From a virus, in IMG/VR virus record IMGVR_UViG_3300008050_000183, positions 1 to 30,986 of that record: a DNA stretch of 30,986 nt, one strand, 5' to 3'. The notes beneath the pieces were generated by a model. The model made no database searches and had not been told where the DNA came from. It was given only the letters and a program-made list of their open reading frames with translations. A program made the translations under genes and the position numbers. Of this stretch, positions 1-30,986 are shown in pieces. Each line of letters starts with the position of its first letter. Position 1 is the first letter of the stretch.

Positions 1-1
1 A

Positions 2-3000
2 GAAGAGTTAAATGTAGAGTTTGATGATGCTTACTCAGAGCCTTATTCGGAAGAAGAAGAGACATATAGCGAAGCTATCCCTAAACTGCCTAATGAGTCA
101 GTTAAGAAGAACGATGCTTTAGATGACGGAATACGTGCTTCTGAGAAAGGAGAAGATCCTCGTATTGCCTTCGAGAAGACGGCTCTTGATCCAAATTACG
201 ATGACAAGGATAGAGAGGTAAGGATAGAGGAGAGTTTAGATAATATCTTTAAATTGCAAGAGGAGCGGTTAGCAGCTCAGGTCTCTTCTGGGGTGCCTAT
301 AGACGCAGAGAAGGAGGCTAAGAGGTTCCAAGGGATCTCGGATGCAGCCAACGATGCCCTTGCAGAGTCTAAACTTTATATTATGTCTCACCCTAACTCC
401 GCTAATTATACGGAGAAAGAGGTAGAAGATGCTGCTTGGTTGCATTACGTAAGAGGCAAAACTGCTGAAGTATGGGGCGAGATGGATAAGGTAGATGTCG
501 CTCTTGATTTTGCAGGGTATGTAGTAGCTCCTATGGAGAACCTACGTATGTCGGATTTGGCAGAACTTATAGGGGCCGATTTCAAAGCAGATGATTTAGT
601 AGATACTACTCAGTTCATTAGTAGTCTTACTCATAAGATAATGTCAGAGGCTCCTGAGTTAAGAGTTAAATTGATAGACCACATTATTGATTCTTGGTCG
701 GAGATAAAAGGAGACAACAGGTTAGCCTTAGTAGATCTTTTGGGTAAACTTTCAGGGGATTTCAATGAAGACATGTCTCACATAGAGAATGCCCTAGAGA
801 GAGGTGATCAGGCTTCTTATATTCTAGCTTTCCCTAAGATCCTAAGAGGAGCTATGAGGGGTTTTAATGCTTTACGTATGGCCCGTAAGATGAAGGCCTT
901 AGAGGCTACTGCTGACATGGTTAAGGCAGGCTCACGAGGAGAGCTTACGGAAGTAGGTATAACCCCTTTAGAAGCGGCTTCTACCTTAGACCCTATGGCT
1001 GATACACCTAACCTGTTAAAAGGCTCAGGAGCCAGTCCTGAAGTCACAGAAGGAGTGAGCCGAATAGAAGCACAGATAGCTATTTTCACTGATGAGATAG
1101 ATAAGTTCAATAACCCTGGGTTAGGGCTTACTAAGGATGAAATGAAATCTGCAATGAATCGTGCAGAGAAGGCATACGATGAGGGTTATGAAGGTATTGC
1201 CGAAGTCAGAGCTGTAGAGAGGGATGATTTAGGTTTTGATCTCACCTACGATGTGGTAGATTCCAAAGGTAAGCTGATCCGTAGAGAGAGCACCCCAATA
1301 AGCTTCACTAGAGATGATATCGCTAAGAAGGGAGCTTTTAAGAGCGGTCACAGAGAGGCAGGTAAAAGCGTAACTAGTCCCTTATATCGCTTCAAAGAAG
1401 CTGGTAAAGAGCTTGTAAGGCTTCCTGAGTGGGCTACGTTCCAAGGGGCTAAGATACGCTCTCTTTATGATGGAGCCATTAGGCAGTCTTTGAAGGGCTT
1501 AAACAAAAAGTCTGTAAAGAAGGTAGAGGCTCTCCTTGAAGAAGGTGATCAGTTTACAGATGATAAGATGCAGCTTGTAGGTAAGGTCTTTGATAGAGCT
1601 GATGCTAAAAAGCGAGGACTAAGTGATGAAGAGTTCGAGGCTTATCAGGGTATGCGTGCTGTAGTAGATCACATGTACTGGGCCAAGGATAGTGAACTGG
1701 TTAACGATAGAAATGCCAGAGGTATCTTGTCTTTGAAATGGGGAGAGCAAGAACTTCCTGTAAAAGCCTATGATGATGTAGTTGCTGCAAAAGCAGGCTT
1801 CACTCAATCAGATGTAAGAAGCCACTGGATAGCTACAGACAATGCTGAAGGAGGCAAGCGTGTTGTAGATAAGTTTGCTGACTCTTCTGCTTTAAAGGGA
1901 GACTATCTAGCTAAGAAGTATGACGAAGGTTTTGTCTTAGTAAAAGGAGACAATAAAGGACTTCTTCCTGATGGGGATGATTATGTAGAATGGGCCTTCG
2001 TAAGAAGAGAGAACCTGTCTAAAGCAACGAGAGGCATTCTTAATCGTAGAACAGGCTATATGCCTAAGATACGTAAGGATGCTTTCTACTTCGCTAAAGA
2101 GAGAGTAGTCAAGAGGGTTGCAGGTAAAGATGTAGACCAGTATAACACTGTACGCTACTTCGATAACAAGACTGATGCAGATACGTTTGTAGAGTCTCTA
2201 GGTGACAGTAAGACATATAAGGTGCTAGCCGATAAAGAGATGTCTCCTTCTGAGATAGAAGCCGAACATTTAAACCTCTCAGGAGGCTTATTTAAAGGTT
2301 CTCGTAAGAGTACAGATATACCCTTTGGCCTTCCCTTTGAAGGAAGGAAAGGAGAGCGTGCAGGGGCATTAGAGAGCTTACAGCGCTATGTTAATAACAT
2401 CTCTAAGAATATGCCTATGAGTGTATATAGGATGGGTCTCCAGCAGCGGTGGTTGAACCATGCTAAAGATCTTAGAGCTATACCTGCAAGTTATACAGGT
2501 GACTTCTCTAGCGCTATACATAAGATAGTGCCAGGAAGTGAGGCTGCTGAGTTCTTAAAGGATAGTCATGGGCAGATAAAGTTTCTTTCAGGCATTCCTA
2601 CAGAAGCAGAAGAGGCATTCGCTACGAAGCTTAGATCGCTAGCCGAGATCTTTGAGGGGCATCCTAAGCTAGGCGGAAAGTGGATGTCTAGACAGCTTCA
2701 TGAAACCTCTCAGGAGTCTATGGCAGGTCTTGCAAGAGGTCTTACTTTCCATTTAATGTTAGGTATGTATAACCCAGCACAGCTCCTTATACAGGGGTCA
2801 GGTGCCCTTGTAGCGTTATCCATAAACCCTGTACATGCTATGAAGGCAATGCCTACTGTACTAGGGGCAGGTATTGCAGATTTAGCTATAAGCAATAATC
2901 CTGCTAAGTTTGCTAAGTTCACTAAGTACATTGCAAAGCAAGGGTTCTTAGATGAAGACGCTTATGCTGCATGGCGTAAGAGTGGAATGCTAGAAGGAAC

Positions 3001-4303
3001 TACTCACTCAAGTCTGGACTACCAGAGCCTATGGAATGATGTTCCCTATGATGCCCCTCTTTGGAGAAGGGTTGTAGGTAATGGCGATATGTTCTATAAG
3101 AGTGGCGAACTGTTTAACTCTCGGGTTAGCTTCTTTACTGCGTATAATCACTGGAAAGAACTAAATCCAGGCAAGAAACTCCTTGATTCGGACATTAAAG
3201 ATATTGTCTTTAGGGCTGAGGAGTATCGTCTTAACATGAGTAAGGTGAATAGTTCCAAATTCCAGAAGGGTCTTATTAGTGTTCCTACTCAGTTCCAGAA
3301 GGTTAACACTAGCTTCTATGAGAAAATGATAGGGGATACCTTGACTTGGCCGGAGCGGAGGAGATTAATTGGAGGACAGGCTCTTGTATTCGGAGGGGCA
3401 GGTGTTCCTATATTAGGAGGTCTTACTCCAATACTTTTAGATACTATTGGGTTGAATGCTGAAGAGGCTCCTCCTGAGCTATTGAAAGCGATACAGGCAG
3501 GTACTCTTGGCTGGCTATTGACAGATCATTTAGACATTAATTCTTTAGTAACAGGACGTATGACTTTAGGTACTGACTTCGTAGAGAGGATGTTCGATGC
3601 TATCAGTGACGGTGTTATACCTTGGGACGTAATAAGGGGGCCTTTTGGTAATATCTGGGATAGAGCTGATAACATATTTGACCAATGGCATACAGCCCTT
3701 AATACGGTAATAGAAGGAGGGGAGTCTTTATCTGCTGCTGACATGGCGGCTGTAGGTAAGATACTGGTCAGAAGCTCTACAGCTATTGCTTCTTCAACTG
3801 CTAGTGTCAGGAAGAGCTATGACATGTACCACAGCGACATTTATAGGAATAAAGATGGTAAAGGCATATTTGAATGGGAAGATAAGAACTTACAAACTGT
3901 AGCCTTCCAAGCAATAGGCTTTGCTCCTTCCGAGCCACAGGATTGGTATGAGTTTAATGCCAGAGAGATGGCACTTGGTAAAGAAGATAAGGACGATGAT
4001 GCTAAGCGCTTAGCTTGGTTGTTAAGTGAGGTAGCGCGGGAAGAAGATCCTGTACAACAGAGGTTTTTTGCAATGGCTACTAATGCCCTTAGAACTAAGT
4101 ACAAGGGCTGGGAGTGGGAAGAGGTTTATGACAAACTTATCAGGCAAATGTCCGACCCTACAGAGACCTGGGGGTCTAAGATGATAAAGGCTGCTCAAGA
4201 GTATGAAAGAGAAGTAGTAGAGGGTTTAGCCGCTATCCATAAACATTCTAAACTACGTACCAACCCGAGACTTGCTAAAGCCTTCCAAGAAGGAGAGGAA
4301 TAA
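2..4303 (+). CDS. Very large internal virion (ejection-type) protein, 5' end outside window
   Basis: The frame is open from base 2 with no stop, so the gene starts left of the window and at least 1,433 codons are visible. A TTG at 254 is only an internal codon. The N-terminal 80 visible residues are very acidic. The body is mostly charged and helical, with two hydrophobic stretches: around bases 2,740-2,900 (HLMLGMYNPAQLLIQGSG) and 3,370-3,540 (GGAGVPILGGLTPILL). Length, composition, apolar segments, and position just before another ejection-like protein and a virion lysozyme fit the giant internal virion proteins of podoviruses (T7 gp16 class), which enter the host envelope during DNA delivery. 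I see no clear transglycosylase or protease motif, so no enzymatic role is assigned. It overlaps the next gene by 1 nt (TAATG). The role is inferred from context. Confidence 0.7.
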   Translation, partial: EELNVEFDDAYSEPYSEEEETYSEAIPKLPNESVKKNDALDDGIRASEKGEDPRIAFEKTALDPNYDDKDREVRIEESLDNIFKLQEERLAAQVSSGVPIDAEKEAKRFQGISDAANDALAESKLYIMSHPNSANYTEKEVEDAAWLHYVRGKTAEVWGEMDKVDVALDFAGYVVAPMENLRMSDLAELIGADFKADDLVDTTQFISSLTHKIMSEAPELRVKLIDHIIDSWSEIKGDNRLALVDLLGKLSGDFNEDMSHIENALERGDQASYILAFPKILRGAMRGFNALRMARKMKALEATADMVKAGSRGELTEVGITPLEAASTLDPMADTPNLLKGSGASPEVTEGVSRIEAQIAIFTDEIDKFNNPGLGLTKDEMKSAMNRAEKAYDEGYEGIAEVRAVERDDLGFDLTYDVVDSKGKLIRRESTPISFTRDDIAKKGAFKSGHREAGKSVTSPLYRFKEAGKELVRLPEWATFQGAKIRSLYDGAIRQSLKGLNKKSVKKVEALLEEGDQFTDDKMQLVGKVFDRADAKKRGLSDEEFEAYQGMRAVVDHMYWAKDSELVNDRNARGILSLKWGEQELPVKAYDDVVAAKAGFTQSDVRSHWIATDNAEGGKRVVDKFADSSALKGDYLAKKYDEGFVLVKGDNKGLLPDGDDYVEWAFVRRENLSKATRGILNRRTGYMPKIRKDAFYFAKERVVKRVAGKDVDQYNTVRYFDNKTDADTFVESLGDSKTYKVLADKEMSPSEIEAEHLNLSGGLFKGSRKSTDIPFGLPFEGRKGERAGALESLQRYVNNISKNMPMSVYRMGLQQRWLNHAKDLRAIPASYTGDFSSAIHKIVPGSEAAEFLKDSHGQIKFLSGIPTEAEEAFATKLRSLAEIFEGHPKLGGKWMSRQLHETSQESMAGLARGLTFHLMLGMYNPAQLLIQGSGALVALSINPVHAMKAMPTVLGAGIADLAISNNPAKFAKFTKYIAKQGFLDEDAYAAWRKSGMLEGTTHSSLDYQSLWNDVPYDAPLWRRVVGNGDMFYKSGELFNSRVSFFTAYNHWKELNPGKKLLDSDIKDIVFRAEEYRLNMSKVNSSKFQKGLISVPTQFQKVNTSFYEKMIGDTLTWPERRRLIGGQALVFGGAGVPILGGLTPILLDTIGLNAEEAPPELLKAIQAGTLGWLLTDHLDINSLVTGRMTLGTDFVERMFDAISDGVIPWDVIRGPFGNIWDRADNIFDQWHTALNTVIEGGESLSAADMAAVGKILVRSSTAIASSTASVRKSYDMYHSDIYRNKDGKGIFEWEDKNLQTVAFQAIGFAPSEPQDWYEFNAREMALGKEDKDDDAKRLAWLLSEVAREEDPVQQRFFAMATNALRTKYKGWEWEEVYDKLIRQMSDPTETWGSKMIKAAQEYEREVVEGLAAIHKHSKLRTNPRLAKAFQEGEE

Positions 4304-6234
4304 TGCCAGAGTTTAAAAGAAACATAGGAGGCCCTAACCTAAACATTCCTGGGGTAAGTGCCAAGAGACCAGTGAATGCTGATGCTGCTAAGTGGCAGGC
4401 AATAGAGCAGATAGGGAAGATTGCTATTACTGCTGGAGGTAAAGCTGCTGCCAAAAGTGCAGGGGAAGAGATTAAAGGAGAGGACGAGTCAGCAGTAGCA
4501 GTAGATCAGTCCCTATTTGACTTAGAGGCTGACTTTCATATAGATGCTATTGACAGAGCTAAACCTCGTACTAAGCCTGAAATGGAAGACTTTAAGAAGG
4601 CTAAGTTTGATGAAGTATTGACTAGTCAGAAGAGAATAACAGAGGCTTTGGGCAGAGGCTTAATAAGTTCTACAGAGGCTAGTGCTAGGCTAGGCACTCT
4701 TCGCAATGAAGCCCTTTCTAACCCCTTCATAGCTATGTTTCAGGACGAACTAGATAACGCTCTCTTCTCTTCTACAGGAGGAGGGAGAGGGGGTACCAAG
4801 GCTTACTATGGAGCCACTGCTGCGGAGAAAGATGCAGCCTCTATAGTGGAAGCCCGTAGAAAAGGCAAGGCTGAGTCTGAACAGAGGATCAGCAAGGTAG
4901 CTAATGATCTAAACATCTCGCATGCAAGGGCTGCAAGGATGGTAGCTAACGTAGAAGCAGATATACTAGATACTGAAGCCTTAAAGCGTAGAAAAGAGAG
5001 GGGTACTTATAACTCCAAACACGCTTATACGTTAGCAGGTAAAAATATACCGGGCTTTATGGATGGAGTAGGGGGTATCCTCTCTACGTATTCCAAAGGA
5101 GGAGGGAATCTCCACGAAGCTACAGAGGCTATTGAAGAGTATTATAGAGGGGCCATTGCAGCTATTGGAGTAGATGCTAAGGATAAGGATGGTAATACTA
5201 TCATGAATCCTGATGATTACTCCTCCTTGACTGACAAGCTTACTACCCTTAAAGATGGAGCTATTTCTTCTTTAGGGAATGTAGGAGACTTAACCGCTTC
5301 TTTGAAACAGATAAAAGAGATGACGGCTAAGGCAGATCTTTCTGATTTAGAACAAGAGAGTCAGATAAGGGAGGTCCTGCCAATGCTTACGGCTACTCGT
5401 AAATCTCCTGTATTGAACCAGTTAGTTGCTGATTTTATTATGGGAAGGAATAGTCAGCAGATGGAGCTGAGGGCTAAGAACGAGCCAACAGTGGCTAGGT
5501 TCTTAGAGTTGATGAAAGGGAAGTCCCCTGTTCAGGCAGCACAGGATCTAGCAGATTTCGGCGACCCTAGTAAAGAACTCTCCGAGAATGCTAAACTTAC
5601 CGTATCAACACTAGTAAATGGCAATGCTGCCTATGAGCAGTGGAGTAAGTCAGAAGACCCTGAATCAGTTGCTAATAAATTAGAAGAAGCTGCCTATACT
5701 ACATATGGACTTGCTAATGATAAGACTTGGTTTGGAAGCAAGAGCTTAGAAGTCCTTCCTTATGCTTTAGCAGGTGCTATTGGTAGAGACAGGTCTAGTC
5801 AGATGTCTGCGGATAAAGATGAAGGTGTGCTTAGATCCTTGACTAATATTTTGGGAGTAACTGATCGTGTACCTACGGAGCCAAGAGGCCTCCCTACTAC
5901 CTTAGTAATAACTCCTAGGAAGAAGTTACAATCTAGTTCTGCTATGAGTGCTTTTAGAGGAGGAGAGGATGAATTAGAATTAGGGTTTACGACAGGGGGC
6001 ACTAAGCTCACTACTGCCTATAAGAAGTCTATGTGGAATACCTATCGTATAGGTTTAAAGGCCCCCTCTCTTTGGCAAGATGCAGGTTACGAAAGTAATG
6101 CAGAATGGGTAGCAGCTCAGTATGTAGATAACAAAGCTATACCTGTTGAGGCACCTGTTGAAGAAGAACCTGAGAAGGTAAAAGAGCCTGTTAAGAGGAG
6201 AAGATACAACCTGGAGACAGGGAGTTTTGAATGA
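4303..6234 (+). CDS. Second internal virion / ejection-type protein
   Basis: This 643-residue protein starts at an ATG overlapping the previous stop (TAATG). Its N-terminus, MPEFKRNIGGPNLNIPGVSA followed by an Ala/Lys-rich helical stretch, resembles the start of many podovirus ejection proteins, which open with a short Pro/Gly-rich arm and then Ala-rich helices. The rest is predicted helical and charged. The C-terminal ~25 residues are Glu/Pro/Lys-rich with a basic end (KRRRYNLETG). There is no signal peptide, membrane segment or catalytic motif. It lies between the giant ejection protein and the virion lysozyme and ends in a 4-nt ATGA overlap, so the three are probably translated together and packaged as one DNA-ejection set. 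Function is inferred from neighbours and composition. Confidence 0.6.
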   Translation: MPEFKRNIGGPNLNIPGVSAKRPVNADAAKWQAIEQIGKIAITAGGKAAAKSAGEEIKGEDESAVAVDQSLFDLEADFHIDAIDRAKPRTKPEMEDFKKAKFDEVLTSQKRITEALGRGLISSTEASARLGTLRNEALSNPFIAMFQDELDNALFSSTGGGRGGTKAYYGATAAEKDAASIVEARRKGKAESEQRISKVANDLNISHARAARMVANVEADILDTEALKRRKERGTYNSKHAYTLAGKNIPGFMDGVGGILSTYSKGGGNLHEATEAIEEYYRGAIAAIGVDAKDKDGNTIMNPDDYSSLTDKLTTLKDGAISSLGNVGDLTASLKQIKEMTAKADLSDLEQESQIREVLPMLTATRKSPVLNQLVADFIMGRNSQQMELRAKNEPTVARFLELMKGKSPVQAAQDLADFGDPSKELSENAKLTVSTLVNGNAAYEQWSKSEDPESVANKLEEAAYTTYGLANDKTWFGSKSLEVLPYALAGAIGRDRSSQMSADKDEGVLRSLTNILGVTDRVPTEPRGLPTTLVITPRKKLQSSSAMSAFRGGEDELELGFTTGGTKLTTAYKKSMWNTYRIGLKAPSLWQDAGYESNAEWVAAQYVDNKAIPVEAPVEEEPEKVKEPVKRRRYNLETGSFE

Positions 6235-7115
6235 GTTATCAGATAGTAGAAGTTAATGGTGAGGAATTAGAATTTCCTTCGGAGATGAGTGATGAAGATG
6301 TCAGTGCAGTCATACATAAGGAGTTTGGCAGTAAGCCTACTTCTCCTCCCCCTGGGGCCGAGGCAACACCGGAAGTTGCAATGCCAACCCCTCCTCCCGA
6401 TACACCTCCTCAAGAGGTAAGTGAGCCAGCTCCTCCTCCTACGGGTTTAGAACCTACTCCTGTTGTGGGGGAGGTACAGCATCCTGAGATAGAGCAGATA
6501 GCTTCTGATGAGGGTTCTAAAAAGAATTCTGAAGGAAAGCATATCTCTTATCTCGACAGCGTTATAGATAAGAAGACAGGTAAAGGTCATCTCACAGGAG
6601 GGATAGGACACCTCTTATCTGAAACAGAAAGAGATCTATATCCCGAAGGATCTGTGATCCCTCAATCCGTTGTTGATAAGTGGTTCGAGGAAGATGTAAA
6701 AGAGGCTCAACTCGATGTAGAGGTGTTGCTTCCAGATGCTCCAGAAGATGTTAAAAACATATTGACTAACATGGCATTCCAACTAGGAAGAGAGGGTCTC
6801 CGTAACTTTAAGAAGACAATTAAGTTACTAAAAGACGGGGACTACCTTGAAGCCAGTAAGGAGATGTTAGACAGTACGTGGTTTAAGTCCCAGACTCCCA
6901 ATAGGGCTAAGCGATTAGCTAAGAGGATGGAGGCTTTTGGTAAGGAGCATCTAGCTAAAAGAGTCAGATCTTCTGACGAACTAATGAAAGACTTAAAGAA
7001 GATTGATGACCAAAGGAACATGTTAAAACTGTTCTCAGACAATCCTGATTTGACCTTTAACGAGATGAAAGAAGGAGGGGTCTTCGATGAAACTATTGAA
7101 CAGAGGTTATTCTGA
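6231..7115 (+). CDS. Virion-associated lysozyme (T4-lysozyme-like, GH24) with N-terminal anchor and Pro-rich linker
   Basis: Residues 1-32 (VEVNGEELEFPSEMSDEDVS) form a short module often seen at the front of phage ejection or tail proteins. Residues 35-80 are a Pro-rich linker. Residues ~86-235 are a T4-lysozyme-like muramidase: E94 in ASDEG, D109 in YLDS and T122 in LTGGIGH match the Glu/Asp/Thr catalytic set, although the gaps (15 and 13) exceed the usual 9 and 6 because of two short insertions. ILTNMAFQLGR and PNRAKRLAKRM are further family landmarks. There is no signal peptide and the gene sits in the ejection operon, so it probably cuts peptidoglycan at entry rather than at lysis. The domain is clearly paralogous to the endolysin at 10,040-10,636. 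The start uses an ATGA overlap. Confidence 0.82.
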   Translation: MSYQIVEVNGEELEFPSEMSDEDVSAVIHKEFGSKPTSPPPGAEATPEVAMPTPPPDTPPQEVSEPAPPPTGLEPTPVVGEVQHPEIEQIASDEGSKKNSEGKHISYLDSVIDKKTGKGHLTGGIGHLLSETERDLYPEGSVIPQSVVDKWFEEDVKEAQLDVEVLLPDAPEDVKNILTNMAFQLGREGLRNFKKTIKLLKDGDYLEASKEMLDSTWFKSQTPNRAKRLAKRMEAFGKEHLAKRVRSSDELMKDLKKIDDQRNMLKLFSDNPDLTFNEMKEGGVFDETIEQRLF

Positions 7116-7582
7116 TGGTAGATATATCAGCGAGGGCTAGGGCACTCTCTCTATCTAAGAAGAAAAAGAAAGAGAAGGCTGCTGTTACATTGGTTACGGG
7201 GGCTAGAGGTAAAGATGGAAAAGCAGGTAGAGATGGTAAGGACGGTGTAACAACTGTTATACATAAGACTGAACTCCCTCCTGATACTTTCATGACTAAG
7301 GAAGAGTGGGAAAAGCGTATTGAGGCTCTTGAAAGAAGAACATCTCAAGGCCCCTCTGCTCCTTATGTCTCCATTAAACATCCTGTACATTACTACTCAG
7401 TAACCACTGCTGAATATAACCTACATAAGGATTCTTTAAAAGCAGGAATAACAATACTCGGAGTTAATTATGCTGGAGATGTTGAAATAACAATACCAGT
7501 TCCGAAGAAAGAACATATTTTATATATAAACGATGAATCCGGCAATGCTGGAACTAATAATATAACAGTTACAACTATATAG
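7115..7582 (+). CDS. Small structural/fibre protein with collagen-like segment
   Basis: This 155-residue protein opens with a Lys-rich segment (SKKKKKEK). Residues 29-44 are five Gly-X-Y triplets (GARGKDGKAGRDGKDG), the pattern of short collagen-like trimerising stalks in phage fibres. A short coiled-coil-like stretch follows (TKEEWEKRIEALERR), then a Ser/Thr/Ile-rich beta-type C-terminal domain of about 70 residues. Its place after the virion lysozyme and before other adhesion-type proteins suggests a small trimeric tail or fibre component. The start overlaps the preceding stop (TGATG). The triplets are directly visible; the fibre role is inferred, and no receptor-binding family is recognised. 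Confidence 0.6.
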   Translation: MVDISARARALSLSKKKKKEKAAVTLVTGARGKDGKAGRDGKDGVTTVIHKTELPPDTFMTKEEWEKRIEALERRTSQGPSAPYVSIKHPVHYYSVTTAEYNLHKDSLKAGITILGVNYAGDVEITIPVPKKEHILYINDESGNAGTNNITVTTI

Positions 7583-7590
7583 GTAATACA

Positions 7591-8025
7591 ATGGCAACAG
7601 GTGATTTAACAGTATTTGATGAAGCTAAACTGGCTTTACTTAATGGTACTCACGATTCAGATACAAACACAATGAAGGTAGCATTAATAGATAATACAGC
7701 AGCTCCTACAGCAGGAGACACTACTCCAGCTTGGGGTGACTATAGTGCTAACGAGGTAAGCGGGACAAATTATACTGCTGGTGGTGAGACTATGACTGTC
7801 TCCTTAACAGAAGCAGCAGGTACAGTTACTTTCGACTTCACAACTAACCCTACCTGGACTCAACATGCTTCTGGTTTTACAGATGCATATTGGGCTATTA
7901 TATATGATGATACAGCAACTAGTGATGAGGCTATTGCTTTCGTAGAGATGGGTGGCCCTGTATCGTTAGTAAGCGGTGATGTATCTATTACTTGGAACGA
8001 TTCTGGTGTATTCACTTTAGCTTAA
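7591..8025 (+). CDS. Conserved phage structural protein of the 'KLALLNGTHD' type
   Basis: This acidic protein of 144 residues resembles a widespread small beta-rich phage structural family. Recognisable stretches are FDEAKLALLNGTHDSDTNTM near the start, the central NYTAGGETMTVSL, and the C-terminal DVSITWNDSGVFTLA. Proteins of this type lie among tail or fibre genes of many aquatic phages; their exact position in the particle is not something I can name. It has no Cys, signal peptide or membrane segment. An AGGT-type ribosome-binding site lies about 7 nt before the ATG. Its codon use is like its neighbours. A minor tail or decoration role is inferred from neighbourhood only. Confidence 0.6.
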   Translation: MATGDLTVFDEAKLALLNGTHDSDTNTMKVALIDNTAAPTAGDTTPAWGDYSANEVSGTNYTAGGETMTVSLTEAAGTVTFDFTTNPTWTQHASGFTDAYWAIIYDDTATSDEAIAFVEMGGPVSLVSGDVSITWNDSGVFTLA

Positions 8026-8044
8026 TAGTTTAAGAGGTGGAATA

Positions 8045-8500
8045 GTGGCTATTGAATTTGAGGAGATACGTTCAGGTGTAGATTTTGCTTTCAAGAGCTT
8101 AGTTGAGGATTTAGATGTATCTTATTATCAGTATTGGAAGAAAGGGGTTTCGAGACCGTGGCTAGGCTGCGATCTCTACCCTGGCGATCTCCTAAAAAGC
8201 AAGGTTTATTTTGATACGCTGCATGGTTTTGTCTATCATTTACATGCTGTCCTATTAGAAAATATTAACTCTAAACAGAAAATATATGATAAGGATAAGA
8301 AGGATAAGAAAGGAGCGTTGACAAGAGAAGCTAGAAAGGCTTTAAAAATTAAAGAGAAGAGTGAGGAAGCCTTGGCTTGGCCTCTCCAAGCCAATGATAA
8401 TCTTTTAGAGTATAAGTTAGATCCTATTGATTGGGTATCTTTACAGTCGAAGATAAAGAAAGAGCTAGATAGACTGGCTAGAAAGGAGATTGATCTGTAA
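8045..8500 (+). CDS. Hypothetical protein between fibre genes
   Basis: This 151-residue protein starts at GTG, preceded by AGAGGTGG at suitable spacing. It is not recognised. The N-terminal half is aromatic-rich (DVSYYQYWKKGVSRPWLGCD, then YFDTLHGFVYHLHAVLLENI). The middle is a very Lys-rich run (DKDKKDKKGALTREARKAL), and the C-terminus is helical and charged. There is no signal peptide or clear membrane span. It ends in a TAATG overlap with the large repeat-bearing fibre gene, so the two are probably translationally coupled. A chaperone, connector or small tail role is possible but unsupported. Confidence 0.55.
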   Translation: MAIEFEEIRSGVDFAFKSLVEDLDVSYYQYWKKGVSRPWLGCDLYPGDLLKSKVYFDTLHGFVYHLHAVLLENINSKQKIYDKDKKDKKGALTREARKALKIKEKSEEALAWPLQANDNLLEYKLDPIDWVSLQSKIKKELDRLARKEIDL

Positions 8501-10032
8501 TGGCAACTACCTTCTTAACTAATTGGCAGTCATTGAGCCCTTCTGTGTCAAATAGTTGGGTAGATTTAGACGTATCATCTCATGTCTCTGCTTCTGCCAC
8601 AGGTATCATCTTGAAGATGATAAACACCAGTGGGTCCTCTAAGAACTTCGGCTTTCGTAATAACGGTTCTACTGATGCCCGTAACCAGCAAATGGCGAAT
8701 GGGCAGTGGGTTAGTTTCAGTGTAGGTATTGATGGCTCCGGATTGTGTGAAATGCTCCTTCAGTGGGGTTGGTCAGGCAGTTGTTATCTGGTTGGATACT
8801 ATGAAGGTGAGGCTACTTTTAATGTAGATGCTGATGACCTCTCTATAGGGACTACGGGTGCCTGGACAGATGTTGATATATCCAGCGAAACAGGAGGAGA
8901 GACAGCTCTAGCAGCTCTTTTAGAGGCTAGGTGGAACGGGTTTGGAACCACTGCAGACTTCGGTCTAAGGATGAACGGTTCTACCGATGACCGCTATGTT
9001 GATAATGTCCAGCTCCATAATGGTGCCATAGTTGGTGTAGACGGTAGCGAGATATTTGAGCATTACATTGGAAACACTAATGTAGATATATTTCTGTTAG
9101 GATGGATGACAGATAATGTCACCATGCATACTGATGCAACTGATCGGTCAACCTCTACAACCGGGTCCTACCAGGCAATAACAAGTCCTGATGCTGATGC
9201 TGACGGTGCCATTTATGAATGTATAGGAGGTACTTCTGGGGATTTAGGTCTCAGAGGATTAAGTCAGACTACCGACTTAACAGATGCTTTTGCTCATAAC
9301 TTCTCTATTGAGAAATGTGATACAGGACAGTGTGAACAGTATATTACAAACACTGCTGTAGACATATTTGAGACAGGCTGGATAGGTACAGCTTCTGGTG
9401 GTACTACCGTAGAGGCTATAACCGATACGTTGGTGATTACGGAGAACAATGCCTCTATAAAGGCTGACACCTCTTTATCTGCCACTACCGAGAGTTTAGC
9501 ACTAACTGCGTATAACGCATCAGTGAATGCTGAAACGTCTGTAGCCGCTACTTCTGATACATTAGTTCTAACGGAGCACAATGCCACTGTCTTTGTAGAC
9601 AGAGAAATATCGGCAACTACTTCTACCTTAGTTCTGACAGAGTATCCTGCATCTATAGCTACAGGAGCCGCTGTTAATGCTACTACTGTAGGGCTTACTC
9701 TTACGGAGCATAATGCTTCTGTTAACGCCTCTACTAATGTAGAAGCCTCTATAGATGCTCTCCTTTTAACAGAGTATGCTGCTTCTGTATCTACAGGGGT
9801 TATAGTCAGTGCAGGGTCAGATAGTTTAGTTTTAACTCCCTACCCTGTCTCTATTGTAGCTAATGTAGAAGTACAAGCTACAGCAGATGCTTTAGTTATT
9901 ACAACCTATCAGGCTACAATAGTAAATGCTGTCCCTGCCTATCTAATAGATGGGGTTAGTAATAAAGTTATATCTTCTGATTATGGATCAATTAAGATGT
10001 ATGGTAATGGAGAGAACTGGTTCACTCTGTAG
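8500..10032 (+). CDS. Fibre/adhesion-type protein: three beta-domain repeats plus eight 22-residue repeats
   Basis: The first ~300 of 510 residues hold three copies of a ~95-residue beta-rich unit. Landmarks are WVDLDVS / WTDVDIS, FGFRNNGSTDAR / FGLRMNGSTDDR, VGIDGSGLCE / VGVDGSEIFE, and CYLVGYY / DIFLLGW; the third copy is the most diverged. From about residue 306 to 481 there are eight tandem 22-residue units of the form A-T-x-D-x-L-x-L-T-E-Y-x-A-S-V (bases 9,415-9,942). The last ~30 residues are unique (LIDGVSNKVISSDYGSIKMY). Repeated beta units after a structural N-terminus and position just before the lysis genes suggest a surface-exposed fibre or adhesion protein. There is no signal peptide or catalytic motif. 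The specific role is inferred. Confidence 0.65.
   Translation: MATTFLTNWQSLSPSVSNSWVDLDVSSHVSASATGIILKMINTSGSSKNFGFRNNGSTDARNQQMANGQWVSFSVGIDGSGLCEMLLQWGWSGSCYLVGYYEGEATFNVDADDLSIGTTGAWTDVDISSETGGETALAALLEARWNGFGTTADFGLRMNGSTDDRYVDNVQLHNGAIVGVDGSEIFEHYIGNTNVDIFLLGWMTDNVTMHTDATDRSTSTTGSYQAITSPDADADGAIYECIGGTSGDLGLRGLSQTTDLTDAFAHNFSIEKCDTGQCEQYITNTAVDIFETGWIGTASGGTTVEAITDTLVITENNASIKADTSLSATTESLALTAYNASVNAETSVAATSDTLVLTEHNATVFVDREISATTSTLVLTEYPASIATGAAVNATTVGLTLTEHNASVNASTNVEASIDALLLTEYAASVSTGVIVSAGSDSLVLTPYPVSIVANVEVQATADALVITTYQATIVNAVPAYLIDGVSNKVISSDYGSIKMYGNGENWFTL
9415..9942. repeat. Eight in-frame tandem 66-nt units in the fibre gene
   Basis: Units begin at 9415, 9481, 9547, 9613, 9679, 9745, 9811 and 9877, each exactly 66 nt with no indels. 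Each encodes a 22-residue unit with the core L-x-L-T-E-Y/H-x-A-S-V. Nucleotide copies have diverged while the period and reading frame are kept, pointing to selection on the protein repeat. Confidence 0.85.
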
Positions 10033-10039
10033 GTGATTT

Positions 10040-10636
10040 ATGAAGAGACTATTCTTCGTTATATTAATGATGGTAAGTTCTGCCGTATTAGGCATATCTA
10101 AAATAGAAAGAGAACTTATCTATGACGAAGGATTGTCATTCCACTCGTACTTAGACAGTCTAGGGAATCTTACAGGAGGAGTAGGACATCTTCTTGTAGG
10201 GGAAGAGGCAGAGGAATACCCTCTAGGAGCCTCTATATCTCCTTCTAAGGCACGTTCTTGGTTTGAGAGTGACCTAGGTAAGGCTGAGGCTATAGTGGCT
10301 GAGATAGCCCCTAATGCCCCTCTAGAGGTGAAAGAGATATTGACTAATATGGCTTTTAACTTAGGAAGGGATAAACTGATGGGGTTTGAGAGAATGCTAT
10401 CACACATTAAAGCAGAGGATTACAACAATGCATGTAAAGAAATGCAAGACAGTCTTTGGGCCACTCAGGTACCTAATCGTGCTGGTCGTCTTATTACAAG
10501 GATGTGCAGCTTTGAATCCAGTAAGCACAGTGACAGATCTTCTGAATCCGAACAAGCCAAGCTTATCTGTCGATACGGAATTCGTTTCTGGGGGGAAAGA
10601 GGAGACTGTAAACACACAAGTAGGTACCACTTCTAA
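10040..10636 (+). CDS. Endolysin: T4-lysozyme-like muramidase with N-terminal export signal
   Basis: Residues 1-20 (MKRLFFVILMMVSSAVLG) are a positively charged hydrophobic segment, either a cleaved Sec signal or a signal-anchor-release segment. The muramidase domain follows directly: E30 (YDEG), D39 (YLDS) and T45 (LTGGVGH) have exactly the Glu-9-Asp-6-Thr spacing of T4 lysozyme. ILTNMAFNLGR and VPNRAGRLITRM are shared with the virion lysozyme at 6,231-7,115. The core ends near residue 158. The last ~40 residues (Ser/Arg/Cys-rich) come from DNA that also encodes the spanin in another frame, so they may be poorly constrained. AGGTGA precedes the ATG. The protein degrades peptidoglycan during lysis. 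Confidence 0.88.
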   Translation: MKRLFFVILMMVSSAVLGISKIERELIYDEGLSFHSYLDSLGNLTGGVGHLLVGEEAEEYPLGASISPSKARSWFESDLGKAEAIVAEIAPNAPLEVKEILTNMAFNLGRDKLMGFERMLSHIKAEDYNNACKEMQDSLWATQVPNRAGRLITRMCSFESSKHSDRSSESEQAKLICRYGIRFWGERGDCKHTSRYHF

Positions 10637-10790
10637 AACTACTCAAGAAGCAGAAGTGATTAATAATAAAACCATTAACGAGACAGATCCTTTTCTCCTT
10701 CTAATGTTGGTATTAGGTTGGATACTTCCTTCTCCTATGGAGATATGGAAGGGGATTACTGGCACATTACGAAGGAAAAGAGATGAGTAA
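10428..10790 (+). CDS. Spanin: lipoprotein with C-terminal membrane segment (u-spanin type)
   Basis: I chose the ATG at 10,428 because GAGG lies about 9 nt upstream; an upstream TTG at 10,386 is in frame but less convincing. The 120-residue product has a basic N-terminus, a hydrophobic segment and a lipobox LLQGC with the acylated Cys at residue 26. A Ser/Thr/Asn-rich periplasmic linker follows, then a hydrophobic segment near the C-terminus (PFLLLMLVLGWILP, ~88-101) and a basic tail. An N-terminal lipid anchor plus a C-terminal inner-membrane segment is the layout of unimolecular spanins such as T1 gp11, which fuse inner and outer membranes in the last step of lysis. The first 209 nt lie inside the endolysin gene in the +1 frame. 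Confidence 0.72.
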   Translation: MHVKKCKTVFGPLRYLIVLVVLLQGCAALNPVSTVTDLLNPNKPSLSVDTEFVSGGKEETVNTQVGTTSKTTQEAEVINNKTINETDPFLLLMLVLGWILPSPMEIWKGITGTLRRKRDE

Positions 10791-11151
10791 TAGAGGAGGC
10801 AATAAGAGGGGAACACTGCCCGATTGGGTGAGTGCTTTATTTGCAGGAGCTATGGCTATAGGGAGTGGTGCTGGAGTGTATGCCACATTGACTAGTGACA
10901 TAGAGCATAATGTGGTAGAGATTGCTAATATTAAGCATGAACTAAAAGTGTATAACGCGCTTGTGGAAGAGTCTAGGGACTTGATTCAGAAACTTAGTAC
11001 AGACGTTGCAGTTACTAAAGCAGAGGTCAAGACTCTAAAAAAGACACAAGAGGCGGCAATAAGGGCAATCGAGCGCATGTCGGTCTCAGCAGAGAAGCTA
11101 ACGATAGCCATAGCTCGGTTAGAAGAACGAATTCGTAAGGGGAAAGTGTAA
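10783..11151 (+). CDS. Small membrane protein with coiled coil, candidate holin or i-spanin
   Basis: This 122-residue protein has a polar basic N-terminus (MSNRGGNKRGTLPDW), one hydrophobic segment at ~15-37 (VSALFAGAMAIGSGAGVYAT) and a long charged helical region to the C-terminus with heptad-like spacing (ELKVYNALVEESRDLIQKL). One N-terminal membrane span followed by a coiled coil fits inner-membrane spanins, and some holin-like proteins look similar. No other multi-span holin is visible in the lysis block, so a holin role is a real alternative. It overlaps the spanin gene by 8 nt, with an AAGGA-type ribosome-binding site, and the next gene by 1 nt. The lysis role rests on position and topology. 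Confidence 0.6.
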   Translation: MSNRGGNKRGTLPDWVSALFAGAMAIGSGAGVYATLTSDIEHNVVEIANIKHELKVYNALVEESRDLIQKLSTDVAVTKAEVKTLKKTQEAAIRAIERMSVSAEKLTIAIARLEERIRKGKV

Positions 11152-11444
11152 TGCCTAAGAAGGGAGAGTTCAAGAAGGGGGCTAAGCCTGACTCCGTGAG
11201 ACAGAGGAAATATAATTCAACTGCTGCTCAAAAGAAAAGGAGGGCTGCTAGGAATGCTGCAAGGAAGACAATGGAGAAGAAGGGAGCTGTTAAGAAGGGT
11301 GACGGTAAGGACGTAGACCATAAGAAGAAAGGGAAAGCTAATGGAAAGCTTTCTAACTCCAAGAAGAACCTTAGAGTGAAGAGTAAGAGTGCTAACAGGG
11401 CTGATAATAGAGGTACTGGTGGTAGAAAGAAAAAGAAGAAGTAG
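11151..11444 (+). CDS. Small highly basic protein with HNH-like core
   Basis: About a third of the 97 residues are Lys or Arg. Residues ~50-85 contain GDGKDVDHKKKGKANGKLSN followed by KKNLRVKSKSANR. That pattern (D-x-D-H, then a Gly/Asn turn, then N-L-R-V ... N-R) matches the beta-beta-alpha core of HNH endonucleases that end in 'DHxDGxxxNNxxxNLR'. The usual N-terminal zinc-binding or specificity parts are missing, so it could be a minimal nuclease or a DNA-binding protein derived from one. It is the last gene of the plus-strand block, overlapping the previous stop (TAATG) and followed by a terminator. Related short basic proteins occur in other aquatic phages; their function is unknown to me. 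Confidence 0.6.
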   Translation: MPKKGEFKKGAKPDSVRQRKYNSTAAQKKRRAARNAARKTMEKKGAVKKGDGKDVDHKKKGKANGKLSNSKKNLRVKSKSANRADNRGTGGRKKKKK

Positions 11445-11449
11445 CCTAG

Positions 11450-11482
11450 AAGGGAGAAGCTTAATTGCCTCTCCCTTTTTTT
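11450..11482 (+). terminator. Rho-independent terminator ending the late (plus-strand) operon
   Basis: AAGGGAGA pairs with TCTCCCTT around a short loop, followed by a run of seven T (11,476-11,482). The T-run lies on the plus-strand side only, so it should mainly stop transcription coming from the virion and lysis genes, just before the converging minus-strand operon. Confidence 0.85.
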
Positions 11483-11487
11483 ATTGT

Positions 11488-11682
11488 CTAATCATCGGTT
11501 ATTAAGAACTTGTCAGAGCACTTGTTCAGGCTGGCGTATACGGTTGCAGAGGCATACTTGCTAACATAGCAGTAGCACCTTCCTTTGTCTGATACACGGC
11601 CATCTCTCATAACGTCTTGGACTAAAGACAGAACAACATCATCAGGAGTTTTACTTTTATTTTCAATTATGATCTTACTCAT
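11488..11682 (-). CDS. Conserved small phage protein of unknown function
   Basis: This is the last gene of the minus-strand replication operon. It is 64 residues long, with an ATG overlapping the upstream stop (ATGA) and GAGGAGG just before it. The sequence has a helical N-terminus (TPDDVVLSLVQDVMRDGRVS) and then a beta-like part with GRCYCYVSKY, ATVYASLNKCSDKFLITDD. The pattern 'GRxSxxGxxYCY ... NKxSDxF' is familiar from many phage genomes as a small uncharacterised protein. There is no signal peptide or enzyme motif. Function is unknown; a regulatory or host-takeover role would be a guess. Confidence 0.6.
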   Translation of the reverse strand: MSKIIIENKSKTPDDVVLSLVQDVMRDGRVSDKGRCYCYVSKYASATVYASLNKCSDKFLITDD

Positions 11683-11894
11683 TCTACCTCCTCACACATT
11701 TCTACTCTCCCCGTAGGGAAGCTGCTAAGCACCCCTACCCACCTACTAGAACAATCCCAACTACCTACATCATCTCCTACCTGATATTTATAGTCCTTCA
11801 TAAAAGTCATAACACTGCACCCGCTAAGTAGTAGGGCAGTAACCACCAGCACACCCATCCTCTGCATCAATCTCATCGAAGCTGTTATATTCAT
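11679..11894 (-). CDS. Small lipoprotein overlapping the 3' end of the RNR gene
   Basis: This 71-residue protein starts at ATG 11,894, with AGAGGAG 9 nt upstream; later in-frame ATGs lack as good a site. The N-terminus is a signal sequence with lipobox LLSGC (acylated Cys at residue 26). Ser follows the Cys, and with no Asp there, sorting to the outer membrane is expected in a Gram-negative host. The mature part is only ~46 residues, rich in Gly/Val/Ser with two further Cys (SWDCSSRW, VEMCEEVE). The first 71 nt lie inside the RNR coding sequence in another frame. It is encoded with replication genes rather than lysis genes. Small phage lipoproteins such as T5 Llp block receptors against superinfection; that role here is inference only. 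Confidence 0.6.
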   Translation of the reverse strand: MNITASMRLMQRMGVLVVTALLLSGCSVMTFMKDYKYQVGDDVGSWDCSSRWVGVLSSFPTGRVEMCEEVE

Positions 11895-13863
11895 CTATAT
11901 TAACTCCTCTAATCCTTCCAACATATTCTTCATACTGCTCTCTGGTAACAGGCTGCTGGGGCAGATAATCGTAACCAAGATCACTAGCTGTCTTAGTAGG
12001 ATCAGTACGATACAAGAAAGATACGCCAACGTAGCAATCCCAATTGCTGAGAAGCCAATCAATAATTGCTTCAACTTCCGAGGGGTCGTAGGAAATTGTA
12101 ACTGACGTATTCTGTTGAGTCCAGTGTTGCTGATACTTCTTATAGCGTTCCAACTGCGTAATAGCACTTTCAAGGTTCACCTCCACACCGTCTACTGTGT
12201 CAAACTCTACATCCTCATAGGATACAGGGAATACAACTAACATTGCTTCGGGGTTAGTAGGATGAGACCTTACGTCATAACCTGCTGTTCTTAGAGGTTC
12301 TAAGAGAGGATCATGTATCCCGAAGTTAATAGTTTCAAAGATATACTTAGCAAGAGGTTTGTGAATACCACAAGTAGTATCCATTATCTTACTAAGAGTC
12401 CCTGAAGGTTTAACTGTTGTTACGTTCTTAGGCTTAGGCATGTTAAGCTCATCAGCCATGCCAAAGGCTGCTGAAGTAGCTATACGTTGCATATGCTCAA
12501 GGTCGTAGTCTGTGAGATCATCACGTTTGCATATACCAGTAAGGCCAACGCCACAAAGACGAAGAAATTCATTATTAAGATGCCAAGCTTCTTGTAACAT
12601 GCCATCTTTGAGGTTGACACAGGTCTGTCTATAATTAGCCCTAGCAGCAATGTAAAGACACCGCTCAAGACCAGCGCTATCGTGGCTAAACTTTCCAATG
12701 TCTACCTCCGTTAAGTTACAGAAAGACTTATCTCCAAGAAGTATTTCAGCACAAGGATTAACTCCATAAAACCAAGGAGCGCGTTTCCTTGCAGCAGCCC
12801 CGTTAATGAATCCTGGCTCAGACCCTCCTGACTTCTGCATGAGAGAAAAGATGTTACTAAGTTCCTCCCTAGTTGGTATACTATTAAACAGAAGGCTATT
12901 GTTAGACTGGTCACGTTGTCCTTCTCCTCTGTTAAAACAATCTTTCTTAGCTACAGCAAACTCTTTCCACTCAGGCTCATCTACAGCAAACAGACATATC
13001 TCTGCACTTCTACGAGTTGAGAGGATAGTGCCTAGCCAGTTAACTAAGTCTAGTATATCTATCCGTGTTAATAGAGACCCCGCTCTACGGTTAAGTAGTT
13101 TACAAATTCCTTCAATTGCTGTAACGAGTGAGACATCTCCTGAAGATATCCATCCATAACCTCGCAGTCTTGCTCCTGCACCTCTAATCTCCGTAGTATC
13201 AATGACAAGCTTTCTAGCTCTCTCCTTACCTGCCAGTAGCTTCCCAATAGCTTTAGCCCATGACTCGGCAGAATCTCCGATCTTAATGGTCCAGGTACCA
13301 TCTACAAAACTCTCCTCATTCTCTTCTTGTCCTCGATCGTCCTTACCTCTCTCACTCCTCTTAAATTCTATTTCAGGAATTACTTGAGAGAACCCATTAA
13401 GAGTCCCAATAGTAGGACTGAAACCAACACCACACCCATTAAGAAGGAGCCATAACGCATCAACACAGTCATAAACCGTTTGAATACGAAGGAAAGAACA
13501 ATTGAACATAGAAGCTTCCCTTGTGCGAGAAATTTCTGTACCGCCCAACCAAAGTGTTCTCCCCGACATTGAGGCTTTTCTTGTGAGCATGAGCTGCCTG
13601 AGTTCTTCCAGCTCCTCTCTTTGTTCTGGCAGGAGGGCACTTCCTTGTGCTCTCTCCCACAACCACACTTGATGTTGTATAACCCTTTCAACTGTCTGCT
13701 CCCATGATTCAAAGACCTTTCCTTCGTGGTCTAGGTTCCTATTGTACGTTCTACGAGTAACTATCTCTGCTCTTGCACTAGGTTGATACTTCAAATAGTG
13801 ATCCCCATCATTTCCATTCTGTCCTATCGGTCCAATTCTTTCTTCATCTGGCCACTCAAGCAA
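11824..13863 (-). CDS. nrdJ: Adenosylcobalamin-dependent (class II) ribonucleotide reductase, monomeric type
   Basis: This 679-residue enzyme reduces ribonucleotides to deoxyribonucleotides for phage DNA synthesis using coenzyme B12. Key features: NCSF (C122) and FCNL (C382), the redox pair; NPCAEI (C371 thiyl-radical Cys, with N369 and E373); TVKPSGTLS in the substrate loop; and a C-terminal shuttle pair C671/C676 in GCAGGYC. SMFNCSF and LLNGCGVGFSP are typical of the monomeric class II group (Lactobacillus RTPR, 739 residues), which this slightly shorter protein resembles. No small radical subunit is present or needed. The start is probably TTG 13,863, with GGAG about 10 nt upstream, overlapping the glutaredoxin-like gene by 8 nt. 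Its C-terminal coding region contains the start of the lipoprotein gene. Confidence 0.93.
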   Translation of the reverse strand: MLEWPDEERIGPIGQNGNDGDHYLKYQPSARAEIVTRRTYNRNLDHEGKVFESWEQTVERVIQHQVWLWERAQGSALLPEQREELEELRQLMLTRKASMSGRTLWLGGTEISRTREASMFNCSFLRIQTVYDCVDALWLLLNGCGVGFSPTIGTLNGFSQVIPEIEFKRSERGKDDRGQEENEESFVDGTWTIKIGDSAESWAKAIGKLLAGKERARKLVIDTTEIRGAGARLRGYGWISSGDVSLVTAIEGICKLLNRRAGSLLTRIDILDLVNWLGTILSTRRSAEICLFAVDEPEWKEFAVAKKDCFNRGEGQRDQSNNSLLFNSIPTREELSNIFSLMQKSGGSEPGFINGAAARKRAPWFYGVNPCAEILLGDKSFCNLTEVDIGKFSHDSAGLERCLYIAARANYRQTCVNLKDGMLQEAWHLNNEFLRLCGVGLTGICKRDDLTDYDLEHMQRIATSAAFGMADELNMPKPKNVTTVKPSGTLSKIMDTTCGIHKPLAKYIFETINFGIHDPLLEPLRTAGYDVRSHPTNPEAMLVVFPVSYEDVEFDTVDGVEVNLESAITQLERYKKYQQHWTQQNTSVTISYDPSEVEAIIDWLLSNWDCYVGVSFLYRTDPTKTASDLGYDYLPQQPVTREQYEEYVGRIRGVNIDEYNSFDEIDAEDGCAGGYCPTT

Positions 13864-14074
13864 GTCGTAGTTTCTCCATTATCTCGTTAGCTCCTGTAAT
13901 CGTTCTATTGTCTACAATAAGAGTAGGAACACTTCGTACCCTATGAGCTGCTATAAGTATCTGAGCACTTTCATCAGCAGTACTAAGGATCTGTACTCCC
14001 TCAATCTTATTGTCTTCTATAAAACTCTTAATAGCGATACATGGTGCACATTCGCTACTAGTCAGCAATATCAT
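13856..14074 (-). CDS. Glutaredoxin/thioredoxin-like protein
   Basis: This is a short thioredoxin-fold protein with a CAPC active site immediately after the first strand (MILLTSSECAPC) and the family's cis-Pro region (VRSVPTLIVDN). I place the start at ATG 14,074, preceded by GGAG at 6 nt, giving 72 residues; an upstream TTG would add eight residues without a better ribosome-binding site. It lies directly upstream of the ribonucleotide reductase and overlaps it, so the natural role is electron donor to the RNR C-terminal Cys pair. CAPC is closer to NrdH/glutaredoxin-type than thioredoxin CGPC sites. Confident on fold, inferred on partner. Confidence 0.82.
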   Translation of the reverse strand: MILLTSSECAPCIAIKSFIEDNKIEGVQILSTADESAQILIAAHRVRSVPTLIVDNRTITGANEIMEKLRLA

Positions 14075-14351
14075 TTTCTTCTCCGTATTCAAGTTCAATT
14101 AACAGATCAACATAATGCTTAATCTTCTTCAAATCCTCTACTCCGTTCTTGTCCTTATAACGAGTAGCATACTTAACTATGTTAGACTGGCAGTAGTTGA
14201 GTTTGTTCTTCATGCAGTATTCAATAGGCTGGATAGGGTAGTCTTTATAGTGACTACCTCCTACTTGTACCTGTGTAGCCGGTACTCTTATTTCCATCCC
14301 TGGACAGACTAAGGAGCTGTCCTTCTCATAAGGTACATCTATTGCGGGCAT
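14058..14351 (-). CDS. DUF3310-family protein
   Basis: This 97-residue protein has a clear DUF3310 core at ~31-86: VQVGGSHYKDYPIQPIEYCM, then NIVKYATRYKDKNGVEDLKK and IKHYVDLLIELE. The family is very common in phages; in T7 the nucleotide kinase gp1.7 contains such a domain, and its small stand-alone forms are uncharacterised. The N-terminal 30 residues (with VCPGMEIRVPATQ) are less conserved. The ATG is preceded by GGAG about 8 nt upstream. It sits between the phosphoesterase/hypothetical pair and the glutaredoxin-RNR pair, consistent with a role in nucleotide metabolism, but no catalytic residues can be named. Confidence 0.85.
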   Translation of the reverse strand: MPAIDVPYEKDSSLVCPGMEIRVPATQVQVGGSHYKDYPIQPIEYCMKNKLNYCQSNIVKYATRYKDKNGVEDLKKIKHYVDLLIELEYGEENDIAD

Positions 14352-14526
14352 ACAATATCTCCATTGCTCTTAATAGTGTTTTCCAGTAAGGGTCAGACCA
14401 GTCCATTACTTGAGAGTAGCAGATAGTCTCAACCCCTTCTAGCCATAAGTTAAACTCTTTTGGCTTATGTTTAATGGTGTAAACTAGAGCCACTCTTTCA
14501 TCAGATACTTCAGGCTCAACTCGCAA
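14326..14526 (-). CDS. Hypothetical small protein
   Basis: This 66-residue protein starts at TTG 14,526, supported by a strong GGAGGAG 7 nt upstream. The first part overlaps the end of the metallophosphoesterase gene by 43 nt and the 3' end overlaps the DUF3310 gene. It is not recognised. The sequence has a beta-like first half (VALVYTIKHKPKEFNLWLEG) and a C-terminal helix (WKTLLRAMEILYARNR). There is no signal peptide or metal motif. The good ribosome-binding site is the main reason to believe it is translated. Confidence 0.5.
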   Translation of the reverse strand: MRVEPEVSDERVALVYTIKHKPKEFNLWLEGVETICYSQVMDWSDPYWKTLLRAMEILYARNRCTL

Positions 14527-15266
14527 AGGTCAGCTCCTCCATCATGTACTTCATTAAGCATAAGACAACCTCTCCAATGACTAGCATTTCCCTGCGGCCC
14601 CATATAGTCCTCATCATGTTGATAGAAGCTACCTGCTGCTATTCCCATTCTACAGGTACCATCAGAGAGGAAATGCTTAGCACTCTTCAATCCCTGGGTA
14701 TGTCCTTGTACGAATGAAAAGCCACAGTTCTTGAGCTGCGTATCCATCATACCACCTAACGGCCCCTTCTTAGCTGAATGAGGGTTAGTGAAGTAGTGAG
14801 AGAAAGCAATACCTCCCATCTTTACAATAGAGAGAAAAGGGTAATCCTCCCAGCCAAACTTAACAAGTTCAGCATCCTCTCCTGACATCATACCAGCCAG
14901 CCTGGGATCGTTCTCAATGAACCGCTTACATCGTACAGCAGGATCGTGGTTACCAGTTAGATACACCATCCTTGGATAGTATCTAGACCTGTGGCCTGTT
15001 ACGAGCTTCCTCTGCTCCTTCCACAATGGCCCTAGGAGCTTCTCCATGCCCTCCTGACCAGCTTCTATGTCATCCCTGTACCTCAGCCCTTCCCACTCCA
15101 TACTCCCCTTCTGAGTGAATACGGAGAGACTGGGCATGTCCCAGTGATCTCCTAGGTGAACAATAACATCAGGCTTCTTCTCTGCTATGTAGTTACCTGC
15201 TGCTTCTAGATGTTCTAAAGGAACTCCTGGCTTTACCTGGGTATCAGGTATTACAAATATCCTCAT
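14484..15266 (-). CDS. Calcineurin-like metallophosphoesterase
   Basis: This 260-residue enzyme carries the ordered metal-binding motifs of the calcineurin-like superfamily: PDTQ (D8, with Gln10 where His is usual), GDHWD (D40), GNHD (N106/H107), SHYF (H157) and GHTQ (H189). The DxQ form is common in phage members. The superfamily includes nucleases (Mre11/SbcD, lambda phosphatase) and phosphatases; the substrate cannot be told from motifs. Surrounding replication and nucleotide genes favour a nucleic-acid or nucleotide substrate. The ATG start overlaps the preceding small gene by 23 nt. Confidence 0.88.
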   Translation of the reverse strand: MRIFVIPDTQVKPGVPLEHLEAAGNYIAEKKPDVIVHLGDHWDMPSLSVFTQKGSMEWEGLRYRDDIEAGQEGMEKLLGPLWKEQRKLVTGHRSRYYPRMVYLTGNHDPAVRCKRFIENDPRLAGMMSGEDAELVKFGWEDYPFLSIVKMGGIAFSHYFTNPHSAKKGPLGGMMDTQLKNCGFSFVQGHTQGLKSAKHFLSDGTCRMGIAAGSFYQHDEDYMGPQGNASHWRGCLMLNEVHDGGADLCELSLKYLMKEWL

Positions 15267-15420
15267 AAGGAACCCCTCTCTCTTTTAAAGTGGATTGTAG
15301 CTTAGAAAAGGCTAGCTTCCTCTCTACTGGCCCTATCAATCTGAAGTATTCAAGAAGAGTAGCTGTACCTCTAGCACTCATCAAACCGTCCTTAGTGTGA
15401 TCTTCTATGATGTTAGCCAT
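15244..15420 (-). CDS. Hypothetical small protein
   Basis: I place the start at ATG 15,420 because AGAGGTG lies just upstream; the open frame extends further to a TTG at 15,513 without such a site. This gives 58 residues: MANIIEDHTKDGLMSARGTA and a C-terminal helical stretch (GPVERKLAFSKLQSTLKERG). It is not recognised, with no motif, signal or membrane segment. It lies between the HNH endonuclease and the metallophosphoesterase, overlapping the latter by 23 nt, so the two are probably coupled. Confidence 0.5.
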   Translation of the reverse strand: MANIIEDHTKDGLMSARGTATLLEYFRLIGPVERKLAFSKLQSTLKERGVPYEDICNT

Positions 15421-15478
15421 CACCACACCTCTATTACGATGACGAGATTCCTCTTCTATAAAGAATAAGGGGTAGCCA

Positions 15479-15880
15479 CTAACTTCGTTCTTCTTTTCTA
15501 CGCGCTGTTGCAATATTTCGTTCCTCTGTACATTTTATTTGATGACAGCTATGGCATAGGGCTTGGAAACCCTCACTCTCTACATAAGCCCTAGTAATCC
15601 AAGAATCGAAGCCTTCAAAGCCTTTAGCAGGATCTATTATAGGGTCTATGTGGTCAGCTACAATGTTTTTTATCCTTCTTTTATTCCCTTCTTTTGGAGG
15701 AAGGGTTGCGGGAACTTCTTTCTTACACGCCTTACAACGATACCAGCCTCTTCTGGTACGTGCTTTACGAATACAATCCTGCTTAGGCCCCCACTTCTGG
15801 AACCCCCCTCTTAGCAGGCTTATGATAAAGGACTTTTTTCTAGCTTCTGTCCAAGTACCTCCGTTATGAGGTTTATTCAA
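15479..15880 (-). CDS. HNH endonuclease with zinc-binding Cys pairs
   Basis: This 133-residue protein has a CxxC pair (YRCKACKK, C49/C52) and a second pair CHSCH (C109/C112) that together likely bind a structural zinc. Between them is VADHIDPIID (D76/H77), the HNH first-strand motif with its general-base His. RAYVESEGFQALCHSCHQIK gives the asparagine/His-type second half. This type appears in many phages next to replication genes, where it may act as a resolvase-like or nicking nuclease, taking the place of T7 endonuclease I. It lacks the extra DNA-recognition domain of typical homing enzymes. It overlaps the exonuclease gene by 8 nt. Confidence 0.82.
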   Translation of the reverse strand: MNKPHNGGTWTEARKKSFIISLLRGGFQKWGPKQDCIRKARTRRGWYRCKACKKEVPATLPPKEGNKRRIKNIVADHIDPIIDPAKGFEGFDSWITRAYVESEGFQALCHSCHQIKCTEERNIATARRKEERS

Positions 15881-16733
15881 TAGGCGGCTCCCACAAAATT
15901 AATTTACCTTCTTCATCTCGTTCTCTTACCATCCATAAGAGGTAAGCTTGTTCTAACATTACTGTGCTGTGCCCTAGCCCTACTCTATCGAAGTAAGCTG
16001 ATAACACTTTACTATACATCTCCTTTTCTGTAGAAAGTTCCGATAATAACTCCCATGCCTTCTTAGGCCCTACACCAGGACAGCCAGGAATATTATCTGT
16101 ACTGTCCCCCATTAACAACTGAGCATAGAACCATTTCAACCCTGTACCTTTTAAGTCTTTGAACTTATCGTCCTTGTCATACTTAGGTGTTAAGGTTCCT
16201 AGTTCACTTACCCATTGAAGAGGAAACTCAGGCTGTAGTCCGCACTCCCATCCATAATGCCAGCCAGGAATCATACGTAGGTCTTTATCCCGAGTACAGA
16301 TAACAGTTCTAGCTTCTTCCTTATTATAGACACTAGAGTCATAAGGAATACTCTCTTCTAAATCGGCTACCTGAGCCATTGCTAGCTCATCGTCTGCTTC
16401 ACAATCTGTTGCTGTGATACATTCGTATTCTGATTCGAGGTAGAGCTTAATGTTCTCATGATGGAACGGTTTCTCGACATCCTTACGATTGCCCTTGTAC
16501 GGCTTTGTCTTCGCAACTTCAAATCTAAAGTTTCCTTTCCCAGTAAAGAATATTGTAGGAGGTTCAGTAGCCCCTACAGCCTCACATATCTCTTGTATAC
16601 GGCCTTCTAGGAGCTCTAGAACGAAGTCGAAGGAGCGTATTTGCTCCTCCCCTTCATCGTCTGTGTAATGAGCACAGGCCCCTATTTCGTATAAGAATAT
16701 GTCTCCGTCTAGGAGAGGCTTAATAAGGGTCAC
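15873..16733 (-). CDS. 5'-3' exonuclease / flap endonuclease (T7 gp6-like)
   Basis: The motifs of the FEN/5'-exonuclease family are present in order: an N-terminal Asp cluster (PLLDGDIFLYE), ATDCEADDELA with three acidic metal ligands, TRDKDLRMI, and GDSTDNIPGCPGVGPKKA, the last Asp pair followed by the helix-3-turn-helix. The enzyme removes RNA primers and degrades DNA from 5' ends, in T7 also supplying nucleotides. The start is uncertain. I favour GTG 16,733 (about 286 residues, near T7 gp6 at 300), which places the Asp cluster near the N-terminus; the frame extends to a GTG at 16,778. Either way it overlaps the acidic tail of the ssDNA-binding protein gene. Confidence 0.88.
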   Translation of the reverse strand: MTLIKPLLDGDIFLYEIGACAHYTDDEGEEQIRSFDFVLELLEGRIQEICEAVGATEPPTIFFTGKGNFRFEVAKTKPYKGNRKDVEKPFHHENIKLYLESEYECITATDCEADDELAMAQVADLEESIPYDSSVYNKEEARTVICTRDKDLRMIPGWHYGWECGLQPEFPLQWVSELGTLTPKYDKDDKFKDLKGTGLKWFYAQLLMGDSTDNIPGCPGVGPKKAWELLSELSTEKEMYSKVLSAYFDRVGLGHSTVMLEQAYLLWMVRERDEEGKLILWEPPIE

Positions 16734-17388
16734 CGTCAGAAGCTTCTGCTTCCTTCTCAGGAGCTTTCTCTTCACCACCTAGGGCTACATCAAGAGGGCT
16801 TCCTTTAAACTCCAGGTTGTCCTTAATCTTGTTCTGAATCCATTCAGGCAATGTTCCCCATACTTCCATATCAGGTTCATCTAAAGCAAAGAACCTAGGA
16901 TCATTAACTAACTCAGGCTGTGTATATCCTGGCATACTTGTAGGGCCAGTTACATTCCCGATATTAGCAAACACCTTACCCTTATGTTTACCACTACCTG
17001 CATTATGAACGATAGTGATGGTACAAGGCATACCTACTAGCTTAGTGAAGTCTCCTCCTACTACTTGCTCAGGGTCAATAGCTAAGTAACGCTTAGTACT
17101 TTTAGCTAGCTCTGTCTGCAAGCTGTTGAAGGGGAAATCCTCATTCATCCAGCGAGGGCGTTCTACTTCATCTTCTCCTTTCTCATCCTTCATAAACTCA
17201 TGAGAAAGCTCATAAGTAAGTTGGATACAATGCTTTGGAGGCTTCTCTTCTCCTTTCCAAGGACGTTGAGGCTGTAGTCCTAGGTCAATGACCTGTACTA
17301 CTCGTGCAGGGTAGTTACCTGCTTTCAATACTTCTTGTTCTACAATCTTACCTTTTGGTGCTGCTACGTTATTTGCATTTAATCCCAC
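16720..17388 (-). CDS. Single-stranded DNA-binding protein (T7 gp2.5-like role)
   Basis: This 222-residue protein resembles the ssDNA-binding proteins found beside T7-like polymerases in aquatic phages. It has a beta-rich core with YPARVVQVIDLGLQPQRPWK, CIQLTYELSHEFM, KSTKRYLAIDP and GGDFTKLVGMPCTITIVHN, and an acidic C-terminal tail (EEKAPEKEAEASDGDPY) ending in an aromatic residue, as in gp2.5 and other phage SSBs, where the tail binds polymerase and helicase. The start is GTG 17,388 with AGAGGA 8 nt upstream. It lies between the polymerase/HNH pair and the exonuclease. The family call rests on similarity I recognise and on context; the OB fold is not directly visible. Confidence 0.75.
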   Translation of the reverse strand: MGLNANNVAAPKGKIVEQEVLKAGNYPARVVQVIDLGLQPQRPWKGEEKPPKHCIQLTYELSHEFMKDEKGEDEVERPRWMNEDFPFNSLQTELAKSTKRYLAIDPEQVVGGDFTKLVGMPCTITIVHNAGSGKHKGKVFANIGNVTGPTSMPGYTQPELVNDPRFFALDEPDMEVWGTLPEWIQNKIKDNLEFKGSPLDVALGGEEKAPEKEAEASDGDPY

Positions 17389-17392
17389 GTTA

Positions 17393-17788
17393 TTATTCCT
17401 CTCTTAGCCATCTGTTTATTGTATGGATTGTTCTGTTAAGTCTTTCTGCTACACTTTTCTTGCTATCGCCTCTCTTTAGTAAATATAAACCTTTAGACCT
17501 TATGTGCCAATACCTCTGAAGGTTGGTCTTCGAAGCATGTTCCGACCCATGTATACACTCTAAGTGATCTATATTGCAACATCGACGGTTCTTACATAAA
17601 TGGTTTATCTCGTAATCGTCAGGTATCGGGCCTACTAATCTCTCCCATTCCCAGCGGTGACGCATTACTAGTCTTCCTCCTTTAGCCCTAGGTATAGGAA
17701 GTATTCTTACATATCCGTCGTGGTTTACATTGCCGTTAGGGGGTTCAATACATCTTCCTCTAATGGGTTTCGTGCCAACTGTTTCCAA
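17393..17788 (-). CDS. HNH homing-type endonuclease, free-standing, overlapping the DNA polymerase 3' end
   Basis: This 131-residue protein has the layout of phage HNH homing enzymes: an N-terminal HDGYVRI beta motif, MRHRWEWERLVGPIPDDYEI with the first His, NHLCKNRRCCNIDHLECIHG holding the HNH second half and metal ligands, SEHASKTNLQRY, and a C-terminal helix-turn-helix-like segment (SKKSVAERLNRTIHTINRWL) for DNA recognition. The start is TTG 17,788 with GGAGAGG 6 nt upstream, inside the last 29 nt of the polymerase gene. The polymerase C-terminus is intact, so this is a free-standing element lodged between polymerase and SSB genes, not inside an intron or intein. Probably a selfish gene. 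Confidence 0.82.
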   Translation of the reverse strand: METVGTKPIRGRCIEPPNGNVNHDGYVRILPIPRAKGGRLVMRHRWEWERLVGPIPDDYEINHLCKNRRCCNIDHLECIHGSEHASKTNLQRYWHIRSKGLYLLKRGDSKKSVAERLNRTIHTINRWLREE

Positions 17789-19682
17789 TCTGAGCCTCTC
17801 CTTCGTGCGGGCATTTTATATTATAGAACTTACCTGCATCTACAATGGCTTGTTCTGACATCTTTCCTATCTCCTGTGCTATTTCTTCTCTACATTCTAT
17901 TTGGACTTCATCATGATACCAACAGACATACGCCCAGTCAACTCCCCATTTCCACCCCTTCTGTTTACATCGTTTATAAAGGATGTTATAGGCTGCTGCC
18001 ATCATCACTGCTTCATCTGACTGTAGAACATACACTAATATCTTATGTTCACTGTCAATGAAGATGGGTCTACCGTCTAGACCTATTACATATCCATTGT
18101 AATATTCCATCCCTCCCCATTTGTTAGGACGTTTCTTAGCATTACTTCTCCATTCTTTTGTAAGCCTTTCTATTAAAGCTCCTAGGGCAGGTAAGCCATT
18201 GAGGAATTGTTCCTTGAGTCTCTTGCCATCTTCAGCGCCTCCTCCAACAATGCTTCCAATTTTTGCATCTCCTCCTCCGAACAAGAACCCGTAGATAAAG
18301 GTTTTAGCTTGGCCTCTAGTTCCCAAGCCAGCAGCTTCCATGTTGACGGTGTGCATGTCAGTTCCCTTATCTTTGTCTCCATTGACTATAGTCTCCATGT
18401 AGTCTTTATCACCCATACGGGCAGCTAACATTCTCAACTGACAACCTGCTGAGTCTGTACCTACTAGCTTATATCCTGGCTTACAGATGAACATCTTCCT
18501 CATCCACTTACCAAAGAAAGCCTCTCCGTTAGGGACGTTTACAATGTTTCTATGCGTTGCTCTACCAGTCTCAGCGAGGTTTGCAACGACTGAAGGTATT
18601 CTTCCATCTGGGCGGATAACGCCTTTCCAGCCTTCAACGATACTCCTCCTACTCTTACATTGAACCCTTCTAGCAACAAGCCTTCCTAGACCTGAAGTAA
18701 TACCGATAAAATCATCGTCCTTATCCAGTTTAGGAGAGGTACGTTCACCTGTCTTCTTACTGTAGTTCCACTTATCAGGTATCCAGCCTAGCTTTAACAA
18801 CCAGTCCTTTACCTCCGCAGATTTATCTAGATCTACCTTCCTGAAGTTGACTCGGGTATGAGGACCCCCTATGATTCTATCTTCAGGGTTCCAGCCTACA
18901 TCTTCCAGCCAGTTCATAACATGCTTGTTATACTTCTTACTTTTTAGGAAAGGCTTCTTTACATACTTATACTCTCCTTTGTCTTTGGTCTCCTGTACTT
19001 CTAAAATAATAGGAAGATAGGAGTATAATGCCTTATCAATCCTATCCATCCAATGGGTGAGCATACTGAGAGACTTCTCTATCCACTCTTGATCTACTAA
19101 CCATCCGTACTGTTCTTGTTTCCCCAGTATCTCAAACAATCTATTGGAGAGTCGTATAGCTGGGTCCCATTCATAGTCTTGCTTCTCTTGCTGCAAGGCT
19201 AAATAGGTCAGCTTACCAATCTCAACATCTTCTTTGCAACGGTGTAGCATCCCAGGAGTGAATACTTCCCACTCAGTATGCTCAGGTTTACCTCTTCCTA
19301 CCCTATACCCCCATGCCTCTATCGAGTGGGGAGCCTTCTTATTAGGGCAGTTAGGAGGTACTAGCCTCTTAGGGTTGAGTAGCCTAGACAGTACCAAGGT
19401 GTCTTCTTTCTTTCCTTTATACTCGTAATTGAAAAGTTTCTCCAATACAGGAAAGTCATATCCGAACCCATTGTGGAAGATGAGAGTGTCACACTTATCC
19501 ATGAATGATAGCATTCTAGGTATGTAATCAATTCCATCCTCTGGGCTGAAGGACACTACCTCGTCTCCTTCTAGCGATATGAATACACCGCAATGTACTG
19601 TGGTTACTACGTCTAAGAATCCATTTGTTTCTAAATCAGCTATGTATGCATTAATCTTCTTTGCTCCACTTACCTTTGTCAT
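17760..19682 (-). CDS. DNA polymerase, family A (T7 gp5-like) with 3'-5' exonuclease
   Basis: This 640-residue replicative polymerase has exonuclease motifs ADLET (D16/E18), HNGFGYDF (D76) and RCKEDVEIG (D152). The last has Arg148 where T7 and most homologues have Tyr. Polymerase motif A is GTDSAGCQLR (D410), with Gln415 at the position normally held by the steric-gate Glu (T7 E480). Motif B is RGQAKTFIYGFLFG (K460, Y464; Tyr at the position equivalent to E. coli Phe762). Motif C is WYHDEVQ (H590/D591/E592). The ATG start overlaps the RNA ligase gene by 32 nt. It is shorter than T7 gp5 (704), so the thioredoxin-binding loop may be reduced. It works with the adjacent primase-helicase, SSB and exonuclease. 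Confidence 0.95.
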   Translation of the reverse strand: MTKVSGAKKINAYIADLETNGFLDVVTTVHCGVFISLEGDEVVSFSPEDGIDYIPRMLSFMDKCDTLIFHNGFGYDFPVLEKLFNYEYKGKKEDTLVLSRLLNPKRLVPPNCPNKKAPHSIEAWGYRVGRGKPEHTEWEVFTPGMLHRCKEDVEIGKLTYLALQQEKQDYEWDPAIRLSNRLFEILGKQEQYGWLVDQEWIEKSLSMLTHWMDRIDKALYSYLPIILEVQETKDKGEYKYVKKPFLKSKKYNKHVMNWLEDVGWNPEDRIIGGPHTRVNFRKVDLDKSAEVKDWLLKLGWIPDKWNYSKKTGERTSPKLDKDDDFIGITSGLGRLVARRVQCKSRRSIVEGWKGVIRPDGRIPSVVANLAETGRATHRNIVNVPNGEAFFGKWMRKMFICKPGYKLVGTDSAGCQLRMLAARMGDKDYMETIVNGDKDKGTDMHTVNMEAAGLGTRGQAKTFIYGFLFGGGDAKIGSIVGGGAEDGKRLKEQFLNGLPALGALIERLTKEWRSNAKKRPNKWGGMEYYNGYVIGLDGRPIFIDSEHKILVYVLQSDEAVMMAAAYNILYKRCKQKGWKWGVDWAYVCWYHDEVQIECREEIAQEIGKMSEQAIVDAGKFYNIKCPHEGEAQIGNSWHETH

Positions 19683-20187
19683 GCTTATAGGTTACCTTCG
19701 TACCAATCTCGCTCTTCAGGTTAAAAATTATAACTCCTTCAGGTTCGTAGTCCCTATCTTCTTTCAGCTTTTCCATTACATTGTCTACTGTATCTGCCAT
19801 CAACACCCCTTTAAATAGAGTAGCTACGACATTACAACAGCTAGGTGTATTTTTATTGTGCTCACCCCAACGGAGGGTATTAAACAAAAAGAACTCTTTC
19901 TGCTCCAAACCTAAAGGGTTCTTTTGTATTCCTAACCCTGCCCACTCTCCAAAGTGATGGCCATCGCCGAGTTTTAGGAGCTCTTCTTCATTACGATAAA
20001 CCCACCCTGCAAAACCGTAGTTGTCATCTTCCGGTGTTATAAACCGTTTACGTGACTGTACAGCAATTACCTCCCCTTCTTGAATGACAATACAGGCATT
20101 GGTTCCATCTATCTTTTCGGATATCACAGAGACCGTTCCTTTATGTCGTGCCATCTTAGGCCAAGGTTTAAATTCTAAATCATTCAT
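19651..20187 (-). CDS. Small RNA/DNA ligase-family nucleotidyltransferase
   Basis: This 178-residue protein holds the motifs of the ligase/mRNA-capping superfamily: motif I EKIDGTNA with the lysine to be adenylated (K25), HHFGEWAG (motif III, E81), FLFN (motif IIIa), PEGVIIF (motif IV, E150) and TKVTYKHDKGKW (motif V). It consists of the catalytic core only, without the C-terminal domain of T4 RNA ligases or the OB domain of DNA ligases. Stand-alone cores of this size are usually annotated as RNA ligases. Possible roles are RNA repair after host tRNA cleavage or nick sealing; the sequence does not decide. It overlaps the sigma factor gene by 8 nt and the polymerase gene by 32 nt. Confidence 0.8.
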   Translation of the reverse strand: MNDLEFKPWPKMARHKGTVSVISEKIDGTNACIVIQEGEVIAVQSRKRFITPEDDNYGFAGWVYRNEEELLKLGDGHHFGEWAGLGIQKNPLGLEQKEFFLFNTLRWGEHNKNTPSCCNVVATLFKGVLMADTVDNVMEKLKEDRDYEPEGVIIFNLKSEIGTKVTYKHDKGKWSKED

Positions 20188-20743
20188 TATTTCTCTCCTC
20201 TTTAAGTTTCTTATTCATACGATATAAGGCAGTAGTTACTGTCCTTAAGCCTCTACCTAATACATCAGCAATGTCTTTAGCAGAATGCTCATAGATATAT
20301 TTAAGCTTATAGATGTCCTGGTAGTGTTGAGGGAATTTCTTCAGAACCTTCTCTACATTCTCTAGTTCTTCTAGACGTAGGAAGTAGTCTTCTAGCTGTT
20401 CCTTGTTCTCTTCATCAGTGTTATAATCTTCAGAACCATCGCTGCTGTCAGCATCGGGCCTATTGCGATTACGGTTGTACACATCAACAATGCAATGCCT
20501 AAGTACGATTGTAAAATATCCATTGAGATTCTTTATCTCCTTGCCTTTAGCCAACTGTTCTAACACTTTCGTATAGGCTTCTTGTACAGCATCTTCAGCA
20601 TCCTCCCAGCACTTGAGCTGTTTGTTAGCCATTACTGTGTAGTTACCTCGGAGAATGTCAGTCCAAGCCTTGTTCTTTACTTTCTCTAAGGCTAATACAG
20701 AGTCCTTCCCTTTATTAAAATGTTCTACTACTTGTTCTTGCAT
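20180..20743 (-). CDS. ECF-like sigma factor of RNA polymerase
   Basis: I place the start at ATG 20,743, which has AAGGA 6 nt upstream; an ATG at 20,773 in frame lacks a close site. The 187-residue protein has a sigma region 2 (DAEDAVQEAYTKVLEQL, then LNGYFTIVLRHCIVDVYNRN) and a region 4 helix-turn-helix (LKKFPQHYQDIYKLKYIYE, SAKDIADVLGRGLRTVTTAL), joined by an acidic linker (SSDGSEDYNTDEENKEQ). This is the two-domain ECF layout. It should bind host core polymerase and direct it to phage promoters, as the sigma factor gp36 of phiEco32 does. No phage RNA polymerase is seen in the window. It is encoded between primase-helicase and RNA ligase, so it is expressed with replication genes. Confidence 0.88.
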   Translation of the reverse strand: MQEQVVEHFNKGKDSVLALEKVKNKAWTDILRGNYTVMANKQLKCWEDAEDAVQEAYTKVLEQLAKGKEIKNLNGYFTIVLRHCIVDVYNRNRNRPDADSSDGSEDYNTDEENKEQLEDYFLRLEELENVEKVLKKFPQHYQDIYKLKYIYEHSAKDIADVLGRGLRTVTTALYRMNKKLKEERNNE

Positions 20744-20910
20744 GTTAATTCCTTCAGTTTTTGATTTTCCCATTCTAGACGAGCGACCTTTGACTCTAAT
20801 TCACTATAATCAGAATAGTTGACAAAATCTCCCTCTTTACATTCGAAAACAGGACTGAATCCATTTTCATGAAAGAAATCATAACGTTGTGGTGTCTTAT
20901 ACGTTAACAT
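20728..20910 (-). CDS. Small coiled-coil protein
   Basis: This is a 60-residue protein starting at ATG 20,910, which overlaps the primase-helicase stop (TGATG) with GAGG about 7 nt upstream. The N-terminal half (MLTYKTPQRYDFFHENGFSP) is unrecognised. The C-terminal half is a short coiled coil (SELESKVARLEWENQKLKEL) of a type seen in many small phage proteins. It overlaps the sigma factor gene by 16 nt. Function is unknown; given its place it may be a partner of the primase-helicase or of the sigma factor, but nothing in the sequence shows this. Confidence 0.55.
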   Translation of the reverse strand: MLTYKTPQRYDFFHENGFSPVFECKEGDFVNYSDYSELESKVARLEWENQKLKELTCKNK

Positions 20911-22562
20911 CACTGTACCTCGTTGAATAAAGTGGTGTTCCTATCCCAATAGAGATGCTGTATACCTGCCTCTCCAAACTCTCTGTCATCTAAAAGAACA
21001 AGGTCTCTTAGATTACGCTCCTCTAGTGAGAGTTCTGGGTCTTTGTTTCCTTCCAACCCAAACATGTAATTACAGCTACGACCCATTGCCCTACTACCGG
21101 CAAACTGGCTAGTGAGAACCTTCCCACCTCTATCGTGATCCGGCCCTCCGTCTGGGTTACGAAGGTGACAGAATATAAAAATAACAATGTTGAGATCAAG
21201 AGCCATAGCTGCCAGCTCTTGAGCAATTTCTTGAAGCTTTGTGTTAGCATCACTTGGATTCATTCCATTAGTTAAGTTAGTAATAGGATCTATGAAGACA
21301 GCTTCTACACCATCCGCTACAGCAGCCCCTATATCGTCTTTAAGCGTATCCCATCCCATGTGTTGGTAAAGGTTAAGCATAGCTAGTTTACCATGTAAAA
21401 TGGCTCCTGCTCGTTCGTATGCCTCATCATCAAACACTACCTTGGGATCGTGAAAGACACGTCCTACAACCTTACCAGCCATCATCTTATAGGTTTTCTT
21501 ATTAGCTTGCTCAGGCTTAGCCATTAAGACCTTCCACCCATGTTCCTTAATTAAATGTGCTCCAAGAGTATCGACCACCTCAGATTTACCCATCTTCTGT
21601 GCTGCACCAATGTAGATTGTCTCGCCCTTACGGATACCTCTTGTTAACTGGGTGAGGTACGTCCACGGCCAAGAGACACCAAAAGCTGCTTGCTCCTTAG
21701 CTTCCTGATGGATGTCATGCCCCCAAACAATCTTTGTATTCTTGGACTCTTTGGCGTTCCACTTAACTGCTTTGACAAGTGCCTTGGATCTCCCCTCGAT
21801 GAGGCAGGCGTTTGCATCCTTTTCGGGCAGTATTGCCGATTTAGCCTTCGGAAAGACCTTAGCAACCACATCTGCCGCCCCTTCCCTACCCGGTTTGTCC
21901 TGGTCGAACGCCAATACCACGCTCGAAAAGTGTTTGTTGATAGCGGCTTTGGCCTTGAGTAGGTCTTTAGTCGCAGCTCCAACCCCGTGAGGTATAGAGC
22001 AGACTGCCGGGATGAACTCTTCATAATCGGTTCCTTTGTTATCTTTAGTGAGGACTTGCCACAAGGCCATGGCATCTTCCTCTCCTTCTGTTATGTAAAG
22101 GGTTTTAGTGCCGGACCTAATAGCCTGTTCCCATCCAAACAGATCAACATCCCTCTGATCTCCTACAGACCAAGCCCCCTTCTTCCCCAATATCTTGCAC
22201 TTGTAAGCTACTACTTCCCCTTCCTTGGTATAGGGACGATAGAGAGTTTCAGGAGTTTCTCCGTCTGTCTCACTCACTCCTACTAATACATTGAAATAGG
22301 AGAGGGTAGATTCATTGAGCATTCGAGCATGTATTGTAGCTGTACCACATTCTTGTATGTCAGCCAGTTCTTCAGCTATTTGCTCAGGAGTCTTCCTAAT
22401 GGGCTGTGGGGGCTTATAGTCTACCCCCTTGTCTTGGTATGGGTTGGGGACAAACGTCCCACAGGCGTAACAATAGCCGTTGTAATGGCCTTCTTCTTCA
22501 AAGACCTGTAAACCATCCCTTGATCCACATCCGTGGGGGAGCTTCTCAATACATGTTCCCAT
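20910..22562 (-). CDS. DNA primase-helicase (T7 gp4-like)
   Basis: This 550-residue bifunctional protein makes RNA primers and unwinds DNA at the fork. The N-terminal zinc module has LPHGCGSRDGLQVF and GYCYACG (H10/C12 and C31/C34). The TOPRIM primase domain has YITEGEEDAMAL (E159) and LAFDQDKPGREG (D220/D222). The RecA-like helicase domain has a variant Walker A, GAAQKMGKS (319-327), a Walker B-like VEAVFIDPITNL, and downstream FIFCHLRNP and QFAGSRAMG, typical of the DnaB/gp4 group. The tail ends with WDRNTTLF. It is translated upstream of the sigma factor, RNA ligase and polymerase genes in the same operon. Confidence 0.93.
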   Translation of the reverse strand: MGTCIEKLPHGCGSRDGLQVFEEEGHYNGYCYACGTFVPNPYQDKGVDYKPPQPIRKTPEQIAEELADIQECGTATIHARMLNESTLSYFNVLVGVSETDGETPETLYRPYTKEGEVVAYKCKILGKKGAWSVGDQRDVDLFGWEQAIRSGTKTLYITEGEEDAMALWQVLTKDNKGTDYEEFIPAVCSIPHGVGAATKDLLKAKAAINKHFSSVVLAFDQDKPGREGAADVVAKVFPKAKSAILPEKDANACLIEGRSKALVKAVKWNAKESKNTKIVWGHDIHQEAKEQAAFGVSWPWTYLTQLTRGIRKGETIYIGAAQKMGKSEVVDTLGAHLIKEHGWKVLMAKPEQANKKTYKMMAGKVVGRVFHDPKVVFDDEAYERAGAILHGKLAMLNLYQHMGWDTLKDDIGAAVADGVEAVFIDPITNLTNGMNPSDANTKLQEIAQELAAMALDLNIVIFIFCHLRNPDGGPDHDRGGKVLTSQFAGSRAMGRSCNYMFGLEGNKDPELSLEERNLRDLVLLDDREFGEAGIQHLYWDRNTTLFNEVQ

Positions 22563-22775
22563 CTATTCTCCTTCTATACGTCCTTCTAATATAGCTATGT
22601 CAATATCCATTATCTGTTCAAAGGATATTCCGTAAGTATTACACATATCTGCTATATACCTAAGCTTATGTCCCAAACGCTCAGCTATATTAGCAAGACC
22701 TCTAGGGTCTGGAGGAAGAACTGTCTCAGGAGGAATCAACTCCTCTACCTTCTCTTGATATTCTTTAAAATCCAT
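22563..22775 (-). CDS. Hypothetical small protein
   Basis: This 70-residue protein has an ATG preceded by GGAGGT at ideal spacing. Its stop directly abuts the primase-helicase start. The sequence is helical: MDFKEYQEKVEELIPPETVL, a Pro-rich link, then LANIAERLGHKLRYIADMCN and an acidic C-terminus. The N-terminal '(Y)Q..V..LI' followed by 'GLxxxAERLGHKL' loosely resembles MazG-like helical phage proteins, but the EExxE motif is absent, so I do not assign that family. Function is unknown. Confidence 0.55.
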   Translation of the reverse strand: MDFKEYQEKVEELIPPETVLPPDPRGLANIAERLGHKLRYIADMCNTYGISFEQIMDIDIAILEGRIEGE

Positions 22776-22804
22776 ATTACCTCCAAGTCTCTTTTACGAC
22801 AGAA

Positions 22805-23038
22805 CTACGATTTGATAATTGGTAGCTTGCGTACATCAATAACAGGTGTATCACCACACCGGCCAGCCTCTCGGTATAGATAACCTGACTTTATATCGGT
22901 CTCCACAAGAGAGGTTCCGACTACGACTTTGCAGTATTTATCACCATCCCACCCAACAACCTCGCATTTTCTGATAGGTGCTTTTTTTCCGCTGACATCT
23001 CCAAGTTCTATAATTGGGTAGTCTGTATATGCTTTCAC
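22805..23038 (-). CDS. Hypothetical small protein
   Basis: This 77-residue protein starts at GTG 23,038 with GGAGGAAG about 8 nt upstream. It is a beta-rich sequence: YPIIELGDVSGKKAPIRKCE, VVGWDGDKYCKVVVG, DIKSGYLYREAGRCGDTPVI. There is no signal peptide, membrane span or recognised motif. It stands between the amide-ligase cassette upstream and the replication genes downstream on the same strand, so it marks the border of the two groups. Confidence 0.55.
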   Translation of the reverse strand: MKAYTDYPIIELGDVSGKKAPIRKCEVVGWDGDKYCKVVVGTSLVETDIKSGYLYREAGRCGDTPVIDVRKLPIIKS

Positions 23039-23050
23039 GCTAACTTCCTC

Positions 23051-23125
23051 CTATTCGACATTATTTAGACTTAAACTTGTGTTAGTAATACTAATGACAC
23101 AATCATTACAGCAAATACTACACAT
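23051..23125 (-). CDS. Possible 24-codon Cys-rich micro-ORF
   Basis: An ATG follows the amidoligase stop directly (TAAATG) and reads 24 codons to a TAG that abuts the ribosome-binding site of the next gene. The product would start MCSICCNDC. It has no ribosome-binding site of its own and would depend on coupling. The fit between two genes may be chance. Confidence 0.22.
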   Translation of the reverse strand: MCSICCNDCVISITNTSLSLNNVE

Positions 23126-23941
23126 TTAAAAAGGGACAACATTCTCTTTCTCCTTCCAATTACCTGCATAAGCAATAGTTTGTGCCTGCCTAATACCTTC
23201 TAAGACACATAACTCCCAGTCAGTGTTTGCAGGAAAGTATGATAGTATTTCTCCAAATATCTTCTTAGCAAACTCCTCTCCTCCTTCCCAAGACATTGTA
23301 CTAACAATATCCCTAGGATCTGTGAACATCTTGCTCATGTCTTTCAATCGCAATAACATCCCTGTCCAACCTAGTAACACTTCCTTATCTACTGTAGAAC
23401 GCATAGCTCTGAACTCAAGGCTCCCATACTCACAGATAGCCTTACAATTAATAGAGGCATATCGGATAGCATCTGTATGTAAGATACGTAAGTCGGATTC
23501 TATAGCAGCAGCCTCTACAAGTTCTAGAAGATATTCAGCATCCTTAGCACGTAGACAAAAGAGATTGCCTACTCTTGCTTCTCCACAGTAATCTACTAAT
23601 GTATCCTCAAATACTAGGTAGAGACAGATGAAGTTATAGAGCTGTACTTCAGTTAGATCTCGTATGTTGATATGGATATGTACACCCGCTCTCCCTGTAT
23701 CAAATACCTGAGAGGAATCAAACTTACTAATAAGCCTATCTAACATCATCTCTACTTTAGCCCTAGGAATAGGCTTACGGAGTACATACTCAGCAGACTC
23801 TCCTCGTAAGGAGCCATCATGCTCCCTTCTCCAGCCCATAGGAGTATTCTGAGGAAGGTTTTCTCCTTCTACCTCTATCTCAATACCTACTTCCCTAGTG
23901 TCTAATGTATCCCCATTAAATAGCTTGTCCGCGATCAACAT
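23126..23941 (-). CDS. Amidoligase (COOH-NH2 ligase, glutamine-synthetase-like fold)
   Basis: This 271-residue protein shows the signature of the amidoligase family (Amidoligase_2) described among glutamine-synthetase-like COOH-NH2 ligases: REVGIEIEVEGE (E21/E23), WRREHDGSLR, AEYVLRKP (E51), GVHIHIN (H88/H90) and the C-terminal RYASINCKAI with EYGSLEFRAMRST (E176/R178). These acidic, His and Arg residues bind metal-ATP and the carboxylate. The family joins a carboxylate to an amine with ATP, making amide or isopeptide bonds. The substrate is unknown. It is the last main gene of the amide-ligase cassette. Its ATG start overlaps the preceding gene by 26 nt. Confidence 0.85.
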   Translation of the reverse strand: MLIADKLFNGDTLDTREVGIEIEVEGENLPQNTPMGWRREHDGSLRGESAEYVLRKPIPRAKVEMMLDRLISKFDSSQVFDTGRAGVHIHINIRDLTEVQLYNFICLYLVFEDTLVDYCGEARVGNLFCLRAKDAEYLLELVEAAAIESDLRILHTDAIRYASINCKAICEYGSLEFRAMRSTVDKEVLLGWTGMLLRLKDMSKMFTDPRDIVSTMSWEGGEEFAKKIFGEILSYFPANTDWELCVLEGIRQAQTIAYAGNWKEKENVVPF

Positions 23942-24491
23942 TTACAATCTCCTCTAAACTTTCAGTCAGGTATTCATAATCAGGAACAAGCCTAAGAATC
24001 CCGTTCTCTATAATTCCTACATTCTTCTCCTTATAGAGAAGAGAGGGACTAACAATGCCTACCTGTACTGCCCAGTGTCTGTGAAAGGCTACAGAGGTAC
24101 GACAGCTATTGAGAAGCTCTAAGGCCGTATCTAAAGAAGGATATCGGCCTAATACACAGTTGCCTAGCGCTTTACTACGTAGGTCTTTCTCGTAGATACG
24201 TCCTTGTACACTGTCCCTGCTTAACCCTTGCTTCCAACGCCTACGAGGAATCCTTCTAACGTACCTAGCCCCGTCTCTTTTATTTACATAGCCCAGAGGT
24301 ACAGGTTCAATATTAAGACCTTTAAGGGTACGTATATCCTCTATATAACTCCTCTTCCCATTCATAGGAAAGAATAGATTAGTAGACCAATCTCCCTCAA
24401 CCCCTTCTATCCATACAGGGGATTCTCCTATACGGACAAGGGAGTTAGCTAGGGCTTGTCTAGCGTAGTGTGGTTCGTTAAAGAACATCAT
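23916..24491 (-). CDS. Unrecognised protein between the two amidoligases
   Basis: This 191-residue protein is co-encoded with both amidoligases, sharing 4 nt (ATGA) with the one upstream and 26 nt with the one downstream. It is not recognised. Landmarks: an N-terminal helix (NEPHYARQALANSLVRIGES), PVPLGYVNKRDGARYVRRIP followed by RRRWKQGLS, then ALGNCVLGRYPSLDTALELL and HRHWAVQVGI. The basic patch with paired Arg/Trp and the conserved-looking Gly-Tyr-Val-Asn segment suggest a nucleic-acid, nucleotide or anionic-substrate binding role. There is no signal peptide or membrane span. Its fixed place inside the cassette suggests a cofactor or carrier function, which is inference. Confidence 0.6.
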   Translation of the reverse strand: MMFFNEPHYARQALANSLVRIGESPVWIEGVEGDWSTNLFFPMNGKRSYIEDIRTLKGLNIEPVPLGYVNKRDGARYVRRIPRRRWKQGLSRDSVQGRIYEKDLRSKALGNCVLGRYPSLDTALELLNSCRTSVAFHRHWAVQVGIVSPSLLYKEKNVGIIENGILRLVPDYEYLTESLEEIVNVDRGQAI

Positions 24492-25435
24492 TCGAAGAAT
24501 ACCCCTCTAACTTCTACTAACCCGGGTTCTGGAATAATTCTAGCAGGCTCCTTCCATAGCTCTTGTACATAAGCATCGGGCTCTATGAAACCACCTCCTG
24601 TTTGCTTCTTCTCTTCCTTTTCTTCTTCCTTATTTACAATAGGAGGCATAGATATAAAATCATAATGTTCAATATGGTTTTTAGCGGAATAGCAGCTATT
24701 TTTACGGAGGAGCGCCCTAACTATATCACTGTCTATCCTGTCTTGCGCCCGTTTGCCTTCTACCAAATCTTCTACAGCCTTTTGAGCCTGCTGAAATACC
24801 CAGCGCTGTAGCTCAGGATGCTTCAACCATGCATTAGATAGCACCCTATATTCCATACCGTAAGGCTTAGGACGGAAAGAGCCAGCTTGTCCATACATTT
24901 TTCTTCGCTCATTATCGTTATCGAACATGAGAGAAGGGATTCCTAGGTATATATCTAGCTGTTTGGCTACTTCACAGCACTCATCAAAGTGGAAAGGACA
25001 GCCTTCAGGTTCATTCTCTGTCCAGCCAATATGAATATGTCCTGAAGCTGTACGGAAAGGGCTATCCTCATCAGGTTTCTCATTAACTTCTCCTGTATAG
25101 GCATTATAGTCAGGGTCACAGCCCATCTCTTTAGCTTCAGAAGGCTGGGCCTTGATATAGTCAGCTCCAAATTGAGCAGTAGGTTCTACAAAGAACTCAT
25201 ACTCGGGCACCATATCTTTTAACTGAGACATCACCGTAGCAATGTTATTAACAAACTCATCCTCATTATCTGTAGGATCAGTGTTAAACTCTAAAGCCAT
25301 ACCGTCTACCTGTACAGCTCCTTTATCAACTTTGAATGGATTCTTCTTATCGCCTTTGATTAGCCCGAATGCAGATTGTAGTTTGCCACCTTTTGTGACG
25401 AAAAGTTCAGGATCAGTTCCGATTAAATAAGCCAT
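24488..25435 (-). CDS. phiEco32-like COOH-NH2 ligase (type 2 amidoligase)
   Basis: This 315-residue protein matches the phage phiEco32-like COOH-NH2 ligase family: GTDPELFV (D8, E10), VDGMALEFN (E49), ASGHIHIGW (H133/H135), then FDNDNERRKMYGQAGSFRPK and YGMEYRVLSNAWL (E195, R197). These are the metal-ATP and carboxylate-binding positions of the glutamine-synthetase-like ligases, in a subfamily distinct from the gene at 23,126-23,941. A Lys/Glu-rich low-complexity loop (KEEEKEEKKQTGGG) lies near the C-terminus. TAGAGGA precedes the ATG. It probably forms an amide bond using ammonia or an amine delivered with help of the upstream amidotransferase; the substrate is unknown. Confidence 0.88.
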   Translation of the reverse strand: MAYLIGTDPELFVTKGGKLQSAFGLIKGDKKNPFKVDKGAVQVDGMALEFNTDPTDNEDEFVNNIATVMSQLKDMVPEYEFFVEPTAQFGADYIKAQPSEAKEMGCDPDYNAYTGEVNEKPDEDSPFRTASGHIHIGWTENEPEGCPFHFDECCEVAKQLDIYLGIPSLMFDNDNERRKMYGQAGSFRPKPYGMEYRVLSNAWLKHPELQRWVFQQAQKAVEDLVEGKRAQDRIDSDIVRALLRKNSCYSAKNHIEHYDFISMPPIVNKEEEKEEKKQTGGGFIEPDAYVQELWKEPARIIPEPGLVEVRGVFFE

Positions 25436-25447
25436 GATAGTATTCCT

Positions 25448-26761
25448 CTAATGCATAAAGTTTGGGTAGTATTGTTCGTTGTCTATGTATTCTTGTACAG
25501 CTTGTTCGTCTGTACAACTGCTACAGAAGGCATCTCCGTCCTCTGTATAGGTAGCCCCTTCCTGGAAAGGGATAGCCATTCTACACCAGCTACAAGGCCC
25601 TCCGAACAGATGTTCAAAGGCTGTCTCTGTCAACATACACATAGAACCATTGATATAGAATGCCTTAGCTATGTCTTGCGCTTCAGCTTCCTCTTTCGTT
25701 AGATATTCTTCTTTCTGTTTTACAGAATTAGCTTGAACAATTACCCTATAAGTAACATCGTTCTTACGATAGAAAGAATTCACTTTCCCTGTGAATAGGC
25801 CAGTCTTCAGTAACATAGCATTATGTATAGTTGAACCCTCTCCTCCATGTACAATAACTTCTATATTGTGACCATCCGAAGACCAGCCCTTAATTCCTGT
25901 TCCCTTTGAGTAAGAGTCCACGGAGAACGTTATTTCTGAGCCACTCCGAAGCTCCTCCTCCTTTTTTACAGGAGGTGCTCCTTCTACCTTCTTATTCCCT
26001 AAGAGAGGAGTGACATTATTCTTACGAGCAGGAGGGATGTACACGTAAGGAGTATGTTCTACCTTATATTGTAAGCCCCATTCAGGATACTTGTTAGCTA
26101 TATTGGCATGAATAGGCACTTCAAATACATATTCCTTATGTAGTTCGGTCTCTACTAATTCACTGTGCTCTATATCGTTACGATGAAGAATAGAAAGAAG
26201 CATCCACTCCTCACTAGCCCAGAACATTGTCTTCTTGTCTTTAGTAAAACAGTAGTGGAACGGCCTTTCCTTATTACGTAAGAAGTGAAGGGTTTCACTC
26301 TCAGTATTCCACCATACTAGAGCAGCAGCCCCCTCTACCTTATTCCAGGTATCCTTAACTCCTAGCTTATTAATAGAATGTAAGATGTTCTCACTATCTA
26401 CAACATAATCCTTATAGTCAGGAAGGAGGCTCTGTCTACGTAATGTTCCGTTATGTACTCCTATAATATTCCCTAGTTCAAAGGGATGAGCATTAACCTT
26501 ATTAACTCCTCCTTGTGTAGCCCATCGGTTATGCCCAATTAAGACATTATTCTGACATAAGAATACGTCCTTAAAAGGCTTCCAATGAAATATGTCATGA
26601 GGAAGCATAGCATGTTTAACAATGTCTGTAGCCCCATTAGTACATACCTGAGCTACCCCTGTGCTGTCTGGCCCTCGTAAGGAGTCAACAACAAGTAGTT
26701 CTTTAAAAGCTTTTTCATATTTGCCAGTAGTATGCCCGGCAACACCCACTAATCCACACAA
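25448..26761 (-). CDS. Class II glutamine amidotransferase (Ntn-type) with C-terminal Cys4 motif
   Basis: The catalytic nucleophile in this family is Cys2, exposed after Met removal. A TTG at 26,761 with GAGGATAAGGAA upstream gives Met-Cys-Gly-Leu-Val-Gly, so I place the start there (437 residues) although the frame extends to 26,800. Family motifs follow: RGPDSTG, GHNRWATQG, NAHPF, VHNGTL and DSENILHSI. The enzyme releases ammonia from glutamine for a partner ligase. No asparagine-synthetase or sugar-isomerase domain follows. Instead there is a ~200-residue unassigned region and a C-terminal zinc-ribbon-like set (CSWC at 390-393, CSSC at 413-416). It is followed by two amidoligases in the operon, its likely acceptors. 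Confidence 0.88.
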   Translation of the reverse strand: MCGLVGVAGHTTGKYEKAFKELLVVDSLRGPDSTGVAQVCTNGATDIVKHAMLPHDIFHWKPFKDVFLCQNNVLIGHNRWATQGGVNKVNAHPFELGNIIGVHNGTLRRQSLLPDYKDYVVDSENILHSINKLGVKDTWNKVEGAAALVWWNTESETLHFLRNKERPFHYCFTKDKKTMFWASEEWMLLSILHRNDIEHSELVETELHKEYVFEVPIHANIANKYPEWGLQYKVEHTPYVYIPPARKNNVTPLLGNKKVEGAPPVKKEEELRSGSEITFSVDSYSKGTGIKGWSSDGHNIEVIVHGGEGSTIHNAMLLKTGLFTGKVNSFYRKNDVTYRVIVQANSVKQKEEYLTKEEAEAQDIAKAFYINGSMCMLTETAFEHLFGGPCSWCRMAIPFQEGATYTEDGDAFCSSCTDEQAVQEYIDNEQYYPNFMH

Positions 26762-26975
26762 TTCCTTATCCTCTTCTACGTGAACGGTTGACATTCTCAA
26801 TGTAATTAACGTACTTAATCTCTAATTTATCTCTGCTGTGTTTGTCTTTCTGTAACCTTTGTACTTCTAAATAGAGGTCGCCTACAAAATCGACTGTAAG
26901 TTGAGATTCTTCACTCTCTCTCTTAATCCTTCTAGCTACCGCATCGAAAGCATCACCAACACCTACTAATCCACA
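26739..26975. repeat. Direct repeat, two 20-nt copies (26,739-26,758 and 26,956-26,975)
   Basis: On the minus strand TGTGGATTAGTGGGTGTTGC (start of the amidotransferase gene) and TGTGGATTAGTAGGTGTTGG (start of the 70-codon ORF) match at 18 of 20 positions. AAGGAA lies shortly upstream of both. The copies lie 217 nt apart and code for the same CGLVGV residues. Confidence 0.75.
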
Positions 26976-26978
26976 GAT
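26766..26978 (-). CDS. Overlooked 70-codon ORF with no canonical start, N-terminus duplicated from the amidotransferase
   Basis: The gap between the ATP-grasp and amidotransferase genes is filled by one open frame that ends 4 nt before the amidotransferase TTG. It has no ATG, GTG or TTG; the first plausible starts are ATT 26,981 or ATC 26,978, the latter 6 nt after AAGGA. Reading from ATC gives (M)CGLVGVGDAFDAVARRIK, then a charged helical stretch (DLYLEVQRLQKDKHSRDKLE) and a basic end. The first six residues equal the catalytic start of the amidotransferase. It may be a real small protein with an IF3-type start, or a remnant of a partial duplication. The helical body looks protein-like, but translation is unproven. 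Confidence 0.4.
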   Translation of the reverse strand: MCGLVGVGDAFDAVARRIKRESEESQLTVDFVGDLYLEVQRLQKDKHSRDKLEIKYVNYIENVNRSRRRG

Positions 26979-26996
26979 AATAGTTCCTTAGCCAGC

Positions 26997-27965
26997 TTAT
27001 AGCTGATCTTTCAATAAGTTATTTTCATAAAGATATTTAGCAATTTGTATAGGATCATTTTGGTAAAACTTCTCTATTATCTCTCCAGCAGCAATTACTA
27101 CATCCGGATTAACTATACCAGGGAGATCATCTTCTACCAACTGAGCACGATCAGATACAGCAGGGTGGATGAACTTACGATAGCCTCCTTTCTCCTCGAT
27201 AAGAGGTATGCTAGCTTTACCATGCTCTACTATGTAGTCAAAGCACTTAGCCATACATTCCTGTCGATAGGGTGATGTCAAGCTAGGAGCTGAATTGATT
27301 TCTAAGACGTATGGCTTACCCTCAGCATCAAGCATTACATCTACACCACCAAAGTCTAAGCCTGATAACATAAAGGCTTCTATGGCTGTTTTACAGGCTC
27401 TCAGAGGCCAGTCATCAAAGCGTACATTATCAAATCGTCCTCCCTTAGCTACGTTCCAAGCTATAGCATCTGGGTTGTCTGGTGTCTTCTGAGCTACACA
27501 GGCTACTCGTCCTTGTACTACGAAGATACGGTATTCACTTACTTTCTTGATGTATTCAGACCCGTATCCGTCCTGACAAAGGACAAGAGCTTTTCCATAT
27601 TCATCCCAGTCTTCAACAAGGTAGGTATGTTTCCCTTGTGCATGTTTCTTAGGACGAATAACAGCAGGGAAAGTAGCAACTGCTAAATTCCTATAGCCTT
27701 CTCCTAAGTCGAAGGTATAAGGACATAGTTCGTGTTCATTCAGAAGCATCCTGAAAGCTTTCTTATCATTAACCCTATGAATAGCCTCAGCAGTGTTTAA
27801 AACGTTGTTTGTAGGGACGTTAGCTGTACACCCCCAGCGTATGTATAGGTCGTCTTCAGGAAGCCTCTTATCGCTTCTAATCCAGCCTATGCCTGTCTTA
27901 CTGAAGGCAGCTATTCCTTTACAGCTAGACATACCTAGCTTACGTCGTCTAATTATAGTAGTCAT
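26997..27965 (-). CDS. ATP-grasp carboxylate-amine ligase
   Basis: This 322-residue protein is of the RimK/glutathione-synthetase-like ATP-grasp type. Landmarks: RVNDKKAFRMLL (K69), FPAVIRPKKHAQGKHTYLV (lysine and glycine loop over ATP), SEYRIFVVQGRV, NVAKGGRF, then GLDFGGVDVMLDAEGKPYVL and EINSAPSLTS with the Mg-ATP ligands D209, E222 and N224. The family joins a carboxylate, via acyl-phosphate, to an amine, for example in peptide or poly-glutamate tailing. The C-terminal ~70 residues (after PLIEEKGGYRKF) are unassigned. It lies in the same operon as the amidotransferase and the two amidoligases. The substrate is unknown. Confidence 0.88.
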   Translation of the reverse strand: MTTIIRRRKLGMSSCKGIAAFSKTGIGWIRSDKRLPEDDLYIRWGCTANVPTNNVLNTAEAIHRVNDKKAFRMLLNEHELCPYTFDLGEGYRNLAVATFPAVIRPKKHAQGKHTYLVEDWDEYGKALVLCQDGYGSEYIKKVSEYRIFVVQGRVACVAQKTPDNPDAIAWNVAKGGRFDNVRFDDWPLRACKTAIEAFMLSGLDFGGVDVMLDAEGKPYVLEINSAPSLTSPYRQECMAKCFDYIVEHGKASIPLIEEKGGYRKFIHPAVSDRAQLVEDDLPGIVNPDVVIAAGEIIEKFYQNDPIQIAKYLYENNLLKDQL

Positions 27966-27975
27966 ATTTCTTTTC

Positions 27976-28233
27976 CTATAAAAACCTATGGGATATTTTC
28001 CCAGAAAGATCTATTAATATATCTCTATCGCTAAACTTAGAAGAATAGGAAGGGCCTAGCTTGACTTCTTTATTCTTATGTATCCTAGAATAGACTGTTA
28101 GAGATTTACTATCCCCTTCTTCCGTAATAACAACATGCATCCAAGGGGGCAGAGGTTTCTTCTCCATACGGTAACCTCGCTCTCTTGGGTACTCTACCCG
28201 TACATAAAGATAGTCGTAGGTTGTATCTCTCAT
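27976..28233 (-). CDS. Hypothetical small protein in the amide-ligase cassette
   Basis: This 85-residue protein starts with an ATGA overlap on the glutamine-hydrolase gene. It is beta-rich: YDYLYVRVEYPRERGYRMEK, PLPPWMHVVITEEGDSKSLT, VYSRIHKNKEVKLG, DRDILIDLSGKIS. There is no signal, membrane span or known motif. Its position between the class I glutamine hydrolase and the ATP-grasp ligase suggests a subunit or substrate-carrier role, but a stand-alone function cannot be excluded. Confidence 0.55.
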   Translation of the reverse strand: MRDTTYDYLYVRVEYPRERGYRMEKKPLPPWMHVVITEEGDSKSLTVYSRIHKNKEVKLGPSYSSKFSDRDILIDLSGKISHRFL

Positions 28234-28856
28234 GTCAACCCCAACAGTCTTTCTAACAATTCAAAATAGTATTCCTGGCATTCATGGTTCCTATCCATCA
28301 TCTCAGGATGAGGCTGGAAGCATAAATCCTGAGCTTCCTCATAGAACACCACCTCTACATCTCTATCGTCACCAGTATATCTAACAACCTCCCCATCCTC
28401 TCCTACATTTTCCTTGTAGGTGGCTTCATCAGCCCAACATATCACTTGCCCTTCTTCAGCAGGTCTCATCATCTGGTGGTGAGTAGAAGAGACAGCTATC
28501 TCTCGCTTAGTCCAGTCCTCATACATGATGTGAGTACCATACTTAGCATGACCATCTACATCCTGGTACATCTTACCGCCATTGACTACATTCAAGTACT
28601 GAGCACCACGACAGATGCCGATACAAGGCTTCTGAAGCATGATAGCTTTCTTGTACAATAGCTCGCTATGTAGGTCAGCTTGAGGGTCATGTCCTGTACG
28701 AGGGTGGGACTGTTCTCCATACAACTGAGGAGTGACATCAGCACCCCCTATGAACTGTATAACATCAGCCTCTTCAATAGTTTCTACTACTGTATGCCCT
28801 CTATCTGAGAACATCCTCTCATACTCTTTAGCAAATCTTTCTACAAATACCTTCAT
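28230..28856 (-). CDS. Class I glutamine amidotransferase-like / peptidase C26 (gamma-glutamyl hydrolase type)
   Basis: I choose ATG 28,856 (208 residues), which overlaps the upstream stop (ATGA) with AAGGA nearby; the frame extends eight codons further. Motifs: FIGGADVTPQLYGE, IGICRGAQYLNVVNGG with nucleophile C82, and FQPHPEM with H183 and E185, completing the Cys-His-Glu triad. GGADVxPxxYGE is the hallmark of the peptidase C26 branch (PuuD, gamma-glutamyl hydrolases), which cleaves gamma-glutamyl amide bonds, rather than of amidotransferase subunits. In this cassette it could remove a gamma-glutamyl protecting group or trim a product. No synthetase domain is fused. Confidence 0.88.
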   Translation of the reverse strand: MKVFVERFAKEYERMFSDRGHTVVETIEEADVIQFIGGADVTPQLYGEQSHPRTGHDPQADLHSELLYKKAIMLQKPCIGICRGAQYLNVVNGGKMYQDVDGHAKYGTHIMYEDWTKREIAVSSTHHQMMRPAEEGQVICWADEATYKENVGEDGEVVRYTGDDRDVEVVFYEEAQDLCFQPHPEMMDRNHECQEYYFELLERLLGLT

Positions 28857-29719
28857 AGTCCTTGCTCCGATGAATAACATTTAGCCCAGTTAGCCATAAC
28901 GTCTAAGCCTTGTTCAAACTTAAACTTATGGTTCTTGTTAATACCTAGTAGTCCCTTACGTCCACGTAAAGACTCTCCAAAACTCTTAGCAGCCTCCTTC
29001 AAGACCTCTTCTAAGGGAAGGCTGTCTCTTATCTTCCAAGTGTCAAAGACTCCTAGAGCACTGCGTCTGTATTTTATAGGATCGAATAAGACAGCATTAG
29101 TGAGGTCGCTTTTAACAAATGCTTTTAATCCTTCTACAGTCATATCTTCAAGAGAGATACAGGAGTGGTGATCTCTACCTGCACCCCAAGACAGTTCCTC
29201 ATTGTACAGACAAGCATGATGACATAAGACAAAAGCTAAGCTCTCTCTTACGCCTCTCTTACGTAAACCTCCCCATACTTGCATCCACCTACTACCCCCC
29301 CTATCTCGCTCCCACCCATACCTGGTAGCTGTTAAAGCTCCTAATAGGAGGTTAGAAGGTACATCTGTTCTACATATAATACCTAGGTTGATAGCTGTAC
29401 GAGGGTTCTTAGTTATAAACACATCTGCATAAGGGCTTTCATTTAACAACCAACGATAGAAGGGGATTGTGTATCCCTTCTTTAGCCTATCCCTCTTAAT
29501 CTTATGGTTATCAACCAGTGTTACAATTGCCTTGGCCTTTTGGTATCTTTTAATCGCAGCATGGCAAACAACATCTACCTCATACTCATACTCATCTCTA
29601 GGAAATACCCCTCCAAAGGTACACAAAGAATACTCTGCATCGTGCTTTATCTTCTCATTCTGTAGTCTCTTCAATTCCCTTCTAAGAGCCTTAGCTCTCT
29701 TAATTGTCCTCTTATTCAT
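28853..29719 (-). CDS. Unrecognised 288-residue protein heading the amide-ligase cassette
   Basis: First gene after the terminator at 29,772-29,806, with AGAGG 7 nt before the ATG, so it probably opens the cassette's transcription unit. It is not recognised. It starts with a very basic helix (NKRTIKRAKALRRELKRLQN). The middle has TFGGVFPRDEYEYEVDVVCH and YADVFITKNPRTAINLGIIC. A notable stretch is GVRESLAFVLCHHACLYNEE followed by WGAGRDHHSC, where clustered Cys/His could bind metal or act in catalysis. The C-terminus is helical. It overlaps the C26 hydrolase by 4 nt. A substrate-recognition or additional catalytic role is inferred only from linkage. Confidence 0.62.
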   Translation of the reverse strand: MNKRTIKRAKALRRELKRLQNEKIKHDAEYSLCTFGGVFPRDEYEYEVDVVCHAAIKRYQKAKAIVTLVDNHKIKRDRLKKGYTIPFYRWLLNESPYADVFITKNPRTAINLGIICRTDVPSNLLLGALTATRYGWERDRGGSRWMQVWGGLRKRGVRESLAFVLCHHACLYNEELSWGAGRDHHSCISLEDMTVEGLKAFVKSDLTNAVLFDPIKYRRSALGVFDTWKIRDSLPLEEVLKEAAKSFGESLRGRKGLLGINKNHKFKFEQGLDVMANWAKCYSSEQGL

Positions 29720-29767
29720 TTCTAAGCCTCTTTAGTAGTACCTGGTATGTTAGGTGTAGTTTAAGTA
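29720..29767 (-). promoter_or_regulatory. Short leader between terminator and cassette; promoter expected but no consensus seen
   Basis: These 48 nt hold the ribosome-binding site AGAGG of the 288-residue gene. A promoter would be expected after such a strong terminator. The best -10-like match is TAACAT, with no good -35. A phage sigma-dependent promoter of unknown consensus is possible. Confidence 0.25.
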
Positions 29768-29771
29768 GAAA

Positions 29772-29806
29772 ACCCCTCAGAAGGCAATCTAGAGCCTCCT
29801 AGGGGT
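29772..29806 (-). terminator. Strong rho-independent terminator upstream of the amide-ligase cassette
   Basis: On the minus strand ACCCCTAGGAGGC pairs with GCCTTCT-G-AGGGGT around an 8-nt loop: 13 pairs with one G-U and one bulged G. TTTTCT follows at 29,772-29,767. There is no T-run on the other side. It should end or attenuate transcripts from the small genes to the right, giving the cassette its own transcription start or partial read-through. Confidence 0.85.
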
Positions 29807-29814
29807 ATGTTATA

Positions 29815-29883
29815 CTAATGTGTAGCAATGGCCATTCCGATAAGAAAACATACAGCGTAGAATGTTGCCTCTTCAAAGCTCAT
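29815..29883 (-). CDS. 22-residue membrane micropeptide
   Basis: An ATG at 29,883 lies 5 nt after a strong AGAGGTG and opens a 22-codon frame ending in TAG, 8 nt before the terminator stem. The product has a short acidic start (MSFEEATF) and then one hydrophobic segment (YAVCFLIGMAIA). Position between the 105-residue gene and the terminator, and the good ribosome-binding site, make it a believable last gene of this small operon. A single-span peptide of this size could regulate or inhibit a host membrane protein; that is inference. Confidence 0.5.
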   Translation of the reverse strand: MSFEEATFYAVCFLIGMAIATH

Positions 29884-29886
29884 ACA

Positions 29887-30204
29887 TCACCTCTGGGTTG
29901 ACTGAATTTTGCTTTCAGTTAAGTGATTGGTTAGTATTCTCTCAAGGTAAATAATATCAATTCTTGAGGGCATTCCTGGCACGCCGCTTACTGTGAAGCT
30001 TGCGTATGGGTGGCTTGATGTCCAAACAACAAGAGGGCCCAGTCTGCATATGTGTTCACTTATTCGCTCAAACCTATTTCCATCTTCTATTAGTGCGAAT
30101 AAGTTTTTAGAAAGCTCTTTGTTCGTTCTGTAGTTTCTAAACCAAAGTGATGGTGTAAAAAACACTACCAACGAAACCTCAAATAACTTTAAAATGCCGA
30201 TCAT
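29887..30204 (-). CDS. Hypothetical protein with N-terminal hydrophobic segment
   Basis: This 105-residue protein starts at an ATG overlapping the upstream stop (ATGA). Residues ~1-20 (MIGILKLFEVSLVVFFTPSL) form a probable membrane anchor or signal. The rest is soluble-looking: NYRTNKELSKNLFALIEDGN, ERISEHICRLGPLVVWTSSH, PSRIDIIYLERILTNHLTES. It is not recognised. It sits in a cluster of small genes at the right side, probably early-expressed, where phages often carry host-takeover genes. Confidence 0.5.
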   Translation of the reverse strand: MIGILKLFEVSLVVFFTPSLWFRNYRTNKELSKNLFALIEDGNRFERISEHICRLGPLVVWTSSHPYASFTVSGVPGMPSRIDIIYLERILTNHLTESKIQSTQR

Positions 30205-30440
30205 ACGCCAAACCTCTTAACAGCCTGCTTATAACGTTTAACACGTAGTTTAACACAATCCTCTAACCGTACTACAACCCTACCCATATCTACCCCAGGA
30301 GCAGGAAGCTTACGCTTACCACCTATACGAGTAGAAGGAACAGAATGGTTCTTGTAACGAGGCATGATAGCATTAGGCAAGTCCTCTCCATAAGACTGTT
30401 TAACGATACGACGAAGGGCTTTTACTTTCTTATTACGCAT
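30201..30440 (-). CDS. Small basic conserved phage protein
   Basis: This 79-residue protein, with about 28% Arg+Lys, starts at an ATG preceded by AGGTG. The pattern VKALRRIVKQSYGEDLPNAI at the start and LRVKRYKQAVKRFGV at the end resembles a small family in other phages ('KALRKxVKxxYGxxLP ... YKxLKKxY'), whose function I do not know. The middle has HSVPSTRIGGKRKLPAPGVD. Its charge suggests nucleic-acid binding. It is the first gene downstream of the AT-rich non-coding stretch, and overlaps the next gene by 4 nt. Confidence 0.6.
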   Translation of the reverse strand: MRNKKVKALRRIVKQSYGEDLPNAIMPRYKNHSVPSTRIGGKRKLPAPGVDMGRVVVRLEDCVKLRVKRYKQAVKRFGV

Positions 30441-30607
30441 TATTTCACCTATTTAATAATTAATTTGTAGTATTTGACCTAAAAATATTGTCAATTATAA
30501 GTATAATATTTATTATTCCTTAGAAAATACTAGAAAAGTAAATAAGTATAAATATAAAAGTAAATAGAAAAGTCAAATAAGTAGTAGTTGTTGAACGAAG
30601 TGAAACG
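30441..30607. promoter_or_regulatory. AT-rich intergenic stretch with repeats and a TTGACA box
   Basis: About 167 nt without a convincing gene and much richer in A+T than the rest. On the minus strand a perfect TTGACA (30,494-30,489) is followed after 16 nt by a weak TACTAC, pointing at the 79-residue gene. TTGAC (30,474-30,478) and GTCAA (30,490-30,494) form an inverted repeat, a possible operator. On the plus strand AAAAGTAAATA occurs twice and AAAAGTCAAATA once (30,534-30,580), iteron-like. It could be an early promoter region, an origin-type AT-rich element, or both; neither is shown. Confidence 0.5.
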
Positions 30608-30739
30608 TTAAGACAATATCTTTAATAGTCTATTCCTTTCTTCAATAGCTTGTCTCTTAAGATCAAACCTAACAAGGAATGTATCGTTATAGAATACATC
30701 CCAAGCCTGAATAGACAATGCCTTTCTAACCTTAAGCAT
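30608..30739 (-). CDS. Small 43-residue protein
   Basis: This frame starts at an ATG overlapping the stop of the 83-residue gene by 8 nt and runs 43 codons to a TAA at the edge of the AT-rich stretch. The sequence (MLKVRKALSIQAWDVFYNDT, then FLVRFDLKRQAIEERNRLLK) has a balanced, amphipathic composition typical of real small phage proteins. The ribosome-binding site is weak (GAAGAAG), so translation probably depends on coupling to the upstream gene. It is not recognised. Confidence 0.5.
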   Translation of the reverse strand: MLKVRKALSIQAWDVFYNDTFLVRFDLKRQAIEERNRLLKILS

Positions 30740-30983
30740 CTTCTTCACGGTCTAAGTGTTCAACTAGAAGACTAATAGCTTGTTCTAGTTCGTTAATCAT
30801 ACGCTGTACCTTACGGCTAGGTAGTTCCATAGCAGTAAGCTTATCAATCTTAGCTTGTGCCTTGACAATAGTGTTTAATGCAGCCTCATCAGAATAGTCC
30901 TCGATACGCTTACCGTCTACAAATGTTACATTCTCTACTGCGGGGGTTGTTGCTTGTACGTCACTTGCTGTTGTGTTATTCAT
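30732..30983 (-). CDS. Small conserved-type phage protein with helical C-terminus
   Basis: This 83-residue protein starts at ATG 30,983, three bases from the window edge, so its ribosome-binding site cannot be seen. A Thr/Ala-rich N-terminus is followed by VTFVDGKRIEDYSDEAALNT and a long helix (VKAQAKIDKLTAMELPSRKV, QRMINELEQAISLLVEHLDR). The layout 'short beta motif with a named Gly-Lys, DxSDEA, then a helix' is shared by many small phage proteins of unknown function. No membrane or catalytic features. It is the first gene visible of the right-hand small-gene cluster. Confidence 0.6.
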   Translation of the reverse strand: MNNTTASDVQATTPAVENVTFVDGKRIEDYSDEAALNTIVKAQAKIDKLTAMELPSRKVQRMINELEQAISLLVEHLDREEDA

Positions 30984-30986
30984 GAT

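Follow-up and report, generated by a model that had tools for sequence, protein, structure and literature searches.

The locus and its transcription unit

The sequence under study, IMG/VR record IMGVR_UViG_3300008050_000183, comes from an uncultured phage and is 30,986 bp long; it is probably a fragment, and the whole of it is called the window here. The cassette at 23126-29719 consists of eight intact open reading frames, all eight on the minus strand, which in the 5' to 3' direction encode P288, a C26 hydrolase, DUF7300, an ATP-grasp ligase, a class II amidotransferase, a COOH-NH2 ligase, P191 and Amidoligase_2 (Table 1). Adjacent genes overlap by 28, 4, 4 and 26 bp or lie 10 and 12 bp apart; a single 235 bp gap separates the ATP-grasp and amidotransferase genes. 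This spacing is compatible with a single transcript. The hairpin just upstream, followed by a U-rich run, gave -23.7 kcal/mol over the whole 71-nt stretch (z -3.9, equalled by 0 of 200 shuffles), and it was absent from the listing of a simple terminator scan. The reading frames lie where they had been placed in an earlier note on this DNA, which had described one unit behind a terminator, and folding supported the hairpin. Downstream on the same strand, an 87 nt gap is followed by two small genes and a primase/helicase. The nearest relatives of the cassette genes, in the same order, were found in the Zobellviridae genomes PA11, CVT22, T5S1, GP100 and CW02, and the source phage appears Zobellviridae-like, as judged from the cassette genes.

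Table 1. Features of the cassette and its surroundings, numbered by position in the window
Feature	Position	Strand	Evidence and remarks
Primase/helicase	20910-22562	-	Downstream of cassette; replication-gene neighbour
Amidoligase_2, second glutamine-synthetase-fold amidoligase	23126..23941	-	Pfam E 4e-6, PHROGs; E21, E23, H88, H90, E176, R178 kept
P191 (phrog_11055)	23916..24491	-	Encoded between both amidoligases; G67, R80, R84, G89, G159 conserved; predicted N-terminal small beta-barrel
COOH-NH2_lig, glutamine-synthetase-fold amidoligase	24488..25435	-	Pfam 5e-11, PHROGs; D8, E10, H133, H135, E195, R197 kept
Class II glutamine amidotransferase	25448..26761	-	Pfam GATase_6 3e-16; N-terminal Cys, R79, N104, G105, D122 kept
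19-bp repeat, copy 2	26740..26758		Direct repeat; start of amidotransferase gene
70-codon ORF in 235 bp gap	26766..26978	-	ATC start behind AAGGA; repeats amidotransferase N-terminus (xCGLVGVG...)
19-bp direct repeat, copy 1	26957..26975		95% identical to copy 2
ATP-grasp ligase (RimK/R2K-like)	26997..27965	-	Pfam RimK-type 1e-8; K68, E144, R146, K160, D209, E222, N224 kept
DUF7300 small protein (85 residues)	27976..28233	-	Pfam E 1e-19; 75% identical to Yuavirus-type phage proteins
Peptidase C26 (PuuD-like gamma-glutamyl hydrolase)	28230..28880	-	Pfam 4e-21, PHROGs; Cys90, His191, Glu193, HHQ motif kept
P288	28853..29719	-	Adjoins C26; R133 invariant; C52, E137, H185 nearly invariant
Intrinsic-terminator-like hairpin, then UUUUCUACUU	29772..29806	-	Just upstream of cassette; folding

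Five enzymes with conserved catalytic residues

The five enzymes were those that had been read from the sequence before, namely two amidoligases, an ATP-grasp ligase, a class II amidotransferase lacking a synthetase domain, and a C26 hydrolase. All five Pfam matches exceeded the curated cut-offs, PHROGs agreed, and alignments, which were inspected for loss of catalytic residues, showed these to be conserved in every enzyme. Pfam found GATase domains only, and no synthetase domain, in 25448-26800, and an asparagine-synthetase-type amidation was dropped for lack of this domain. The C-terminus of the amidotransferase carries a CxxC-x(n)-CxxC motif. On the ATP-grasp protein, the GSH-S_ATP model scored 21.7 bits, under its cut-off of 23; simple glutathione synthesis (GshA/GshB) was dropped since the GshB model fell short. 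Sequence profiles detected no solved relatives of either amidoligase family. The C26 protein has PuuD (6vtv) among its nearest solved structures, and because C26 lies within the wider GATase class I fold, we infer hydrolysis of a gamma-glutamyl amide from the motif together with the family.

Uncharacterised proteins of the cassette

The remaining three proteins had been described as unrecognised, which holds in part. The 85-residue protein is DUF7300; P191 belongs to a PHROG family and P288 matches two (phrog_34254 and phrog_27195), and both are therefore uncharacterised rather than orphans. DUF7300 was absent from the other surveyed cassette loci, and its close relatives sit in other phages; it is a hitchhiker inserted here, and its inclusion in the system, as had been supposed, is not supported. 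Pfam gave no convincing match for members of the P191 and P288 families, and PDB sequence profiles gave none for either protein. The predicted structure of P191 (pLDDT 93.7) had weak small-barrel matches only, with a best Z of 4.6, and that of P288 (pLDDT 83.4) had no PDB match among the structures compared, which does not by itself establish a new fold. When the P288 fold was compared with BFVD, clear matches were to phage proteins only, and those with names came from cassette phages. P288 is distantly related to the pair encoded in tandem by Salmonella phage 7-11 and Aeromonas phage BUCT695. The distant profile matches claimed here for the uncharacterised proteins had E-values of 3e-6 and 5e-6, compared to 0.26 and 0.73 in negative controls that paired P191 with the P288-like set and vice versa. 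Single-protein scans of viral_contigs returned one relative of the COOH-NH2 ligase and none of P288. For a pattern scan, the aligned P191 sequences varied too much; alignments of the COOH-NH2 ligase and C26 were usable.

The cassette across phage families

Gene neighbourhoods were surveyed at 57 full-flank IMG/VR loci. Both ligases, the ATP-grasp enzyme, the amidotransferase and P191 were present at all 57, C26 at 54 and P288 at 52. The cassette core is thus five enzymes and P191, with P288 added in the Zobellviridae type, where it is itself a core member; the knowledge of which uncharacterised proteins belong to the cassette is new from this survey. The marker ligase was found in 317 phage records, and the cassette enzymes recur in Bruynoghevirus, Grimontviridae, Gordonclarkvirinae, crAss-like, rhizobial and cyanobacterial phages. 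Hence the genes travel together in other phages, across several families, when checked for co-occurrence. The gene set has been retained in phages of Pseudomonas, Escherichia, Vibrio, Rhizobium, Bacteroidetes and cyanobacteria, and therefore must be useful.

A primase/helicase lay near the cassette at 44 of the 57 loci. Such a position in the early/replication module would be expected if the cassette made an amide-bearing base or nucleotide. However, the matches of the window proteins scanned included no transglycosylase, hydroxymethylase or glycosyltransferase, and the phages that carry the cassette differ widely in their replication genes, which makes this explanation very improbable. DNA modification was dropped because a supporting enzyme was not found among the window proteins scanned.

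The gene set itself has been described before. It is called a peptidoglycan-modification cassette in a passage on RIO-1-like phages, phiEco32, 7-11, PA11, LUZ24, PaP3 and CW02 (PMC5498523), and passages on phiM6 (PMC6256558) and on a LUZ24-like phage (PMC11945000) state the same hypothesis for the ligases. The module is credited there to Hardies 2013 and Iyer 2009 (via PMC5498523 and PMC6256558), and the cassette enzymes are also listed for phage TC6, of the genus of PA11 (PMC6209634). The novelty assigned to the set in the earlier note was therefore too high, and the present cassette is an intact Zobellviridae-type copy of a widespread phage amidoligase set described in 2009-2013.

Compared to the published cassettes (RIO-1/HP1, phiEco32, 7-11, PA11, tf, LUZ24, PaP3 and CW02), the present copy has the same two amidoligases, ATP-grasp enzyme, amidotransferase, gamma-glutamyl-cleaving enzyme, small uncharacterised proteins and replication-gene neighbours. 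In contrast, its ATP-grasp enzyme belongs to a separate clade of seven members and is encoded at another position, upstream of the amidotransferase, and the usual ATP-grasp is missing from the cassettes of this clade. DUF7300 is inserted, the amidotransferase start is duplicated and displaced, and the cleaving enzyme is C26 where RIO-1/HP1 have GGCT. Paundecimvirus (Pseudomonas phages PA11, O4 and TC6) shares the order P288-C26-amidotransferase-COOH-NH2 ligase-P191-Amidoligase_2, the adjoining primase/helicase and sigma factor, and a COOH-NH2 ligase that is 52-57% identical, but the ATP-grasp enzyme of PA11, about 28% identical, is encoded behind Amidoligase_2, and DUF7300 is missing from PA11.

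A constant cleaving step with a changing fold

Either C26 or GGCT was present in each of the 47 distinct cassette genomes checked. GGCT was found in all eight genomes without C26, compared to 8 of the 39 with C26 (Fisher p 4e-5); thus 8 of the 47 genomes carried both enzymes, which are not strictly exclusive. After tree correction the association was not significant, with two independent pairs on supported branches, five on the best tree, and none in the opposite direction. Counts by tblastn for each host genus agree with a cleaving enzyme in every cassette: 121 ligase records from Pseudomonas phages compared with 105 GGCT and 16 C26 records, 22 from Vibrio with 7 and 15, and 93 from Escherichia with 93 GGCT. 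No profile match to GGCT was found in the window, which is a fragment. The pattern is that the gamma-glutamyl-cleaving step is constant while its fold changes. The presence of a cleaving enzyme in 47 of 47 genomes, with the unrelated GGCT where C26 was missing, supports the earlier proposal of a gamma-glutamyl conjugate that is first made and later unmasked; the association between the two enzymes did not withstand correction for relatedness.

The substrate of GGCT is an N-terminal gamma-glutamyl residue, which the peptide stem of the wall does not offer. This argues against the published hypothesis, put forward in the passages on RIO-1-like phages, phiM6 and the LUZ24-like phage cited above, that the ligases alter the stem peptide of wall precursors in the cytoplasm and so block superinfection or prepare lysis; none of these passages reports an experiment. 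In the related phage HP1 the cassette genes are expressed immediately upon infection (PMC7082346), as would suit a barrier against a second phage. Nevertheless, none of the eight cassette proteins matched a Mur-ligase or MurT-type domain in Pfam, and we consider a role in wall modification unlikely.

A candidate gamma-glutamyl pathway

Two known systems, PuuA-PuuD (gamma-glutamyl-putrescine) and BtrJ-BtrG (butirosin), use an ATP-dependent ligase to put glutamate on an amine and then remove it with PuuD (C26) or BtrG (GGCT-fold). PuuD cleaves gamma-glutamyl-GABA, and BtrG does the equivalent in butirosin synthesis. The cassette likewise combines ligase with cleaving enzyme, in this case a PuuD-like C26. 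Unlike these systems, it has three ligases and an amidotransferase instead of one ligase and lacks a carrier protein, and Pfam and PHROGs found no PuuB- or PuuC-like enzyme (oxidase, aldehyde dehydrogenase) among its proteins.

Our tentative preference is that the cassette may well act early in infection to make a gamma-glutamyl conjugate in the cytoplasm. The COOH-NH2 ligase would activate a glutamate carboxyl with ATP and couple it to an amine, and Amidoligase_2 and the ATP-grasp enzyme would add or join more units. The class II amidotransferase would free ammonia from glutamine for the amidation of a carboxyl; because it lacks a synthetase domain, one of the ligases must act as acceptor. 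Finally, C26, or GGCT in other phages, would take off the gamma-glutamyl group. P191, encoded between the two amidoligases, is probably their partner or scaffold, and P288, whose gene adjoins that of C26, probably has a partner role in cleavage.

The ATP-grasp protein matched the RimK, R2K_3 and TTL models of Pfam, families with known or predicted protein modifiers (R2K: PMC7824862). The ligases might thus tail a host or phage protein, with P191 or P288 as target or adaptor and C26 or GGCT trimming the residues. However, such ATP-grasp domains make small peptides too, the ATP-grasp type varies between cassettes, and an acceptor motif is not evident, so we regard protein tailing as decidedly unlikely.

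The gamma-glutamyl conjugate that we prefer leaves a defined bond to seek, and the survey, which narrows the question of the product of a cassette first proposed in 2009, also yields a short list of proteins to co-express.

Start codon of the amidotransferase gene

The TTG at 26761, directly 5' of the catalytic Cys codon, is the most likely start of the amidotransferase, in place of 26800. Judging from the duplicated sequence upstream, the ATC of the 70-codon ORF is probably the ancestral start, moved out of place when about 217 bp were inserted; the leader seen at this ORF is shared by two of the surveyed loci (L064 and L072). An AUU or AUC codon lies immediately 5' of the catalytic Cys codon in 25 of 109 amidotransferase genes, 19 of which have no usual start upstream, compared to 0 of 352 controls. 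A literature search on AUU start codons in phages found no paper on this gene, and its unusual AUU/AUC start in many related phages is new here. A more specific proposal, which is possible but doubtful, is that the cassette makes a gamma-glutamyl small molecule or modification not described before, with obligatory unmasking by the unrelated C26 or GGCT, and that recurrent AUU/AUC starts keep the ammonia-supplying amidotransferase low and sensitive to initiation factors. The AUU/AUC starts also bear on gene annotation, as in Pseudomonas phage O4 and Klebsiella phage Klyazma, where the annotated amidotransferase starts downstream of the catalytic residue.

Cassette layout and survey

The IMG/VR record (30,986 bp) is probably a fragment. 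Its virion genes occupy the left part on the plus strand, and the replication and early genes, encoding a ribonucleotide reductase, a DNA polymerase, a sigma-factor-like protein and a primase/helicase, occupy the right part on the minus strand. Past the Amidoligase_2 gene of the cassette come two small genes and then the primase/helicase. The enzyme identities proposed in the earlier note were all borne out by Pfam and PHROGs, and the terminator that it claimed is real as judged by folding. Two lysozyme-type proteins encoded on the plus strand hit the same PHROGs, which are families of endolysins and virion lysozymes.

Positions of the cassette and of other features in the window and in surveyed records
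Feature	Record	Position	Strand
Cassette (order: P288, C26, DUF7300, ATP-grasp, class II amidotransferase, COOH-NH2 ligase, P191, Amidoligase_2)	window	23126-29719	minus
Amidotransferase	window	25448-26761	minus
19-bp direct repeat with 70-codon ORF	window	26740-26978	
DUF7300 gene	window	27976-28233	minus
Lysozyme-type protein	window	6231-7115	plus
Lysozyme-type protein	window	10040-10636	plus
C26-like proteins, Leptolyngbya phage Lbo-JY46	L022	7010-7573; 8794-9426; 14736-15497	
Second amidotransferase, rhizobial phage	L006	12408-13544	
Second amidotransferase, rhizobial phage	L020	14543-15649	
Amidotransferase gene, phage O4	L183	4905	

The passages on the cassette in PMC5498523 and PMC6256558 credit it, with a wall-modification role, to Iyer 2009 and Hardies 2013. 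The same enzymes are listed for phage TC6 (PMC6209634), and related genes are expressed immediately in phage HP1 (PMC7082346); the relevant passages of these four papers report no biochemistry of the cassette. Since the cassette was already described, the window is a further case of it, with an unusual ATP-grasp. New here are the survey results, chiefly an exchangeable cleaving step and AUU/AUC starts.

The COOH-NH2 ligase was present in 317 phage records (tblastn) and in at least 565 IMG/VR stretches. The co-occurrence in other phages that had been named beforehand as a check was found across several groups: Paundecimvirus, Citrovirus, Salinovirus, Melvirus, Bruynoghevirus, Grimontviridae, Gordonclarkvirinae, Steigviridae (crAss-like), and rhizobial and cyanobacterial phages. 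Amidoligase_2, P191 (the uncharacterised 191-residue protein), the amidotransferase and the ATP-grasp were each found in 57 of 57 IMG/VR loci with enough flank, C26 in 54 and P288 (288 residues) in 52, counts that are not independent, most of these loci being related to each other. Loci anchored on C26 (n = 56) gave the same picture.

Judged against relatives from 20 phage records, the cassette enzymes showed no loss of the expected catalytic residues. The amidotransferase retained its N-terminal Cys, R79, N104, G105 and D122; C26 retained C90, H191, E193 and the HHQ motif; the ATP-grasp retained K68, E144, R146, K160, D209, E222 and N224; and both glutamine-synthetase-fold ligases retained their acidic, His and Arg positions. 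At its C-terminal end the amidotransferase carries a CxxC-x(n)-CxxC motif, and such a motif was found in the C-terminal part of 93 of 102 homologues.

The three small proteins

Of the 98 loci with both amidoligases, 90 had P191 in between, and the P191 profile matched the protein at the corresponding site of LUZ24-like, phiEco32-like and 7-11-like phages (E 3e-6). The P288 profile matched two tandem proteins encoded ahead of the ligase in phages 7-11, BUCT695 and EP335 (E 5e-6); negative controls for the two comparisons gave E 0.26 and 0.73. The predicted structure of P191 (pLDDT 93.7) has a small N-terminal beta-barrel weakly like Sm/SH3-like folds, the best Z of 4.6 being under the level for claiming kinship. 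For P288 (pLDDT 83.4) no PDB match was found among the structures compared. Its clear BFVD matches were phage proteins, those named coming from cassette phages. R133 is invariant and C52, E137 and H185 are nearly so, a pattern compatible with an active site.

In contrast to the earlier view of the 85-residue DUF7300 protein as a member of the system, its gene was absent from all other surveyed cassettes. Its close relatives, 75% identical, are in Yuavirus-type phages, and it is therefore a recent hitchhiker; the identity points to an exchange, not long ago, among phages that are not related.

A proposed exchangeable gamma-glutamyl-cleaving step

GGCT and C26 have unrelated folds, and known members of both break gamma-glutamyl amide bonds. 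We searched the whole records of 48 cassette genomes (47 distinct, as PA11 was counted twice) for GGCT (PF06094) and C26 (PF07722), and every distinct genome had one or both. C26 was missing from eight: two IMG/VR contigs and phages HZ2201, 7-11, EP335, BUCT695, RIO-1 and phi14:2. All eight had GGCT, as against only 8 of the 39 distinct C26-bearing genomes (Fisher p 4e-5). The same pattern shows in the phage collection when records are counted by host genus: Pseudomonas (ligase 121, GGCT 105, C26 16), Vibrio (22, 7 and 15) and Escherichia (ligase 93, GGCT 93).

On the ligase tree there were two independent GGCT/C26 pairs on supported branches and five on the best tree, none contradicting the association, which fell short of significance there because independent pairs were too few. 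This pattern, with a cleaving enzyme in 47 of 47 genomes, is the strongest evidence at hand for the gamma-glutamyl idea of the earlier note.

Three C26-like proteins are encoded around the cassette of Leptolyngbya phage Lbo-JY46, which also has GGCT. In two rhizobial phages the ATP-grasp is followed by a second class II amidotransferase, a divergent one, and then by a GGCT-like protein.

Possible ATP-grasp exchange

When 104 ATP-grasp proteins from cassettes were placed on a tree, that of the window clustered with six others (51-67% identical, support 100/100) and was separate from the common type (about 30% identical). None of the seven cassettes in this clade had the ATP-grasp that usually follows Amidoligase_2. 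The tool flagged long branches meeting, so replacement and fast divergence after a move are indistinguishable in this tree; under either origin the slot is retained. A third type, encoded ahead of the amidotransferase or still further upstream, occurred alongside the common type in eight loci. Two different ATP-grasp genes of separate types, one before the amidotransferase and one after Amidoligase_2, were seen in the cassettes L034, L040, L041, L049, L050, L052, L056 and L075.

Probable AUU and AUC starts of the amidotransferase

The mature amidotransferase must begin with Cys, and its start codon can therefore be located exactly. In the window the start is likely the TTG at 26761, immediately ahead of the catalytic Cys codon. 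Among 109 distinct genes the codon preceding Cys was ATG in 71, ATT in 18, TTG in 9, ATC in 7, GTG in 2 and others in two. In 19 of the 25 ATT/ATC genes there was no in-frame ATG, GTG or TTG between the previous stop and Cys; by the same test the usual start was missing from none of 352 control genes (Amidoligase_2, COOH-NH2 ligase and C26). Nearly all 25 were preceded by a Shine-Dalgarno-like sequence, in most cases at a spacing of 8 nt. The conserved N-terminus and the lack of alternatives suggest that AUU/AUC is used as the start. Only in the 19 genes that lack an upstream start was a processed longer precursor ruled out.

On a quick tree the start codon changed state 19 times or more, and supported branches forced 11 of these changes. 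The weak starts may be selected, or may merely be tolerated with their position locked by Cys. Start codons of this type lie ahead of the annotated ones in phages O4 (ATC, 37 codons) and Klyazma (17 codons). The loci noted in connection with these frequent starts (25 of 109 genes) are the window gene, O4 and L013, L026, L036, L043, L045, L050, L053, L060, L064, L065, L071, L086, L090, L098, L099, L122, L125, L126 and L131.

In the window, the sequence AAGGAACTATT-ATC-TGTGGATTAGTAGGTGTTG precedes the TTG start by 217 bp. Its last 19 bases recur at the TTG, forming a direct repeat, and a 70-codon ORF within this stretch opens with ATC. On the simplest reading, an insertion of about 217 bp would have displaced an ancestral ATC start. 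The start regions of L064 and L072, cassette loci of the survey, have this same leader.
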